Shown one piece after another: positions 1 through 64,000 of a stretch of DNA of 64,000 bases. Within the stretch, counting starts at the first letter, position 1, and each line of letters opens with the position of its first letter. Below the pieces are notes generated by a model. That model saw only the letters and a program-made list of their open reading frames with translations, was not told where the DNA came from and ran no database searches. Source of the stretch: Catalimonadaceae bacterium JC749 (GTDB lineage Bacteria; Bacteroidota; Bacteroidia; Cytophagales; Cyclobacteriaceae); NCBI GenBank assembly GCA_021730635.1, contig JAJNNC010000007.1, forward strand, positions 89,100 to 153,099, read 5' to 3'. Both the position numbers and the translations under genes were made by a program.

Positions 1-661
1 AGGGTTCATGAGGGGGTTCCTGCTTCACATCCTTCACTTCCCGGATCGCTTCCATGATGGTGCTGGTGGCCCCTGCGATATCGTCGTCATAATCTATCCC
101 CACAATAAACTCCATGCGGAAAAAACCGTCACGGGTATAATTCTCTACCGGCTCCTGCAACAGGTTTCCATTAGGAAGAAATACATCCCTTCCGTCAAAA
201 GTCTTGATGTGTGTATAACGGAAGTCCAGTGACTTCACCTTACCGAAAATATCACCTACTTTGATAGCGTCATCCAGGCGAAAGGGACGGTTAAAAGCTA
301 AAATAATTCCTGCCAGAAAGTTCTCTCCAATATCTTTAAAGGCAAATCCTAAAACCAGGGTAGTCACCCCAGTGGCAGCCAGCAAACCGCCTGCTATGCC
401 ACTGAGACCCGCTGCCTGCAAGGCCAGCATCAACACCAGTATCACCAAGGCTGCTTTCAGCATATTAGCAATAAAACGACCCATTAGCGGATCTTGCATC
501 CCCGTCTGCAACTTACGTCTCAACAGGCGGCTCAACCAACTGGCGATAAACAACCCGATGATAATGACGAGAATGGCCATTCCTAAACGGGGGAGAACCT
601 CCAGAAATTCCTCCCAATACGTTTCCAGTATGTCAATAAAGTCTTTTGTGTTTTCTTCCAT
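1..661 (-). CDS. MscS-family mechanosensitive ion channel (C-terminus beyond window)
   Basis: Reading the minus strand from the ATG at 661 gives an open frame to the window edge (220 residues). A hydrophobic helix lies at about residues 26-45 and a second at about 66-88. The Gly/Ala-rich pore helix follows (AGGLLAATGVTTLVLGFAF), then the beta domain with FNRPFRLDDAIKVGD and FLPNGNLLQEPVENYTR, both standard MscS signatures. The N-terminus is short, as in MscS-like channels with few membrane helices. The family gates in the inner membrane under tension and releases solutes on hypo-osmotic shock. The C-terminal domain is not visible. The family assignment is firm; the subfamily is not resolved. 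Confidence 0.93.
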   Translation of the reverse strand, partial: MEENTKDFIDILETYWEEFLEVLPRLGMAILVIIIGLFIASWLSRLLRRKLQTGMQDPLMGRFIANMLKAALVILVLMLALQAAGLSGIAGGLLAATGVTTLVLGFAFKDIGENFLAGIILAFNRPFRLDDAIKVGDIFGKVKSLDFRYTHIKTFDGRDVFLPNGNLLQEPVENYTRDGFFRMEFIVGIDYDDDIAGATSTIMEAIREVKDVKQEPPHEP

Positions 662-851
662 AGTTGCACTAAAACTATTGTATAAGCCTGCTTGCAAATG
701 AATTGTTTGAATTTTGAAAGGAAACCCACAGGGTATCCTTTCTTCCTCGCAATGGGACGTTGACAGAAAATTTTCCGGATGTCTCCCGGCCCTGGTGTGC
801 AGGCCACTGTTTATCTATGAAATTATTTATTTATTTTACAGCGTTTATAGC

Positions 852-874
852 ACCGGAGGCTCCTCCGGTTTTTT
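852..874 (+). terminator. Orphan intrinsic-terminator hairpin
   Basis: ACCGGAGG (852-859) pairs with CCTCCGGT (862-869) and is followed directly by a T run on the plus strand, which is the form of a Rho-independent terminator. No plus-strand gene lies between 1 and 851, so the transcript it would end is unexplained. It sits about 30 bases before the acyl-CoA-dehydrogenase-like gene and could be an attenuator or the end of a small RNA. Confidence 0.6.
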
Positions 875-902
875 GTTGGAATACGTGTAAACATACAGTG
901 AT

Positions 903-2021
903 ATGAATTTCCTTCATCATCCGAATGAAGTATTAGACAAAGCGTTAACAGAAACTATCAGAAGTTGCGGATCTCAGGCAGAAGATAAAGGTTATCTGAC
1001 CCGCGAACAATTGCAGATTATTTATGAGCATGACTGGTTTCGCATGTTTGTGCCGGCTTCTCTGGGCGGACAGGAACTGCCTCTATTAGAAGCCCTGAAG
1101 CTACTGGAAGCCGCTGCTTATGCGGAAGGGAGTTTTGGCTGGACCCTTAACTTAGGAGCCGGTGCCAATTTGTTTGCCGCTTATATTGACCCGGCGGTGA
1201 GTCGCACTGTTTTCCATAGCCCCAGGGTATGTATTGCAGGGAGTGGAGCCCTGGGTGGTACCGCTGAAGACAAGGGCGATTTTTTTTGGGTCAGTGGACA
1301 ATGGAAATATGCCAGTGGCTCCAGCCATGCTACTGTATTTACTGCCAATTGTGTCATATCGCCTTCTACCGGCGAAACAGGTACACCCTCCTTTCGTTCC
1401 TTTCTGTTTTTCCCCGACGAAGTAACGGTAAAGGATACCTGGCGTTCTTACGGATTAAAAGCATCCGCCAGTCATGATTTTGAGGTCCATCCGGTGAAAG
1501 TACCTAAAGAACGGGTTTTTAATTTACTGGAACCCTCTCCTTATGAGCAGGATACGCTCTATCGCTTTCCCTTCATGCCCTTTGCCGAACTGACGACTGC
1601 CCTGCAACTGACAGGCATGGCCTGGCATTTTATAGAAGAAATCAACCTGCTTTTACAACAAAAGAAGGATAGCCAGGATACCCTGTTAAAAGAACATGTT
1701 AAGGTGAAAGATACGCTGGCACAGGCGGAAGCCAGCCTGGAATCAGCGAGAGCCTGGCTGTATATGTTGGCTGCAGAAGCCTGGCAGGCTTGTGAAGACG
1801 GCTCTTTGCCTGCTGAGAATTTGCAACGGAAAATCAGTCTGGCGGCCAGACAGGCAGCCAAAGCAGCCAGCGAAAGTGCATCCGCTTTGTATCCTCTGGC
1901 AGGGATGAGCATCCTTGCGCCGGACAAATCCCTCAACCGTATATGGCGTGATTTACATACCGCGACACAACATATACTGGTTTCTCCCATGGGATTCGCT
2001 GCTCAAAGTAAGCTTTGCTAA
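903..2021 (+). CDS. Acyl-CoA dehydrogenase-fold flavoprotein
   Basis: The 372-residue protein has the acyl-CoA dehydrogenase layout: a helical N-terminal domain (FVPASLGGQELPLLEAL at about 50-66), a central beta domain (FFWVSGQWKYASGSSHA, about 126-142) and a C-terminal helical domain ending in RIWRDLHTATQHIL. This arrangement is shared by true dehydrogenases and by flavin-dependent class D monooxygenases of the HpaB/DszC type. The GxWxxxSG segment and the RxWRDxHTATQH ending resemble the monooxygenase side. FAD or FMN binding and the substrate are inferred from the fold only. It stands alone, with no electron-transfer flavoprotein or reductase gene beside it. Confidence 0.75.
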   Translation: MNFLHHPNEVLDKALTETIRSCGSQAEDKGYLTREQLQIIYEHDWFRMFVPASLGGQELPLLEALKLLEAAAYAEGSFGWTLNLGAGANLFAAYIDPAVSRTVFHSPRVCIAGSGALGGTAEDKGDFFWVSGQWKYASGSSHATVFTANCVISPSTGETGTPSFRSFLFFPDEVTVKDTWRSYGLKASASHDFEVHPVKVPKERVFNLLEPSPYEQDTLYRFPFMPFAELTTALQLTGMAWHFIEEINLLLQQKKDSQDTLLKEHVKVKDTLAQAEASLESARAWLYMLAAEAWQACEDGSLPAENLQRKISLAARQAAKAASESASALYPLAGMSILAPDKSLNRIWRDLHTATQHILVSPMGFAAQSKLC

Positions 2022-2167
2022 GATTAATGTATTCTCACACTTCTTTAGCTACTGACAAATAGCGTTGAAAATTCAGTATGATTAGTTTTAACAGGAAGTA
2101 GTATTTTACCTGCTAAAATGATAATTTTCCAAGTAACTCCTACAAACAACCTTAAACCTTGATCAGT

Positions 2168-3046
2168 ATGTTAAAGTATGTTATCCTTTTCTTAATCCTC
2201 TTCAGTAGTATTGGTATTATAAAGGCTCAAAACGATACCCTTCGTATTATCGTGATTGGTGCTCATCCGGATGACTGTGATTTAGATGCCGGTGGCACAG
2301 CCGCACTTTTTGCCAATATGGGGCATGCTGTCAAATTCGTGTCGGTGACCAATGGCGACGCGGGGCACCAGGAGCAGGGAGGCGGTATGTTGGCCAAACG
2401 CCGGATAGCAGAGGCACAGGAAGCAGGCCGTCGGCTGGGCGTTACCTATGAGGTATTAGACCACCACGATGGAGAATTATTGCCTACCTTGCCTATCCGC
2501 TTAGAAATTATCAGAAAGATACGCGAGTGGAATGCGGATGTAGTGATTGCACCCCGTCCGAATGATTATCATCCTGACCACCGCTATACCGGGGTGCTGG
2601 TGCAGGATGCTGCTTATATGGTTGGCGTTCCCAATGTGGCACCGGATACGCCTCCTTTACAGAAGAATCCCGTTTTTCTCTATTCCCAGGACGGCTTCCA
2701 GCGTCCGAATCCTTTCCGGCCGGACATCGTGGTGGACATCACCGAAACCTTTGATCAGAAGGTAGCGGCGCTGGATGCCCACGAATCCCAGGTGTATGAA
2801 TGGCTTCCCTGGATTGGCGGCTTCGCCGATGAGGTGCCACAGGATACCACCGAACGGAAAAAGTGGTTGGCAGAAAACCGGAAGGGTAGCATTTCCCCGG
2901 AAGCCAGAAAATCACTGGAGAAGTGGTATGGGCAAGAACGTGCTGCCCAGGTTCAACAGGCGGAAGCCTTTGAGATCTGTGAGTATGGCACCCAGCCCAG
3001 CGAAGAAGAAATCAAACGCTTGTTTCCTATGTTAGAAAACCAATAA
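2168..3046 (+). CDS. PIG-L (LmbE-like) family deacetylase, secreted
   Basis: An N-terminal signal peptide (MLKYVILFLILFSSIGIIKAQ) precedes the PIG-L domain. The zinc motif AHPDD is at about residue 31, and the later HPDHR motif (PNDYHPDHRYTG, near 137) supplies further ligands. PIG-L enzymes remove N-acetyl groups from GlcNAc-type sugars or related compounds. The ATG at 2168 is chosen over the TTG at 2159 because it gives a clean signal peptide. At about 292 residues it fits the small secreted PIG-L proteins often found in Bacteroidota. The substrate is unknown. The convergent Gfo/Idh/MocA gene may act on related sugars, but that is inference from position alone. Confidence 0.9.
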   Translation: MLKYVILFLILFSSIGIIKAQNDTLRIIVIGAHPDDCDLDAGGTAALFANMGHAVKFVSVTNGDAGHQEQGGGMLAKRRIAEAQEAGRRLGVTYEVLDHHDGELLPTLPIRLEIIRKIREWNADVVIAPRPNDYHPDHRYTGVLVQDAAYMVGVPNVAPDTPPLQKNPVFLYSQDGFQRPNPFRPDIVVDITETFDQKVAALDAHESQVYEWLPWIGGFADEVPQDTTERKKWLAENRKGSISPEARKSLEKWYGQERAAQVQQAEAFEICEYGTQPSEEEIKRLFPMLENQ

Positions 3047-3076
3047 GGCTTTCCTGATGACTATAGCAGCATATGG

Positions 3077-4360
3077 TTATACCAAATCCCATGCCTTGCG
3101 ATAGTCTCTGGATAAATAGCTGTTGGCTTCCTTATCGCCTTTGAATTTCTCTTTTTTAGGGTTCCATTCCAGCTTCCTTTTCAGCCGGTAAGCAATGAGG
3201 CCTAAATGCATCGGCAGCGTCATCTCCCGGGCATAAGCCAGATTGGATTCCGGCTGAGTACGGGCCTTTACCGCATCCACGAAATTCTGCTGATGACCTG
3301 GCGACCGCGGAATGGTCTGAGGAATTTCCGGCAGATCTGTCACGGTTTCTCCATTGATGGTAATCTGCCTGGTTTCATAATCACAGAGCAAAGTCCCTTG
3401 ATCCCCTTCAAAGTAGGCTCCAATGCCCCTGTCGGCAGCGCCCGGCACATCAGGGGGTTGAGAAGTCCAGTAAAGATTCAGGTTGTCAAACGCATAATCC
3501 ACCTCAATCCAGGCAGGCGCATCGGCAATGCCTTTGGGTGCTTCCCCCCGGGCCGTGATGCTTTTCAGACCGGTAGGTTGAACAGACCAGTAGACAATAT
3601 CGGCAATATGGCACCAGAAATCGGCAAAGATGCCACCGGAATAGTCCAGGAAATAACGATAGGTAAAGTGGCAGCGCTGCGGAATGTAATCTACATAAGG
3701 AGCAGGTCCCAGCCACATGTCCCAGTTCAGGGTGGCAGGCGGCTCCTGGGGTTGAGCCTGCCCCAGGTCAGGGGGTGTGCCTGTTTTCCATAGCCGGACG
3801 GTATGCACTTTGCCGATGGCACCAGCCCGGATGATTTCTACCACGCGGTGATAATTATCGCCTGCATGAATCTGTGTGCCCAGCTGGAAGACACGGTCAT
3901 ACCGTTGCAAAGCCTTCAGCATGTCCTGCCCTTCCTTCACATCATAAGAAAGGGGTTTTTCACCATACACATCTTTTCCGGCCTGAAAGGCCAGGGTAGC
4001 GATCTGCGCATGCCAGTGATCGGGCGTGGCACAGGTAATGGCATCAATATCCTGCCGGTCCAGCACATGTCTGAAATCCGCATAACCCTGGGCTTTAGAG
4101 CCGGGCTGTAGTTTTTTCAGTGCCTGTAAACTTTGGTTCAAATGAACTTCATCCACATCGCAAAGGGCAACTACTTCTACTTCCGGCAGGCCGGCAAACC
4201 ATTGGAGGTGGTTATTGCCCATACCTCCCACGCCAATATGCGCTACGCGCAAACGGTCGCTGGGCGCTGCTTTTCGCAGTATTGCCGGACACAGGGCCAG
4301 TCCTAGGGCTCCTACGCCACTTTGTTTCAGAAATGTTCTCCGGTTCAGAGGTTGGTTCAT
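3077..4360 (-). CDS. Gfo/Idh/MocA-family oxidoreductase with Tat signal
   Basis: The N-terminus NRRTFLKQSGVGALGLAL is a twin-arginine export signal. A Rossmann fold follows with IGVGGMG at about residues 42-48, then the family motif GEKPLSYD (EKP at 134-136), whose lysine is catalytic in family members. The rest is the alpha/beta substrate domain, giving 427 residues in all. Such exported NAD(P)-dependent sugar oxidoreductases are common in Bacteroidota and act on sugars or inositols in the periplasm, often with the nucleotide tightly bound. Its 3' end faces the PIG-L gene across 30 bases. The substrate cannot be inferred from the sequence. Confidence 0.92.
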   Translation of the reverse strand: MNQPLNRRTFLKQSGVGALGLALCPAILRKAAPSDRLRVAHIGVGGMGNNHLQWFAGLPEVEVVALCDVDEVHLNQSLQALKKLQPGSKAQGYADFRHVLDRQDIDAITCATPDHWHAQIATLAFQAGKDVYGEKPLSYDVKEGQDMLKALQRYDRVFQLGTQIHAGDNYHRVVEIIRAGAIGKVHTVRLWKTGTPPDLGQAQPQEPPATLNWDMWLGPAPYVDYIPQRCHFTYRYFLDYSGGIFADFWCHIADIVYWSVQPTGLKSITARGEAPKGIADAPAWIEVDYAFDNLNLYWTSQPPDVPGAADRGIGAYFEGDQGTLLCDYETRQITINGETVTDLPEIPQTIPRSPGHQQNFVDAVKARTQPESNLAYAREMTLPMHLGLIAYRLKRKLEWNPKKEKFKGDKEANSYLSRDYRKAWDLV

Positions 4361-4451
4361 ACGATTGTATAGCTTTGAATGGTTAAGTTACCGGACAAAA
4401 TAAGGATATTCTCTCACATATGGATGCTTAGCGGTTGGTATTCTCAGGTTC

Positions 4452-5009
4452 TTATGCCTCTTTGATATATTCCATGGTCCACACATTTTGTCTGGGCAGC
4501 CCTTTTTCCAAACGGGCTCGGTCAACCACCTTTTGAATGAAGTCTGTCTTTGCCTGGGTATATCCTTCAAGAGAAGCGTATTGCTTTAAGGCCAGACAGC
4601 GTTTCAAGTCATTGTATTCAAGCACAAGCTCAGGCTGTTTCTTGAGATAATCCCGGAATAAGATTTCATTCCGCATATAAAAGTCATTGTCAAAGGGCAT
4701 GATATGGAGATTATGCGTCCAGTTATTTGCCGCGCTATATTTGGCAAAAAGATGCCTCCCGATCATATCCGTGGGGGTGTGCCGGTAATGGTTGCCTGCT
4801 AAGGCCTGTTGGTAATAAGAAGTGCTATGAAAAGGGAAGACCGCCATAAAAATATCAATGACGGGTTTGGCCATCAATCCCCGAATCGATGTGCTGCCCA
4901 CATGTTCAATGGCTTTTACATGATCCTGAAAAGTATAGAGTAAACTCTTTTGCTCCAGCTCGAAGGCTTTTTTCCAGCTTTCGCTGTATTCCGTAAGTTC
5001 GATAGTCAT
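4452..5009 (-). CDS. GrpB-family (UPF0157) nucleotidyltransferase-fold protein
   Basis: The 185-residue protein matches the GrpB family: IEHVGSTSIRGLMAKPVIDIF (about 36-56) is the nucleotidyltransferase-like core with the Gly-Ser pair and an acidic residue. A second conserved block, NNWTHNLHIMPFDND, lies near 94-108 with FRDYL following. The family is widespread, sometimes fused to dephospho-CoA kinase, and has no settled function. The gene stands apart from its neighbours, just left of the AT-rich decayed stretch. Confidence 0.85.
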   Translation of the reverse strand: MTIELTEYSESWKKAFELEQKSLLYTFQDHVKAIEHVGSTSIRGLMAKPVIDIFMAVFPFHSTSYYQQALAGNHYRHTPTDMIGRHLFAKYSAANNWTHNLHIMPFDNDFYMRNEILFRDYLKKQPELVLEYNDLKRCLALKQYASLEGYTQAKTDFIQKVVDRARLEKGLPRQNVWTMEYIKEA

Positions 5010-5203
5010 GATGGATGCAGGCTAATCTTATAAGGTCAACGCTGTATTTCCTTTTTCTCAACATACGGATTTTCTTTCTACATAGTCTAAAACAGCCGAT
5101 ATACTAGAGCCAGCTTTGTTTGTATCTACCTTTCAAATATCAGTTTTTGTGCTTGGAGCGAAAAACTTTAAGCACTTTTATCATTAGGATTGGCTAGCCT
5201 GCC

Positions 5204-5549
5204 TTAGCTGAATTCAAGCATTTTAGGCAGAAACACAATCAATCCGATCATCAGAGCAGTCATGGAACTGATGAGAACTCCTGCAGCCGACATATCCTTG
5301 ATCTTCTTTATCATTTCATGTTTCTCAGGATGCACAAAGTCTGCTATATTTTCAATGACCGATAGCAAAAACAAGGACAATCCAATCAGCCAACGATATG
5401 TTTAAGCATATTCCTGCTACAATAACACAGAAAGCGACCCATAAATGTATTCTAGCATTGTGCTCTTCGGCAAGCAGTATTTTCAATCCGTTGAAAGCAA
5501 ATCCAAAACTCCTGATTTGTTTTCTTATTGAGATTTTTTTTGGTTTCAT
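5204..5549 (-). pseudogene. dgkA: Diacylglycerol kinase remnant with internal deletion and frameshift
   Basis: From the ATG at 5549 the first frame gives about 64 residues typical of prokaryotic diacylglycerol kinase (FGFAFNGLKILLAEEHNAR, then LADWIVLVFAIG) and stops at 5352. The sequence then continues in another frame (VIENIADFVHPEKHEMIKK ... MSAAGVLISS ... IVFLP) to a TAA at 5204-5206. The segment between FAIG and the ENIADF block, which in the family holds the catalytic E..NTA motif, is missing. About 30 bases appear deleted, shifting the frame. The family is a three-helix membrane enzyme that recycles diacylglycerol to phosphatidic acid. Loss of the active-site stretch makes activity very unlikely. 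Confidence 0.85.
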
Positions 5550-5635
5550 TGTTTTTTCTGTCCTCTAACGTAGCACAGGCACTAGAGAGGCTTTTACTGA
5601 AGCATAATGCTTATGCAATAGCCTGTTGCATGCAT

Positions 5636-6481
5636 TTATGCTTTTTCTGCTAACTCAAATATTGTGATTTCTGGTCTCACATTGAATCTCACTTGCCATA
5701 GATGGCCAATGGCTCTGTTGATGTATAGTGTTCTTTCGTTTTCTAAAGCTATTTTGCCTGAAGAATATCTTTTGTTCGCTACGGGAAGCATAGGCGGATT
5801 TAAGAAGGGTGGTTTACATTGTCCCCCGTGCGTATGACCTTATAAAATCCAACCTTTATAGTGATGCCAAACAGGTAAGTCGCACACATCAGGGTTGTGA
5901 CATAACACTATACTGGCCTTTGCCTCATCATAGCTCTCCATCACTTTCATTGGATTAAAGTTCAGCGCCCAATAATCATCAAATCCAATGATGTTCAATC
6001 CACCTATTTCCGCTTGTTCATTTTTCAGCATCCTGATGCCAGCATGCTCCAGCTGGCTAGAAATCTTATCGGCTACGTCTTGTTCTGCCCAATTTCTGCC
6101 ATAATCATGATTTCCTAAGACTCCCACAGTGCCGAATTTCCCTCTTACAGTATACTGTAAGACTTCGTTTAGTTGATCAAATTGTTTTTCGTTTTCATAG
6201 CTTACAAAATCTCCCGTATAGACCACAAAATCTGGATTCAATGTCTGCGCTTCTTTGAAAGAATCTATGATATATTGATAGTCAAATCGGTTGCCAATAT
6301 GGATATCACTGATTTGCATTAAAGTTTTCCCTATCAACTCAGGGGGCAAATGCCTAACCGGCATTTTTATCTTCACAAATTCAAGCCAAAAAGGTTCGAT
6401 TCGCCAAGTGTAAAGTCCAGTGAGACAACTTATCCCTACAGTTGATAATAGACCATTCTTAATAAATGTTCTTCTTTTCAT
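5636..6481 (-). pseudogene. Calcineurin-like metallophosphoesterase interrupted by in-frame TAA
   Basis: The gene opens with a Tat-like signal (KRRTFIKNGLLSTVG) and carries the metallophosphoesterase motifs in order: SDIHIGN, YTGDFVS, GNHDYG and LCHNPD. At the point where homologues read SGHTHGG, the frame has TAA (5840-5842) followed in the same frame by GHTHGGQ and about 60 more family-like residues (NPPMLPVANKRYSSG, LYINRAIGH, RPEITIFEL) to the TAA at 5636-5638. One C-to-A change in a TCA serine codon would explain it. Without the GHTH metal ligands the truncated product (213 residues) should be inactive. Readthrough or an assembly error is possible. YaeI-type membrane-associated phosphodiesterases are the closest known architecture. 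Confidence 0.88.
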
Positions 6482-6586
6482 TTTTACTGAGCTATTATAA
6501 TTTGGTTATCTGTCGGGCTGCGCTTGTCTGCTTTTTTCTTCCAAACTGCAAAAATGGTGCGTAGAGCTATAGATTATTAAAGAACG

Positions 6587-7963
6587 TTATTCTGCAACAT
6601 GACAGTTAGCTTTTGTGAGGGGTAATACGTTCTTGTTCAATGCTGGTCTTTTTGTCATGTCAATCGGATAATTTTTCCTGAGCCTTTTTATGCAATAAAA
6701 AGAATTCATGAACAATGATAAACAGAAGGCTCCTCTCCTCAGCGAAAGAAACGATCTGAAAATTCTTATGAAGGAGTACTTTAATGAAAAAGCTCGCTTC
6801 CACAGTTCACGATGCGCATATAGTAATTCTTTTTCATTGATTCTTTTGGGTATAAACGCCACATTGTATCCGTTATAATAACTCCAGCCTCTTTCTTCAA
6901 TTATTCTGTTTTCAGCCTTTAATTGTTCGTAAATAGGCGTTCCCCTAAAGGGTGTCATGATACTTAAAAACGGAACGTCAATGCCAATTTCCATCAATCT
7001 ATCAGCCATTTCAACAATACTTTCCTGGTCATCATGGTCAAAGCCCGCGATGAATCCTGCCATCACGGCTATCCCTCTTTTCCTGATTTCCGAAACAGCT
7101 TTTTTATAGTTTTCTACCTTATTTTGTTTTTTGTTAGCATCCATGAGCGAATTTTTCCCAAACGATTCTATACCGAGAAATATGCCGATACAACCTGATT
7201 TTTTCATTAAATCGAGCAGCTCCGGATCTTTGGCTATATCCATGCTCGCTTGTGTAAGCCACCACTTGTTGAGCGGCATCATCTCATGCAGCAATTCCTT
7301 GATGTAGGGTCTTCTGATCGTTAGATTATCATCCCAAAACCAAACAACTTTTCTTTGCCACCAAAATTTGAATTTATCATAGGAGGCATCTCTAATGACA
7401 TCTTTCACGGGTCTTACTCTGAAACCCGGATTTAAAGAGGGAACGGTACAAAATGAACAGGAGAAGGGGCAGCCCCGCGTGGCTTGAATTACCTTTTTAA
7501 TAAAGAAAGCGTCGGATAACAGGTCATACCGTGGGGTTGGTAAGTCCTTCATATCACAAGGTGTTCCTGTATAGATTTCCTGTAAACTACGGTTCTCCAC
7601 GTCTTTCAACAGTTTCAGCCAGGCATCCTCTGCTTCACCCGTAACAATTGCATCGAAGTATTGTATGGCCTCTTCCGGACAATAGGTCACATGAGGCCCC
7701 CCGCCTACCACTATTTTTCCTTTTGCCCGAAATTGGTTGGCTAAATCATAGGCTGCATTGGCAAACCCACTGAAAAAAGAAATTGCTACAAGGTCAGTAT
7801 CAGACTCAACATCGATTTTGTCCACTTGCTGATGGAACACGCTTACCTGATGCTCTTTTGGGGTAATGCCAGCTAAATGGATGCCTGTGATGGGAGGAAC
7901 AAAATCCTTTTCGTGTCCCAATTCATAGCGTTGCATATACGCTATAATAATATCTATTTTCAT
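6587..7963 (-). CDS. B12-binding-domain radical SAM protein
   Basis: An N-terminal cobalamin-binding Rossmann domain (about 1-140, with VGGGPHVT and FDAIVTGEAE) precedes a radical SAM domain whose 4Fe-4S motif is CPFSCSFC in RGCPFSCSFCTVP near residue 165. The later blocks FLGIESFG, GFIAGFDHD and FLSIMTPFRGTPIY fit the family. The ATG at 7963 (MKIDIIIAY) is preferred to that at 7981, because the extra six residues are unlike a family N-terminus. Relatives carry out methylations or rearrangements, including on hopanoids and other lipids. The C-terminal 70 residues are basic and hydrophobic. No partner gene is adjacent, so the product is unknown. The gene is AT-rich, like its decayed neighbours. 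Confidence 0.9.
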   Translation of the reverse strand: MKIDIIIAYMQRYELGHEKDFVPPITGIHLAGITPKEHQVSVFHQQVDKIDVESDTDLVAISFFSGFANAAYDLANQFRAKGKIVVGGGPHVTYCPEEAIQYFDAIVTGEAEDAWLKLLKDVENRSLQEIYTGTPCDMKDLPTPRYDLLSDAFFIKKVIQATRGCPFSCSFCTVPSLNPGFRVRPVKDVIRDASYDKFKFWWQRKVVWFWDDNLTIRRPYIKELLHEMMPLNKWWLTQASMDIAKDPELLDLMKKSGCIGIFLGIESFGKNSLMDANKKQNKVENYKKAVSEIRKRGIAVMAGFIAGFDHDDQESIVEMADRLMEIGIDVPFLSIMTPFRGTPIYEQLKAENRIIEERGWSYYNGYNVAFIPKRINEKELLYAHRELWKRAFSLKYSFIRIFRSFLSLRRGAFCLSLFMNSFYCIKRLRKNYPIDMTKRPALNKNVLPLTKANCHVAE

Positions 7964-8133
7964 TGTTGTAATACCGCCCACCTATATCACTTGTAGCGGT
8001 TTTATAAGCACGTTTCTGTCCAATGAGGACTAATTATTTAAATGCCGAAAACACAATTGTACCACCGTATTTGCCATCATGTACATACGTTGTATGCGGT
8101 AGTGGTTATTCATTAGCTAATGAAGTTGAGGGA

Positions 8134-8469
8134 TTAATTCCACAACGTTCCATCTAAGCCCAAAACAATACCCATCCAAAGAGCAATGAGGAAGGCAACG
8201 AGGCTCAATACATAAACCAGGACAGTCATTACCTTACTTTGAGGGCGAATCAAGTCCTTACAATAAAAAGACAGAATACCAAAGGCTCCGGCTAAGGGCG
8301 TAATAATTAGGGGCCTGATTCTCCAGAATTTCCCCCAGTCTGGATTAGGGTCATCCACCGAGAATACAAAAAAAGAAATAATGATAAACCCAATGAAGGC
8401 GCCCAACAGCATTCTTTTCATGAGCGATTGTGGGTTGATTTGCGCTGGTAAATAGTTTTTTAGAATCAT
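8134..8469 (-). CDS. Small conserved membrane protein, three predicted helices
   Basis: The 111-residue protein has three hydrophobic helices (about 19-39, 51-68 and 80-104). A polar loop with the conserved-looking DDPNPDWGKFW segment joins the first two, followed by RPLIITPLAGAFG. Similar short proteins in Bacteroidota databases are sometimes labelled as potassium transporter KefB, but this one lacks the size and motifs of a KefB antiporter and I give it no function. A perfect inverted repeat lies 26 bases upstream of the start (see 8495-8513). Confidence 0.65.
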   Translation of the reverse strand: MILKNYLPAQINPQSLMKRMLLGAFIGFIIISFFVFSVDDPNPDWGKFWRIRPLIITPLAGAFGILSFYCKDLIRPQSKVMTVLVYVLSLVAFLIALWMGIVLGLDGTLWN

Positions 8470-8494
8470 GATGAAACAGTTTTTAAATTAAAAG

Positions 8495-8513
8495 TACTTT
8501 GAATTACAAAGTA
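8495..8513. promoter_or_regulatory. Inverted repeat upstream of small membrane protein gene
   Basis: TACTTTG (8495-8501) and CAAAGTA (8507-8513) are perfect inverted arms around AATTA. The repeat starts 26 bases before the ATG of the minus-strand membrane protein gene at 8469, and there is no T tract on the minus strand as expected of a terminator. A dimeric repressor operator is the natural reading, but the regulator is unknown. Confidence 0.45.
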
Positions 8514-8605
8514 AAATAATTTTTGAGATTCTACAAAAAATATTTCAAAGAAAATGATGGGTATTTCAACCAGCATCAGAAGGCCGGTTACTTGTTAATG
8601 CTTTA

Positions 8606-8806
8606 CTAAAGGGAGTTGAATTGGTTATTGTGCATTTCTTTAAATGCTTTATCCCAACCTTTTCGGGGAGTATCAACAGGGCGAAGGATAATTTGATCTT
8701 TTTCAAAGATGACCTCAACTTTATCTTTGATATGATACCGGTCAAGAACTGATTGGGTCAATTTAAGTCCCTTTGAATTGCCAATTTGTACGATTGGTAC
8801 TTCCAT
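8606..8806 (-). CDS. Truncated orphan MazE/AbrB-type antitoxin
   Basis: From the ATG at 8806 (MEVPIVQIGNSKG) the protein has the SpoVT-AbrB DNA-binding fold of MazE: IVQIGNSKGLKL, HIKDKVEVIFEKDQIILRP, then PRKGWDKAFKEMHNN. The upstream ATG at 8860 would add 18 residues unlike any MazE, so 8806 is chosen. MazE proteins of this type continue after this point with an acidic tail that binds MazF. Here the frame ends after about 66 residues (NNQFNSL) with no such tail. No mazF-like frame follows in the 136 bases before the next gene. It is probably a leftover of a toxin-antitoxin pair and may still bind DNA. Confidence 0.75.
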   Translation of the reverse strand: MEVPIVQIGNSKGLKLTQSVLDRYHIKDKVEVIFEKDQIILRPVDTPRKGWDKAFKEMHNNQFNSL

Positions 8807-9074
8807 AGTTAATACAAACCTACTAGCACAAAGCAGTTGCGGGTTTAGAAACTGCTTCACTGTCCATGTTGCAAAATTACAATTAGCTGTAAATCTTTTT
8901 TATCACCACCGAGTCCTGCAATTGCATTTAGCTTTTGTTGGTGGCTTGCTTTTGCTCTTTTCTTAACTCGCAAAACGGCCAGTAGGCGAAGAAAGCTTTT
9001 ATCCAAATTATGTAGTGGGCAGATATTCTTTTTGTCAGATAGTAAAGAGATAAAAGTAATTATGAGTTGTAGCG

Positions 9075-9503
9075 TCACCTAACAACCTCACTAACCAGGA
9101 TGACTGGACTAATATCAGTGTAGTTAGGAAAATCTGATCTGATGGCATCTCTATTTGGTCCGATAGCTGCCTGATAATCGCTTAGGCTTTTTACATAGAA
9201 AGAACCAATCGCCATGAATGGCAATGGTGCATTAGGAATACCGCTGGCAACCCCTTTTTCGATCGTGTATTTTACCAAATTCGGCCCTAGAAACCCTGCT
9301 ACCATAGGCATGTGGCTGTTTTCATAATACTCCATATTGAAAGTCTTACCTTCCGCAAACGGGTACATGATAGACACTTTAATTAATCCTTCTTCCACAA
9401 CCGTCGAGCTGTTCTTTTTAGTTTTACGAGATTGGTTTTCCTGACTAAATGCTGCCAGACATGTGGTCAGAAGTAAAAACGATACAATAAGTTTTAATTT
9501 CAT
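9075..9503 (-). CDS. EthD-domain protein, secreted
   Basis: An N-terminal signal peptide (about 1-20, ending SFLLLTTCLAAFSQ) and a short polar linker precede an EthD ferredoxin-like domain: IKVSIMYPFAEGKTFNMEYY, then SHMPMVAGFLGPNLVKYTIEKG and YVKSLSDYQAAIGP. EthD proteins are small dimeric alpha+beta barrel proteins linked to oxidative degradation in actinobacteria, with no proven activity of their own here. The gene is divergent from the LysR regulator at 9639, which is the usual arrangement for a regulator and its target. Confidence 0.85.
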   Translation of the reverse strand: MKLKLIVSFLLLTTCLAAFSQENQSRKTKKNSSTVVEEGLIKVSIMYPFAEGKTFNMEYYENSHMPMVAGFLGPNLVKYTIEKGVASGIPNAPLPFMAIGSFYVKSLSDYQAAIGPNRDAIRSDFPNYTDISPVILVSEVVR

Positions 9504-9581
9504 GATTGATTTTTTAGTAATTGAACGTAACTGATCTTATTCTCAGTTTGAGACCGCACAGCCAAAGGTCAGAATAAATCC

Positions 9582-9631
9582 TATATTTGCAAAACGCTTT
9601 TATTCGATGAAAACAATCGATAAAATCGATT
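9582..9631 (+). promoter_or_regulatory. Promoter and candidate operator of the LysR gene
   Basis: TATATTTG at 9582-9589 matches the Bacteroidota TAnnTTTG -7 element. It is followed by inverted arms AATCGAT (9615-9621) and ATCGATT (9625-9631), in effect two ATCGAT palindromes nine bases apart, immediately before the LysR ATG at 9639. The -33 part is not clear. The repeat fits an autoregulatory or shared operator in this divergent intergenic region; that is inference. Confidence 0.5.
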
Positions 9632-9638
9632 TAGGAAT

Positions 9639-10517
9639 ATGGAATTAAGACAACTCAAATACTTCCTAAAAGCAAAGGAACTACTAAATTTTACGGAAGC
9701 TGCAAAGCTTTTGAATATCAGCCAGAGCACTTTATCGCAGCAAATCAAACAACTAGAGGAAGAATTAAATGTTCCATTGTTTAACCGAATTGGCAAACGA
9801 ATAATCCTTACCGAGGCGGGCGAAATGTTTAGTGAGTATGCATTGCTGAGTATTAATAAAGCTAACGAAGGATTATTGCTGTTAAAGGACTTGAACAATT
9901 TATCAGTAGGAAAGGTCATCATAGGTGTAGTCTACTCCATGCGAATCATTTTTGCTAAAGCTTTGACTGAGTTTGCAAAGCAATACCCTAATATCAAAAT
10001 TCAAGTGGTCTTTGGTACCACCAAAGATCTCCTTGAAAAACTTAATTCACATCTTTTTGACTTTGTTTTGACATTTCATGAAGGAGCCGAACATCCTCAT
10101 TTGAAATACCAAACACTTTTAAGCTCAAATATGGTTTTGGTAGCATCAAAAAAATCAACCCTGGCCAACAAAAGCAGTATTTCGCTTGAAGAAGTTGCCC
10201 AACTTCCGTTGGCTTTACCTTTCAGTGGTTACAGTACTACTCAGTTTTTTGTTGATTCATTCAATCAAAAAGACCTGGATCCTAACATTTGTATGGAAAT
10301 AAATGACATCCCTACTTTATTTGAAATTGTAAAGACAGGTCATTGGCATACTATTTTAAGTGAAACCAGCGTAAACGACCCCCAGGTAGTAGCCATCCCT
10401 ATTGAAGGGAAAAACATGAAGCGAACTATAATGATTATTTCTCTCAAAGAAGCCTACGAAAAGAAAGCTGTAAAAAAATTTTACGAACTACTGAGGGGAA
10501 TTCAAGAGTATAAATAA
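9639..10517 (+). CDS. LysR-family transcriptional regulator
   Basis: The 292-residue protein begins with the LysR winged helix: MELRQLKYFLKAKELLNFTE, then LNISQSTLSQQIKQLEEEL as the recognition helix and FNRIGKRIILTEAG as the wing. A type-2 periplasmic-binding-like effector domain follows from about residue 90 (GVVYSMRIIFAKALTEFA and so on), with the usual total length. LysR proteins bind DNA as tetramers and respond to a small ligand. It is divergent from the EthD gene, which is its likeliest target. The ligand is unknown. Confidence 0.95.
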   Translation: MELRQLKYFLKAKELLNFTEAAKLLNISQSTLSQQIKQLEEELNVPLFNRIGKRIILTEAGEMFSEYALLSINKANEGLLLLKDLNNLSVGKVIIGVVYSMRIIFAKALTEFAKQYPNIKIQVVFGTTKDLLEKLNSHLFDFVLTFHEGAEHPHLKYQTLLSSNMVLVASKKSTLANKSSISLEEVAQLPLALPFSGYSTTQFFVDSFNQKDLDPNICMEINDIPTLFEIVKTGHWHTILSETSVNDPQVVAIPIEGKNMKRTIMIISLKEAYEKKAVKKFYELLRGIQEYK

Positions 10518-10873
10518 TCTGAAATTGAATTTGGGAAGCTTACAGCTTGCCGCCAACATCTATGCAAGTGCCACTCACTGAAGTGGAGGAGTAGCATTTG
10601 TTCCTGTTATAATGATAAAAATATAGCTTCCCATAAACCCTAGCTGATATTAAACACTTATGTTGTTTAAATAATATGTAGAAGGCCCCTATTGGTTTCT
10701 GTGGAGGCAAAACAGTCACCAAAGTAAGAAAACCAGAAAAGATTCTTAGCAAATACTCAGGTGTGCTATCTGACTGATCATGAACTTGAAAGAAAGCAGA
10801 TGGCCTATTCCATTATTTGCCTTTTCCTCTCTGAAATGCCCTTATGCTTTCTCATCCCTCTTCAATCGCTTGA
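10518..10873. other. Intergenic stretch between LysR gene and histidine kinase gene
   Basis: About 356 bases without an intact gene. The only recognisable content is the short dehydrogenase-like scrap at 10540-10633 on the minus strand. The rest shows no hairpin, promoter motif or repeat that I could support. Confidence 0.6.
10540..10633 (-). pseudogene. Possible remnant of a short-chain dehydrogenase C-terminus
   Basis: The last codons before the TAA at 10540 read SVSGTCIDVGGKL, close to the SDR C-terminal consensus in which a V-T-G stretch precedes an acidic residue, then GG. Just upstream (10613-10633), in another frame, WEAIFLS resembles the preceding SDR helix. Nothing SDR-like was found further upstream. 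The match is short and partly a matter of judgement, so this is a tentative call of a decayed gene end. Confidence 0.35.
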
Positions 10874-11962
10874 TTACTCTTTGGGGATGGACATGTGAAA
10901 GATAGTGCCTTTGTTTTCTTCACTCTCAAACCATATCTGCCCTCCATGCCATTCTACAATGGTTTTGATGATAGACATACCCAGACCCGTAGAAGGTTCT
11001 CCTTTCACACCCGGTCTGCGGGCTTTGGGAAATTTCTCGAACAGTCCTTCCTGTAAGACTGCGGGAATACCGATGCCGTCGTCTTCTACTGTCAGCAATA
11101 CATGATCTTCCTGCTCTTCCAGCCTGACAGTGATCACGCCCTTGTCCTGAGTGAATTTGATGGCATTGGACAATAAGTTATTGATCACCTGCATGAATTT
11201 CACCTCATCTATGTCAATATCTACCATTTCACTGTTGGTATAGAAATGGAAAGTCTTCTGTATATCTTTCTCGGATTCCTGGTATTGTTCCATCACTTCT
11301 GTCAGCTTGGCTACCAGATTCACTCTTTTCTTGATCAGCCCAACCTGAGCGGATTCCAGAAACTCCTGCTTCACAAAGTCACGGATCAGGTGGATACCCC
11401 GTTCGCTGGTTGCTGTAATTTTGCTGATGAGATCATTTACCTTTTCGTTACCATAGGACATCGTATGTTTTGCCAGCATAGCGGAAAGACCTTGTATATT
11501 GGCTAAGGGACGAGCCAGATCATGAGAAAGGATTTCCAATACGGAGTTCTTTTTGGCGGCAAATCTTTGCAGGGTGTCCGAATGATTTCTCTGCTCTGTC
11601 ATATCTCGCGCAAAGCCACCCAGCATTGTTTGCCGGTCTTCTTCAAACGAGAAAACAGAAAGACAGATCCATCGTTTGGATTGATCAGGTAGCTGTATTT
11701 GAAACTCAATCTCCTTTTCAGTGGCTCCATTGGCTCCATTGGCTAATGTCTGAAAGGTATGGGACACATACGCCCGGTCTTCAAGATGAACTGTTTCCAG
11801 AAGCATTGCCGGATCACTCATCACACGGTCACGGGTTTGCTGCCATACCTCTTCAAAAAAAGGATTTAAATAAACAAACTGCCTGTTTGCCAAGCTATAG
11901 GCAAAAACCACATAGTTGGCATGTTCGGCTAGTCTTTGCAAAATGTTATCCATGCGTTTCAA
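10874..11962 (-). CDS. PAS-domain sensor histidine kinase, cytoplasmic
   Basis: The 362-residue protein has a PAS fold at about 10-125 (YSLANRQFVYLNPFFEEVW, ending GGFARDMTEQR), then a dimerisation helix with the phosphoacceptor histidine H147 in LSHDLARPLANIQG. The ATPase domain shows the N box (INNLLSNAIKFT), G1 (DDGIGIP) and G2 (STGLGMSII). There is no membrane segment, so it senses inside the cell. No response regulator is adjacent, so it is an orphan kinase. A second possible start is the Met at 11953. A 9-base unit repeated in tandem (GGCTCCATT) encodes ANGANGA inside the PAS domain. Confidence 0.93.
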   Translation of the reverse strand: MKRMDNILQRLAEHANYVVFAYSLANRQFVYLNPFFEEVWQQTRDRVMSDPAMLLETVHLEDRAYVSHTFQTLANGANGATEKEIEFQIQLPDQSKRWICLSVFSFEEDRQTMLGGFARDMTEQRNHSDTLQRFAAKKNSVLEILSHDLARPLANIQGLSAMLAKHTMSYGNEKVNDLISKITATSERGIHLIRDFVKQEFLESAQVGLIKKRVNLVAKLTEVMEQYQESEKDIQKTFHFYTNSEMVDIDIDEVKFMQVINNLLSNAIKFTQDKGVITVRLEEQEDHVLLTVEDDGIGIPAVLQEGLFEKFPKARRPGVKGEPSTGLGMSIIKTIVEWHGGQIWFESEENKGTIFHMSIPKE

Positions 11963-12094
11963 TCTTTGAGTTACCTACCTGCTAAAGTATCAATAAAGAA
12001 CCTAAATTATATAGTCAAAACCATCATGATCAGTATAAATAGTTCTTTACGTGTATTTGCACAGGCTCCCAACACTGATCTCTAAAGGCTTTCG

Positions 12095-12682
12095 CTAAGC
12101 CTGGATCACACTTACTATTTCATGGCTTTGAGGAGAAACAGCCGAACCGAAACAATGGGTCAGCATACCCTTTTCGTTGATCATGTATTTATTAAAATTC
12201 CAATGGGGTGCCTGGTTGTTCCATCCGTTTTTGGAGGCATCAGTCAGCCAGCGAAATACGCTGTGCTGTTCGCTTCCTTTGATCACCTGGCTTTTTTTCA
12301 TCAAAGGAAAAGTCACGCCGTAATTACGCTGGCAGAATTGAGCAATCTCCTGATCGCTTCCTTTTTCCTGCCCTTTGAAATCGTCAGCCGGGAAGCCCAG
12401 AATGATAAGCTTTTTCTGGTGCTGTTCCCAGAGCTTTTGTAATTCTTCATACTGCCCGGTAAAACCACAATCAGAAGCGGTATTGACGACCAGCACTTTT
12501 TTCCCTTTCAGGGTAGCGAACGACAATGCCTGCCCGTCATTTAGTTCGGCTTTCAATTCATAGAAAGGAATAGGAGGATGAATATTTTGTTTATTTTCAT
12601 AGATACCCCCTTTCTGGCCTATTTTAGCCATACGCATGAGTAAGGGATACAGGAATTTAAGCAGTGCTTGTCGGATTGTCAT
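12095..12682 (-). CDS. Glutathione peroxidase family thiol peroxidase
   Basis: The 195-residue protein has an N-terminal extension of about 40 residues, then the thioredoxin-fold peroxidase. The peroxidatic cysteine is in VVNTASDCGFTGQYEELQ near residue 72, the conserved glutamine in GFPADDFKGQE near 104, and the tryptophan and asparagine in APHWNFNKYMI near 160. The cysteine form suggests a thioredoxin-dependent peroxidase, as for most bacterial members, reducing hydroperoxides to water or alcohols. The usual CNQF motif reads ADDF here, so one commonly conserved cysteine is absent. The gene stands alone. Confidence 0.93.
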   Translation of the reverse strand: MTIRQALLKFLYPLLMRMAKIGQKGGIYENKQNIHPPIPFYELKAELNDGQALSFATLKGKKVLVVNTASDCGFTGQYEELQKLWEQHQKKLIILGFPADDFKGQEKGSDQEIAQFCQRNYGVTFPLMKKSQVIKGSEQHSVFRWLTDASKNGWNNQAPHWNFNKYMINEKGMLTHCFGSAVSPQSHEIVSVIQA

Positions 12683-12763
12683 GTTTACTTAAGGATCTGT
12701 TCAATGATATATCATACTATAAAGTAAAACTGACAGAGATAGTTCAGTAGGTGGGAAACGCTC

Positions 12764-12795
12764 AAAAAGTAAAAGCCGGTGGGTTAGCACCGGCT
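12764..12795 (-). terminator. Intrinsic terminator after pntB
   Basis: On the minus strand AGCCGGTG (12795-12788) and CACCGGCT (12781-12774) form an 8-bp stem with a 6-base loop, followed by TTTTACTTTTT. It lies 25 bases past the pntB stop and closes the transhydrogenase operon. Confidence 0.85.
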
Positions 12796-12819
12796 CCTTC
12801 ACGATCTTTACTGCCTTAA

Positions 12820-14208
12820 CTATGCCTGATCTACCTCTTCTTTGAGTTTGTTCAGGGTCGATTTGGCATCGCCGAACAGCATACGGGTTTTTTCTCCAAA
12901 GAAAAGCTGGTTCTGGATACCGGCATAGCCGGCGTTCATGCTGCGCTTCATCACCACCACATTCTTGGCTTGTTCTACTTCCAGAATAGGCATACCATAA
13001 ATAGGACTGGAAGCATCTTCTTTAGCGGCAGGGTTCACCACATCGTTGGCACCAATGACCAATACCACATCCGTACTCGGAAATTCTTTGTTAGCCTGCT
13101 CCAGCTCGAGCAGTTTGGGATAAGGCACATCAGCTTCCGCCAGCAATACGTTCATATGACCGGGCATGCGTCCGGCTACCGGGTGGATGGCATACTTTAC
13201 GTCTACCCCTTCGGTCTCCAGCATGTTTTCAAGTTCATGTACCACATGCTGTGCCTGTGCCACGGCCATCCCATAGCCTGGTACAATGATCACTTTCTGT
13301 GAGTATTTGAGTTGGATTGCCAGATCGTTGGGTGTGGCTTCTTTGACAACTTCCTCTCGCCCCTCACCTGCCGGACCCCCGCTGCTGCTAAAACCGCCCA
13401 CAATCACATTAAACAGGGAACGGTTCATAGCCTGACACATAAGTATCGTCAGGATAGTGCCTGAAGCTCCTACCAGAATACCCCCCACCAGCATCACCTG
13501 ATTGTTGTAGATTAAACCGGCCAGGGCAGCACCAATACCCGTAAAAGAGTTGAGCAAAGAAATCACAACGGGCATATCTCCACCGCCAATAGGCGTCACA
13601 AAGGTGATACCATAGATAAGAGACAGCACCAATAGAATGCTGACCAGATTAAAATCAAGGTCTGGCAATGACATAAAATAGCTTCCCAGCACCACAATGG
13701 CAATCAATAGTATTAGGTTGATGACCTTGGGATAGGGCAGTACCAGGGAGTCGCGCAGAAAACCCTGTAATTTTCCATAAGCCACCAAACTTCCTGTGAA
13801 GGATATACTTCCGATAAACAGCGCAAAAAGAGTGGTAAACACCGCGCCGTTGAGCAGAGAGGTATTGGCTGGGTAGTTGTAAAATTCCACAATGGAGATC
13901 AGCATCGCACAGGCACCTCCCAGTCCGTTGAACAGGGATACCATTTCGGGCATGGCTGTCATCTGAACACGCTTGGCAGCCACCCATCCTACGGCTGACC
14001 CCAGCAGAAGGCCGCCCCCTATCCAGGCAAAATTATTATCACCGGACTGAATAGGATAAAACAGGGTAACCAGCATACCCAAGGCCATACCACCGGCAGT
14101 GATCAGGTTGCCATTCCGGGCTGTATCCGGACTGCTGAGCCTCTTCAGCCCCACAATAAATAGTACGATACTGATAAGATAAACGAAATCAAATAAGGAT
14201 GTTGTCAA
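12820..14208 (-). CDS. pntB: NAD(P) transhydrogenase subunit beta
   Basis: The 462-residue protein has about eight or nine membrane helices over the first 270 residues, then the NADP(H)-binding domain III with VIIVPGYGMAVAQAQH, the AGRMPGHMNVLLAEADVPY segment and IGANDVVNPAAKED, all diagnostic of PntB. It forms the proton channel with PntAB and binds NADP at the membrane face. The enzyme uses the proton gradient to make NADPH from NADH. It is last in a three-gene operon, 70 bases after pntAB, and is followed by a clear terminator. Confidence 0.97.
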   Translation of the reverse strand: MTTSLFDFVYLISIVLFIVGLKRLSSPDTARNGNLITAGGMALGMLVTLFYPIQSGDNNFAWIGGGLLLGSAVGWVAAKRVQMTAMPEMVSLFNGLGGACAMLISIVEFYNYPANTSLLNGAVFTTLFALFIGSISFTGSLVAYGKLQGFLRDSLVLPYPKVINLILLIAIVVLGSYFMSLPDLDFNLVSILLVLSLIYGITFVTPIGGGDMPVVISLLNSFTGIGAALAGLIYNNQVMLVGGILVGASGTILTILMCQAMNRSLFNVIVGGFSSSGGPAGEGREEVVKEATPNDLAIQLKYSQKVIIVPGYGMAVAQAQHVVHELENMLETEGVDVKYAIHPVAGRMPGHMNVLLAEADVPYPKLLELEQANKEFPSTDVVLVIGANDVVNPAAKEDASSPIYGMPILEVEQAKNVVVMKRSMNAGYAGIQNQLFFGEKTRMLFGDAKSTLNKLKEEVDQA

Positions 14209-14278
14209 GGTTACTCAGATTTAAGCCACACAATGAGATTAGATAAACAAGGGAAAGGTGAGGGAAGGATATCCTGAC

Positions 14279-14590
14279 TTATTTCTTCTTCTTTTTAAAC
14301 ATTTCCAGCATACGATCTGTCACAGCATACCCTCCTACCACGTTGACAGTCGCCAGGGCAATACCCAGAAAACCCAGAATCAGCACCAGATAATTATCGG
14401 CATCTGCCTGGCGGATGAGTAGGATAGCCCCAATGACAACCACGCCACTCACTGCGTTGGCACCCGACATCAGCGGTGTATGCAAAACGGTAGGTACTTT
14501 GGAGATGACTTCCATTCCTAAGAAAATAGCGAAAACCAGAATATAGATCATAAGCAGGTTTTCACTGATAAAACTGATGAGCGCATCCAT
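14279..14590 (-). CDS. pntAB: NAD(P) transhydrogenase subunit alpha, membrane part
   Basis: This 103-residue protein has three hydrophobic helices (about 10-28, 36-60 and 66-88) with the segments VPTVLHTPLMSGANAVSG and GGYAVTDRMLEMFKKK. It equals the C-terminal membrane domain of E. coli PntA, encoded separately here as in many bacteria. It anchors the NAD-binding subunit and builds part of the proton path with PntB. It lies between pntAA and pntB. Confidence 0.95.
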   Translation of the reverse strand: MDALISFISENLLMIYILVFAIFLGMEVISKVPTVLHTPLMSGANAVSGVVVIGAILLIRQADADNYLVLILGFLGIALATVNVVGGYAVTDRMLEMFKKKKK

Positions 14591-14674
14591 ATAACAATTG
14601 TTTAAATTTGATACAGTGTTATTCTATACAGTCTGTCTTTCTCAGCCAACAGCCTGCAGGTTACCATCCGCCAG

Positions 14675-15778
14675 TTAGCTTTTTCCATACCGTATCTCAC
14701 CATTGTAGACAATGCAGGTGGAGCCGATAAGCGGATTCTCAAAGTCAAGGTTTAAGGTTCCGTCTTCTTTGAGCAGCACTTTGAGAAAGTTCAGCACATT
14801 TTTGCCATACATCTGCGTAGCGTGCATGGGCATCTTTGCTTCCAGTGAAGAATCTCCTACGATGGTCACTCCCTGATGCTTAACAATTTCTCCATTTTTT
14901 GTGAGCTCACAATTCCCTCCTCCGGCGGCAGCCATATCCATGATCACACTGCCAGGCTTCATGGCTTCTACCATCTCTTTGGTAATAAGAATGGGCGCTT
15001 TTTTACCTCTTAACAATGCCGTAGTGATGATCACATCTGATTTGCTGGCTCTATCGAAGATCAGTTCCCGCTGGCGCTGTTTGTATTCTTCCGTTTGTTC
15101 TACGGCATAACCCCCCGCTGATTTTTCATCACGGGCCCCTTCCACTTCTACAAACTTAGCACCCAGACTCTGCACTTCTTCCTTCACCGCGGTACGGGTA
15201 TCAAAGGCTTCTACGACAGCACCCAGGCGTTTGGCAGTAGCAACTGCCTGTAAACCAGCCACCCCGGCGCCTAAAATCAGCACTTTGGCTGGCGGAATAC
15301 TCCCGGCTGCCGTTGTTAGCATGGGAAAATAACGGGGCAGGTAGGTAGCCGCTTCCAGTACCGCCCGGTAGCCTGCAATAGAGGCCATAGAAGAAAGTAT
15401 ATCTTTATCCTGGGCCATTGTAGTGCGGGGCAGCATATCCAAGCTGAAATAGGTCAGCGGATACTGACTTAAGCGCTCAACGATGGCCGGATCTGAGAAA
15501 GGCTGAAAGGAAGAAAGAATAGCCGTGTGAGGTTGTAACCCTTGCAGTACCGTCTCAGCCGGTGGTTTGATGCGGATAATGAAATTAGCCTTTTGAAGAA
15601 TTTCTTCCTGGCTGACTACCTGGGCACCGGCCTCTGTATATTCCTGATCGGAATGGAATGCCTGAAGGCCCGCTCCTTTTTCGATAAGTAACTGATTTTG
15701 GCTGGTTAGTTTAGTGATGGCTTCGGGATTTAAGGCAACCCGCGCGTCATCTTCTTCTTTGAGAACTCCTATGATCAT
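14675..15778 (-). CDS. pntAA: NAD(P) transhydrogenase subunit alpha, NAD(H)-binding part
   Basis: The ATG at 15778 (MIIGVLKEEDDARVALNP) matches the family N-terminus. An earlier Met at 16012 would add 78 residues unlike it. The 367 residues comprise two Rossmann-like domains of the alanine-dehydrogenase fold, with ILGAGVAGLQAVATAKRLGA near 170 and the mobile loop KSAGGYAVEQTEEYKQRQ near 223. It binds NAD(H) and passes hydride to PntB-bound NADP. The soluble subunit ends before the membrane part, which is the next gene. A minus-strand TAAGTTTG at 15881-15874 is a candidate -7 element. Confidence 0.97.
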   Translation of the reverse strand: MIIGVLKEEDDARVALNPEAITKLTSQNQLLIEKGAGLQAFHSDQEYTEAGAQVVSQEEILQKANFIIRIKPPAETVLQGLQPHTAILSSFQPFSDPAIVERLSQYPLTYFSLDMLPRTTMAQDKDILSSMASIAGYRAVLEAATYLPRYFPMLTTAAGSIPPAKVLILGAGVAGLQAVATAKRLGAVVEAFDTRTAVKEEVQSLGAKFVEVEGARDEKSAGGYAVEQTEEYKQRQRELIFDRASKSDVIITTALLRGKKAPILITKEMVEAMKPGSVIMDMAAAGGGNCELTKNGEIVKHQGVTIVGDSSLEAKMPMHATQMYGKNVLNFLKVLLKEDGTLNLDFENPLIGSTCIVYNGEIRYGKS

Positions 15779-16143
15779 TGAGCAATATACGTCAGAAGTA
15801 GGTTGTTTAGTAAAAAGATTTCCTGGGTGATCGTACCTGTCGCACTGTTTCAGGACTAAACCAGAATTTTGCGCAAACTTAAAAAAAATATACTGTAAAG
15901 TATCATTTCTATTAAAAAAACTTGAATTCATTACCAAAATCATACTAAAAATACCAATAAGCCTTCCATTAGGTGAACCTGTTTGCAGGAAATGAATATT
16001 GTTGTCCGGCAATTAAAGCATTTTGTCCGCCCTTCTTTCTGATTTTTCGTCGACTCTGTTATACACTTTCCAGGTATTTATTAGCTTTGCATCAACAAGA
16101 TTGCAGCAGAATCTTTCTCTATTATCAATCTATCTATTTGTTT
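15779..16143. promoter_or_regulatory. Divergent promoter region of pntAA and cmoA
   Basis: This 365-base stretch separates two divergent genes and holds no gene I can support. It has a minus-strand TAAGTTTG (15874-15881) about 95 bases before pntAA and a plus-strand TAGCTTTG (16082-16089) about 55 bases before cmoA. Both fit the Bacteroidota TAnnTTTG -7 element. Clear TTG-type -33 boxes were not seen. Confidence 0.5.
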
Positions 16144-16878
16144 ATGAGCAAAGAAAGCAATAAGGATAAGGTTTTTGATCAGCCCAATGCCATGGGCGAC
16201 TTTAAGTTCAGCGCCAAAGTCGCTAATGTGTTCGACGATATGGTATCCCGTTCGGTACCTTTCTATGGCGAGATGCAGCGTATGATGGCAGAGATGGCTA
16301 CTGACTTTGCCAAACCTGATACCTATGTCTATGACCTGGGTTGCTCTACAGGTACCACCCTCATTAATATTGACCGCACGATAGATCCTAGTGTCAGTTT
16401 TGTAGGGATAGATGAGTCTGCCGATATGCTGGACAAGTGCCAGGCTAACCTGAAAAAAGCCGGAGTCACCCGAAAACATGATTTAGTAACCGCAGATCTC
16501 AATCAGGGGGTAACGATCCAGAATGCCTCCGTGGTGGTGATGTGTCTGACCCTTCAGTTTGTCCGCCCCCTCTACCGGGAGCGTCTGGTCCATGATATCT
16601 ACCGACAGCTAAATCAGGATGGTTGTCTGATTCTGGTAGAAAAAGTGCTGGGAGAAGATTCTCTGTTCAACCGTTTGTTTATCAAATACTACTACGATAT
16701 GAAACGGCGGCACGACTACAGCGAAATGGAAATAGCCCAGAAGAGAGAAGCCCTGGAAAATGTGTTAATTCCTTATAAATTGAAAGAAAATGAAGAACTC
16801 CTGGCCAGCACGGGTTTTCGTTATGTAGAAGTGTTCTTCAAATGGTATAATTTCTGTGGCCTGATCGCCGTCAAATAA
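16144..16878 (+). CDS. cmoA: Carboxy-S-adenosyl-L-methionine synthase
   Basis: The 244-residue protein aligns by eye along its length with E. coli CmoA: FSAKVANVFDDMVSRSVPFY at the start, VYDLGCSTGTTLINI as the SAM site, VVMCLTLQFVRPLYRERL, then YSEMEIAQKREALENVLIPY. CmoA turns SAM and prephenate into carboxy-SAM, which CmoB uses to modify U34 of tRNAs. The ATG at 16144 is chosen because the longer frame from 15973 adds 57 residues with no CmoA similarity and would override the promoter at 16082. No cmoB is next to it. Instead a membrane methyltransferase follows 5 bases downstream, probably in the same transcript. Confidence 0.92.
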   Translation: MSKESNKDKVFDQPNAMGDFKFSAKVANVFDDMVSRSVPFYGEMQRMMAEMATDFAKPDTYVYDLGCSTGTTLINIDRTIDPSVSFVGIDESADMLDKCQANLKKAGVTRKHDLVTADLNQGVTIQNASVVVMCLTLQFVRPLYRERLVHDIYRQLNQDGCLILVEKVLGEDSLFNRLFIKYYYDMKRRHDYSEMEIAQKREALENVLIPYKLKENEELLASTGFRYVEVFFKWYNFCGLIAVK

Positions 16879-16883
16879 TACTC

Positions 16884-17591
16884 ATGATAAAACTAGGCAA
16901 CTTTTTATTTCACTATCGCAACTTCCTGTTTCCGGTGTTTTATGCACTGCTGTTTGTACCTTCTCCTTTCATTTTCTCCAGTCATATCACCGCTATTGTG
17001 GTAGGTCTGGTGATTGCGCTGACCGGACAGATTATCAGAGCCATCACCATTGGGCTGCAGTATATCATCCGAGGGGGCAAAGACCGCCGGGTATATGCGG
17101 AAGAGTTGGTCACCGGAGGGATCTTCAAGCACTGTCGTAACCCCTTGTATGTGGGTAATATTCTCATTTTGTTTGGATTAGGCTTTGTAGCTAACTCTTG
17201 GGTATTCGTTTTATTGATTGGTCCTCTCTTTGTTTTCTTTTATCAGGCCATTGTCAGGGCTGAAGAAGATTTTCTGCATAAAAAGTTTGGGACTGCCTAT
17301 GAAGCCTACTGCCGTGATGTGAACCGCTGGCTGCCCAATTTCACTGGTTTAGGCACTACACTCAGTGAGATGAAATTCAACTGGAAGCGATTTATTCTGA
17401 AAGAGTATAATTCCACCTTTATGTGGATGGGAGCCGCCGTGCTGGTTTCTCTGAAGAACTTTTATTTTGCGCCTTTGGATGTTCCTTTTCAAGCCTCTTT
17501 CCCTTATCTCATTGCTATTTTTATTGTACTGGCGCTGGGCTATGGTATCATCCGCTTTCTGAAAAAATCCAAGCGTATGACCTACAGTTAG
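16884..17591 (+). CDS. Isoprenylcysteine carboxyl methyltransferase (ICMT/PEMT-like) family membrane protein
   Basis: The 235-residue protein has about six hydrophobic helices. The family SAM-binding block GIFKHCRNPLYVGNILILFG lies near residues 76-95, followed by ALVRAEE-like IVRAEEDFLHKKFG and YEAYCRDVNRWLPN near 128-152. Family members methylate lipids or small molecules at the membrane. The gene is 5 bases after cmoA, which suggests coupling. Whether it uses SAM or carboxy-SAM cannot be told. The last 60 residues add two helices beyond the usual domain. Confidence 0.88.
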   Translation: MIKLGNFLFHYRNFLFPVFYALLFVPSPFIFSSHITAIVVGLVIALTGQIIRAITIGLQYIIRGGKDRRVYAEELVTGGIFKHCRNPLYVGNILILFGLGFVANSWVFVLLIGPLFVFFYQAIVRAEEDFLHKKFGTAYEAYCRDVNRWLPNFTGLGTTLSEMKFNWKRFILKEYNSTFMWMGAAVLVSLKNFYFAPLDVPFQASFPYLIAIFIVLALGYGIIRFLKKSKRMTYS

Positions 17592-17604
17592 GGTGGGAGG
17601 ATGT

Positions 17605-18045
17605 TTAAGGATGGCCGAATACTTTTTGGTAGATCGGTTTTCTGTAAGCAAACTGAAGCCACAAGACAGGATACAGCAAATAATCCATCAGTCGAAAAGG
17701 AGTCTTGAATAGAATGTCATCTATGATCAGGGCCTGCGCTCCGTCTTTGGCCACCCGGTGCCGGTGCCGCCAGTAGGTAAGGAAAAAAGGCAGATGCATG
17801 CCTTCATCAATGAAATAAGCTTCTTCCTCATTGATCCCATCCACTACGATCAGGCTGGTCCAGCGTTGCCTGAAAAGTATAAAATTGAGCTCCATGGAAA
17901 CGACATCTCCTTTCCTGGAGCCCTCAAATTGCAGCAGCTTGACCGGAGGAAAAGGAGGACTCAGTTTTTCCAGCAACGTACGGTCAAAAGCTTTGATCAC
18001 CGTACGATAATCCTGATTTACCTGTGTAGTTAGTTTGAGACGCAT
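17605..18045 (-). CDS. SRPBCC-fold ligand-binding protein (hypothetical)
   Basis: The 146-residue protein resembles the START/SRPBCC helix-grip fold: a first beta strand LKLTTQVNQDY, a helical stretch, paired strands (SMELNFILFRQRWTSLIVVDG), and a long C-terminal helix YLLYPVLWLQFAYRKPIYQKVF. The segment TYWRHRHRV precedes the last strands. I recognise no motif giving a ligand or reaction. It is convergent with the membrane methyltransferase gene, with 13 bases between stops. Confidence 0.6.
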   Translation of the reverse strand: MRLKLTTQVNQDYRTVIKAFDRTLLEKLSPPFPPVKLLQFEGSRKGDVVSMELNFILFRQRWTSLIVVDGINEEEAYFIDEGMHLPFFLTYWRHRHRVAKDGAQALIIDDILFKTPFRLMDYLLYPVLWLQFAYRKPIYQKVFGHP

Positions 18046-18193
18046 GAAGGTTAAGGATGAATCACAGTATGATATTTATGCAGAAATAACTGTAATGAAT
18101 CAGATTAGTTATAAGGTATAATGAGTGGTATAGGCGAGGTTAACCCCCAGACTTATCAAGCGTTGAGTATATCAAACCTTGTTGATTTTATTT

Positions 18194-18718
18194 ATGATTA
18201 CGATTGTTGTCGGTACCAACCGAAAAAAAGCTGTTTCCCGGAAAATTGCTGAAATCTATCAGCAGTTGCTGGAAAACAAGCATGTGGAAAGCCAACTGCT
18301 GGATTTATCAGAATTACCTAATGACTTTATTGACACAGCCTTATACGAAAACACGGGTAAAAATGCATCTTTCAACCAGTTTAAGGAACTAATAGAAAGC
18401 ACAGAAAAGTTTGTGTTCATTGTCCCGGAATACAATGGTTCTTTTCCCGGTGTATTAAAAGCTTTTATTGACGGACTGGAATATCCCAGTGTGATGACCA
18501 ACAAAAAAGGAGCGCTGGTCGGCGTATCTGCGGGTATGCAGGGCGGCGCCATTGCGCTCTCTCACATGACAGATGTGCTCAACTACCTGGGGGTACATGT
18601 GCTGGCACTGAAACCTAAGCTGGCCAATATCTACCATCACCTGAAAGACGGGCGGCTCACCAATGATCTTTATCAGGAATTGCTGGAAACGCAGGCAGAT
18701 CAACTAATTGCATTTTGA
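18194..18718 (+). CDS. NADPH-dependent FMN reductase family protein
   Basis: The flavodoxin-like protein has 174 residues. MITIVVGTNRKKAVSRKIA provides the FMN phosphate loop, FIVPEYNGSFPGVLKAFIDG (about 76-95) is the signature of the family, and GVSAGMQGGAIAL follows. The ATG at 18194 is chosen, since the TTG at 18179 adds five hydrophobic residues before the first beta strand. Members reduce flavins, quinones, azo compounds or chromate with NAD(P)H. It is a single gene. Confidence 0.93.
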   Translation: MITIVVGTNRKKAVSRKIAEIYQQLLENKHVESQLLDLSELPNDFIDTALYENTGKNASFNQFKELIESTEKFVFIVPEYNGSFPGVLKAFIDGLEYPSVMTNKKGALVGVSAGMQGGAIALSHMTDVLNYLGVHVLALKPKLANIYHHLKDGRLTNDLYQELLETQADQLIAF

Positions 18719-18752
18719 ATCTAATCTTAGCAGAAGGATCTTTTCCGATGGC

Positions 18753-19319
18753 TTAGGATAGAAAATCACTCACTTTTAAATTAAATCCAAAGGGGGTAGG
18801 AACTGGTTGGTCTATCAGATAGTGGTGTATAGTAAGATACTGCTTTTGATGAGGTTGTTCATACACTTCTACCTTATTATCGGCAAGCTTCACGATCCAA
18901 ACTTGAGAAATACCTGCCTGGGCATATTTTGGCAGCTTTGTTTGTTTGTCTTGATGATAGGTACTGTCAGAAACTTCTATAAGCAGCTTTACCATGTCTG
19001 CATGAGGATGCTGAGTGAGTTGCAAGAAATCTTCCCTTGTGTAAATAGCTATATCCGGCTGCACTATGTTTGTTTTGTTTAAAACAAGCAGATTTTGCGT
19101 ATCAACATAATAATCTTTTCGGATTTGATCATTGAAAAGGTCATTGAGCTTGCGTACACATTGTGCATGAGGAAAATTAATAGGGCTTATATAATAGATT
19201 TCACCATCTAATAACTCTATTCGATGGTCGGCTTGCAGAATGCCTGCTGCGTATAGTTTAGGAAGATCGTCTGCCGTATACGTTAATTTTGTCGCCTGCC
19301 ACATCATCAACATTTTCAT
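18753..19319 (-). CDS. Uma2-family (DUF820) restriction-endonuclease-fold protein
   Basis: The protein shows the Uma2 pattern: LTYTADDLPKLYAAG, HRIELLDGEIYYISPI (RxELxDGxI), VQPDIAIYTREDF (nuclease Asp) and VKLLIEVSDSTYHQDKQTKLPKYAQAGI (Glu, Lys and Tyr), ending with FGFNLKVSDF. The fold is PD-(D/E)XK, and the family is abundant in cyanobacteria and some Cytophagales with unknown role. An upstream ATG at 19367 lies inside the ftsZ terminator stem, so a start at 19319 (or 19313 or 19307) is preferred, giving about 188 residues. Confidence 0.85.
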   Translation of the reverse strand: MKMLMMWQATKLTYTADDLPKLYAAGILQADHRIELLDGEIYYISPINFPHAQCVRKLNDLFNDQIRKDYYVDTQNLLVLNKTNIVQPDIAIYTREDFLQLTQHPHADMVKLLIEVSDSTYHQDKQTKLPKYAQAGISQVWIVKLADNKVEVYEQPHQKQYLTIHHYLIDQPVPTPFGFNLKVSDFLS

Positions 19320-19368
19320 TAAAAATACAAAAATGCCTGACACCATCAAACTCGCGGCGTCAGGCATT
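19320..19368 (-). terminator. Strong intrinsic terminator after ftsZ
   Basis: On the minus strand AATGCCTGAC and GTCAGGCATT (19368-19359 and 19341-19332) form a perfect 10-bp stem with a 17-base loop, followed by TTTGTATTTTTA. It lies 22 bases past the ftsZ stop and ends the division cluster. Confidence 0.9.
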
Positions 19369-19390
19369 CCACCTTTTATCGCTTACAAGA

Positions 19391-20860
19391 TTAATCTACA
19401 TTATCGTGCAGGAACTTATTGTTTCCCAGGATGTTATTGTCATCATCCAAAGTATACCGGGAAACGTTCCGATCGTTCCAGGAAGGAGTACTGTAGAGAT
19501 GCACATTTCTTCTCACATACGCTGGCTCATCATAATTTTCTTTTCGGAAGTTATCCTGATTACTATCCGGTGAACTAACGCTTTTGTGATTTTTCATTTT
19601 CATTTTACGCTCATAAGCTTCCTGCATCAGCATTTTCTTTTTTTGACTCAGTGACTGCTGATGATTCTCTTCTTCCCCAGGTTGCTCATCTTCCAGATCG
19701 TACACTTTGTGCTCCCAGGGATATTTATAATCCTCCATATCAAACTTCACTTCCCGTTTCTGGTAAGGATTGTAGTCTTCTTCATCAGGTTCTGCGGGAG
19801 GTCTTTTCTGTTCTTCCCGGATTTGCCGGCTGGATTCCAGATCATACACTCTCTTCTGGTCATCCACCTCTTCTTCAGCCTCTTCGTCTGCATGGAAGCC
19901 AGTCGCAATCACCGTCACCATGATCGCTTCTCCCAGCGATTCATCTATGCCATGACCGAAGATAACTTCCGCTTCGTCGCCAGCTTCATTCTGAATATGT
20001 TCGGTAATTTCTGTGAGTTCGTCCATCGACATTTCAGCCCGTTCTCCTGAACGGATGGCCAGCAGGATTTTCTTGGCACCCAGAATATTCTTATCATCCA
20101 ACAAGGGCGAAGAAAGGGCTTCTTCAGCAGCTCGTTTGGCTCGATGCTCCCCTTCTGCCCGGGCAGATCCCATGACAGCGGCTCCTGAACCGGCCATGAC
20201 GGTTTTAACATCCTCAAAATCCACATTGATATAACCAGGGACTGTGATGATTTCAGCAATACTCTTGGCGGCGGTTGTCAGAATATTATCGGCCTGAGCA
20301 AAGGCATTGGAAAGGGTAAGGTTGCCATATACCTGGCGAAGCTTATCATTCAGAATGACCAGCACGGTATCGCAATTGCTTCTCAGTTCACGAATCCCTT
20401 CTTCGGCGAGTTTCTTTTTCTTTCTGCCTTCAAAGCCAAAAGGCATGGTAACGATGCCAACCGTGAGTATACCCAGTTCTTTGGCTACTTTTGCTAATTC
20501 AGGAGCCGCACCGGTCCCGGTTCCTCCTCCCATACCTGCCGTAATGAACACCATTCTAGTATCCGTGCTGAGCATTTCCCGAATCTCCTCTTTGCTCTCA
20601 ATGGCTGCGGCTTTGCCTTTTTCAGGGTTAGCCCCTGCCCCCAGCCCTTCGGTCAGGCCCACGCCAATTTGGAGTTTGCTGGGCACCGGACTGATTTGCA
20701 ATGCCTGAGAATCCGTATTACAAACAATGAACTCAACGTCCTTGATACCTTGGCTGTACATGTGGTTTACAGCATTACTTCCTCCACCACCCACACCGAT
20801 TACTTTGATAATGGACTTGGATTGGGCAGGTAAATCGAATTTATAAGATTTTTCGGCCAT
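19391..20860 (-). CDS. ftsZ: Cell division protein FtsZ
   Basis: The tubulin-like GTPase core shows IKVIGVGGGGSNAVNHMY, the T4 loop GGGTGTGAAPELAK near residue 105, and TVPGYINVDFEDVKTVM. It polymerises into the Z ring. After the core (about 325 residues) a long acidic and charged linker typical of Bacteroidota FtsZ leads to a conserved tail (LDDDNNILGNNKFLH) that binds membrane tethers such as FtsA. The ATG at 20860 (MAEKSYKF) is chosen over the one at 20869. About 489 residues. It is the last gene of the cluster, followed by a strong terminator. Confidence 0.98.
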   Translation of the reverse strand: MAEKSYKFDLPAQSKSIIKVIGVGGGGSNAVNHMYSQGIKDVEFIVCNTDSQALQISPVPSKLQIGVGLTEGLGAGANPEKGKAAAIESKEEIREMLSTDTRMVFITAGMGGGTGTGAAPELAKVAKELGILTVGIVTMPFGFEGRKKKKLAEEGIRELRSNCDTVLVILNDKLRQVYGNLTLSNAFAQADNILTTAAKSIAEIITVPGYINVDFEDVKTVMAGSGAAVMGSARAEGEHRAKRAAEEALSSPLLDDKNILGAKKILLAIRSGERAEMSMDELTEITEHIQNEAGDEAEVIFGHGIDESLGEAIMVTVIATGFHADEEAEEEVDDQKRVYDLESSRQIREEQKRPPAEPDEEDYNPYQKREVKFDMEDYKYPWEHKVYDLEDEQPGEEENHQQSLSQKKKMLMQEAYERKMKMKNHKSVSSPDSNQDNFRKENYDEPAYVRRNVHLYSTPSWNDRNVSRYTLDDDNNILGNNKFLHDNVD

Positions 20861-20912
20861 AACTATCAATTTTTAATTAGCAAGTATCAAAATATACTGG
20901 GATAGTATAAAG

Positions 20913-22226
20913 TTAATATTCTTCTCTTTCGTTAAAATCGTCAATTAATATTTTTTTTGTTTTTTCTAACATCTTTTTGAAGAACAAGGAGCTCTGCCGT
21001 TCTGAGGATCTTTTGTTCTGCTTGTAGTGTCCCTCTATTTCTTTTCTCCGGATGTAATCCATATTGCGTTCATCCAGAGCTTTGTAGCCAGATAATACCA
21101 GACCCACGGAAGTTGCAAACATAGGGGTCTTCACATCTTCCACCTTGCTTTTTCCTAAATATTCATTGGGATAACCAATACGGGCATCGTTGGCACACAT
21201 CAGTTCACAAAGATACTTAACAGATTCCAGTTGTGCGCCACCGCCGGTAAGCACAATGCCGGCAGCCAGTTTATCGCCCAGTCCGGAAGCGATGATCTCA
21301 GCATGTACCAGCTCGAAAATTTCCTGCATCCGGGCCTCGATGATATAGGCCAGGTTCTTAATAGAGATTTCTTTCGGTGGGCGATCTCTCAGACGGCGGA
21401 TAGAAACAATCTCATTAAAGCTGGCTTCTTCTGCAATCGCTTTTCCAAACTTTATTTTAAGCAGTTCGGCTTGTTCTTTCATCACAGAGCACCCCTGCTT
21501 GATATCTTCGGTAATAATGTCGCCTCCGAACGGAATGACAGCTGTATGGCGGATGATGCCGTCGTAGAAGATAGCCAGGTCGGTGGTACCGCCCCCAATA
21601 TCTACCAGGCACACGCCAGCTTTCTTTTCCTCTTCACTTAGCACCGCCAGGCTGGAAGCCAAAGGTTCCAGGATCAGATGTTCTATCTGCAGTCCTGCTT
21701 TATGGACACATTTGTTTACATTGCTGATCGCATTGGTTTGTGCCGTGATGATATGAAAATCTGCTTCCAGTTTGATGCCAGACATACCCACCGGGTCTAT
21801 GATCCCATCTTCATAATCCACCGTATAGTGCTGTGGCATCACATGTATGATTTCGCATCCCGGAGGGGTTACAATCCGGTACATATCGTTGGTAAGCCGT
21901 TCTACATCAGCGATAGTAATTTCGTCATCTTTAGAGTTGCGTGTGATTCCTCCATGATGAATAGAACTTCTGATATGCTGCCCTGCAATGCCTACATTGA
22001 CTACCTGGATGTTGATGCCTGACTGTTCTTCCGCTTCATGTACCGCTTTCCGAATGGCATTGACGGTCTTGTCTATGTTAGACACAATGCCCCGGCTTAC
22101 CCCGTCGGAAACAGCCTTCCCCATGCCCAGGACTTCTAGTTTGCCGTACTCATTTTTACGGCCTACAATAGTGCAGATTTTGGTTGTGCCAATATCTAAT
22201 CCGACGACGAGTTTTTCTTCTTGCAT
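20913..22226 (-). CDS. ftsA: Cell division protein FtsA
   Basis: The 437-residue actin-like protein begins with VVGLDIGTTKICTIVGRK (phosphate 1), followed by the FtsA-specific 1C/SHS2 insertion with GIAGQHIRSSIHHGGITR, then VCLVDIGGGTTDLAIFYDG (phosphate 2) and IVLTGGGAQLE (adenosine motif). It ends in a charged tail with a possible amphipathic helix (FFKKMLEKTKKILIDDF) for membrane attachment. It tethers FtsZ to the membrane and recruits later division proteins. It lies 43 bases before ftsZ and 11 after ftsQ. Confidence 0.98.
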   Translation of the reverse strand: MQEEKLVVGLDIGTTKICTIVGRKNEYGKLEVLGMGKAVSDGVSRGIVSNIDKTVNAIRKAVHEAEEQSGINIQVVNVGIAGQHIRSSIHHGGITRNSKDDEITIADVERLTNDMYRIVTPPGCEIIHVMPQHYTVDYEDGIIDPVGMSGIKLEADFHIITAQTNAISNVNKCVHKAGLQIEHLILEPLASSLAVLSEEEKKAGVCLVDIGGGTTDLAIFYDGIIRHTAVIPFGGDIITEDIKQGCSVMKEQAELLKIKFGKAIAEEASFNEIVSIRRLRDRPPKEISIKNLAYIIEARMQEIFELVHAEIIASGLGDKLAAGIVLTGGGAQLESVKYLCELMCANDARIGYPNEYLGKSKVEDVKTPMFATSVGLVLSGYKALDERNMDYIRRKEIEGHYKQNKRSSERQSSLFFKKMLEKTKKILIDDFNEREEY

Positions 22227-22237
22227 AGTTTTACTGA

Positions 22238-22987
22238 TTAGTCACACACAATTTGATTCTGATATTTTAAATTGACTTTTTCGTAACGGTCCCACCCTTT
22301 CTGGGGTAGTATTTGTTTGTAAAAAACACCTAACCTAAAGAATTTATTTGGTATATTCTCTGCCTTCCCAAATTCTATATATTGTTTTCCTACCTGTGGG
22401 TATAAGGTCACCTCACCATCCGTTTTGACATCGATCTGGGCAATTTGAGCTTTCCAGAAAGCATCTGCTTCAATATATCTGATCAGGTCAAAAATCTGAT
22501 GGTTTTCCTCGTCATGCAGACTTTGTTTCACCAGCTTCTGTGTATAAGGCCCGCTCACCAGCATCACCCTGGCCGTATATCGTTCTGAAACAGGTAAGAT
22601 TTCCCCTTCGGTGCTGATATAGGCATCGGGTGCATCTGCCTGTACAACCCTGGCGATGGGTCTGTTTTGATAGGCCTCTACAATCAAGTTTCCTTTCAGG
22701 TCTTTATACACGTTCGCTGCTTTTACATATTTGTTCGATTCAATGCGCTGCTCCAGTTGTTTAAGGTTCAACGCATGATAATGGACTCCTATCAGCGACT
22801 CATTTTCTGTACCTGCCATCAATTGCTGCACATCGTTTTCATTGATAAAATAATTCTGGTACTGGTTTTCAATCAGGATGGTCACCTGTTTGCAAACCTG
22901 GGTGCTTCGCCTTTTCTCTACAAAAGCCACCATACTGAGTAGTATTAAGAAAGAAAATAATATTTTTATGTTTCTCTTCAATCTCAT
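22238..22987 (-). CDS. ftsQ: Cell division protein FtsQ (DivIB-like)
   Basis: The 249-residue protein has a single N-terminal membrane helix (about 8-22) and a periplasmic region with a POTRA-like part (NDVQQLMAG, LKQLEQRIESNKYVKAANVYKD) and a beta domain (RPIARVVQADAPDAYISTEGEILPVS). It has the order and size of Bacteroidota FtsQ, which is poorly conserved in sequence. FtsQ links early and late division proteins. It follows murG after 7 bases, the place where murC usually stands. Confidence 0.9.
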   Translation of the reverse strand: MRLKRNIKILFSFLILLSMVAFVEKRRSTQVCKQVTILIENQYQNYFINENDVQQLMAGTENESLIGVHYHALNLKQLEQRIESNKYVKAANVYKDLKGNLIVEAYQNRPIARVVQADAPDAYISTEGEILPVSERYTARVMLVSGPYTQKLVKQSLHDEENHQIFDLIRYIEADAFWKAQIAQIDVKTDGEVTLYPQVGKQYIEFGKAENIPNKFFRLGVFYKQILPQKGWDRYEKVNLKYQNQIVCD

Positions 22988-22994
22988 ACCTATA

Positions 22995-24155
22995 TTATTT
23001 TACTTTTTGTTGGACATTAATTAAATCCAACACTTCCTGTGCTATATGTTCAGCGGCATGAGGTCTTGCCAGCCTGGCAATATTTTCCTGCAGCTGCCTT
23101 TGTTGTTCAGTATTTTGGAGCAGACTGATGGCTGTGTCTACTAACTTCCCCGGAGCTTCCTGGTCGGTTACCATCAAGGCTGCCTGTTGATGGACCAAGG
23201 CTTCTGCATTCTTCCTTTGATGGTCTTCTGCCACGTTGGGCGAAGGTACAAAAATGACCGGCTTTTTTACCAAAGAAAGTTCAGAAATTGCCAATGCACC
23301 AGCCCTGGAAATGACCACATCAGCCGCTGCATAAGCCAGATCCATGCGCGTCAGAAATTCCCTTAACCTGATATTTTCTGTATGCAATACCACATTCAGT
23401 TTCTCTGACATTTCCTGATAATAAATCTGCCCGCACTGCCAGATCACCTGGATGTTATGTTTCTCTAACTTGCCTATCGCCTCTATCATACTATGATTCA
23501 GTGTTCTGGCACCCAGACTTCCTCCTATCACCAATAAAGTTTTCTTTTCCGGCGACAGATCAAAGTAAGAGAACGCCTCCGCTCTTTTGCTGTCCAGCCC
23601 GGCAGCTGCCATCTTTACAATATCCTGCCGAACAGGGTTACCTGTAAGTACCAGTTTTTGGGCCGGAAAGAATTTATCCATCCCTTCATGTGCCACACAG
23701 ATTTTCTGTACTTTATCAGCCAGCAATTTGTTAGTCAGCCCGGCGTAGGAATTTTGCTCCTGTAACAGGGAAGGAATACCCCGGTAGCTGGCCGCATAGA
23801 TCATAGGGCCACTGGCAAAACCGCCCACACCCACGGCTGCATGCGGCTGAAATTCTGATAGGATCTTAGAAGCTCTGATCAGACTGGAAGTTACCTTTAG
23901 CGGAAAAGCCAGGTTATCCAAGGTGAGTTTACGCTGCAGACCGCTGATCCATAAGCCTTTGATGGGATATCCTGCTTCCGGCACTTTTTGCATTTCCATA
24001 CGCCCTTTTGCACCCACAAACAATACATCGGTATCAGGATGCTTTGCTTTCAGGGCATGCGCAATGGCAATAGCCGGGTAGATATGTCCCCCTGTGCCTC
24101 CTCCACTGATAATAATTCTATATGGTCCGCCCGTATACTTCATTTTATCTGGCAA
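22995..24155 (-). CDS. murG: UDP-GlcNAc:lipid I N-acetylglucosaminyltransferase MurG
   Basis: The 386-residue protein has the GT-B fold with the MurG N-terminal loop IISGGGTGGHIYPAIAIA, the GVGGFASGPMIYAA segment near 109, the QEQNSYAGLTNK block near 133, and LGARTLNHSM and DVVISRAGALAISEL in the UDP-binding half. It adds GlcNAc to lipid I to make lipid II. The start at 24155 overlaps the ftsW stop by 11 bases; the Met at 24143 would remove the overlap. Both are possible. Confidence 0.97.
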   Translation of the reverse strand: MPDKMKYTGGPYRIIISGGGTGGHIYPAIAIAHALKAKHPDTDVLFVGAKGRMEMQKVPEAGYPIKGLWISGLQRKLTLDNLAFPLKVTSSLIRASKILSEFQPHAAVGVGGFASGPMIYAASYRGIPSLLQEQNSYAGLTNKLLADKVQKICVAHEGMDKFFPAQKLVLTGNPVRQDIVKMAAAGLDSKRAEAFSYFDLSPEKKTLLVIGGSLGARTLNHSMIEAIGKLEKHNIQVIWQCGQIYYQEMSEKLNVVLHTENIRLREFLTRMDLAYAAADVVISRAGALAISELSLVKKPVIFVPSPNVAEDHQRKNAEALVHQQAALMVTDQEAPGKLVDTAISLLQNTEQQRQLQENIARLARPHAAEHIAQEVLDLINVQQKVK

Positions 24156-25302
24156 AACTGTTACTTAACATTTTTTTATTTCCCGGTGAGAGACTGGTCT
24201 CCGGCTGTCCGCTTCTGCTGACACTCAGAATGATACCCAAAGAAATCCCTGTAAACAACAGAGAGGTTCCTCCCATACTCACCAAGGGGAGAGGCAACCC
24301 GGTGATAGGTCCTAAACCTACAGCCACTCCCATGTTGATCATAGCCTGTATGACAATGGCAAAACTGAGTCCGGCAGAGAGTAGGCCACCAAAGGCCCGA
24401 TCGCTATTAGAAACAGCCCTCATTCCCCTATACAAGAGCAGCAAATACAGAAAGATAACACTGACGCCACCAATCAGACCATATTCCTCTATGATAATAG
24501 CATAGACAAAGTCTGAAAAAGAGGAGGGCAAATAGTTGCGCTGCTCGCTTCTTCCCAAACCTTTGCCCGACACACTACCGGTGGCGATAGCAATGTAAGA
24601 TTGAACCGCCTGAAAAGGCTCGTCTTCTTTGTTGATAAATTTCTCCCAACGGCTTTTGGCTGTCTCACCTCTTTGTCCGACAGACATGGCTAATCCGCCA
24701 GCTAATGCTCCTATCAACAGGACAGACAAAATATAGCGGATGGGGACACGTCCGATAAACAATAGCAACATACAGGTCAAAAACAACATGACGGCGGAAG
24801 AAAAGTTCGTCAGGGCAATGAGGCCACAAATAATACAACACCACACCAAAGGACCCACCACAATACTAAAATGATTGACGACCTGCTGCCGTCGGGAAAG
24901 CATCCCCGCCAGGTGCGCAATAAGCGCCAATTTAGCCAGGTCAGAAGTCTGAAATGCCTGATTGACCACCGGTATAGTCAGCCAACGGGAAGCATGGTTG
25001 ATGGTTTCACCAAACTTCCAGGTGAAGATCAACAACGGAATAGAAAAAAGCAGCGCAATTGTAGAGATACGGGCAAAATAACGATAGTCAACTTTATGGG
25101 TAATCCACATAGCAGCCAGACTGAGCACCAGCAAAGAGGCATGTTTGATCAGATAATATTCTGTATTGCCGCCTTTTTCCCGATAGGCCAGCGTACTGGT
25201 GGTACTGTATACCACTAATACCCCCAGTGCCGATAAGGCAAAAACGACAAACCAGATCACCGGATCACCTTCTAAGTTTCTCTTGGTCCAATCTCTGACC
25301 AT
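24145..25302 (-). CDS. ftsW: Septal peptidoglycan glycosyltransferase FtsW
   Basis: A SEDS-family polytopic protein of 385 residues with about ten membrane helices. Family blocks include VYSTTSTLAYREKGG, the SRWLTIPVVNQAFQTSDLAKLALI segment near 107-130, VQSYIAIATGSVSGKGLGRSEQRNYLP, and the ending GGTSLLFTGISLGIILSVSR. FtsW polymerises lipid II at the septum together with the class B PBP (28110). It starts 3 bases after mraY, where murD would usually lie. Confidence 0.97.
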   Translation of the reverse strand: MVRDWTKRNLEGDPVIWFVVFALSALGVLVVYSTTSTLAYREKGGNTEYYLIKHASLLVLSLAAMWITHKVDYRYFARISTIALLFSIPLLIFTWKFGETINHASRWLTIPVVNQAFQTSDLAKLALIAHLAGMLSRRQQVVNHFSIVVGPLVWCCIICGLIALTNFSSAVMLFLTCMLLLFIGRVPIRYILSVLLIGALAGGLAMSVGQRGETAKSRWEKFINKEDEPFQAVQSYIAIATGSVSGKGLGRSEQRNYLPSSFSDFVYAIIIEEYGLIGGVSVIFLYLLLLYRGMRAVSNSDRAFGGLLSAGLSFAIVIQAMINMGVAVGLGPITGLPLPLVSMGGTSLLFTGISLGIILSVSRSGQPETSLSPGNKKMLSNSFAR

Positions 25303-25305
25303 AAC

Positions 25306-26559
25306 TTACCTTATTTTAAGGGTTACCAAAGTCAAAATAGCCAGCATAATACCTACTAACCAAAACCGGGTTACAATTTTAGCTTCCGGTATGTTCAGCT
25401 TCTGATAATGATGGTGCAGGGGCGACATCTTAAAAATCCGCCGGCCTTCTCCATATTTCTTTTTCGTGTATTTAAAGTAAGACACCTGCAAGATCACCGA
25501 CAGGTTTTCTATCAGAAAGATACCACACATCACTGGAATCAGCAGTTCTTTTCGTACGGCTAGTGCCAATACGGCAATGATACCGCCGATAGAGAGGCTT
25601 CCTGTGTCGCCCATAAATACCTGAGCGGGATAGGAGTTATACCATAAAAATCCGATACAGGCTCCTATGAAAGCGGTGGTGTACACCACCAGTTCCCCTA
25701 GCTGGGGAATGTACATAATATCGAGATATTCGGAAAAACGAAGGTTGCCCGACACATAAGCGAAGATAGCCAGGGTAAAGCCTATCACAGCTGAAGTACC
25801 TGCTGCCAATCCGTCCAGTCCGTCTGTGATGTTGGCACCGTTTGAGACAGCCGTAATGATAAAAGTGACGATTAATACATAGATAATCCAGGTATACTGC
25901 TCAGGAAGATCTATGAGGCCAAAAGTGATAAAGGAAACAAAATTCTTATAATCTGCTTCATGATTTTTCACAAAGGGAATCGTCGTTCGGGTCGTTTTGG
26001 TATCTTCATATGCGGTATATGGTATATCATCGGCAGGGTTATCTGCACTACTGATAGACTGCATCACTTCCTCATCAAAATCCCGCACCACCACATCGCC
26101 ATGGAAATACAGGGTAAGCCCTACAATCAGACCTAACCCTACCTGACCCACTACCTTGAACTTGCCGGCCAGTCCTTCCTTATTCTTTCTGAAGGTTTTG
26201 ATATAATCATCCAGAAAACCTACGATGCCCATCCACACGGTAGCAATCAGAATCAGAATGATATATATATTTTCCAGGCGGGCAAATAATAAGGTAGGAA
26301 TAATGATAGCCCCCAGGATCATTAACCCCCCCATCGTGGGTGTTCCTTTCTTCTGTAGCTGGCCTTCCAGTCCCAGGTCTCTTACCTCTTCTCCCACCTG
26401 TTTTTTTCTCAACAGGTTAATTAGTTTTTTTCCAAAGGTAATAGTAATCAGCAAAGACAAAAGGATGGCCATTCCAGCTCTAAAGGAAATATACTGAAAC
26501 ACGCCAGTTCCTGGCAAGTCAAAGTTTTTGTCTAGATAATCAAACAGATAATAGAGCAT
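25306..26559 (-). CDS. mraY: Phospho-N-acetylmuramoyl-pentapeptide transferase MraY
   Basis: About 417 residues with ten membrane helices. Motifs are [20 protein letters not shown] (Mg-binding Asp pair), [17 protein letters not shown] and [13 protein letters not shown], and the C-terminal [11 protein letters not shown]. It transfers phospho-MurNAc-pentapeptide to undecaprenyl phosphate, giving lipid I. It is longer than the roughly 360 residues of E. coli because of an extracytoplasmic loop of about 60 residues (near 160-220), common in Bacteroidota. The ATG at 26559 is chosen because the earlier codons are unlike the family. Confidence 0.97.
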
Positions 26560-26628
26560 AGTCAAGCATTTGGCGTCCGGAACAAAAATCAACCACTGTT
26601 ATTTTCATCTGATACCTATTGATCGGTT

Positions 26629-28101
26629 TTATGTTTTTTGGAAAATCTCCTGAATTATTTTTTTATCGTCAAAATCATATTTTACTCCTTTGATCTCCTG
26701 GTAGGTTTCATGTCCTTTACCGGCTACCAGGATAATGTCTCCTTTCTCCGCCATCATACAAGCCGTCTTGATAGCTTCTTTCCGGTTGGTAATGGCAATC
26801 ACTTTTTTCTGCTGCGAGGCGCCCACGCCTGCCTGCATCTCCCGGATAATCTGTTCCGGGTCTTCGCTGCGCGGGTTATCGGAAGTAAGAATCACCCGGT
26901 CGCTCAGGCTCGCCGCAATTGCGGCCATGGCCGGACGTTTCGTTTTGTCACGGTCTCCTCCACAACCTACTACACAAATCACTTTTTCATTTTTAGTACG
27001 TACATTCTGAATGGTCTTCAGTACATTCTCCAGGGCATCGGGCGTGTGTGCATAATCTACAATAGCGGTGATCCCGGCGGGCGACATCACCTGATCAAAT
27101 CTTCCGGTAGCCGGTTTCACATCAGACAACTGCGTGAGCACTTCTTCCGGATCTTCTTCCAGTAAGATGCCTACGCCATATGCCGCCAACAAATTATAGG
27201 CGTTGAAGTCACCAATCAGTGTAAACCAAACCGTCTGTGGACTCGTATCCCGACTGCTGATTTCTATTTCAAGGCCTTGCAGGGAATTGGTCAGCACTTT
27301 GCCTTTGAAATGGCTCGTACTTTTCAAAGCATAAGTATATTTACTGGCTTTCGTATTCTGTATCATCACCTGACCGCGTTTATCATCCACATTCACCAGG
27401 GCAAAAGCTGACTTCGGCAAGTCGTCAAAGAGTTTCTTTTTAGCCTGGATGTAGTTGTCAAAGGTCTCATGATAGTCCAGGTGATCGTGTGTGATATTAG
27501 TAAATACCGCACCGGCAAATGTTACCCCTGCCATCCGCTTTTGCACAAGGGCATGCGAACTGGCTTCCATAAAAGCATGCGTACACCCTTCTTTGACCAT
27601 CTGTGCCAGCAAGGCATTCAGCTGTACGGCATCGGGTGTAGTATGGGTAGCGGGAATGACTTTGTCATTGATTTTATTGTTGACCGTAGAAAGCAATCCC
27701 GAATTGTACCCCAGCTTCATAAAAAGCTGATGCAATAAGGTAACAATAGTAGTCTTTCCATTCGTGCCTGTCACACCCACCAGTTTGAGCCTGGCAGAAG
27801 GGTTACCATAGAAATTAGAAGCGATTACACCCAAAGCCTGCGCGCTACTTTCTACCTCGATATAAGTAACCCCTTCATTCAGCGTATCCGGTAATTGTTC
27901 GCATACCACTGCCACCGCCCCCTGGCCCACCGAAGTAGCGATAAACTGGTGCCCATCTACCTGCGTACCCACCACAGCGACAAACAATGTTCCCTGCGCC
28001 ACTTTCCGGGAATCAAAATGTATTGCACTGATCTCCACACCGGTATCTCCGGCTACTGACACCAAAGGCACTTTGTACAATATATCTTTTAATACAGCCA
28101 T
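26629..28101 (-). CDS. murE: UDP-MurNAc-tripeptide synthetase MurE
   Basis: The 490-residue Mur ligase has the ATP loop GVTGTNGKTT at 109-118, YHETFDNYIQAKKKLF in the central domain, and DNPRSEDPEQI near residue 410. The DNPR motif marks ligases that add meso-diaminopimelate, so a DAP-type peptidoglycan is expected. It is the only Mur ligase gene in this window. It follows the PBP gene after 8 bases. Confidence 0.97.
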   Translation of the reverse strand: MAVLKDILYKVPLVSVAGDTGVEISAIHFDSRKVAQGTLFVAVVGTQVDGHQFIATSVGQGAVAVVCEQLPDTLNEGVTYIEVESSAQALGVIASNFYGNPSARLKLVGVTGTNGKTTIVTLLHQLFMKLGYNSGLLSTVNNKINDKVIPATHTTPDAVQLNALLAQMVKEGCTHAFMEASSHALVQKRMAGVTFAGAVFTNITHDHLDYHETFDNYIQAKKKLFDDLPKSAFALVNVDDKRGQVMIQNTKASKYTYALKSTSHFKGKVLTNSLQGLEIEISSRDTSPQTVWFTLIGDFNAYNLLAAYGVGILLEEDPEEVLTQLSDVKPATGRFDQVMSPAGITAIVDYAHTPDALENVLKTIQNVRTKNEKVICVVGCGGDRDKTKRPAMAAIAASLSDRVILTSDNPRSEDPEQIIREMQAGVGASQQKKVIAITNRKEAIKTACMMAEKGDIILVAGKGHETYQEIKGVKYDFDDKKIIQEIFQKT

Positions 28102-28109
28102 ATCATCTT

Positions 28110-30203
28110 TTATCCTAGCGTTAGTTTGATCTTGCTTCCTTTCACAACTTTACTTCCCGGATCCAGCGACTGCTGCTGCACCCGGCCTGTTCCTTTATAG
28201 TCTACCTCCAATCCCCGGTTTTCCAATAGGAAAAGTGCATCGCGCATGGTCATCCCCCGTACATCCGGAATCTGCTGCGAGGAAGCCACTCCATTATCTT
28301 TCCAGCGAATCCCGTTTTGATGACGCTCCGTACTGACCCACTCCAGTTCTTCAGCCACAGGATTATCTATTTGTAGCGCCTGGCATATTTCCCGGAGGTC
28401 CTGGTAATTTCCAGCCTGAATGATAGGAAATTCTTTTGGATCTTTTTCCAAAGGTGCTGGTAGGGGATCATGAATATCCAGGTTAGTCGCATAGATTTTA
28501 TCAGCAATATTTTTAAACACCGGAGCGGCTACATCACTACCATATTGCTGGTATCCTTTGGGATTATCTATGACTACAACACAACTATACTGCGGCCGGT
28601 CAGCCGGAAAATAACCTACAAATGAAGTATAATAGGTTTTAGTATATAGCCCATCCACAAGTTTCTTGGCTGTACCGGTCTTACCCGCTATTTTATAGTA
28701 ATCATTTTTGATATTTTTCGCCGTACCTTCTTCCACCACACTTTCCAGCAAAATTCTCACCTTTCTTAATGTTTCGTCAGAACAAATTTTCTCATTCACC
28801 ACTGAGGGCTGAAAAGCTTCTATGATTTTGTCTGCTTTTTTGATCTTTTTCACCAAGATAGGCTGGATCATCTTGCCTTCATTGGCCACAGCATTAAAAA
28901 ATGCCAGCGTATGCAAAGGAGTCAGTTTCAGGCTGTATCCGATAGACATCCAGGGCAAAGTCACACCACTCCAATCCGGACTTCCCGGGTTAGGAATATA
29001 AGGTTTGCCTTCTCCGGCCAGTTGGAAATTCAGCGGGTCAGCCAGCCCCATAGAGCGCAAGTACTCAATATACCGTTCGGGTTTGAGTCCGAAATGGTGA
29101 TCAACCAAACTGGAAATGGCAATATTGGAAGAAAAGGCAAAAGCATCTTTGATACTGATCTTCCCAAAGCCACCAAACTTATAATCCCGCATCACCTGAT
29201 CATAGAAAGAATGCACCCCATTACCAGTATTTATCGAATCCTGGATATTTAAAGGGGTATCTTCAAACAAGGCAATCATAGAAGCAAGTTTGAAGGTAGA
29301 ACCCGGTTCGGTAAGCCCGCCGACAGCGTAATTATAAATTTCAGCATACTGGCCGTCTTTCCGCTTGGTAAGGTTTGAAATCGCTTTTATTTCTCCGGTT
29401 TTTACCTCCATGACCACAGCGCAGCCATAATCGGCTTCATGCTCATACAAGGCGGACAGCAGAGAAGACTGCGTAACATCCTGCAGGTTGACATCCAGGG
29501 TAGTTTCTATATCCAGCCCTTCTTCCGGCTTGATTTCAGTACCATTATAGACAGGTTTCCAATTTGAGCCTGCCATTTTCTGATAAAGTCCTTTGCCATC
29601 TTTACCGGCTAAGTATTGGTTAAAGCTGTATTCAAGACCTGCTCCCCGGTTGTTCTCATTAATAAATCCGACAGTGCGGGCGCCTAAAAAAGCAAAGGGT
29701 TTATAACGTTCATCTACTTTTTCAAAGATGACACCTCCTTCATATCTTCCTTCCCGGAAAAGAGGCCAGTGGCTCATCTGCTTCTTTTCCAAATGTCCGA
29801 TTTTCTTGCGGTTGAGAATAAGGTATCTTTTTCCGGAAAGGCGCGCATTTTGAATACGCCGTTTATATTCATTAGGGGTTCTGTCGCCAAAATGCAGGGA
29901 AAGCAGCAGGGAAAGTGAATCGATATGTTGATGAAATAATGGATCATCCGCTACTTTAGGATCAAAAGCCAGCCGGTAAAAAGGAAGAGAGGTAGCCAAC
30001 AGGCTCCCGTTGTCCGAATAGATATTGCCACGTACGGCTTCCACAGTCTTATACTGCAGACCTATCTGCTTGGCCATTTGTGTCCACTTATCTCCCTCAA
30101 TAAACTGGATTTGCGTAATCTTATAAGCCACAGCTAAGGCAAAGGCGAAGATCACTAAAAAAGCAACCCGTACACGGAGCAATATGGATTTTCGGATATT
30201 CAC
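28110..30203 (-). CDS. ftsI: Class B penicillin-binding protein (FtsI/PBP3) with PASTA domain
   Basis: The 697-residue protein has a short cytoplasmic N-terminus, a membrane helix at about 11-34, a dimerisation domain (VEAVRGNIYSDNGSLLATS), and the transpeptidase domain with STFK at 302-305, SSN at 358-360 and KTGTAK at 508-513. One PASTA domain ends the protein (IPDVRGMTMRDALFLLENRG). It crosslinks septal peptidoglycan with FtsW. The PASTA tail is usual for Bacteroidota FtsI. Its start overlaps the ftsL-like stop by 4 bases. Confidence 0.97.
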   Translation of the reverse strand: MNIRKSILLRVRVAFLVIFAFALAVAYKITQIQFIEGDKWTQMAKQIGLQYKTVEAVRGNIYSDNGSLLATSLPFYRLAFDPKVADDPLFHQHIDSLSLLLSLHFGDRTPNEYKRRIQNARLSGKRYLILNRKKIGHLEKKQMSHWPLFREGRYEGGVIFEKVDERYKPFAFLGARTVGFINENNRGAGLEYSFNQYLAGKDGKGLYQKMAGSNWKPVYNGTEIKPEEGLDIETTLDVNLQDVTQSSLLSALYEHEADYGCAVVMEVKTGEIKAISNLTKRKDGQYAEIYNYAVGGLTEPGSTFKLASMIALFEDTPLNIQDSINTGNGVHSFYDQVMRDYKFGGFGKISIKDAFAFSSNIAISSLVDHHFGLKPERYIEYLRSMGLADPLNFQLAGEGKPYIPNPGSPDWSGVTLPWMSIGYSLKLTPLHTLAFFNAVANEGKMIQPILVKKIKKADKIIEAFQPSVVNEKICSDETLRKVRILLESVVEEGTAKNIKNDYYKIAGKTGTAKKLVDGLYTKTYYTSFVGYFPADRPQYSCVVVIDNPKGYQQYGSDVAAPVFKNIADKIYATNLDIHDPLPAPLEKDPKEFPIIQAGNYQDLREICQALQIDNPVAEELEWVSTERHQNGIRWKDNGVASSQQIPDVRGMTMRDALFLLENRGLEVDYKGTGRVQQQSLDPGSKVVKGSKIKLTLG

Positions 30204-30583
30204 TTTTGAGGCAATACGATTTTATAAGGCGGTGTTGAGCTTTCTTCCAAACCTAATTTCTTAACCTTTTCGGCCACTTCAGACTGCTTGCTGGCATACA
30301 TATAATCTGCCTTCAGCGTGGTAAAATCGGCTCGCAAGTCTTCTACTTCCTGCTCCAGCTTGGTAATTTTCCGGATGGTCTTCTCTGCATAGTGGCTGTT
30401 GCCAATATAAAAGATTCCGACCAGGGTAAAATATAGAATATAGGGGACAAAACGTACGGGCAAGCCATCCTCAAAAGACACATCCAGTTTGAAGAACTTC
30501 TCTATTTTCGTGAACAGGCTTTCTCCCTGTTCCTGGTTTTTCTTTACCTTTTTATAGGTGTTCTTTTTAACAGCAGTTTTCAT
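30200..30583 (-). CDS. ftsL: FtsL-like division protein
   Basis: The 127-residue protein has a basic N-terminus, one membrane helix (PYILYFTLVGIFYIGNSHY, about 43-62) and a periplasmic coiled coil (KITKLEQEVEDLRADFTTLKA), which is the FtsL/DivIC plan. The position between rsmH and the PBP gene supports the call more than sequence, since FtsL is poorly conserved. The ATG at 30583 is chosen over 30622, where 13 residues would be added. It would work with FtsB and FtsQ in the divisome. Confidence 0.82.
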   Translation of the reverse strand: MKTAVKKNTYKKVKKNQEQGESLFTKIEKFFKLDVSFEDGLPVRFVPYILYFTLVGIFYIGNSHYAEKTIRKITKLEQEVEDLRADFTTLKADYMYASKQSEVAEKVKKLGLEESSTPPYKIVLPQK

Positions 30584-30629
30584 TTTTTTGAGTTTGGTAA
30601 TGGTCAATATTGTTTTCAGCAATCAACAA

Positions 30630-31565
30630 CTAACGTCTTACAGGCACATTTAATTTTTCTGCTATTCTTAATTTAGCGCTTCGCGCCCTATTATTTTCTG
30701 CCAGTTCTTCAGCCTCAGGCACTACAGGCTTCCTGGTAATCATTTTCAACACATTTAGCTTGTTGCCAAAAAAATCCTGTTGTATTTCTCCGGCCAGGTT
30801 TCCTTTCGTCATCATATTTTTAACCAGCCTATCTTCCAGCGAATGGTAAGAGATCACAACCAACCGACCACCCGGCACTAAAAGATCAACCGCCTGTTCC
30901 AGCATTTCCGCAAGGGCTTCCATTTCGTCATTGACCTCTATTCTTAACGCCTGAAATACCTGCGCATAGTATTTAGCCTCTCTCCCCTTCGGCGCAAACT
31001 TAGCCAACACCTTTTTTAAATCTTCTACCGTACGGATGGGCTGATTGATCCGTGACGAAACGATAGCCCGGGCCAGGGTTCTGGCATTTTTCACCTCTCC
31101 ATAACGACTCAGCATCCGTTGTAATTGCTCCTCATGGTATTCATTGACAATTTGCTGCGCTGTCTGTTTGGCCGACTGATCCATCCGCATATCGAGATCA
31201 GCCTGAAAGCGGGTAGAAAATCCTCTGTCGGGCATATCAAACTGATGCGAAGAAACACCCAGATCGGCCAGGATTCCATCCACCTGTGTGACCTTATAAA
31301 GTTTCAGGTACTTCTTAAGATATCGGAAGTTAGCCTGGATAAAAGTCAGTTCCAGCCCTTCGGCATTGGCAGCGGCTGCTTCGTCCTGATCAAAAGCAAA
31401 CAATCTGCCCCCTTGAAGTTTATCCAGAATAGCCCGGGCATGCCCTCCTCCACCAAAGGTCATATCTACATAAACGCCTTGCGGATTCCAGACCAATCCG
31501 TTTACACTTTCTGTCAGCAATACTGGTTTATGATATAGGGCTGCCATGTACATTGACTCTATCAA
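30630..31565 (-). CDS. rsmH: 16S rRNA (cytosine-1402 N4) methyltransferase RsmH (MraW)
   Basis: The 311-residue protein has YHKPVLLTESVNGL at the start, the SAM loop DMTFGGGGHARAIL, ILADLGVSSHQFDMPDRGFS in the middle and ISYHSLEDRLVKNMM near the end, all RsmH signatures. It methylates C1402 of 16S rRNA. Start positions at 31565, overlapping the mraZ stop by 4 bases, or at 31547 (MAALYHKP) are both possible. It is second in the dcw cluster. Confidence 0.97.
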   Translation of the reverse strand: MIESMYMAALYHKPVLLTESVNGLVWNPQGVYVDMTFGGGGHARAILDKLQGGRLFAFDQDEAAAANAEGLELTFIQANFRYLKKYLKLYKVTQVDGILADLGVSSHQFDMPDRGFSTRFQADLDMRMDQSAKQTAQQIVNEYHEEQLQRMLSRYGEVKNARTLARAIVSSRINQPIRTVEDLKKVLAKFAPKGREAKYYAQVFQALRIEVNDEMEALAEMLEQAVDLLVPGGRLVVISYHSLEDRLVKNMMTKGNLAGEIQQDFFGNKLNVLKMITRKPVVPEAEELAENNRARSAKLRIAEKLNVPVRR

Positions 31566-32005
31566 TCATCTAAGAATTTCTGAGCAAGTATTGCATATTC
31601 TTCCGGGTCTTTCAGCAAGTATTTTTCATACTCTTCCGGGCTCCAAATTTCAAGTACATCACCTGTACCAACGATAAGCGTATCTTTCTCTAGTTTGGCA
31701 TGTTGTGCCATGCGCTTCGGTATTAAAAATCTTCCCATGTTATCCAGTTCTATCTCCAAACTACCCCTGAAAAAATTGCGCATCAACATCCTGTGTTCGG
31801 TATTAAATCGATTTAAAGCAGAGACCTTTTCAAAGACTTTCTGGTACTCTTCTTTAGAATAAACGACCAAGCAGGGTTCCATCCCCTGACTCAGGACAAT
31901 CTCATTTCTAGAGCATTCAGGTAGCTTAGCCCTAAGCCTGGCCGGAAACAAAAGTCTGCCTTTTGTATCCATTCTACATTCGTACTCACCAGTGAAGATT
32001 GCCAT
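31562..32005 (-). CDS. mraZ: Division cluster regulator MraZ
   Basis: The 147-residue protein has two SpoVT-AbrB half-domains, each with the MraZ core: DTKGRLLFPARLRAKL near 13 and DNMGRFLIPKRMAQHA near 90. MraZ forms rings that bind tandem boxes upstream of its own promoter and represses the cluster. It is the first gene of the cluster. A promoter and boxes with the expected 10-base spacing lie directly upstream (32036-32089). Confidence 0.97.
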   Translation of the reverse strand: MAIFTGEYECRMDTKGRLLFPARLRAKLPECSRNEIVLSQGMEPCLVVYSKEEYQKVFEKVSALNRFNTEHRMLMRNFFRGSLEIELDNMGRFLIPKRMAQHAKLEKDTLIVGTGDVLEIWSPEEYEKYLLKDPEEYAILAQKFLDD

Positions 32006-32035
32006 CTACTTTGCATCTAGAAATATCGCTTGATA

Positions 32036-32089
32036 CAAAGCTACTAAATTAATGTGTAATAATTCCCACAGCTTCCCACTTTTTTACAC
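32036..32089 (-). promoter_or_regulatory. mraZ promoter and MraZ-binding boxes
   Basis: On the minus strand TAGCTTTG (32043-32036) is a TAnnTTTG -7 element about 31 bases before the mraZ ATG. Upstream lie GTGGG (32079-32075) and GTGGG (32069-32065), exactly 10 bases apart, and a weak third copy GTGTA at 32089-32085. MraZ boxes in other bacteria are GTGGG-type repeats at 10-base spacing. The boxes would overlap or touch the -33 region, fitting repression of the cluster by its own first product. Confidence 0.75.
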
Positions 32090-32519
32090 CAAAATCTTAC
32101 AATTTTTTTCAAAAAAATCTGCAAAATCTCCGTTTTTTGGGCTATATGCTTAAAAAAAGTACAAAAAGCCTGAATTTTGGTAATCCTTGTTATTTTTTTG
32201 TTATGTATGTTATTAGAATAGAAGAATTGCGCTAACAAATGTTATTAGCCTGAAAAAACAAGTGTGGAAAAGAAACTAACGTTGCGTATGCCTTTTTGTC
32301 AGTCTGGAAGATTTTTTTGTGGTGAAAGATTTTTCATCTGATATTTTCTTAGAGTTTTGTTTCGCCCAAGAAAGCTACAGGATAGACCTACCCCGGCAAT
32401 TGCGGAATATATTATTACTCAATATTAAAAAAATTAGTTACAAATTTGAATTATAAACGCGCTTCATTTTACTGGTTTTTTCCGGTCAGGAAACATCTAT
32501 CATTTCATATTTCTCCTGC
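32090..32519. other. AT-rich spacer upstream of the division cluster
   Basis: About 430 bases between the MraZ boxes and the histidine kinase stop. It is AT-rich with long A and T runs. I see no credible gene, hairpin terminator or repeat in it. It may hold further upstream promoter elements for mraZ. Confidence 0.5.
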
Positions 32520-34598
32520 CTACACCAGCATAAAATCTGCTACCGGACAAGACCTTAAATCAGGTAGTAGAATGATAAAAGTTGTTCCTTCTTTTGCCCG
32601 GGAATATACCCTGATACGTCCCTGTAATTTTTCTATAGTTTCCTTCACAATGAACAGGCCCAGGCCGGAACCTTTGGCGTAGGCATTAGCCCTGTAAAAC
32701 ATATCGAAGATATGGGGAAGGTGATTCTTTTCAATGCCAATGCCATTGTCTTGAATGACCAACCGGGATTGCCCGGGCCGATACCGGAAAGTAATGCGGA
32801 TGGTAGGTTTTGCTTTTCGGAAATCAGCATAACGAATGGAATTGGAGATCAAATTATTAATTACTATAGCCATTCTCCTTTCATCAGAAATCAACACTCC
32901 TGTTTCATCCAGTTCTATTTCCCAGTGTATCTTATCAAAGTCAGGTAGATAGGCATAGGTTTCCTGTGCCTGCGCTACCACTTGCCCCAACGACACTTCT
33001 TTGAACTGAAAGGGAGTCCGTGCATTTCGGGAATAGTCTAAGACACTTTGTATAAACTGGTCCAGTTTCAACAGGCTTTTTTCCTGTAGGTCCATATAAT
33101 TTTTTACCTGTTCAGGATCTTGCTCATATCGTGCTACCTCAATCAATCCCAAAGCAGAAGTAATGGGGGCCCTGAGATCATGAGATACGCTGTAGACAAA
33201 TTGATCTAATTCGCTGTTGAGTTTGGTCAGTGTTTCGTTTTGCGCAGCTATCATCTCATTGGTATGCTGTAGATCTTCATTGATCTCCTGTAAAGATGCT
33301 GTTCGTTCATACACACTCCTTTCCAGTGTGTTGTTCAAAGTATTTAATTGTTGGCTTAACTGCTCAGCCTGCCGAAAAGATTTCGAGAAGCGGATTGCTA
33401 AGAGAAAACTCTGCGCAAAGATGAAAACCAACAGGCCATCCGGAAAATAATGGGAGGTCTGTATAATCTCATTGGAATACAGTATGTCGTTGATGAGGGT
33501 AAGAAAAAAGATAGTAAATCCGATAAGAAATATACCAGACTCCTCTTTCTTTCTACGCCAAGCTTTCAGAACCACAAAGAACCCATAGAAACTGAAACCT
33601 AAGATGAGTAGTTGATTGGGGATGGCGATATGTGTGAAGAATTGAGGGGATGTCAGCAGAACGATGAGGGTCCCCACTACTCCGGTCCCTATGCTACACC
33701 GGAAAACAGGACTATAAAATTCTTCTTTAAATACATGGCGAACAAAAGCTGTGAAGGCAGGTAGTCCCCAAATAAAACTTAAGTATTCTAACCGTATCAA
33801 AGTTATCCAACTGATACTGGGGTCTATAATCAGAAGGGCATATTCGTTGGTAGTCAGTATTCTCAATACAACACAAAGGCAAAACAAACCAAAATATAAA
33901 GTAGAGATATCCTGTTTTTTCAAGAAGAACAGCACTAAATGATAAAGTCCTATCATTAAGATGCTGCCTATCAAAAAGAAATCATAATAAAGAATGCGAT
34001 CGCGATGTTGTCGTAGAATCTCTTCTTTACCCAAATAAATGGAATGCCATAAACCTCCTTTTCGGTAATGGTAATTAGAAACCTGTAAGACAATATCCAG
34101 AGAAGTATAAGCCTTGGCTGGAAGCCGTATGACATCCGGCGCATAAGCAGGCAGTGATGCAAAAGGTACGGAAGAAGGGTTGCCTACCTGATAGACTTTA
34201 TCTCCGTTCACATAAAGAGTAGCTGCTGTAGACACTGTCTTCATACGAAGGGCCAGCGCTGATACCGAATCTTCCAGTTTTACCTGAAGACGATAGGTAG
34301 CATACCCCTGTCCTGGCAAAGGCTGATCGTCTACTTTAAAATTGTTCCAGACACCAGGAACCCGGATGAATCCATCGGCAGGAGGTACTATTTGAGAAGC
34401 ATGAGGAGCCTGAAAAGAATGCCAGTAAAACTCCCATTCACCATCTAAGTGGATGATTTCATGCTGAATCTGCTTTTGGCTTACATACAGCTTACCTGCT
34501 GTTGCCTCCCCGGGAAATGATCCAGCCGGATTTCCGAACATTGAGAGAGGCAGCAGCCACAATCCTGTAAATACACAAAAGCGAAAAATAAACAGCAT
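32520..34598 (-). CDS. 7TMR-DISM sensor histidine kinase
   Basis: The 692-residue protein has a signal peptide, an extracytoplasmic jelly-roll domain (about 40-200; HLDGEWEFYWHSFQAP and RVPGVWNNF are typical of 7TMR-DISM extracellular domains), seven membrane helices (about 205-400), a coiled coil, then HisKA with the phosphoacceptor His near 474 (SVSHDLRAPITSALG), the N box (INNLISNSIRYA), DNGIGI and GSGLGLFIVKETI. Such kinases probably sense carbohydrates or cell-wall pieces outside the cell. No response regulator is nearby. A 16-base perfect palindrome lies 27 bases before its start. Confidence 0.95.
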   Translation of the reverse strand: MLFIFRFCVFTGLWLLPLSMFGNPAGSFPGEATAGKLYVSQKQIQHEIIHLDGEWEFYWHSFQAPHASQIVPPADGFIRVPGVWNNFKVDDQPLPGQGYATYRLQVKLEDSVSALALRMKTVSTAATLYVNGDKVYQVGNPSSVPFASLPAYAPDVIRLPAKAYTSLDIVLQVSNYHYRKGGLWHSIYLGKEEILRQHRDRILYYDFFLIGSILMIGLYHLVLFFLKKQDISTLYFGLFCLCVVLRILTTNEYALLIIDPSISWITLIRLEYLSFIWGLPAFTAFVRHVFKEEFYSPVFRCSIGTGVVGTLIVLLTSPQFFTHIAIPNQLLILGFSFYGFFVVLKAWRRKKEESGIFLIGFTIFFLTLINDILYSNEIIQTSHYFPDGLLVFIFAQSFLLAIRFSKSFRQAEQLSQQLNTLNNTLERSVYERTASLQEINEDLQHTNEMIAAQNETLTKLNSELDQFVYSVSHDLRAPITSALGLIEVARYEQDPEQVKNYMDLQEKSLLKLDQFIQSVLDYSRNARTPFQFKEVSLGQVVAQAQETYAYLPDFDKIHWEIELDETGVLISDERRMAIVINNLISNSIRYADFRKAKPTIRITFRYRPGQSRLVIQDNGIGIEKNHLPHIFDMFYRANAYAKGSGLGLFIVKETIEKLQGRIRVYSRAKEGTTFIILLPDLRSCPVADFMLV

Positions 34599-34624
34599 TT
34601 ATTTAATCTTATAAACTTTAATTT

Positions 34625-34640
34625 AGCGTATTAATACGCT
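34625..34640. promoter_or_regulatory. Perfect 16-base palindrome between histidine kinase and TlpA-like genes
   Basis: AGCGTATTAATACGCT at 34625-34640 is a perfect palindrome in the 215-base divergent region. It lies 27 bases upstream of the histidine kinase ATG. There is no loop, and no T tract follows on the minus strand as a terminator would need, so an operator for a dimeric DNA-binding protein is the natural reading. The binding protein is unknown. Confidence 0.55.
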
Positions 34641-34813
34641 TATTACCTAATGTTTTATACCTATTCCTGTTTAAGTTATATTTTCTTCATAATTCAATTC
34701 TTATCGCACTTACCACAAGAAAAGTTGCCAGGCTGAAACCCTTTGCCAGTAGCCACAAGCAAGAAATCTTTTTTTATTATCCCTCGTTCTGTAGTGAAAA
34801 AACAAACTGTTCT

Positions 34814-36052
34814 ATGAATCCACTCAAATCATTTATATATGGTATCATTTCTTTTTTTCTTATTTCAGCTTGCCAGTCGCCCGCTCCGGAAGAAACCATA
34901 CCGACTGGTATCTGGCGCGCTACCCTGACATTACAAGGAGAGACACTCCCTTTTACTTTGGAAATACTAGCGAATGATAGTGCCACTTATAAAGGTTATC
35001 TGAAAAATGGTGAGGAAAGAATACTCATTGATGAAATCACGGTCCGGGGCGACTCAATCCTCATGCCGATGCTTTTCTTTGATACTGAAATTGCTGCCAG
35101 AATCAATGGAGATCAGCTGCAGGGAACCTGGACGAAGAATTATGTTGAAGGTTATGCTCTGCCTTTTGCAGCCACTTATGGCGAGAATTATCGTTTTATC
35201 AAAACTGCCGCTGAAGAACCAGCCCAGATTGCCGGAAAATGGGCTACCCGTTTTGAAGGAGATTCTATCATTTCAGTAGGTATCTTTGAACAAAACGGAA
35301 ACCATCTTACCGGCTCTTTTTTAACGGCGACTGGTGACTATCGGTTTCTGGAAGGGAATGTGGAAGGAAACCGGATGATGCTCAGCACTTTCGATGGAGA
35401 ACATGCTTATCTTTTCAAAGCTACCCTGCAGGAGGATGGCACCCTTCAGGGAGACTACTGGTCTGGAAAGAGTTATCATACTACCTGGACAGCCCAGCGG
35501 GATGAGGAGGCTTCCTTGCCAGATCCTGACGAGCTCACCTTTTTAAAAGAAGGGTATGACCGTATTGATTTTACTTTTCCTAATTTGGAAGGAGAAATGA
35601 TTTCCTTAAACGACCCGAGGTATCAGCACAAGGTAGTCATTGTACAACTGTTTGGTACCTGGTGTCCTAACTGCATGGACGAAACCAGATTTTATGCCGA
35701 CTGGTATAGAAAACATCAGGAAGAAGATGTGGCCATCATTGGTCTTGCTTACGAACGAAAGGACGATTTTGACTATGCCCGAAGCCGGGTACAAAAAATG
35801 ATCAGCAAACTAGGGGTGGACTATGACTTTCTCATTGCAGGCACCTCCGACAAAGAAGCAGCTGCCAAAACCCTACCCATGTTGAACCATGTGATGTCTT
35901 TTCCTACTTCTATTTTTATTGATAAAAACGGAAAAGTCCGCAACATTCACACAGGCTTTAGCGGCCCGGGCACGGGTGTCTATTACGAACGTTACGTAGA
36001 GGAATTCAATGAACTCATGGACAAGTTGCTGGCAGAGGAAGCGGAAAGCTAA
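34814..36052 (+). CDS. TlpA-like thioredoxin-fold lipoprotein
   Basis: The N-terminus has a lipoprotein signal (SFFLISACQSPAP, lipobox Cys at about residue 20). A beta-rich region of two similar blocks follows (TGIWRATLTLQGETLPFTLE; then IAGKWATRFEGDSI), and a C-terminal TlpA/AhpC-TSA domain with the redox pair in FGTWCPNCMDETRFYADWY (CPNC near residue 286). At 412 residues it resembles Bacteroidota TlpA-family proteins with an N-terminal beta domain, anchored to a membrane and reducing disulfides or taking part in cytochrome maturation. It is transcribed divergently from the 7TM kinase. Confidence 0.92.
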   Translation: MNPLKSFIYGIISFFLISACQSPAPEETIPTGIWRATLTLQGETLPFTLEILANDSATYKGYLKNGEERILIDEITVRGDSILMPMLFFDTEIAARINGDQLQGTWTKNYVEGYALPFAATYGENYRFIKTAAEEPAQIAGKWATRFEGDSIISVGIFEQNGNHLTGSFLTATGDYRFLEGNVEGNRMMLSTFDGEHAYLFKATLQEDGTLQGDYWSGKSYHTTWTAQRDEEASLPDPDELTFLKEGYDRIDFTFPNLEGEMISLNDPRYQHKVVIVQLFGTWCPNCMDETRFYADWYRKHQEEDVAIIGLAYERKDDFDYARSRVQKMISKLGVDYDFLIAGTSDKEAAAKTLPMLNHVMSFPTSIFIDKNGKVRNIHTGFSGPGTGVYYERYVEEFNELMDKLLAEEAES

Positions 36053-36104
36053 CCGGTTTGCTAAAAGATAGACAAAAGTAACCGGTTAAATGAGTTACCC
36101 GCTT

Positions 36105-36851
36105 TTATTTGCTTATTCTTCCTACTCTCATAAAAAGTGGGAAATTCACCGCCTGTAACTCCCCTTTCCACAAAGGTCTTATTTTCTCTATGAGGGCAGG
36201 CACCGGGTTCTTTCCGGTTTGCTTTATACATTTCTGGACACTAGACCAGGTATTGAAAAAACCTTCCAAAGCGTTGATATCCCATGTAGTTGCTATGGTG
36301 AAGGAGGGCGATTCAATTTCTTCAAAAGGAAACATGATATCCTGATAGGCGGCGTCTACGTGCCTTCTTTCCGCATCCCAGTAGGGCCCAATAATGTTCT
36401 GATAAAAATCATGAACCAAGGGATCGATGGTGGTGGAGATGCGCAACAATCCATATCCCCACACAGCCAGAATCGCTTTATTTCCGGAAACCCGCTTCAC
36501 CTCCTGGAAAAAGGACTGGAAATCAAACCAATGGAGCGCCTGTCCTACAGTGGTCAGGTCAAAAGTATTGTCTTCAAAAGGAGTTTCTTCTGCCCTGGTG
36601 ACCAGATATTGTATGTTGTGCTGCTGCGGTGCCTGAGCGATTTGTTTCTCGCTGATGTCAGTAGCAAATACCTGATTAAAAGTTTGAGCCAGATGCCTGG
36701 CCACCTGACCGTTGCCGGTGCCACAATCCCAGGCTGCTTCTCTGTTGGGTACTAGGGTATACAAATAATCATACAAAGCTTCCGGATAAACAGGCCGGAA
36801 TTGCGCATACAGTTGCGATTGAGTGGAAAAATGATCCTTAACTTTTTTCAT
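36105..36851 (-). CDS. Class I SAM-dependent methyltransferase
   Basis: The 248-residue protein begins KVKDHFSTQSQLYAQFRPVYP, followed by AAWDCGTGNGQVARHLA (SAM site, about 39-55), FATDISEKQIAQAPQ, and the acidic ENTFDLTTVGQALHWF-like block (DNTFDLTTVGQALHWFDF). This layout is that of the YcgJ/Tam-like group active on small molecules. The substrate is not identified. The ATG at 36851 is used in place of 36857. It is convergent with the TlpA-like gene. Confidence 0.9.
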   Translation of the reverse strand: MKKVKDHFSTQSQLYAQFRPVYPEALYDYLYTLVPNREAAWDCGTGNGQVARHLAQTFNQVFATDISEKQIAQAPQQHNIQYLVTRAEETPFEDNTFDLTTVGQALHWFDFQSFFQEVKRVSGNKAILAVWGYGLLRISTTIDPLVHDFYQNIIGPYWDAERRHVDAAYQDIMFPFEEIESPSFTIATTWDINALEGFFNTWSSVQKCIKQTGKNPVPALIEKIRPLWKGELQAVNFPLFMRVGRISK

Positions 36852-36889
36852 AAGCAAAGACTTTGTGGTCAGAAGATTTTCGACAAATT

Positions 36890-36914
36890 AGTGTTTTGTG
36901 TAATTTAAAACACT
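36890..36914. promoter_or_regulatory. Inverted repeat in divergent region of methyltransferase and PKD lipoprotein
   Basis: AGTGTTTT (36890-36897) and AAAACACT (36907-36914) are perfect 8-base inverted arms with a 9-base spacer in the 111 bases between two divergent genes. It could be an operator shared by both or part of a promoter. There is no regulator next to it. Confidence 0.4.
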
Positions 36915-36962
36915 TTACCTACTACTCCATCGTTGGACATATATAACGAAAATATTGGGCCT

Positions 36963-37619
36963 ATGCGTAGTATTTGTTTTCTGTTTGCCGCTTCTTTTTT
37001 CATTTTTCTGAGCTGTAGCTCAGAGGATGATCTGCCGGGCTCAGCGCCGGTGGCCAACGCCGGTCAGGATGAGGAAGTCCCTATTTGTGTTGGCACGATT
37101 GTATTAGATGGCAGCCAATCGAGTGATGCGGATAGCGACACGCTAAGTTATGCTTGGACGATCACCAGCGCCCCCAGCGGTAGTTCGGCCACCCTCAACA
37201 ATGATGATGAAGCAAGAGCTTCTATCACACCGGATGTGGTAGGCACTTATGAAATCACGTTGAGTGTGAGTGATGGTGTACATCCTGCAGTGACAGACCA
37301 AGTCTTTTTGACCATTACGGAAGACACGGGTAACCCTCCCACTGCTGTGGCAGGAGAAGACCGGACCGTCAGTGTGAATGAAGCGGTTACCTTGGATGGC
37401 AGTGGCTCCACCGACCCTGACGGAGATACACTTTCCTACCAATGGTCACTTTCAAGCAAACCGGTGGGCAGCCAGGCCACTATTACCAATGCTAATGAAG
37501 CACAGGCTCAGTTTACACCAGACACAGCCGGGACCTATAGGTTTCGTCTGAAGGTAACAGACGCAGCGGGCAGCTGCCAGAGCGAAGATACTGTAGAGTT
37601 GGTCATTACTGCCGAGTAA
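36963..37619 (+). CDS. Lipoprotein with two PKD domains
   Basis: MRSICFLFAASFFIFLSCSS is a lipoprotein signal with lipobox cysteine at residue 18. Two PKD-type immunoglobulin-like repeats follow (about 30-122 and 125-215), each with the pattern ANAGQD / VAGEDR, LDGS-x-SxDxDxDTLSYxWxxxS, and GTYxxxLxVxD. The longer frame from 36933 has 10 extra residues before this signal, so 36963 is chosen. PKD domains mediate surface protein or carbohydrate contacts. No catalytic domain is attached, so this may be a cell-surface adhesion or scaffold protein. Confidence 0.9.
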   Translation: MRSICFLFAASFFIFLSCSSEDDLPGSAPVANAGQDEEVPICVGTIVLDGSQSSDADSDTLSYAWTITSAPSGSSATLNNDDEARASITPDVVGTYEITLSVSDGVHPAVTDQVFLTITEDTGNPPTAVAGEDRTVSVNEAVTLDGSGSTDPDGDTLSYQWSLSSKPVGSQATITNANEAQAQFTPDTAGTYRFRLKVTDAAGSCQSEDTVELVITAE

Positions 37620-37663
37620 AAAACACGACGCCAGGTCATGGACATCTTATCGGCTATCATCAT

Positions 37664-37686
37664 AAAAAAAGGCTCCCAGGGGAGCC
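37664..37686 (-). terminator. Intrinsic terminator between convergent PKD and TPR genes
   Basis: GGCTCCC (37671-37677) pairs with GGGAGCC (37680-37686). On the minus strand the stem is followed by a run of seven Ts, ending the TPR gene 22 bases past its stop. The plus-strand tail TTCTTTCT is weaker, but the hairpin may also serve the PKD gene. Confidence 0.85.
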
Positions 37687-37707
37687 TTCTTTCTGCTTGC
37701 TAAAAAA

Positions 37708-38130
37708 CTAACCTATCTGTCGTACTAATTTTAATATTTTATCCTGTGTTTCAGCATCCATGTAAGCAGGATCTTCTAATTTTCCTACCCTTATACTTTT
37801 ACTGTAATATTCCAGAGCCTTTTCAGGAAGTTTGCTTTGAATGTAGTAGTCACCTTTTACTTTCAGGTTAAAAGAGGTTTCTTTGATCGCAAGAGATTGA
37901 TCCAGCCATTGGGAGGCTTCTTTTAAGTTGACACCTTTATCAATACATTTCTTAGCAGATTTAGCCATTGTATACCAATCGTCGGGGCTTGCATTCTGTA
38001 CAGCTTCACGAGCTTTTTCAGTTGTCTTGTCCGTTCTGTCGTTTTTGGCGAAACTGCTAGCACTCACCGCTACGGCCAGGAAGGCTATAGCGAAAAATTT
38101 CATCAAAACTGAATTCAAAAAATACTTCAT
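37708..38130 (-). CDS. Secreted TPR-like protein
   Basis: The 140-residue protein has a signal peptide (about 1-28, ending AVSASSFA) and three helical repeat units, with TPR-like positions in WYTMAKSAKKCIDKG, ASQWLDQSLAIKETSFNLKVKGDYYIQSK and LPEKALEYYSKSIRVGK. It is presumably a periplasmic protein-protein interaction module. I recognise no specific function. The gene stands alone. Confidence 0.75.
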   Translation of the reverse strand: MKYFLNSVLMKFFAIAFLAVAVSASSFAKNDRTDKTTEKAREAVQNASPDDWYTMAKSAKKCIDKGVNLKEASQWLDQSLAIKETSFNLKVKGDYYIQSKLPEKALEYYSKSIRVGKLEDPAYMDAETQDKILKLVRQIG

Positions 38131-38470
38131 AGTTCAACACATTTGGGTTATATATTTCTTTAAACTTATTGATAACTGCATTTACCAACGCTGTGCCTAA
38201 AATTTAAACAACTGATAATCAACCCATTGTAAATTATCAAAAGGTGTAGTTCTGTCCGATATTGCAACACTACTGTTCCTCAGCGGACAGCTGACCCGAT
38301 CGTAAGAGAAAGGGAAGTCTCCAAGAAAACAGCCAACTTGTTATAATCCTAAAAAGTCGCTAATACAGCCAATTTTCTTTTCAGGTTAATCTATTATTTT
38401 TGTAACAAATACAGGTGAGTCATTTAGCTTATCAGCTATTTTTTTAGTATATTTTGTTTTGGAGGATTTC
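38131..38470. promoter_or_regulatory. Upstream region and promoter of the SpoIIE-type phosphatase operon
   Basis: This 340-base gap between divergent genes contains TATTTTTG at 38395-38402, a TAnnTTTG -7 element about 68 bases before the ATG, and GGAGG at 38461-38465, an unusually good Shine-Dalgarno for this phylum, placed 5 bases before ATG 38471. Further up, CTGTCCG (about 38250) and CGGACAG (about 38280) are inverted arms of unknown role. Nothing else was recognised. Confidence 0.6.
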
Positions 38471-39724
38471 ATGGAAGTTAACGACATCAAAAATCAATAT
38501 GAGCTCAAAGAACTTGAGCTTAATTCATTGCTGGAAGTGACGCAGGCGATTAACAATAATCTGTCGGAAGAATCGCTATACAAAATTTACAATTTTACAC
38601 TCCGGGCCAATCTGAATATCAAAAAGCTGGCCTTGTATGTATTGAACGAACAGGGAGGTATTTGGGAGTGTAAAGCTAATTTTGGTACGCAAACAGATTT
38701 TACTGATCACCTGCTCAACGATTATTTTCTCTCTATCAAAGACATTCACCAGATTAAGGATCTGGAACAGGCAGGTCTGTTTGAAGAGTTTGACCTTGTG
38801 ATGCCAGTGACCCACAAAGATCAGATGCTGTCCCTGGTATTTATCAGCGGCATGCAACAGGAAATGGACGGGCAAACCACAGCCATCAGTACTACTTTCA
38901 TCCAGGCGTTGAGTAATATTATTATTGTAGCCATAGAAAATAAGAAGCTGGCCCGGAAACAACTGGCCCAGGAAGCCATCCGCAAGGAAATGGAAATCGC
39001 CCGGCAGGTACAGCAATTCCTTTTTCCCAAAGACCTGCCTCATCAAAAGGGACTGGAAGTGGAAGCCAGTTATATACCTCATCATTCTGTAGGGGGCGAC
39101 TACTATGATTTTATCCAGCTTAACGAACATCATTTTCTGATTTGTATTGCAGATGTTTCCGGTAAAGGGATTCCTGCTGCTCTGCTTATGTCTAACTTTC
39201 AGGCAGCCCTCCGTACTATTGTCCGGCAAACAATCAATCTGAAAGAGATAGTATCAGAGCTCAACTATCAGGTAGTGCAAAGCGCCAACGGGGAAAATTT
39301 TATTACCTTCTTTGTAGCCATATACGATCAGGAAGAACATACCTTCCGGTATGTCAATGCCGGCCATACACCCCCTGTGTTGATTGATGCTCAGCACAAA
39401 ACCCATTTATTGGACAAAGGCACCGTGATCTTAGGGAGTTTTAACCCCTTACCTTTCCTGAGCGAAGGTAAAATCACTCATTTGGATAATTTTTCCCTTT
39501 TTGCGTATACCGATGGTTTAACAGAAACATTTAATGAACAGGAAGAGGAGTTTGGGCTGGAAAGGCTGCAACAATATCTGGTTAAAAATAAAGGTAGGGA
39601 GCTCAAGGAAATCCACCACAACCTGTTCCGGGAATTAGACCATTTCAATGGAGCCAACGTATACCATGATGATATTACCTTTTTATCTCTTAAAGTAAAT
39701 ACTGCCTTGCTGAAAGTTGCCTGA
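38471..39724 (+). CDS. GAF-like and SpoIIE/PP2C serine phosphatase
   Basis: The ATG at 38471 follows the GGAGG at 38461-38465, so it is preferred over an in-frame TTG at 38459. The 417-residue protein has an N-terminal GAF-like region (about 10-160), a coiled-coil helix (LARKQLAQEAIRKEMEIARQ), and a SpoIIE-type PP2C domain with GGDYYDFIQL, ADVSGKGIPAALLM, YVNAGHTPPVL, AYTDGLTE and DDITFLSLK holding the Asp metal ligands. These enzymes usually dephosphorylate anti-sigma-factor antagonists. It is 6 bases before the NodB deacetylase gene, suggesting an operon whose later genes act on envelope glycans. Confidence 0.94.
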   Translation: MEVNDIKNQYELKELELNSLLEVTQAINNNLSEESLYKIYNFTLRANLNIKKLALYVLNEQGGIWECKANFGTQTDFTDHLLNDYFLSIKDIHQIKDLEQAGLFEEFDLVMPVTHKDQMLSLVFISGMQQEMDGQTTAISTTFIQALSNIIIVAIENKKLARKQLAQEAIRKEMEIARQVQQFLFPKDLPHQKGLEVEASYIPHHSVGGDYYDFIQLNEHHFLICIADVSGKGIPAALLMSNFQAALRTIVRQTINLKEIVSELNYQVVQSANGENFITFFVAIYDQEEHTFRYVNAGHTPPVLIDAQHKTHLLDKGTVILGSFNPLPFLSEGKITHLDNFSLFAYTDGLTETFNEQEEEFGLERLQQYLVKNKGRELKEIHHNLFRELDHFNGANVYHDDITFLSLKVNTALLKVA

Positions 39725-39730
39725 CCTTCT

Positions 39731-40378
39731 ATGAATTTTTTTAAGACGCCCGCCGTACTCAAGTATGTATATCCGAACCTGCTCTGGGACAAAAAAGATA
39801 AGCAAGAGCAGGAGCAGCGAATTTATCTCACTTTTGATGATGGCCCCGTACCGGGTGTCACTGACTTCGTGTTGGAAACCCTGAAAAGTTACCAGGCCAA
39901 AGCAACTTTCTTCTGTGTAGGCGAGAATGTGGATCGTTACCCTGCCTTATACCAGCAGATTTTCCGGGAAGGGCATGTCGTGGGCAATCATACGCACCAT
40001 CACCTGAATGGATGGGAAAGCAAAGACCAGGATTATTTTAATGATATTAACCTATGTGAGAACTCCCTGCGGAGGCACCTGATCAGAGAAACACCGTCGC
40101 TCAAAAAACTTTTCCGCCCTCCCCATGGCAAAATAAAAAAAAGCCAGATTCACTTTCTGAAACATGAATACACCATTGTCATGTGGGATATTCTTTCCGG
40201 CGATTTTGATGCCGATTTTAACGAAGAAAAATGTTTGCGGAAATGCATCTCGCATTCTACCAATGGCACCATTATTATCTTTCACGATAGTTATAAAGCG
40301 GAAAAAAACCTGCGCTATGTATTGCCCCGATACCTTGACCATTTTGTGTCGGCAGGTTTCCACTTTGAGGTATTATGA
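39731..40378 (+). CDS. Polysaccharide deacetylase (NodB homology domain)
   Basis: The 215-residue protein shows NodB motifs: IYLTFDDGPVPG (motif 1, Asp pair), GNHTHHHLNGW (motif 2, His ligands), and FRPPHGKI (motif 3, Arg), MWDILSGDFDADF (motif 4), TIIIFHDSY (motif 5, His). It is a metal-dependent CE4 deacetylase acting on N- or O-acetylated sugars. There is no signal peptide, so it may act in the cytoplasm or on lipid-linked precursors. Its stop overlaps the glycosyltransferase start by 4 bases (40375-40378), indicating translational coupling. Confidence 0.95.
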   Translation: MNFFKTPAVLKYVYPNLLWDKKDKQEQEQRIYLTFDDGPVPGVTDFVLETLKSYQAKATFFCVGENVDRYPALYQQIFREGHVVGNHTHHHLNGWESKDQDYFNDINLCENSLRRHLIRETPSLKKLFRPPHGKIKKSQIHFLKHEYTIVMWDILSGDFDADFNEEKCLRKCISHSTNGTIIIFHDSYKAEKNLRYVLPRYLDHFVSAGFHFEVL

Positions 40379-41580
40379 TAGTGCTGTTGCTGCTGCTGAC
40401 GGGTATCGTTGTGTGGGCAGAAGTATTACTGATTATTTTCTGGCTTGGTAACTTCCGCTCCTACCATACGATTACTACTGGGGCAGATCATGTAGCCAGA
40501 GCCACCCATGCGGAGTTTGTTCCACTTGCTCCCCCTGTCTTGCAAGAACATCCACCGGTAGCTATTTTACTGGCTGTTCGTAATGAAGCACAAAATCTGA
40601 CAGCCTGTCTGAATCATTTACTGGCTCAGGATTACCCCCCTGAAAAGATCACGATCTGGATTGGCAACGATGCTTCCACTGATAATACTTTGGCCATTGC
40701 GCAAGGCTTTGCCGCCAAAGAAGATCGGATCCGAGTTATTGATATCCAACATAACCTGAGCGCTGCCCGTGCCAAGGCAAACGTGATTGCCCATCTGGCA
40801 CAGGCCAACGCAGGCGCTGAACACCCGGCTGATTTTTTGCTGGTCACCGATGCTGATATCCGTACGCCTTCCCATTGGATACAGGGTATGTTGCACAGTT
40901 GGCAAATTTCTCCCTGTACGAAAAAAACAGGCATCATTACCGGAGTGACGCTGGTACAGAAAGAAAACCTCTGGGCAGTGATGCAACGCCTCGACTGGCT
41001 GTTTGCTTTGGGTATGGTAAAAATAACCAGCGACCTGGGGATTCCAACAGCAACCCTGGGCAACAATATGATGATGACCCGCGAAGCTTATGAAGCGACA
41101 GGAGGCTATGAGTCATTGCCGTTTTCCATTACAGAAGATTTTCAGATACTGCAGGAAATTACCCGAAGGGGATATGGGTTCAGAAACGTGATTCATCAGC
41201 AGGTAGCTGTGTTTACCCTGCCCATGGTACGGGTCGTAGACTTATTACAGCAGAGAAAACGCTGGATGCACGGGGCTATCCGTCTGCCCTGGCCTATCGT
41301 TACTTTGCTTTTTCTGCAAGCTTTGTTTTTTCCCTTCACTATAGTATTGGCCTGGTGGGTACCTTTCACCGCACTCCTTATATATATAGTCAAGGTACTG
41401 TTACAGAGTTTTTTTATCGTGCTGGTCATTGAAAAGATAAAATTCCGCCCACTTGAAAAGATCACAATGTATATTCATTTATTCTTCTATGATCTGTATG
41501 CTGCGGTTATCGGCTTCCTCACCATTTTTTACTATTACCTGCCCTTTAAAACCCTTTGGAAAAACCGTTCGTTTGAGTAA
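40375..41580 (+). CDS. Membrane glycosyltransferase, GT2 family
   Basis: The 401-residue protein has an N-terminal membrane helix, a GT2 domain with AILLAVRNEAQNL, GNDASTDNT (nucleotide binding), TDADIR (metal-binding DxD), TED, and QQRKRWMHGAIR (Q-x-x-R-W of processive enzymes), then about three or four C-terminal helices. The plan resembles polysaccharide synthases such as those of poly-GlcNAc. Combined with the overlapping deacetylase gene, a pathway of making and de-acetylating an amino-sugar glycan or glycolipid is a fair inference. The donor sugar is not determined. Confidence 0.93.
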   Translation: MIVLLLLLTGIVVWAEVLLIIFWLGNFRSYHTITTGADHVARATHAEFVPLAPPVLQEHPPVAILLAVRNEAQNLTACLNHLLAQDYPPEKITIWIGNDASTDNTLAIAQGFAAKEDRIRVIDIQHNLSAARAKANVIAHLAQANAGAEHPADFLLVTDADIRTPSHWIQGMLHSWQISPCTKKTGIITGVTLVQKENLWAVMQRLDWLFALGMVKITSDLGIPTATLGNNMMMTREAYEATGGYESLPFSITEDFQILQEITRRGYGFRNVIHQQVAVFTLPMVRVVDLLQQRKRWMHGAIRLPWPIVTLLFLQALFFPFTIVLAWWVPFTALLIYIVKVLLQSFFIVLVIEKIKFRPLEKITMYIHLFFYDLYAAVIGFLTIFYYYLPFKTLWKNRSFE

Positions 41581-41629
41581 AGAACTTGAGAATACTCCCT
41601 GACTTAGCTTACAGAATGCCAAAGCTTAT

Positions 41630-41637
41630 TATTTTTG
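41630..41637 (+). promoter_or_regulatory. Candidate -7 promoter element of the tatD gene
   Basis: TATTTTTG at 41630-41637 matches the Bacteroidota TAnnTTTG element and lies 24 bases before the tatD ATG. The tatD and asparaginase genes appear to start a transcript here. Confidence 0.5.
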
Positions 41638-41661
41638 TAACTTCAACGAAAATTCCAGACC

Positions 41662-42432
41662 ATGTCATTTATTGATACGCACGCTCACATTTATGATCAG
41701 CAGTTTAAAGAGGACATAGCTGACGTACTAGAGCGGTGTGCCGAAGCAGATGTTCAGCGAATTTACATGCCCAATATTGACCATACCTCTATAGATGCCA
41801 TGTTGGAACTGGAGAACCGCTATCCGCAGCAATGTGTCCCTATGATGGGCCTGCACCCCAGTTCGGTACGCAAACATTTTGAAAGTGAGCTCTATAAGGT
41901 GGAAGAGTGGTTGAACCGTCGTCCTTTTGCGGCAGTAGGAGAGATTGGTCTGGACTATTATTGGGATACTTCTTTCAAAGAACAGCAGAAAGAAGCCTTT
42001 CGGGTGCAGATTGACTTTGCCAAACAATTCCGTATCCCTATCGTCATTCACACCCGGGAATCTTTTGAAGATGCCATTGCTATTGTAGAAGAAAAAATGG
42101 AAGACACACTTACTGGTGTATTTCATTGCTTTACAGGCACCTCGGAGGAAGCAGAGCGTATTGTCAAGGCGGGGTTTCACATAGGGTTAGGGGGCGTTTC
42201 TACTTTCAAAAACGCAAAGCTGGATATGGTAATTCCGACAATTCCCATCCATGCTATTGTATTGGAGACAGACAGCCCCTATTTAGCGCCTGTTCCTCAC
42301 CGGGGCAAACGCAACGAACCGTCGTACATACCGCTTGTTGCAGAGCGTGTGGCAACCTACAAACAGATGGCATTAGAGGAAATAGCAGAAAAAACAACAC
42401 AAAATGCCTTTACTCTCTTCAAAGCATCTTAA
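41662..42432 (+). CDS. TatD-family metal-dependent DNase/hydrolase
   Basis: The 256-residue TIM-barrel protein has FIDTHAHIYD (metal HxH), GEIGLDYYW, IVIHTRESFEDA, GVFHCFTGT and LETDSPYLAPVPHRGKRNEP, the TatD signatures. Members are metal-dependent 3'-5' exonucleases or D-aminoacyl hydrolases. It lies 20 bases before the asparaginase gene. Confidence 0.96.
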   Translation: MSFIDTHAHIYDQQFKEDIADVLERCAEADVQRIYMPNIDHTSIDAMLELENRYPQQCVPMMGLHPSSVRKHFESELYKVEEWLNRRPFAAVGEIGLDYYWDTSFKEQQKEAFRVQIDFAKQFRIPIVIHTRESFEDAIAIVEEKMEDTLTGVFHCFTGTSEEAERIVKAGFHIGLGGVSTFKNAKLDMVIPTIPIHAIVLETDSPYLAPVPHRGKRNEPSYIPLVAERVATYKQMALEEIAEKTTQNAFTLFKAS

Positions 42433-42452
42433 ATTTGTGGCCATTGTAATGA

Positions 42453-43526
42453 ATGGAAAGATCAAATTATAAAATAGTCAATATCAACACCGCGTCCCCT
42501 GAAGAACCTAAAGCCGCCGTTCTGATTATCTACACGGGCGGAACACTGGGCATGTCTTTTGATGAGTCCGGGGCCCTTGTTCCTTTCAACTTTTCACGGA
42601 TCGTGGATAAGGTACCTTCGTTGCGTGAGTTCAACATTCATATTACCGTAATTTCTTTTCCTGAATTGGTTGACTCCGCCAATATACGCCCGGAACATTG
42701 GGTAGATATGGCCTATATTATCAATGAGAACTACCAACGCTACGATGGTTTTGTCATTGTCCACGGCACCGATACCATGGCCTACAGTGCCTCTGCCCTG
42801 AGTTTTATGCTGGAAGGCTTGAACAAGCCGGTCATTTTCACTGGCGCACAGCTTCCGATTAACTCCAAAAGAACAGATGCCCACGAAAATTTCGTGACGG
42901 CTCTAGAGATCGCCAGCGACCGGGTGAATGGAATTCCTATTGTGCCGGAAGTTTGCATTTATTTCGGTAATCTGCTGCTCCGTGGCAATAGAAGCAGTAA
43001 ACGCCAGAGTATTCATTTTGATGCTTTTGAGTCTGAAAACTATCCCTTATTGGCGGAAGCAGGTGTTGTCATAGATTATAACACCTCGGCCATTCGCCCT
43101 TATAATCCGAATAGCAAGCTCAAATATCATAGTAAGCTGGACTCCAACGTTGCCATTCTCAAACTCTTTCCAGGGATCAGCCGCCGGGTGGTAGAAAGTG
43201 TTTTACAAATCCCTGACCTGAAAGGAGTAGTGCTGGAAACTTTCGGTTCCGGGAATGCACCCACCGATGCCTTTATGCTAGACAGTTTGGAAGACGCGAT
43301 AGAAAGAGGGCTGATTATTCTGAACATATCGCAGTGCAGTGGCGGGCGCGTGATTCAGGGGCGCTACCAGACCAGCAAGAGTTTGGACAACATTGGCGTA
43401 ATCAGCGGAAAAGACATGACGACAGAAGCGGCTGTCACTAAAATGATGTTCCTTTTAGGAAAAGAAAAAAAGATTGGTAAGGTAAAAGAAATGCTTCCAG
43501 TGCCCCTCTGTGGCGAAACTTATTAA
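42453..43526 (+). CDS. ansA: Type I L-asparaginase
   Basis: The 357-residue protein carries both catalytic threonine motifs: IIYTGGTLGM near residue 28 and VIVHGTDTMAYSA near 102, with FTGAQLPINSKRTDA and the late GSGNAPTD block. The absence of a signal peptide, and the length, fit the cytoplasmic type I enzyme that hydrolyses asparagine to aspartate and ammonia. It follows tatD on the plus strand after 20 bases and may be cotranscribed. Confidence 0.96.
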   Translation: MERSNYKIVNINTASPEEPKAAVLIIYTGGTLGMSFDESGALVPFNFSRIVDKVPSLREFNIHITVISFPELVDSANIRPEHWVDMAYIINENYQRYDGFVIVHGTDTMAYSASALSFMLEGLNKPVIFTGAQLPINSKRTDAHENFVTALEIASDRVNGIPIVPEVCIYFGNLLLRGNRSSKRQSIHFDAFESENYPLLAEAGVVIDYNTSAIRPYNPNSKLKYHSKLDSNVAILKLFPGISRRVVESVLQIPDLKGVVLETFGSGNAPTDAFMLDSLEDAIERGLIILNISQCSGGRVIQGRYQTSKSLDNIGVISGKDMTTEAAVTKMMFLLGKEKKIGKVKEMLPVPLCGETY

Positions 43527-44003
43527 TAGGATTACGTTCCTGGTTTTCTGTTTAGTGTTTTGAGTTTTTGGTGCTGTGTTAATTCGAATATTCTCCCATT
43601 CAACATTTGAAATTCAATATTCAATCATTCTCACATTCTCTCCACATTTCATGCATAGACCGTGAGGCAAACATGAAGGCGTAACCCCGCTGATTTTGCA
43701 AGGATTTTACAATTACTTTACAAACAATAGAAGGAATTACCTTTGCAATAAAACCATAATTTTTTATTACTTTTATAGCGTACTGTATATACTTCATTAA
43801 TACTGGTGCGAACATTTTTTCTCGACTTTATTTTATTTTGATGTTAATTATTGAAATATTTATTTTTTAGATTGGAAATTCTGGCAAACAATATCAAGCA
43901 ATACGATTTAATCACAAAACTTGCATATAGCATATATTATTAATTTATTTGTGTTTGGCATCATCTGGAAACAACAATATTTTTGACATACGCTTTCAGT
44001 TTA
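43527..44003. other. AT-rich intergenic stretch upstream of tRNA-Ser
   Basis: About 477 bases between the asparaginase gene and tRNA-Ser. It is strongly AT-rich, particularly from 43,820 onward, with no frame that reads like a protein family and no clear hairpin. A 64-codon frame on the minus strand (43,621-43,815) looks accidental. Only the tRNA promoter is expected here. Confidence 0.6.
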
Positions 44004-44093
<90 letters not shown>

Positions 44094-44164
44094 TTATAAA
44101 GAAGTAAAATCTTAACATTTAATTTATAAATCAGTTTTATTGTAACAGACTACTAAACAAGATT

Positions 44165-45034
44165 ATGAAAAAGTTACTTGCTTTATTTTTGTTGACTGGC
44201 ATCCTAACCTTCGGCCACTCAGACATGCTTTTCGCTCAAGATCAATTGCAAAGTGATACTGCTGCTACGGCAAGTGATACTGCTGACACCGAAGCAATCA
44301 CTGAAGAGCCTACTTCTGCAGCACAGGTAGAATCAGCTGCCGATGAAGAATTGGTAGAAGGCGCTGCGGAAGATCAAAGCTTTCACCAGGTAGTAAAACA
44401 ACAGTTTATTGACGGTGACTGGCGGTGGATGTCTCCGGTATTGCTTTGTTTGATTCTGGGGCTTGCTATTGCTATTGAGCGTATTATCACTTTAAACCTG
44501 GCTACTACCAACACGAATAAGCTGTTGGCAAGAGTAGAAGATGCACTCAACACAGGGGGTGTGGAAGCCGCTAAAGATGTAACCAAGAATACACGAGGCC
44601 CGGTAGCTTCTATCTTTACCCAAGGGCTTATGAGATGGCCCGAAGGTATCGACATGGTGGAGAAGTCTATTATCTCCTATGGTTCTGTAGAAATGGGCCG
44701 TCTGGAAAGAGGACTGGTTTGGATCTCTCTGTTTATTGCACTTGCCCCTATGCTTGGATTCTTGGGAACGGTTGTCGGTATGATTGGTGCATTTGATGCT
44801 ATTGAAGCTGCCGGTGATATTTCTCCCTCTCTGGTTGCTGGAGGTATCAAAATCGCTCTTTTAACAACAGTAGCCGGTTTGATTGTGGCTATTATTCTTC
44901 AGGTATTCTATAACTACTGCGTTTCAAAAATTGACAGCCTGGTCAACAAAATGGAAGATGCTTCTATTTCTCTGGTTGACATTTTAGTGAGACATAAACT
45001 TACTTCTGGTACTACTGCTAGTAGAATCGAATAA
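44165..45034 (+). CDS. exbB: MotA/TolQ/ExbB proton-channel protein with signal peptide
   Basis: The 289-residue protein has an N-terminal signal peptide (about 1-24) and an acidic, Ala/Asp/Thr/Glu-rich periplasmic linker (about 25-85), then the TolQ/ExbB core with three helices: MSPVLLCLILGLAIAIERII, SLFIALAPMLGFLGTVVGMIGAFDAI, and GGIKIALLTTVAGLIVAIILQ. It should form the proton-driven stator with the two ExbD proteins encoded below, energising outer-membrane transport or envelope work. Its operon ends with a terminator at 46460. Confidence 0.93.
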   Translation: MKKLLALFLLTGILTFGHSDMLFAQDQLQSDTAATASDTADTEAITEEPTSAAQVESAADEELVEGAAEDQSFHQVVKQQFIDGDWRWMSPVLLCLILGLAIAIERIITLNLATTNTNKLLARVEDALNTGGVEAAKDVTKNTRGPVASIFTQGLMRWPEGIDMVEKSIISYGSVEMGRLERGLVWISLFIALAPMLGFLGTVVGMIGAFDAIEAAGDISPSLVAGGIKIALLTTVAGLIVAIILQVFYNYCVSKIDSLVNKMEDASISLVDILVRHKLTSGTTASRIE

Positions 45035-45065
45035 ACCCATTGTTCATTAAATAACTATATCATAA

Positions 45066-45395
45066 ATGGCTGAAATTATTGCAAACTATGGCTTATATGC
45101 TGCTTACATATTGGGAGCACTGGCTGTAATCCTGGTTATTGTATTACCTTTGGTAAACGCTATTAGCAACCCTAAAAGTCTTTTAGGAAGTGCCATCGGT
45201 TTTGTTATCATTGCGGTGTTATTCTTTATTGGATGGTCAATATCCGGTAATGAAGTGATACCGGCTTACGCCGAAAGTAATATTACACCTGCTTCCTCCA
45301 AATTGATTGGCGGAGCACTGATCACTATGTATATACTTGGAGGCCTTGCGATTATCGCAATTGTTTTCTCAGAAGTTAATAAAATTTTTAGATAA
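45066..45395 (+). CDS. Conserved small membrane protein of the ExbB/ExbD operon
   Basis: The 109-residue protein has four hydrophobic stretches (about 8-30, 38-57, 84-104 and a short first helix), with the loop ISGNEVIPAYAESNITPASSKL between helices two and three. It sits 31 bases after exbB and one base before the first exbD start, so it belongs to the proton-channel operon. I recognise no named family and give no function. Confidence 0.75.
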   Translation: MAEIIANYGLYAAYILGALAVILVIVLPLVNAISNPKSLLGSAIGFVIIAVLFFIGWSISGNEVIPAYAESNITPASSKLIGGALITMYILGGLAIIAIVFSEVNKIFR

Positions 45396-45396
45396 T

Positions 45397-45966
45397 ATGC
45401 CTAGAAAAAAAAGAGGTGCAGGGGAAATCAGTACTGGTTCAATGGCCGATATTGCCTTCCTGCTGCTTATTTTCTTTCTGGTGACGACAACCATCGCGTC
45501 AGATAAAGGGCTGGCTATTCAGCTTCCGCCGAAACCAGATCCTAATCAGCCGCCACCAGACGTTAGATTCAATGAACGTAACCTGTTCAAGGTCCTGATA
45601 AACTCCCAGGATAATATGCTGGTAGAAGGAGAGCCCATGGATGATGCCTCTCAACTCAGAGAAAGAGTCAAAGAGTTTGTCCTCAATAACGGAAGAAATC
45701 CTGAGTTGTCTGATAGCCCGGGCGAAGCGGTTGTTTCCTTTAAAACAGACCGGGGAACCAGCTATGAAAGATATGTAGAGGTACTTGATGAGCTTCAAGG
45801 TGCTTACTATGAGATCTATGCAGAAAGGTTAGGGGTCGATACAAAAACCATCCGGGAAATCAACAATGCCGAACCGAGCCTGCAAGACCGTTATGACGAA
45901 GTAAAAAAAGAGATTCCTATGGCCATCTCTATTGCTGAACCATCAAAAACAGGAGGAGGTAGTTAA
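45397..45966 (+). CDS. exbD: ExbD-family biopolymer transport protein, first copy
   Basis: From the ATG at 45397 the 189-residue protein has a short basic N-terminus (MPRKKRGAGEISTGSMAD) and the single helix IAFLLLIFFLVTTTIA with the proton-carrying Asp just before it (DIAFLL), then a long periplasmic region. The 60-base earlier ATG at 45337 lies in the previous gene and is unlikely. The C-terminal domain is longer than in E. coli ExbD (141 residues), with an acidic insertion. Its stop overlaps the next start by one base. Confidence 0.94.
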   Translation: MPRKKRGAGEISTGSMADIAFLLLIFFLVTTTIASDKGLAIQLPPKPDPNQPPPDVRFNERNLFKVLINSQDNMLVEGEPMDDASQLRERVKEFVLNNGRNPELSDSPGEAVVSFKTDRGTSYERYVEVLDELQGAYYEIYAERLGVDTKTIREINNAEPSLQDRYDEVKKEIPMAISIAEPSKTGGGS

Positions 45967-46433
45967 TGGCAAAGTTTAAAAAGAAAGCCCAGGCGAGTCA
46001 GGATATTCCTACTTCAGCACTACCTGACATTATCTTTATGTTGCTGTTCTTTTTCATGGTAACGACTGTATTACGGGAAACAGACCTACTCGTACTGCAA
46101 CGCATTCCCAAAGCCGAACAGCTTAAAAAGATGGAAAAAAAGTCACTGGTCAGTTATATCTATATCGGAAAGCCTAAAGATACAGGCCGTTATGGTTCTG
46201 AACCTAGAATTCAGGTGAACGATGTGCTGATTTCTCCTGAGACTATTGTACAGTTTGTAAACCAGGAGAAAGATAAACTGAGCGAAGGTGAGCGGGACCA
46301 GATCACTATGGCATTGAAGGTGGATAGCGAAGCTAAAATGGGTATTGTTTCTGATGTGCAGCAACAACTTAGAGAAGCGAATGCACTGAAAGTTCTGTAC
46401 TCTTCTGTCCCGGATGCCGGTGCAGTGCCCTAA
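45966..46433 (+). CDS. exbD: ExbD-family biopolymer transport protein, second copy
   Basis: This 155-residue protein has KKKAQASQDIPTSALPDIIFMLLFFFMVTT, in which the Asp of PDIIFM is the family's proton-binding position, then a periplasmic domain with QVNDVLISPETIVQFV. Two ExbD genes in one operon suggest a heteromeric stator as in some Bacteroidota systems. Start overlaps the previous stop by one base. Confidence 0.94.
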   Translation: MAKFKKKAQASQDIPTSALPDIIFMLLFFFMVTTVLRETDLLVLQRIPKAEQLKKMEKKSLVSYIYIGKPKDTGRYGSEPRIQVNDVLISPETIVQFVNQEKDKLSEGERDQITMALKVDSEAKMGIVSDVQQQLREANALKVLYSSVPDAGAVP

Positions 46434-46459
46434 CTGCCCTTCAGACAATTTGTATCATG

Positions 46460-46491
46460 AGCCTTCTTACATTCCGTAGGAAGGCTTTTTT
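46460..46491 (+). terminator. Intrinsic terminator after the ExbB/ExbD operon
   Basis: AGCCTTC (46460-46466) and GAAGGCT (46480-46486) pair around a 13-base loop and are followed by a T run. It lies 26 bases past the second exbD stop. The frame from 46457 of the next gene would start inside it, so a later start is used. Confidence 0.88.
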
Positions 46492-46507
46492 ACTTAAAGG
46501 ATATGTC

Positions 46508-47107
46508 ATGTCATCCTTACCCACTATCAGACTTGCACAACCGTCAGATGTAGAAAAGATACTGGCTATCTATGCACCTTTCGTACAGCATACAGCCATT
46601 ACTTTTGAATACGAAGTGCCTGCTCCGCAGGATTTTCACGACAGAATGATGCAAACCCTTACCTTTGCTCCTTGGCTGGTCTGTGAGGTACAACAGCAGA
46701 TAGCGGGTTATGCCTATGCCGGAAAACATAGAAACCGGATGGCTTACCAATGGTCTGTAGAACTATCCGTTTATGTGCATGAAAATTACTATAGGAAAGG
46801 AATCGCACAGGCACTCTACACTTCTTTGATAGCATTATTGCAACTGCAAGGTTATTATAATGTCTATGCTGGCATTACACTGCCCAACCCTCCCAGCGTT
46901 TCTTTTCATGAACATTTTGGCTTTACGCCCGTAGGAATTTATCGTCAGGTAGGCTTTAAACTGGGTGCCTGGCATGATGTAGGCTGGTGGAAAATGGATA
47001 TTCAGCCTAAAACCGGGTTTCCTCTTCCTCCCAAAGGGCTGGCCAATCTACAAGGGTTACCTCAGTGGGAGGAGGCTTTAACCAAAGGACTGCCATACAT
47101 TAAATAA
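46508..47107 (+). CDS. GNAT acetyltransferase, phosphinothricin-acetyltransferase-like
   Basis: From the ATG at 46508 (MSSLPTIRLAQPSDVEKIL), past the terminator, the 199-residue protein is a single GNAT domain. AIYAPFVQHTAITFEYEVP is the start of the Bar/PAT group, and the SVELSVYVHENYYRKGIAQALY region carries the acetyl-CoA loop, with GITLPNPPSVSFHEHFGF later. It probably N-acetylates an amine compound. It begins a group of acetyltransferase and methyltransferase genes. Confidence 0.92.
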   Translation: MSSLPTIRLAQPSDVEKILAIYAPFVQHTAITFEYEVPAPQDFHDRMMQTLTFAPWLVCEVQQQIAGYAYAGKHRNRMAYQWSVELSVYVHENYYRKGIAQALYTSLIALLQLQGYYNVYAGITLPNPPSVSFHEHFGFTPVGIYRQVGFKLGAWHDVGWWKMDIQPKTGFPLPPKGLANLQGLPQWEEALTKGLPYIK

Positions 47108-47116
47108 TATAAAAAT

Positions 47117-48064
47117 ATGATCTATCTGCGCCGCCCCTCTCCAACAGAGGCAACCATGCTGGCTCACTTAAGTGCAACCACTTTCACAGATGCCTTCGGT
47201 TCATACAACAAAGAAAGCGATCTGACCGCTTATGTGCATCAGGCTTTCAATCCCTTAACTGTTCAGCAGGAACTGGCCGATGACAATGCTGTTTTTTGGG
47301 TAGCCTACGATCAGGAAGAGCCTGTAGGATATCTGAAACTGCGTAAGAATCATTACCCCGAATCGCTACCTTTGACCCATGCTCTTGAGTTGCAACGAAT
47401 TTATGTGCACCAGCAATGGCAGGGAAAAGGGGTGGGAAAGAAACTGATGCAAAAGGCTATCACTTATGCCACCGAACAGGGATTTGATAAGTTATGGTTA
47501 GGCGTTTGGGAACATAACCGCAAAGCGATTGCTTTTTACGAGCAATGGGATTTTAAGGTCTGCGGTTCCCATGCTTTTATGCTGGGTCAAGACCGGCAAA
47601 CAGATTTGTTGATGTGCCTTCCTTTATCCCACCCAATGACTATGTCTACCGCCCAGGAAAGTGAGTTAGCGCTTATCCGGGAAATCATCCGGGAAAACCA
47701 GTTACCTGTACAGGATCTGGCAGCACACGTATACTTTTTGGTAGCCAGAGAAAATCAGGAAATCGTGGGAGTCTGTGGCCTGGAGGGCTATGCTCCTTAT
47801 GGTTTATTACGTTCGCTGGCCGTAAAGCAGCACCATCAGCATAAAAACATAGGGACCAGGCTGACCCAAAAGATGCTGCAAACAGCAGTTGAGCAGGGGA
47901 TTACGCAAATCTTTCTTCTGACCACAACAGCCGCTGATTTTTTTAAACGGTTGGGCTTTGACACGATCGAACGGACTGCTGCGCCGGAGGTCATTCAGGG
48001 CACTACTGAGTTTGCCAGTATCTGCCCTTCTTCTGCCATTTGCATGCAAAAGCAATTGCTATGA
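47117..48064 (+). CDS. Fusion of two GNAT domains, second of ArsN2 type
   Basis: The 315-residue protein contains a first GNAT domain (about 1-165, acetyl-CoA loop VHQQWQGKGVGKKLMQKA) and a second (about 180-315) with VKQHHQHKNIGTRLTQKML, then LLTTTAADFFKRLGF and ERTAAPEVIQGTTEFASICPSSAICM. The last block is characteristic of ArsN2 arsenic-resistance N-acetyltransferases, which in ars operons modify thiol- or arsenic-linked amines. No other arsenic gene is in the window, so the role is unclear. Two domains in one protein is uncommon. Confidence 0.88.
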   Translation: MIYLRRPSPTEATMLAHLSATTFTDAFGSYNKESDLTAYVHQAFNPLTVQQELADDNAVFWVAYDQEEPVGYLKLRKNHYPESLPLTHALELQRIYVHQQWQGKGVGKKLMQKAITYATEQGFDKLWLGVWEHNRKAIAFYEQWDFKVCGSHAFMLGQDRQTDLLMCLPLSHPMTMSTAQESELALIREIIRENQLPVQDLAAHVYFLVARENQEIVGVCGLEGYAPYGLLRSLAVKQHHQHKNIGTRLTQKMLQTAVEQGITQIFLLTTTAADFFKRLGFDTIERTAAPEVIQGTTEFASICPSSAICMQKQLL

Positions 48065-48086
48065 TTTCCTGAAAACAAGAACATTT

Positions 48087-48428
48087 ATGACAATTAATTA
48101 CCATCAAAAAGTTTTCAGATCTGTCAGTAATACAGACAATGGTGAGGTAACGGCTGAAACCACTTTTTACTACCAGCAGCAAGATAATATCGTAACCGCT
48201 ACTTATCAGGGAGGACCTATTTTATCTGGCAACCTGATAGCCAAAGTAGATGAAAATGGGATATTGGAGATGCGGTATCAACATCTTAACCAGCAATTGG
48301 AGTTTATGACCGGCCGGTGTATTTCGGTGCCTGAAGTGCTGGAGAATGGAAAATTAAGACTGCATGAGACCTGGCAATGGACCAGTGGCGATCAGTCCAG
48401 AGGAAATTCCGTAATAGAAGAAGTATAA
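48087..48428 (+). CDS. Conserved hypothetical protein, beta-rich
   Basis: From the ATG at 48087 the 113-residue protein reads as paired beta strands: VFRSVSNTDNGEVTAETTFYYQ, NIVTATYQGGPILSGNLI, ILEMRYQHLNQQLEFMTGRC, then RLHETWQWTSGDQSRGNSVI. Similar Bacteroidota proteins are sometimes labelled N-acetylglutamate synthase, but there is no GNAT motif and I consider that label unsupported. It may be a small ligand-binding protein. It lies 10 bases before the methyltransferase gene. Confidence 0.7.
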   Translation: MTINYHQKVFRSVSNTDNGEVTAETTFYYQQQDNIVTATYQGGPILSGNLIAKVDENGILEMRYQHLNQQLEFMTGRCISVPEVLENGKLRLHETWQWTSGDQSRGNSVIEEV

Positions 48429-48438
48429 AAAGTAAAAT

Positions 48439-49137
48439 ATGGAAGACAAACAACCTCCTATCCCACAGGATCGCGCTAAACTATATCGCTATGCGAAGGG
48501 TGAAACCTTCGCCGGTAAAAAGATAACAGACGTATTTTCTTCTATCTATCAGAACAGAACCTGGGACGAACAAAGCACCCGGGAGTCTGTTTCAGGCTCC
48601 GGTTCTTCCTTTGCTCAAACTAAACATATTGTACAAGCCTTGCCCGCCTTGCTGGACCAATACCTGATTCGCTCAGTGCTGGATATTCCCTGCGGAGATT
48701 TTCACTGGATGCAACAGCTGGACTGGACTGGCAGAACCTATACCGGCGCTGATATTGTCAAAGCCCTGATTGAACAGAATCAGTCAAAATTCAGCAACAA
48801 TAATATTCAGTTCCGACAGCTGGATCTAACACGGGATGAGTTACCTGCCCATGATCTGATCTTTTGCCGGGACTGTCTGGTCCATTTCTCCTATCAGGAC
48901 ATCCGGAAAGCTATTCGGCATATCAGGCAAAGCCAAAGCTGCTATCTGCTCACCACCACCTTTACCGAACAAACCATCAATGAGGATGTGACTACAGGAG
49001 GCTGGCGACCTTTAAATTTTGAAAGAGAACCTTTCTCTTTCCCCAAACCTCTGACCCTCATCCACGAAAAATGCACCGAAATGAATGGTATCTTCCGGGA
49101 TAAAAGTCTGGGTCTTTGGAAAATAACAGATTTATAG
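48439..49137 (+). CDS. Class I SAM-dependent methyltransferase
   Basis: The 232-residue protein has an N-terminal segment, the SAM loop SVLDIPCGDFHWMQQLDW near 79-96, TYTGADIVKALIEQNQSKF for the ribose Asp, and DLIFCRDCLVHFSYQDI in the later strand region. The pattern is that of small-molecule or lipid methyltransferases. It ends TDL after GIFRDKSLGLW. The substrate is unknown. It follows the small beta-rich gene after 10 bases. Confidence 0.88.
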   Translation: MEDKQPPIPQDRAKLYRYAKGETFAGKKITDVFSSIYQNRTWDEQSTRESVSGSGSSFAQTKHIVQALPALLDQYLIRSVLDIPCGDFHWMQQLDWTGRTYTGADIVKALIEQNQSKFSNNNIQFRQLDLTRDELPAHDLIFCRDCLVHFSYQDIRKAIRHIRQSQSCYLLTTTFTEQTINEDVTTGGWRPLNFEREPFSFPKPLTLIHEKCTEMNGIFRDKSLGLWKITDL

Positions 49138-49183
49138 CAGGTGTTTTGGAAAACACTTCGTGTATTATACATTCAGCCAACCC

Positions 49184-49669
49184 ATGCAATCTTATTATCT
49201 CCGACCTATCAGATCCGCAGATAACCAACCCATAGCGGCCATCATCAGGAGCGTATTGACAGAATTTGAAGCAAATTTGCCTGGAACTGCCTTTTATGAT
49301 CCTGCCATCGACCATCTGTATGAATATTATCAGCAAAACCGTACCGCTTATTTCGTCGCTGAAATCAATCATCAGATAGTAGGGGGTAGTGGCATCGGTT
49401 ATTTATCTGGTGCTGATCCTGCTATCTGCGAATTGCAAAAGTTGTATCTGTTACCCGAAGGTAGAGGGGTAGGGCTGGGAAAAAGATTGATGGTACAATG
49501 CCTTCAATTTGCCAGGGAAGCCGGTTATCGACAGTGCTACCTGGAATCGCTTCCTCAACTTACCGCAGGTGTTAAGCTATATGAAAAGTTTGGATTCCGT
49601 TATTTGGATCACCCGTTAGGGCAAACCGGCCATCATGGGTGTAACCTGTGGATGATCCTGGATCTATAA
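49184..49669 (+). CDS. GNAT family N-acetyltransferase
   Basis: The 161-residue protein shows the GNAT fold: YYLRPIRSADNQPIAAIIRS, LQKLYLLPEGRGVGLGKRLMVQC (acetyl-CoA loop RGVGLGKRL), CYLESLPQLTAGVKLYEKFGF. The ATG at 49184 is the natural start (MQSYYLRPI), since the upstream Met at 49160 adds 8 residues. It is the third acetyltransferase gene in 3.2 kb. The substrate is unknown. Confidence 0.9.
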   Translation: MQSYYLRPIRSADNQPIAAIIRSVLTEFEANLPGTAFYDPAIDHLYEYYQQNRTAYFVAEINHQIVGGSGIGYLSGADPAICELQKLYLLPEGRGVGLGKRLMVQCLQFAREAGYRQCYLESLPQLTAGVKLYEKFGFRYLDHPLGQTGHHGCNLWMILDL

Positions 49670-49676
49670 CAGCAGT

Positions 49677-51140
49677 TCAATCGCTGACTATGAGTTGGGC
49701 TCCCAACCTTTCAATTTCGTCCAGCAACTGTTCCAATACTGTCACTGTAGTAAAAGGATTCATCAGGGTAGTGCGTAAATACAGTTTTCCTCGAAGCTGA
49801 GTCTGTACAATATAAAACCTGCCTTCTTCCAGCATTTGCTGGCGGATTTTAGCATTGATCTCATTCAGAACGCTACTTTCCAAACCCTTACCTACATAAC
49901 GGAAACAGACAATATTCGCTTCGGGTTTCAGGGCCAGTTGTAGATAAGGCCGGCGCTGAATTTGTTGTGCGAAAGTCTGAGTAAGCTCATAGAGATGGGT
50001 AATGTTATCATCAAAGATTTTCTTCCCATAGGTTTTCAGGATAGCATACACCTGAATGCTCATCATACGTTTGGTACACTCAAAGGCTCTTTTCCCGGAA
50101 TTAAACCACTCTCCTTCCTGCTCACTGAGCAGGTAAGAGGCTTTCTGGGCAAAAGTCTGATAAGAATACTTTTCTTCCTTAAACAGCAAGGCAGTGGTGA
50201 TGGCAGGGGTCAGCATCATCTTATGAAAATCAATGGTTATAGAGTCTGCCCGGTCAATGCCCTGTACCAGATGCTGAAACTGAGGGGAAAATATCACGGG
50301 CGCCCCATGGGCTCCGTCTACATGAAACCACAGCTTATGCCTCTCGCAAAAATCAGCGATAGCTGGCAGAGGATCATAAGACCCGGTAGAAGTACTGCAG
50401 CTAGAACCTACTACGGCAATCACTTTTTTTCCTGCAGCCCGTGCCTGCTGATAACAGGTTTCCAGGGCGTCTACCCGCATTCTGCAGTGCTCGTCGGTAG
50501 GAACTTTGATGACACCCTCTTCGCCCCAGCCCATCACTTTGGCAGCCCGGTCAATGCAATAGTGAGCCTCTTCAGAGACCAGTAAGGCTAAAGGTTCCCG
50601 GGTGCCCATCTGCCAGGCATCATAGCCTGCTTTGGCTTGCCGGGCGGCTAACAGGGCAGTCAGGTTAGACAGGGTTCCCCCTGAGGTCATCAGGCCTCCG
50701 GCCTGTTCTCCATAACCCATTGCTTGTGTCATCTCTCGGATCACCACTCTTTCAATGACAGAGGAAACAGGCCCCATTTCATAAACAGCCATCCCATTGT
50801 TTAAGAAAGCACTCAACAGTGCTGATAAAGCAGCGACAGGTACAGGTGGCGACACCTGATGGCCAATATAGTGGGGGTGATGAATATGCATAGACTGGGC
50901 CAACACCCTATCCCAAAAAGTGTTGACTGGCTGATCCGGTGACGCAGCATAATCGGCCTGCCAGGAAAAAAGACCATCGTCGGGCGATTGCCAGGGAAGT
51001 ACAGCCAGGGCCGGATTATCTTGCATATTCGCCAGGTAATCGGCTAAACGATTGATCAGGCGATGCCCTTGCGCACGAAAGCTTTCCGGATCATACGCTT
51101 TTTGAAGAAGGTCAGGAATGGAGGCTTGGTTTGTTTTCAT
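49677..51140 (-). CDS. PLP-dependent group II amino acid decarboxylase
   Basis: The 487-residue protein has the aspartate aminotransferase fold of group II decarboxylases. GLMTSGGTLSNLTALLAARQ is near residue 140, VDGAHGAPVIFSP holds the cofactor-binding Asp, and TIDFHKMMLTPAITTALLF gives the Schiff-base lysine near 310. Relatives decarboxylate diaminobutyrate, aromatic amino acids or glutamate. The residues seen do not settle which. A PLP-dependent regulator follows on the same strand upstream (51274). Confidence 0.9.
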   Translation of the reverse strand: MKTNQASIPDLLQKAYDPESFRAQGHRLINRLADYLANMQDNPALAVLPWQSPDDGLFSWQADYAASPDQPVNTFWDRVLAQSMHIHHPHYIGHQVSPPVPVAALSALLSAFLNNGMAVYEMGPVSSVIERVVIREMTQAMGYGEQAGGLMTSGGTLSNLTALLAARQAKAGYDAWQMGTREPLALLVSEEAHYCIDRAAKVMGWGEEGVIKVPTDEHCRMRVDALETCYQQARAAGKKVIAVVGSSCSTSTGSYDPLPAIADFCERHKLWFHVDGAHGAPVIFSPQFQHLVQGIDRADSITIDFHKMMLTPAITTALLFKEEKYSYQTFAQKASYLLSEQEGEWFNSGKRAFECTKRMMSIQVYAILKTYGKKIFDDNITHLYELTQTFAQQIQRRPYLQLALKPEANIVCFRYVGKGLESSVLNEINAKIRQQMLEEGRFYIVQTQLRGKLYLRTTLMNPFTTVTVLEQLLDEIERLGAQLIVSD

Positions 51141-51188
51141 GCAAAGGATTACTTAAGATGTTGTGCACGAAACTACAAAGAATTGCTG

Positions 51189-51215
51189 AAAAAGGCAGGC
51201 GGCAGATAACCTGCC
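51189..51215 (-). terminator. Intrinsic terminator after the MocR/PdxR gene
   Basis: On the minus strand GGCAGG (51215-51210) and CCTGCC (51199-51194) form a stem with a 10-base loop, followed by TTTTTC. It lies between the regulator stop and the decarboxylase start, so the two are not simply one transcript. Confidence 0.75.
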
Positions 51216-51273
51216 AGTTTGGATAATGGCGTTTATATTTTATTGCATTACTCACTGGCGTTGAGTGCATGGC

Positions 51274-52758
51274 TTATGCGCTACGAGACAGCTTACGCTT
51301 AAAAGATGTAATACCTTCTTTCAGCACCTCCACCCCTCGTTGCATTTCTTCTGCATTCAGAGAAGCAAAGCCTAAGCGAATAGCCTGAAAACGGTGCCAG
51401 TCCTGCACACCCTCCAGAGAGATTCCCCGGGTATGCGCATATTTTGCCAATGCCAGCAGATCTATGTCAGAGGCAAAAACTACCCAGACAGCCATTCCAC
51501 CGTCGGGTACCTGAAAATGTATCCATTCTCCTAACTGCTGCTGTAGTAAAGTACAAAAATCATCCCGGCGCTGCCGGTAAATTTTGAGTGACTTCTTCAG
51601 GTGGCGCTGCAATTCACCGGCTTCAATAAATGCTGCCATTGCTTTTTCCAAGACCAGATCGCCCTGCCTGTCTATGAGCTTTCTGTATTGTGTAAGCGCT
51701 TGAATGACATTTTCAGGCGCTACCACATAACCATTCCGCAGCGCAGGAGCCATACACTTGGTCAACGATCCGATGTAAATGACAACGCCTTGCGTATCCA
51801 TGCTGATCAATGGTAACAGCGGACTGCTGGCATAGTGAAAATCGTAGTCGTAATCGTCTTCTACTATGGCAAAACGGTATTGCTGTGCCAAGCCTAACAA
51901 ACGTACCCGTCGTTCCGCACTGAGTGTTACAGTTGTCGGATAATGATGGTGCGGGGTAATGTACATAGCCCGTATAGGATACTGCCGGCACAGAGAGGCC
52001 ACCACTTCTACCTGCAGGCCCTGTTCGTCTACCGGTACTGTCAACAGCCTACCCTGAAATTTTCGGATCACCTCGTTGGCCACAGGATAACTCGACTCCC
52101 CTACGATGACATAGTCTCCTGTTTTCAGTAATAACTGAAAGATGAGATACAGCCCCATCTGGCTTCCCCGGGTAATCAGCAACTGCTGCGGTGAACAGGA
52201 AAGCCCCCGGGTGGTATGCAGAAAATGAGCTAATGCTTTTCTTAAACTAATCTCTCCCTGTTCATCTCCATAACGAAGATACTGCCTTCGCGATCTTCCG
52301 GAAGCAATCTCTCTGCATCGCTTATACAGGTTGTCCATAGGCGCAATTCTTACATCAGGGGAACCATCTGTGATCCGAAGCATCTCCTTTTTTTCTGTCT
52401 GGTGGCCATCGGAGGGCAGAAAAGAAAGAGAAAAAGCGGCTGTATGGAGTTGCTGATAGGATGGAATACTCCCCGAAGCCCATTGACGCTGGCGAACAAT
52501 CGGCAAGGTTTGAGAAATAAAGGTGCCCTGCGAAGGCGTAACATCCAACCAAGCCTGAGCCATCAACTCATCGTAAGCCGCTACCACCGTTTTACGATTA
52601 ATGTCGAGTTGTTCTGACAAATAACGGGTCCCCGGCATTTTCTGGCCGGAAATCAATCTACCCGCCATAATCTCTTTGATAATGGCTCCCACAATCTGCA
52701 AATACACAGGAGTAGGAGCATTTTTATCAATTGAGACGATATTTTTCCATGGAAACAT
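51274..52758 (-). CDS. MocR/PdxR-type GntR regulator with aminotransferase domain
   Basis: The 494-residue protein has an N-terminal winged helix of the GntR family (GTRYLSEQLDINRKTVVAAYDEL near 42-64) joined to a class I aminotransferase domain (from about 120). The PLP lysine lies in YIGSLTKCMAPALRNGYVV near 325. MocR regulators use PLP as ligand and commonly control PLP-synthesis, GABA or amino acid genes. A PNPOx-fold gene lies divergently upstream (52987) and a PLP decarboxylase downstream (49677), so both are likely targets. Confidence 0.93.
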   Translation of the reverse strand: MFPWKNIVSIDKNAPTPVYLQIVGAIIKEIMAGRLISGQKMPGTRYLSEQLDINRKTVVAAYDELMAQAWLDVTPSQGTFISQTLPIVRQRQWASGSIPSYQQLHTAAFSLSFLPSDGHQTEKKEMLRITDGSPDVRIAPMDNLYKRCREIASGRSRRQYLRYGDEQGEISLRKALAHFLHTTRGLSCSPQQLLITRGSQMGLYLIFQLLLKTGDYVIVGESSYPVANEVIRKFQGRLLTVPVDEQGLQVEVVASLCRQYPIRAMYITPHHHYPTTVTLSAERRVRLLGLAQQYRFAIVEDDYDYDFHYASSPLLPLISMDTQGVVIYIGSLTKCMAPALRNGYVVAPENVIQALTQYRKLIDRQGDLVLEKAMAAFIEAGELQRHLKKSLKIYRQRRDDFCTLLQQQLGEWIHFQVPDGGMAVWVVFASDIDLLALAKYAHTRGISLEGVQDWHRFQAIRLGFASLNAEEMQRGVEVLKEGITSFKRKLSRSA

Positions 52759-52785
52759 AACCGGACCATCTAGTAATTAAAAACT

Positions 52786-52825
52786 GGTGTAGGTAAAGGG
52801 TCCTACAAAGATATAACTTTACACC
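52786..52825. promoter_or_regulatory. Inverted repeat in the MocR divergent region
   Basis: GGTGTA (52786-52791) and TACACC (52820-52825) are perfect inverted arms 28 bases apart in the region between the MocR gene and the small ORF. MocR operators often consist of spaced half-sites. This is a candidate only. Confidence 0.4.
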
Positions 52826-52954
52826 ATGAAAACGATACAACGAAAACGTATACCACAGGAAACCGGATCAATTTTTCAGAACATCATAGAACAACTGTCT
52901 ATGTTGTTGAAAGCCGGTAAAGGAAAAACGGATCGCTACTATTTCCATAAATGA
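52826..52954 (+). CDS. Small basic ORF of unknown function
   Basis: An ATG at 52826 opens 42 codons and ends in TGA at 52954, encoding a basic peptide (MKTIQRKRIPQETG start, TDRYYFHK end) with a possible amphipathic middle (IFQNIIEQLSMLLKAG). It is 32 bases before the PNPOx-fold gene on the same strand. It could be a real small gene, a leader peptide or chance. I recognise no family. Confidence 0.3.
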   Translation: MKTIQRKRIPQETGSIFQNIIEQLSMLLKAGKGKTDRYYFHK

Positions 52955-52986
52955 AAAATGTAATAGCTCACATTATCTGAATCATC

Positions 52987-53655
52987 ATGCAATTACCAGA
53001 GAATTTTCAGAAAACGACCCGCAATGCTGTCAAACGTTTACCGGCCCGAGGTCATTACGATCAGGAGACTATTTATCAGATTCTGGATGCAGGCTTCATC
53101 TGCCATGTAGGCTTTGTCATCGATCAACAGCCTTATGTGATACCTAATGCCTATGGCAGAGAGGGGAATACGCTTTATCTGCATGGCGCTATCGGTAACC
53201 GGATGCTCAATCAGCTAGCGTATGGATTACCTGTCTGCATCACAGTGACACATACCGATGGGCTGGTGCTGGCACGCTCTGCCTTTCACCATAGTTTTAA
53301 TTACCGTTCAGCTGTATTGTTCGGCACAGGCCGGCTGGTGGCAGAAGAAAAGAAAGAACATGCGTTGAAAGTCATTACCGAACAGATATTAAAAGGAAGA
53401 TGGGATGAGGTACGCACGCCTAATCCACAGGAACTCAAAGTTACCAAAGTGCTGGCCGTTACGATAGAAGACGCCTCCGCTAAGATACGCACAGGCGGTC
53501 CTAAAGATGATGAGGAAGACTATGCACTACCAATCTGGGCAGGTGTGGTTCCTTTACAGACAACCATTGGTCAGGCCATACCCGATGCTGCTCTGGACCC
53601 GGCTATGTCACTACCTCCCAGTGTGAGGAAGCTCACCGAACCAGTGAACTCCTGA
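52987..53655 (+). CDS. PNPOx-fold FMN-binding protein (nitroimidazole-resistance-like)
   Basis: The 222-residue protein has the split-barrel flavin fold: RGHYDQETIYQILDAGFICHVGF, QPYVIPNAYGREGNTLYLHGA near 60, and AFHHSFNYRSAVLFGTGRLV near 106. It resembles NimA-type or pyridoxamine 5'-phosphate oxidase-family proteins. True PNPOx residues for pyridoxal are not evident, so it may be a flavin or heme-binding protein. Its position divergent to a MocR/PdxR regulator suggests a vitamin-B6 link. Confidence 0.88.
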   Translation: MQLPENFQKTTRNAVKRLPARGHYDQETIYQILDAGFICHVGFVIDQQPYVIPNAYGREGNTLYLHGAIGNRMLNQLAYGLPVCITVTHTDGLVLARSAFHHSFNYRSAVLFGTGRLVAEEKKEHALKVITEQILKGRWDEVRTPNPQELKVTKVLAVTIEDASAKIRTGGPKDDEEDYALPIWAGVVPLQTTIGQAIPDAALDPAMSLPPSVRKLTEPVNS

Positions 53656-53679
53656 TTGAGGAAACTACAGCATGCATGA

Positions 53680-53712
53680 GGGAGTGAATGTGATTTCATA
53701 GCAGACACTCCC
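53680..53712. terminator. Weak hairpin between convergent genes
   Basis: GGGAGTG (53680-53686) and CACTCCC (53706-53712) pair with a 19-base loop between the stops of the PNPOx-fold and transporter genes. There is no proper T run on either strand, so its role as a terminator is uncertain. Confidence 0.4.
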
Positions 53713-53742
53713 TGTAAAACGCTATCATGCCTCCTTCTTTTC

Positions 53743-55536
53743 TCAGATACCTGGGTACAACAGCTTAATCATTAATAGCACGGTGATCAGATAGACAATG
53801 GCCACCGGTATACCCATTTTAAAGAAGTCGCGGAAGGTATACCCACCAGGCCCATATACAATGAGGTTGGTCTGATAACCGATAGGAGTGAGGAAGGCAG
53901 CAGAAGCCGAATAGGCAATAGCTAAATAAAAAGGCATTCCGTCTACCTGCAAGCTATTACTGATGGCATAGGCCAGCGGAAAGGTAATAGAGACCGCTCC
54001 TACATTGGTGATAAAAGAAGTCAGAATAGTGGTAATCACTAGTAAACTGGCCATTATGGCTGTAGTGCCATAGTCTTTGGTAGCGTCAAGAATCCAGGTA
54101 GCCATCAGGTCGCCGCTACCTGTTTTGATGATAGCCTGCCCGAGGGCCAGGGAGAAGACCAGGATCGCTACCATATTGAGATCTACTTCTCTTTTCACAT
54201 CCTGTAGAGAAATCATACGCAACGACACCATGATAGAAAAGATAATCAGCAGGGAAGTGAATAACGAAAAGTAACCGAAAATAACCATCGCAATGGCCAC
54301 CAGAGCAACTATTGAAAAGTAAATCACATTTTTTCTTCTGGGCCGCAACATCTCCTTCACCTGAGAAACGATAAAAATATCACGGTAAAGATCTACCCGG
54401 TTTTTAAAATCTTTTCCGGCATATACCAACAACAAATCCCCCTGATGCAATTTAATATGCCCTATTTTGCCTCTTAGTTTTTCCCCGTTCCGGTGTATAG
54501 CCACAATAGCGGCATCATACCGGTTCCGGAAATTCATTTCTTTAGGCGTGTGACCTACCAGGCTGGAGTTGCTGCCTACTACTACTTCAATAATATTTAC
54601 TTTGTCTTCGTTGCGGGTATCTGCAGGTTTGGGAAGTGCTAAGCCGCGACCATTGCTGACCAGTTCTACAATACTTTCTGTGGCTCCGGCGAAGATTAAC
54701 ACATCATCATGGTAAATTCTTTCACTAGGCCCTACCGGAGATATGGTAAGTTTTTCGCGGATAATTTCTACCAGGTATACCCCTTTCAGGCTACGAAGCC
54801 CCGCTTCCTTGATCGTTTTTCCGGTGAGCGGCGAATTGGCAGCCAGTTGGGTTTCTACCAGGTATTCCCGCTTGTTTTTATTAAAGCTTTCTAAAATATT
54901 TTTCTTATCGGGTAGCAGTTTGTCTGCAATCAGTATCATTAAAAGAATGCCGGTCACACAGACGGCCAAACCAATCAGCAGTAAATCCCGACCAGGAAGT
55001 GAAGCATTCTCAAAATCTACGAGAAAGCCATTGAGTACCAGGGTTGTAGAAGTACCGATAATTGTAATCATACCACCCATAATAGTGGCATACGATAAGG
55101 GTATCAACAGTTTGGAAGGTGATACATTATTCTTTCGTCCCCAGTTAAATACATAGGGCGTCATAATAGCGACGATGGGCGTATTATTGATAAAAGAGGA
55201 AAATGCGGCCACCTGCACCATCATGCGTAACAAAAAAGAACGGTAACTAAGACTTCCTCCTTTTCTGCCTATCTTATAAATACTATCAATGATGAGTTCT
55301 ATTTCAAAATTTTTCCGCAAAGCGGCACTGATCAAAATAAGCAATACCACACTGGCAATGGAAGTGTTGGAAAAGCCCGACAAAAGTTCTTCAGGCGTAA
55401 GAATACCCAGAATCACAAAAAACAAGACTATCAGCAAGAACCCCAGCGAAGGCCTGATCCACTCTTTATATATAGTCACAAACAAGATTAGTATAGATAC
55501 TAAAGTGATTGTTTGTTGCAAATACGTTGGTAGCAT
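53743..55536 (-). CDS. SLC13-type permease with two RCK-C (TrkA-C) domains
   Basis: The 597-residue protein has about five helices in the first 200 residues, a cytosolic region of two TrkA-C domains (about 215-300 and 310-395), and six more helices. SSFINNTPIVAIMTPYVF near 110 and TSFITNVGAVSITFPLAYAI near 518 are the paired hairpin motifs of DASS/SLC13 carriers. It is a sodium-coupled or sulfate/dicarboxylate transporter, with RCK-C domains probably binding a regulatory ligand. The substrate cannot be told. Confidence 0.93.
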   Translation of the reverse strand: MLPTYLQQTITLVSILILFVTIYKEWIRPSLGFLLIVLFFVILGILTPEELLSGFSNTSIASVVLLILISAALRKNFEIELIIDSIYKIGRKGGSLSYRSFLLRMMVQVAAFSSFINNTPIVAIMTPYVFNWGRKNNVSPSKLLIPLSYATIMGGMITIIGTSTTLVLNGFLVDFENASLPGRDLLLIGLAVCVTGILLMILIADKLLPDKKNILESFNKNKREYLVETQLAANSPLTGKTIKEAGLRSLKGVYLVEIIREKLTISPVGPSERIYHDDVLIFAGATESIVELVSNGRGLALPKPADTRNEDKVNIIEVVVGSNSSLVGHTPKEMNFRNRYDAAIVAIHRNGEKLRGKIGHIKLHQGDLLLVYAGKDFKNRVDLYRDIFIVSQVKEMLRPRRKNVIYFSIVALVAIAMVIFGYFSLFTSLLIIFSIMVSLRMISLQDVKREVDLNMVAILVFSLALGQAIIKTGSGDLMATWILDATKDYGTTAIMASLLVITTILTSFITNVGAVSITFPLAYAISNSLQVDGMPFYLAIAYSASAAFLTPIGYQTNLIVYGPGGYTFRDFFKMGIPVAIVYLITVLLMIKLLYPGI

Positions 55537-55608
55537 AAACTCGATTTAGATGTAATATTCCTGCAAAGAAAAGATACTTTATTGAAAAAATTAAATAATT
55601 TTATAAAA

Positions 55609-56382
55609 TTATTCAAAACGCAGATGTTTGACGGATTCTCCGGAGTTGATGAGTTCCTGTAAAGCCTCTATGCCAATTTGTAAATGAACTTCAGCAAAGC
55701 GTCCGGTTACTTCACGGTCGCTCTTTTCAGTCTTGACACCTTCGGCGATCATAGGCAGGTCCGACACCAGTAAAAGTGCTCCGTGAGGTATTTTATTGAT
55801 AAAACCCACAATAAACAGGGTGGCTGTTTCCATATCTATCCCAGAGGCCCTGATTTTTTTCAGGTATTTTTTAAAGCTTTTATCATGTTCCCACACCCGC
55901 CGGTTGGTGGTATAGACCGTGCCTGTCCAGTAATCCATTTCATGCTTCTTGATCATAGAAGAAACCGCTCTTTGCAATCGGAAAGAAGGCAACGCCGGTA
56001 CTTCCGGAGGCATATAATCGTCGCCGGTCCCTTCCCCCCGTATGGCTGCGATGGGTAAGATCAGATCACCTACCTGCAGGTTTTTTTTAATACCTCCACA
56101 TTTCCCCAGAAACAAAGCCGCCTTAGGGGCTACGGCCGACAACAGATCCATCACGGTGGCAGCCATGGCACTCCCTATGCCAAAATTGATAATGGTCATA
56201 TTGTGTGAAGTAGCGGTTTGCATAGGACGCCCGAAGCCCCGGATCTCTACCTCAAAATTTTTGGCGAACATCTCTACATAATTAAAAAAATTGGTCAGCA
56301 ATATATATTCTCCAAACTCTTCCAGGGGAGTGCCTGTATAGCGTGGCAACCAGTTTTTAACAATGGATTCCTTATCTTTCAT
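55609..56382 (-). CDS. amn: AMP nucleosidase
   Basis: The ATG at 56382 (MKDKESIVKNWLPRYTG) begins the 257-residue protein; the earlier codons to 56457 resemble no family start. ATSHNMTIINFGIGSAMAATVMDLL, LFLGKCGGIKKNLQVGDLIL, and MDYWTGTVYTTNRRVWEHD, SGIDMETATLFIVGF match short AMP nucleosidases of Bacteroidota, which cut AMP to adenine and ribose 5-phosphate. It is divergent from the HsdR N-terminal-like gene. Confidence 0.92.
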   Translation of the reverse strand: MKDKESIVKNWLPRYTGTPLEEFGEYILLTNFFNYVEMFAKNFEVEIRGFGRPMQTATSHNMTIINFGIGSAMAATVMDLLSAVAPKAALFLGKCGGIKKNLQVGDLILPIAAIRGEGTGDDYMPPEVPALPSFRLQRAVSSMIKKHEMDYWTGTVYTTNRRVWEHDKSFKKYLKKIRASGIDMETATLFIVGFINKIPHGALLLVSDLPMIAEGVKTEKSDREVTGRFAEVHLQIGIEALQELINSGESVKHLRFE

Positions 56383-56424
56383 TATCTTATTTTTTCTATT
56401 AATACGGATGCATACCTTTGTGTC

Positions 56425-56883
56425 ATGGTATGTCTGAATCTTCCTCCTTTTGACCACAAAATTATAGAACGCGAAGGTAAAGCTACAATCTTTGATATAA
56501 TAAGAAAAAAATATGTGGCCTTAACTCCTGAAGAATGGGTAAGGCAGCATTTTATCCATTATCTGACCCGGCATTTGCAATATCCCAAAGCCCTGCTCAA
56601 TGTGGAAAATGGACTGAAGTTTAACCGTATGCTGAAAAGATCAGACATTGTCGTATACGACCGTCAGGGGCAGCTTTTTATGATCGTTGAATGCAAAGCT
56701 CATCACCACGCTATCACACCTGCTGTTTTTGAGCAAATTGCTGTCTATAATCACACCTTAAAAGCTCGATATGTAGTAGTCACCAATGGGCTGCAACATT
56801 ACTGCTGCCGGATCGACCACCAACAGAAAACCTATGCTTTTGAGGAGTCACTCCCATTTTTTGAGACTGCGCAACAGTCATAA
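56425..56883 (+). CDS. HsdR N-terminal-domain-like protein (PD-(D/E)XK fold)
   Basis: From the ATG at 56425 (MVCLNLPPFDHKI) the 152-residue protein matches the conserved Bacteroidota family carrying the type I restriction HsdR N-terminal nuclease domain. IFDIIRKKYVALTPEEWVRQH, LKRSDIVVYDRQGQLFMIVECKAH (Asp, then Glu-x-Lys) supply the nuclease core. There is no helicase or specificity subunit, so it is not a restriction enzyme in itself. A TACCTTTG at 56413-56420 lies very close upstream. Start 56425 is 42 bases from the amn start. Confidence 0.85.
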   Translation: MVCLNLPPFDHKIIEREGKATIFDIIRKKYVALTPEEWVRQHFIHYLTRHLQYPKALLNVENGLKFNRMLKRSDIVVYDRQGQLFMIVECKAHHHAITPAVFEQIAVYNHTLKARYVVVTNGLQHYCCRIDHQQKTYAFEESLPFFETAQQS

Positions 56884-56955
56884 CTTATATAAATCTCTCG
56901 CTGCTTCTCCCTTCCTGCTAATTTTATTAAATTCTCCCCGGATAAATATTGCTTT

Positions 56956-58158
56956 ATGAAGAATGTCAAAACACTGCTCTTTTTAATCCTGATCTGGGTG
57001 GTTTATCATCTGCCTGCTACCCTCTTGCTGGCCCAACCGGTGGATACGACCCTGCTTTGCCAGGGGCATTATTATACGGAAGCAGAAGGAGCAGCCGCTT
57101 TAGCCCGTTCTGCGGAAAATTATCAAGACCTGGAGGGATGGAAAAACAGAGCCGAACGCATACGGCAGGGAATCTGGGAAGGTCTGCGTCTGTCACCGGA
57201 TTTTAAAAGAACACCCCTGAAACCTATCGTCCACAGCAAAAGGACCTATGATGGTTATACCGTAGAGAATGTGGCTTTTGAAAGTATCCCCGGCTTTTTT
57301 GTGACGGGCAACCTGTATCGTCCGGCCAAAGCACAGCCTACTTATGCGGCCGTCCTTTGCCCGCACGGCCATTGGTCAGATACCACCGACTATGGCCGGT
57401 TCCGGGAAGATATGCAGAAACGTTGTGCTACGCTGGCCAGAATGGGGGCTGTGGTGTTTGCCTATGATATGGTAGGATATGGAGACGCTGACCAGAGTTC
57501 TCATCAACACCCTGAAGCCCTGAAACTCCAGGTTATCAATGCGCTCCGGAGTGTAGATTTTCTGCTTTCCCTGCCTCAGGTGGACCCGAAACGCCTGGCT
57601 GTCACAGGGGCTTCCGGTGGAGGCACACAAACCTTTCTGCTAACAGCCCTGGATGAACGCATCGCCGTGTCGGTGCCAACCGTCATGGTAGCTGCCCATT
57701 TTTTTGGTGGTTGCGTCTGTGAGAGCGGCTTGCCCATTCATAAAAGTGCCAATCACCAGACCAGCAATGTAGAAATTGCGGCGCTGGCTGCGCCACGTCC
57801 CTTGTTATTGATTTCTGACGGAGGAGACTGGACAAAAAACACACCCGCAGTAGAGTATCCTCATACCCAGGCTATTTATCGTCTGTATGGTAAAGAAGAA
57901 AATGTGGGTAACGTACACTTACCCCAGGAAGGCCATGACTATGGGATCAACAAAAGAAAAGCCATGTATCCCTTTTTGGCCAAACATCTGAACCTGTCGC
58001 TGGATGCTGTCACGAATGCTGCAGGAGAGGTCGACGAGCACTTTGTGACAGTGGAACCCTATGCAAAAATGCATGTATTTGATGCGCAGCATCCCAGACC
58101 CTCTTACGCTGTAAAAGGTGACAAAGCGGTCAGCCGATTATTGGAAATGGTAAAATAA
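56956..58158 (+). CDS. Secreted alpha/beta hydrolase (acetyl xylan esterase-like)
   Basis: The 400-residue protein has a signal peptide (about 1-27) and an alpha/beta hydrolase fold with the nucleophile in AVTGASGGGTQTFLL near 216-230, an acidic residue in LLISDGGDWTKNTP, and a final His in QEGHDYGINKRKAM. YAAVLCPHGHWSD precedes the oxyanion region. Homologous Bacteroidota proteins are annotated as acetyl xylan esterases or dienelactone-hydrolase-like. The substrate here is not known. Confidence 0.85.
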   Translation: MKNVKTLLFLILIWVVYHLPATLLLAQPVDTTLLCQGHYYTEAEGAAALARSAENYQDLEGWKNRAERIRQGIWEGLRLSPDFKRTPLKPIVHSKRTYDGYTVENVAFESIPGFFVTGNLYRPAKAQPTYAAVLCPHGHWSDTTDYGRFREDMQKRCATLARMGAVVFAYDMVGYGDADQSSHQHPEALKLQVINALRSVDFLLSLPQVDPKRLAVTGASGGGTQTFLLTALDERIAVSVPTVMVAAHFFGGCVCESGLPIHKSANHQTSNVEIAALAAPRPLLLISDGGDWTKNTPAVEYPHTQAIYRLYGKEENVGNVHLPQEGHDYGINKRKAMYPFLAKHLNLSLDAVTNAAGEVDEHFVTVEPYAKMHVFDAQHPRPSYAVKGDKAVSRLLEMVK

Positions 58159-58175
58159 TAGGGCAAATCCGATAC

Positions 58176-58220
58176 CCGGCCAGAAAATGAGAGGCAAGCT
58201 ACCTGTTCTCTGCTGGCCGG
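58176..58220. terminator. Long hairpin between convergent esterase and alanine dehydrogenase genes
   Basis: CCGGCCAG (58176-58183) pairs with CTGGCCGG (58213-58220), with an inner pair GAGA/TCTC. It is followed on the plus strand by ATATTTTA. It stands 18 bases after the esterase stop and 28 before the end of the convergent alanine dehydrogenase gene and probably serves the plus transcript, possibly both. Confidence 0.7.
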
Positions 58221-58248
58221 ATATTTTACAGTAGTAACGCCTTATTGA

Positions 58249-59376
58249 TCAGGCAGTCACTTTCTGTATATGTTCTTCTACTGGCACGTAGGGCAATCCG
58301 AAGGCATCGGCCACGCTCTTGTAGGTAATATCTCCTTTCACCACGTTCAATCCCAGTTTCAACGGATTAGAGAGAGAACAGGCTTGTTGCCACCCCATAT
58401 TGGCCAGCTGTATCGCATAAGGCAAAGTAGCATTAGTCAGCGCTAAGGTTGACGTATAGGGCACAGCTCCCGGCATATTCGCTACGCAGTAGTGCACGAC
58501 ACCATCAATTACATAAGTCGGATTTTCATGGGTGGTAGGTTCACAGGTTTCTATACAACCTCCCTGGTCCACAGCTACATCTATCAATACGGTGCCCGGC
58601 TGCATCTCCTTCAGCATATCGCGGGTAATGAGTTTGGGTGCTTTGGCCCCCGGGATTAACACAGCGCCTATGATAAGGTCATGAGAACCGATCAGCGAAC
58701 GGATGTTATACTCACTAGACATGAAAGTGTTGACATTGGCCGGTAAGATATCGGCCAGATAGCGCAGGCGGTTAAGGTTGGTATCCATGATGGTGACGTC
58801 AGCCCCGAGGCCAGCCGCCATTTTCGCAGCCTGTGTGCCCACAACGCCTCCTCCTAAAATCAGCACTTTGGCCGGACGAACCCCAGGTACGCCACCCAGC
58901 AGTATCCCTCTCCCCTGCAAGGGTTTTTCCAGAAACCGGGCGCCTTCCTGCACAGCCATCCGGCCGGCTACCTCCGACATAGGCACCAGCAGTGGCAGAC
59001 TCCGGTCTGGTAACTCAACCGTTTCATAAGCCAGACAAACAGCGCCACTCTTTACCATCGCCTTGGTAAGTGTTTCGCTGGAAGCAAAGTGGAAATAGGT
59101 AAATACCAGTTGGTCTCTCTTGATCAGGCTATACTCTTTTTCAATAGGTTCCTTCACCTTGATAATCATTTCAACGTCAGCATATACTGACTCGATATCC
59201 GGTAAAATAGTGGCACCAGCATCTTTGTACTGGGCATCGCTAAAACCGCTTCCTTCTCCGGCATGGCTTTGCACCTTCACCGTATGGCCTAATTTAGTAA
59301 GTTCTTTCGCACCTCCGGGTGTCAGTCCGACCCGGTTCTCGTTGTTTTTAATTTCTTTGGGTACTCCGATGATCAT
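58249..59376 (-). CDS. ald: Alanine dehydrogenase
   Basis: The 375-residue protein has MIIGVPKEIKNNENRVGLTP at the start, KVKEPIEKEYSLI with catalytic Lys, YFHFASSETLT, VLILGGGVVGTQAAKMAAGLGA as the NAD loop, and VDQGGCIETCEPTTHENP. These are signature regions of alanine dehydrogenase, which converts L-alanine to pyruvate with NAD. It has the same fold as PntAA in this window. Single gene. Confidence 0.97.
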   Translation of the reverse strand: MIIGVPKEIKNNENRVGLTPGGAKELTKLGHTVKVQSHAGEGSGFSDAQYKDAGATILPDIESVYADVEMIIKVKEPIEKEYSLIKRDQLVFTYFHFASSETLTKAMVKSGAVCLAYETVELPDRSLPLLVPMSEVAGRMAVQEGARFLEKPLQGRGILLGGVPGVRPAKVLILGGGVVGTQAAKMAAGLGADVTIMDTNLNRLRYLADILPANVNTFMSSEYNIRSLIGSHDLIIGAVLIPGAKAPKLITRDMLKEMQPGTVLIDVAVDQGGCIETCEPTTHENPTYVIDGVVHYCVANMPGAVPYTSTLALTNATLPYAIQLANMGWQQACSLSNPLKLGLNVVKGDITYKSVADAFGLPYVPVEEHIQKVTA

Positions 59377-59519
59377 TATTCAAAATATTTTGTCTGTTAT
59401 TATTCAGCAGACACTAGAACAAAATTTAATGCTAAAAGGGTTGCAAATGTATGTTTTACTTTTCTCCCAGGTACAGGCTGTAAGACAAATCATGAGGGCT
59501 GCTGAATACCGTAAGCGGT

Positions 59520-59984
59520 CTATTCCTCTATGATCACACCGTCTGCCATAAAGGATATCCGCTGTTCCGGCTGGGTGATAGCTTCTATTTCTGCTTTGGA
59601 TTTGCCGGCATCTTCTGCATAGTGTCGCAGGGTTTCTACCGAAACAGTATCCACAAAAGCATGACCTGCCACCACGGCGGTTTTGCCAGCCACATCGGTG
59701 GGTACAAAAAAGCCATAGTCCTTAAACTGCACCATTACCTCCTGCCCGTTGCCCATATCCAGGGTCATCCAGCATCCTTTCACCTGACAAACATCGTTGA
59801 TGGTAGCTTTCAGTTTGGTTTTTGCTTCTCCCTTGCCTTCCACCTCTGTTACAAATTCAGTAGGAGTCAGGGCACCTTTTGCAGAGATCTTCTCCCCGAA
59901 ATTGGCAGGTTCTTCCTGTGCGAAGGCACAGGTCATCAGCGCTAAGCTTAAAAAAGCGGAAAATAACAGTTTCTTTATGGTCAT
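59520..59984 (-). CDS. DUF4920 domain protein, secreted
   Basis: The 154-residue protein has a signal peptide (about 1-22) and the DUF4920 region: TKLKATINDVCQVKGCWMTLDMGNGQEVMVQFKDYGFFVP, holding a Cys pair in CQVKGCW. Similar Bacteroidota proteins are secreted and of unknown role, possibly metal-binding. It follows no operon partner. Confidence 0.88.
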   Translation of the reverse strand: MTIKKLLFSAFLSLALMTCAFAQEEPANFGEKISAKGALTPTEFVTEVEGKGEAKTKLKATINDVCQVKGCWMTLDMGNGQEVMVQFKDYGFFVPTDVAGKTAVVAGHAFVDTVSVETLRHYAEDAGKSKAEIEAITQPEQRISFMADGVIIEE

Positions 59985-60035
59985 TATAATTTTATACTTT
60001 ATGATTATTGATTGTTCATTCTCAATGATAAGCGA

Positions 60036-60524
60036 TTACCAGCCCAGGGTACCCGGTGCTCCTTTGAAGGGGCCTGTAATATCGCCTGTAATCCAGCCGC
60101 CATAAAAATCACCCTCCTGGGGTTTTACTCTTTCACTGTCTACATAGCAGGCTTCCATCTTGGCCGGATAGAAAGCGACATAATTTTTTATTCCATCATA
60201 CCCTGGATTTGGGTAAGGAAAAAACCAGGCAGCCTCTACGGCTTCTCTCTCCTGGACCTTAATGGTATAGTAGTGTGCTACTCCTTTGAATTCGCAAAAC
60301 GAACTCTTTTCCGTTTCAAACAAATACTCCATCCATATATCTTCAGGAGGAATATAGTAGACGGGCGGATGGCTGGTTTCCAGCACGCGCTTTGCGCGAT
60401 GGGTCGTCGCCAGGGGTATTCCATTAAAAACCACCTGCACAAATTTGTGCACATCCTCTACCCTGGGCGGACGCGGGTAATCCCATACGGATTCCTGATT
60501 GAGTTTAGGCTGCGTTCTTTCCAT
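60036..60524 (-). CDS. DUF427 domain protein
   Basis: The 162-residue protein has the DUF427 core: DVHKFVQVVFNGIPLATTHRAKRVLETSHPPVYYIP, CEFKGVAHYYTIKVQ, and VEAAWFFPYPNPGYDGIKNYVAFYPAKM, ending DFYGGWIT. The family is a small beta-barrel-like protein of unknown function, widespread in bacteria and fungi. It stands alone between the DUF4920 gene and the AT-rich module. Confidence 0.9.
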   Translation of the reverse strand: MERTQPKLNQESVWDYPRPPRVEDVHKFVQVVFNGIPLATTHRAKRVLETSHPPVYYIPPEDIWMEYLFETEKSSFCEFKGVAHYYTIKVQEREAVEAAWFFPYPNPGYDGIKNYVAFYPAKMEACYVDSERVKPQEGDFYGGWITGDITGPFKGAPGTLGW

Positions 60525-60584
60525 AGCCTTTTTGTTATAAGTATAACACCCTATAAAAACCTTTTGATCCTGATAAAGTTACCA

Positions 60585-61220
60585 TCAATTGCTATTGTTG
60601 AACAATCTATCTAACCAATTTACAAATTGTTGGCATAAATCTTTATTGGTATTAAGATAACTTTTTGTGATGGCTAACCCTAAAGGAGTACCTGGATCTT
60701 CCTGCCAAGCCAACCAGGTATGAATTAAAGCCTTGGACTTATGTACATCTCGGTACTTGTGAAGTTGCTGACTTTCCAAGGTGTCCAAAGTTTGCTTAGC
60801 AAAAGGAAGTCCCTGATCCTTATCAGAAACTAATATGGTGATAAAATCTTCTATTGTGCCATTTAATTGATTATTGGGCATGAGCCACACACCCAAAGTA
60901 GGTAAATTTGATGCTTTAATGATACTACCTGAAGCATTTGGTTGATCTGGTACGCTGTAACCAATATTAACCAATATTTCACGCAGCTTATCCCATTGCC
61001 TAATCACATCAACATCAGCATCAACCACTATTCCCAAGCAATTCAGACCAGACTGTTTTAGCCTTACTGAGATTTGTGCAAAAAGTTTGTCTATTCCTGA
61101 ACAATCAATTACATCAAAGTTTTCTGGTATGTCAAAGTTATTACATAGTGCCCACACAACATGCTGATCATCATTGCCTTCAACCAAGAGTTTGTTATAA
61201 TGCTTTTCTTCAACTTTCAT
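60585..61220 (-). CDS. DUF3226 TOPRIM-fold protein, partner of AAA ATPase
   Basis: From the ATG at 61220 (MKVEEKHYNKLLVEGNDD) the 211-residue protein has the TOPRIM pattern: LLVEGNDDQHVV (Glu), GIVVDADVDVIRQWD (DxD), TLGVWLMPNNQLNGTIEDFI, then a helical C-terminus with HKSKALIHTWLAWQEDPGTPLG, as in DUF3226. TOPRIM domains cut or rejoin nucleic acids with metal ions. It starts one base after the stop of the ATPase gene, so the two are translationally coupled. No other nuclease motif is seen. The gene is AT-rich compared with its left neighbours. Confidence 0.85.
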   Translation of the reverse strand: MKVEEKHYNKLLVEGNDDQHVVWALCNNFDIPENFDVIDCSGIDKLFAQISVRLKQSGLNCLGIVVDADVDVIRQWDKLREILVNIGYSVPDQPNASGSIIKASNLPTLGVWLMPNNQLNGTIEDFITILVSDKDQGLPFAKQTLDTLESQQLHKYRDVHKSKALIHTWLAWQEDPGTPLGLAITKSYLNTNKDLCQQFVNWLDRLFNNSN

Positions 61221-61221
61221 T

Positions 61222-62364
61222 TTAACGCATCTCAATATCTTGGTCTGTAGCAATATCTAATTCAGAGGCGTTATAGAAAATAGGCTTGATTGTTTCTCCG
61301 AATTTTTCAAGGCGAAAGTACTGACCTTTTGCCTGATTTTCTTTGCTATTTAGTACATGGGCAAAGGCACGTATACAATCTTCACTATGTGTAGTAGCAA
61401 ACACTTGTACATTAAGTTCTTTAGCTAAGTTAAAGATCATCCTCCACAAATCCTCCTGAACCGTATAGTGAAGACCATTTTCAAATTCATCGATCAGTAG
61501 AAACCCTTTTTCGGCATTCACCAAAGCTAGAATGATAGTAAGTATTCTGTTCATACCATCACCCATGCTCTTGAGAGGAACAACTGATTTGTTTATATTA
61601 ATTTTTACAACGGGAGTTCTTTGATTTGTATCTTCATCTTTGATAAAAGTAATCCTATCTGTGCCGGGCTCAATGATTCTTAATGCTGCTACTACATAAT
61701 CTTCTTTATCAGTTAAAGCGATTTGATCCCAAAGTCGATCATTAATGCTTTTAGTGGTTTGTGATTCAACAAATTGATAATTGTAAGGCTTATTAAATAT
61801 GGGAAAGAGTGAACTAATATCCTTTTTAGCTAAATCTTTAGCATCATATATGTTGATAGACCTATCAAAACCAATTACTAAACCAGGTTGAAGTTTAGAC
61901 ATACTATTATTATCACCTTCTACAACTTCTTTGTGTGTTAAATTATATGTTTGATTAGTCTTTGGATCTATTGCTTCTCTTGAAACTTCTTTTAATGTTA
62001 CAAAACGAATATTGAGTCTGTCTTTAAGAAATTCTTCATTTTCCTCTGATATACTTTTTTTTAATGGACCAATCAATATTCTTTGCTTTCCCGAAAATTC
62101 TGCAATTCTATCTGAGAAAAGCGAAGTGTAAACCATAAGGTTTTCTACTGTACCGCTGTCTTTATAAAATTCATCTCTCACATTTAACAATCGGTTAATC
62201 CACTGCAAACTTCCTTTGGAGGCATAAAACGATATAGCTTCTAATAAAGAAGTCTTTCCTGTATTATTCTTACCAGCAATAAGATTAACCCTTGCCAATG
62301 ATTCAATCTCTAGGCTTTTTAGGTTTCTATAGTTTTTGATGCTTAATGAAGGCAAAAGTAGCAT
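61222..62364 (-). CDS. OLD/SMC-like AAA-family ATPase of a two-gene module
   Basis: The 380-residue ABC/SMC-type ATPase has Walker A GKNNTGKTS at about 32-40, the ABC signature-like LKSMGDGMNRILT near 265, Walker B FLLIDEFENGLH near 287-298 and the switch His in ATTHSEDC near 322. This AAA_15/AAA_21 design is that of the ATPases in OLD, PARIS, AbiEii-type and related defence systems. The base composition is low: two sampled 60-base lines have 19 and 15 G+C, against 35 in one from aspS. It is first in a pair with the DUF3226 gene and lies next to aspS, suggesting an acquired module. Confidence 0.88.
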   Translation of the reverse strand: MLLLPSLSIKNYRNLKSLEIESLARVNLIAGKNNTGKTSLLEAISFYASKGSLQWINRLLNVRDEFYKDSGTVENLMVYTSLFSDRIAEFSGKQRILIGPLKKSISEENEEFLKDRLNIRFVTLKEVSREAIDPKTNQTYNLTHKEVVEGDNNSMSKLQPGLVIGFDRSINIYDAKDLAKKDISSLFPIFNKPYNYQFVESQTTKSINDRLWDQIALTDKEDYVVAALRIIEPGTDRITFIKDEDTNQRTPVVKININKSVVPLKSMGDGMNRILTIILALVNAEKGFLLIDEFENGLHYTVQEDLWRMIFNLAKELNVQVFATTHSEDCIRAFAHVLNSKENQAKGQYFRLEKFGETIKPIFYNASELDIATDQDIEMR

Positions 62365-62431
62365 GAACTTTCTAAATATTTTGTTATATGTTACTAACGT
62401 ATGCCACTATGCTTTTGTGGTATAATTCAAA

Positions 62432-64000
62432 TTACTTTTGGAAAGCACGCTGCTGTGATACATCCTGCTTGACCTGAATATGCAACTCATCCAACTGTAC
62501 CTGTGAAATGGTAGAAGGCGTATCTATCATCACATCGCGCCCTGCATTATTCTTCGGAAAGGCAATATAATCACGAATAGACTCTGCTCCATCCACCAGG
62601 GCACACATACGGTCGAACCCAAAGGCTATACCACCGTGGGGGGGTGCGCCGTATTCGAAAGCATCCAGCAGAAAGCCAAATTGCTTCTGGGCTTCTTCTT
62701 CCGTAAAACCCAATATCTGAAACATTTTGTTCTGCAATCCGCGGTTGTAAATCCGGATTGATCCTCCTCCTATTTCCACTCCGTTGATCACCAGGTCATA
62801 GGCATTAGCCCGCACAGTGCCCGGGTCGGTATCCAGCCTCTCGATATCTTCCGGCTTAGGCGAAGTGAAAGGATGGTGCATGGCATAAAACCTTTGATCG
62901 TCTTCATTCCACTCGAGCAAAGGAAAATCCAGCACCCAAAGGGGCTTGAATACATTTTTATCCCGTAAACCCAGTTCATCTCCCATATGCAGGCGCAATT
63001 CCGCCATCGCTTTGCGGGTATGGTTTTTCTCACCCGACAACACCAGCAGTAAATCCCCAGGGGTGGCGCCCATGGTTTCTGCCCAGGCTTTCAGCTCTGA
63101 TTCACTATAAAATTTATCTACCGACGACTTCAGGCTGCCATCCGTATTATATTTGACATACACCAACCCCTTGGCGCCAATCTGAGGCCGCTTCACAAAC
63201 TCGGTCAGGGCATCCAGTTGTTTCCGGGTATACTCAGCACAACCTTTGGCATTGATCCCGACCACCAGCTCGGCCTGGTCAAATACGTTAAAACCTTTTC
63301 CCTTGGCCACCGCATTGAGCTCTACAAATTTCATCTCGAAACGGGTATCCGGTTTGTCAATGCCGTAGGTACGCATCGCTTCTTCATAGGTCATGCGGGG
63401 AAAATCGCCCATTTCCAGGTTTTTAACAGTCTTGAACAGGTGCTTGGTCAGCCCTTCAAACATGTTCAGGATATCGTCCTGCGTCACAAATGACATTTCA
63501 CAGTCGATCTGTGTAAATTCCGGCTGCCGGTCGGCCCGCAGGTCTTCATCGCGGAAACATTTGACAATCTGGAAATAACGGTCGAAACCGGAGACCATCA
63601 GCAACTGCTTGAATGTTTGGGGTGACTGAGGCAGGGCATAAAATTCTCCGGCATGCATACGAGAAGGCACCACAAAATCCCGCGCTCCTTCAGGCGTGGA
63701 TTTGATGAGCACCGGCGTTTCCACTTCTATGAACTCCTGTCCATCCAGATACTTGCGGGTTTCCTGCATCATCCGGTGGCGCAACTGCAATTTTCTACGC
63801 ACAACGCTACGGCGTAAATCCAGGTAGCGGTATTTCATACGCAGGTCTTCCCCTCCGTCGGTTTCGTCTTCTATGGTGAAAGGCGGTACTTTAGAGGGGT
63901 TTAATACGTGGAGAGCACTTACCTCTATTTCAATATCCCCCGTAGGCATTTTCGGATTTTTAGAATAACGCTCGATAACTTTCCCCTCTGCTTTCAGTAC
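62432..64000 (-). CDS. aspS: Aspartyl-tRNA synthetase (N-terminus beyond window)
   Basis: The frame is open from the right window edge (64000) to a stop at 62432. It begins within the end of the anticodon-binding domain ([34 protein letters not shown]), then the class II synthetase core: [34 protein letters not shown] (motif 1 to 2 region), [39 protein letters not shown] (motif 2) and GIAFGFDRM (motif 3). A bacterial-type GAD insertion is present. It charges tRNA-Asp. The first 60 to 70 residues are outside the window. Confidence 0.97.

Follow-up and report, generated by a model that had tools for sequence, protein, structure and literature searches.

A mobile ATPase–DUF3226 gene pair of the OLD/PARIS kind, probably a phage-defence module

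PARIS, which was described from hotspots of P2/P4-type elements (PMC9122126, in part, a wording used here for sources whose text was available only in part), has an ABC ATPase gene, ariA, beside a separate Toprim nuclease gene, ariB; the nuclease AriB is a tRNase that is held by AriA and released upon infection (PMC12409363, in part). In Class 2 OLD proteins and in GajA the ATPase and the nuclease are a single protein, in which the Toprim part is followed by helices, and in Gabija the gene for a GajB-like (UvrD-like) helicase lies downstream. For the OLD protein of B. pseudomallei the ligands of metal A are E400, D455 and D457 and those of metal B are E404, T506 and E508, while K562 sits in the helical domain after the Toprim domain (PMC6755086 and PMC7049728, both in part). 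The PDCs modelled in PADLOC-DB are candidates found by guilt by embedding, and for most of those in the core set validation is pending (PMC12988326, 2026, in part).

The gene pair described here lies near one end of a stretch of 64,000 nucleotides that was analysed as a whole (the window), with the following features in the order of transcription.

62432–64000, minus strand: aspS, clipped by the window end
62365–62431, minus strand: upstream junction, 67 bases from the aspS stop to the ATPase start
61222–62364, minus strand: ABC/OLD-type ATPase gene, 380 residues (PADLOC PDC-M38A)
61221, minus strand: single intergenic base from the ATPase stop to the DUF3226 ATG, as in a tight operon
60585–61220, minus strand: DUF3226 (PF11536) gene for a predicted TOPRIM-type nuclease, 211 residues from its ATG (PADLOC PDC-M38B)
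60525–60584, minus strand: downstream junction, 60 bases from the DUF3226 stop to the DUF427 start
60036–60524, minus strand: DUF427-type gene, beyond the DUF3226 gene

Both proteins match PADLOC-DB models strongly, the ATPase PDC-M38A at 325 bits and the DUF3226 protein PDC-M38B at 218 bits, and their genes adjoin; judged by protein models and adjacency, the pair appears to be a member of PDC-M38, from which no difference was found. An earlier reading of this DNA, made from the sequence only, had taken the pair for unlisted, which has to be corrected, because PADLOC models both halves as candidate PDC-M38 and the pair is thus already catalogued. The families that the sequence-only reading had proposed for an HMM search were all recovered, with 235 bits for PF11536 (cut-off 27) in the DUF3226 protein and 97.8 and 74.8 bits for AAA_15 and AAA_21 in the ATPase. 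A full-text search of open-licence papers returned none that names DUF3226, PDC-M38 or PF11536, and the available part of PMC12988326 does not mention M38. In build, being split and having a nuclease of the DUF3226 type, the pair is a variant of the OLD/PARIS kind.

The pair shares with PARIS, a system triggered by anti-restriction proteins, an ABC ATPase gene beside a separate Toprim nuclease gene, in the order ariA-ariB, and a weak fold similarity of the DUF3226 protein to PARIS chains. The two Pfam scores of the ATPase also lie above the thresholds of 32 and 27 bits that serve to recognise the ATPase of PARIS, or Class 4 OLD (PMC9122126, in part). However, the partner by which PARIS is recognised, AriB, is a DUF4435 (PF14491) protein, whereas the window nuclease is a DUF3226 protein that has no match to DUF4435 at E up to 1, and the AriA chains in the PDB have 464 residues against the 380 of the window ATPase. 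Nuclease regions of Class 2 OLD proteins head the fold ranking of the DUF3226 model, which shows a Toprim part followed by helices and has candidates, in the same order, for the E-x3-E/D, D-x-D, E and K positions of Class 2 OLD and GajA, but the window pair is two ORFs rather than one protein, and where Gabija has its helicase gene the window flanks are aspS and the DUF427-type gene. The AbiLi model PDLC02336 of AbiL matches the window ATPase over its whole length at 209 bits, whereas no AbiLii model matches the DUF3226 protein at E up to 1.

The gene pair in its window

The arrangement first read from the letters, an ATPase gene and a DUF3226 gene separated by a single base, was borne out, and from the one-base spacing we infer that the two are probably co-translated. 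A longer DUF3226 frame in the ORF list, started at TTG, would overlap the ATPase gene by 32 bases. The pair had also been described as AT-rich and on that ground as possibly transferred, a suggestion that both composition and comparison with a relative uphold. The pair has a GC content of 34.3%, the window as a whole one of 44.1%, and among the 46 window ORFs of at least 200 residues the ATPase gene has the lowest GC content and the DUF3226 gene the third lowest. Of 28 further aspS loci (one with just 223 bases downstream), that of genome G013 carries aspS, DUF427, DUF4920 and ald in the window order with the pair absent; these four gene names are presumptive. From the aspS stop to the DUF427 start the distance is 57 bases in G013 (locus L127) and 1907 bases in the window, and the 1850 extra bases hold the ATPase and DUF3226 genes and no other gene that we could see. 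In genome G001, a relative from the genus of the window genome, a pair likewise adjoins aspS, and the copy with an interrupted DUF3226 gene at locus L033 is that aspS-side pair. No att-like flanking repeat was found, the direct and inverted repeats around the pair being imperfect and weak, and an Rfam scan of window positions 58000–64000 gave nothing that reached the gathering score.

Predicted nuclease, ATPase and proposed working

Besides PF11536, the only Pfam match of the DUF3226 protein was to DUF6865, below the cut-off. A PDB sequence search with the protein and a profile identified no credible relative, whereas a fold search gave one. In the Foldseek ranking of its predicted model (mean pLDDT 96.0), the first four places are held by nuclease regions of Class 2 OLD proteins (6nk8, 6njx, 6njw and 6njv; TM-score 0.33–0.50) and the fifth and sixth by the PARIS chains 8ux9_A and 8v46_D, which we take for AriB, as these entries contain AriA as a separate chain. 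No match of this model reached E 0.001, and since the E-values are weak (5.2e-3, the best, and up), the likeness to OLD is a ranked resemblance and not proof.

The predicted catalytic residues are E14, D18, D67, D69, E124 and K163. In an alignment of the window protein with 64 of the 83 extracted relatives (A3, 65 rows) E14, D18, E124 and K163 are invariant, and D67 and D69 are present in 64 of the 65 rows. E14 and D18 are four residues apart (E-x3-D) and D67 and D69 two (D-x-D), while E124 falls in the first helix past the Toprim part of the model and K163 in a later helix; this order and the two spacings agree with E400/E404, D455/D457, E508 and K562 of the B. pseudomallei protein as given in the available text. 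The second metal-B ligand, T506, would correspond to position 122, where 54 of the 65 rows have methionine and no equivalent is conserved, and in part of the rows of a more divergent alignment (A1) the second aspartate of D-x-D is asparagine or glutamate and K163 is arginine. In the favoured reading the DUF3226 protein has the Toprim-plus-helices build that Class 2 OLD proteins show in their nuclease half. The original proposal of a TOPRIM-type nuclease with an OLD/SMC-like ATPase is thus supported by Pfam, the model and the fold matches.

The motifs that had been picked out in the ATPase by eye are all present: Walker A (GKNNTGKT, residues 31–38), the signature (SMGDG, 266–270), Walker B (LLIDE, 289–293) and the H-loop with its switch histidine (TTHS, 324–327), and their key residues are kept throughout an alignment of the window ATPase with 63 of the 80 extracted ones (A4, 64 rows, without L079 and L096). 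The predicted model (pLDDT 92.3) matches the ATPases of Rad50, SMC, Septu PtuA, a retron and Gabija; AriA is not among the 50 structure matches listed, and by sequence the solved AriA was found at E 2.4e-5 in a PDB search. Its other PADLOC matches include the AbiLi model and, at 98 bits, the AriA model.

Arginine is the last residue of 81 of the 83 ATPases examined, the exceptions being L079 and L096, and the position of the window residue R380 is arginine in all 64 rows of A4. Among 30 rows from the genome-search and plasmid loci, in which the window ATPase is counted twice and other copies are repeated, 25 are Arg-ended; the five that are not (L021, L026, L028, L030 and L032) are distant forms with a slightly longer chain. 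The constancy of this terminal residue equals that of Walker A and points to a precise role, be it in holding the nuclease or in packing on the ATPase. Since confidence in the model stays high up to its last block (pLDDT 94), the C-terminus may pack on the ATPase itself rather than form a free docking tail.

The pair is best read as an abortive-infection module like OLD and PARIS, and we consider it rather probable that the two genes make up a self-contained immune module of the split OLD/PARIS kind that works as follows. The ATPase, as sensor and scaffold, would be made together with the DUF3226 nuclease and, by analogy with PARIS and OLD, would form a complex with it and hold it inactive in the resting cell. 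A phage product or a shift in nucleotide level would then alter the ATPase such that the nuclease is freed or switched on. The DUF3226 protein would cleave nucleic acid, more probably DNA than tRNA, by a two-metal mechanism, and the infected cell would be killed or arrested, or the invading DNA destroyed.

The substrate is where the nearest rival reading departs, namely that the pair works as PARIS does, with the ATPase sensing a phage protein and freeing a DUF3226 protein that cuts host tRNA, so that translation stops. The gene order is that of ariA-ariB, the non-AriA chains of PARIS are the fifth and sixth fold matches, the ATPase matches AriA by PADLOC model and by sequence, and release of a Toprim tRNase from AriA on infection is what has been described for AriB (PMC12409363, in part). 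Against this, the DNA-cutting OLD regions outrank the PARIS chains, DUF4435 is not matched, and the DUF3226 protein has candidates for the helical-domain glutamate and lysine of DNA-cutting OLD proteins. It is on the fold ranking and these two candidate residues that DNA is placed above tRNA, by a modest margin, and tRNA cutting is a possibility that we take seriously and yet doubt.

If the favoured immune module is active, the OLD/PARIS group would gain a member present in several phyla (according to record names), DUF3226, a family without an assigned function, would be a two-metal nuclease, and the choice between DNA cutting as in OLD and tRNA cutting as in PARIS would become directly testable in a split module. 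The copies on small ColRNAI plasmids should make for easy testing in laboratory E. coli. A more far-reaching form of this reading, offered tentatively, is that such pairs may constitute a separate class of split OLD nucleases, in which a stand-alone nuclease half of the Class 2 type is placed under its own ATPase and the holding or switching of the nuclease depends on the near-universal arginine at the C-terminus of that ATPase; they would be minimal immune cassettes, sometimes the only annotated cargo of 4-kb plasmids, that protect host and plasmid against phages and rival elements.

Pairing, carriers and genomic setting

Relatives of the DUF3226 protein were taken as the best 80 of 571 from 84,980 species genomes, together with five loci from a viral collection. 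In 83 of these 85 loci an ATPase relative lies directly upstream, its end no more than 40 bases from where the DUF3226 match starts; the remaining two matches begin 121–124 bases from a contig end. In the reverse direction, a search of 395 genomes of the phylum, taken to be Bacteroidota, that scored four candidates per genome gave 21 sites for ATPase relatives at E 1e-20, and 19 have an adjoining DUF3226 match, partial in two cases. The adjacency is far beyond chance, and where it had earlier been asked how often the two genes adjoin elsewhere, the answer is that they do so near-obligately. The pairwise distances of one protein correlate with those of the other (r = 0.76, 57 pairs, not reached in any of 2000 permutations), as is expected if they are inherited together, and shared species history adds to this correlation.

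In each of the first three relatives a stop codon in DUF3226 lies ahead of the match end. The notion of frequent DUF3226 inactivation was dropped, as a clear early stop beside an open ATPase gene occurs in only two of the 85 loci, L033 and L087. Both have an early in-frame TAG, and L033 is on the contig of L003 (G001) and L087 on that of L005 (G046). The DUF3226 gene of L094 has two stops near its end, and in L061, L069, L109 and L111 it stops at the very end of the match. Two lone ATPases without a DUF3226 neighbour have altered motifs, SLGDD in place of SMGDG in L160 (G447) and TTQS in place of TTHS in L164 (G333), as if the ATPase decays after loss of the nuclease. One 541-residue ORF (L029:388-2013) has a P-loop at its start and a partial DUF3226 match (profile 3–75), and may be a one-gene fusion of the two.

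The pair is a mobile unit. On a Plesiomonas plasmid it lies ~3.3 kb past the end of a series of phage tail genes, and on viral contigs a baseplate gene adjoins it (L117) or is one gene away (L114), or an integrase gene is near (L115 and L116); at L113 the single neighbour protein tested had no match. In phage records tblastn at 1e-5 found no DUF3226, and the ATPase matches there were two, at 20% coverage. Apart from replication and mobilisation functions and a single gene annotated as a tRNA modification GTPase, the pair makes up the main annotated cargo of a 6.4-kb Citrobacter plasmid; a 4.2-kb Klebsiella plasmid has only an HTH gene and Rop annotated besides it, in the 4.7-kb type of E. coli plasmid there is one more small gene, and on the 4.1-kb Klebsiella plasmid L122 the DUF3226 gene spans the record start and is unannotated. 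As plasmid gene tables are incomplete, main or only cargo here means as annotated. M38B models are matched by four DUF3226 proteins from plasmids, with a score of only 41 bits for that from Klebsiella. The version of the pair in L124 occurs in 144 plasmid records, 138 of them from Klebsiella, and 46 of the 60 records listed are of 4.1–4.4 kb. In 142 of the 144 records identity to the L124 pair is at least 95%; a few copies sit on far larger plasmids, and certain records have the length of a dimer or trimer. A near-identity search found the L124 pair in nine of 5426 E. coli genomes, always plasmid-borne, and a search of E. coli genomes for distant relatives with L122, a query that was mainly ATPase as the pair crosses the record start, found none.

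Carriage as the main or only annotated cargo of some 4–6 kb plasmids would accord with a role mainly in stabilising the plasmid or element, in the manner of a toxin-antitoxin system in which DUF3226 would act as toxin and the ATPase as its antitoxin, so that cells losing the element die, and a commentary has described PARIS as a toxin-antitoxin system (PMC11455837). We think this improbable. In the Klebsiella plasmid L176 an IS1 lies within the ATPase gene while the DUF3226 gene is intact and shares its protein accession with the L124 copy, so cells tolerate DUF3226 in the absence of a whole ATPase, unless the DUF3226 gene is no longer expressed either, and deletion of either PARIS gene is non-toxic (PMC9122126, in part).

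The defence reading, which we prefer, has also to be set against the genomic surroundings. The nearest neighbours, 136 of 141 ORFs from 76 loci (five long ORFs were left out), match 195 Pfam families, none of them in more than three proteins, and a UvrD-type family is absent from the 25 most matched. Given such varied neighbours, neither a third gene nor a setting is constant for the pair, and the single conserved non-defence setting that would have spoken against defence was not encountered. The same 136 proteins match 63 PADLOC models in all, none by more than two proteins, and guilt by association is weak on that account; the 25 models listed have two members each and are overlapping helicase models and one MADS model. 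As a rough control, the 57 other window ORFs match four PADLOC models with one member each, a comparison that neither shows nor excludes a mild enrichment of defence genes, since the sets differ in size and source. Some copies do lie near prophage genes, and others on small plasmids. All in all, the pair is a real, mobile and near-obligate module that is probably a defence system.

A housekeeping role in DNA repair or the cell cycle, like that of the archaeal OLD protein Cran1, has a precedent in that OLD-family protein (PMC12796447, in part) and ordinary cellular families among the neighbours in its favour, but is very unlikely for a pair that recurs near phage genes and on tiny plasmids in changing surroundings, tolerates broken copies, and has a DUF3226 match in only 17 of 395 genomes of the phylum (378 are without) and in four of the 59 that comprise the window genome and its relatives, 55 of the 58 near relatives having nothing like the window DUF3226 protein.

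Elsewhere in the window, the second half of an ORF at 56218–56883 (plus strand) presumably resembles the N-terminal nuclease domain of type I restriction subunits. Among the 57 other window ORFs there is one match to a QatD model and at least one to a PDC-S03 model (PADLOC, 1e-10).
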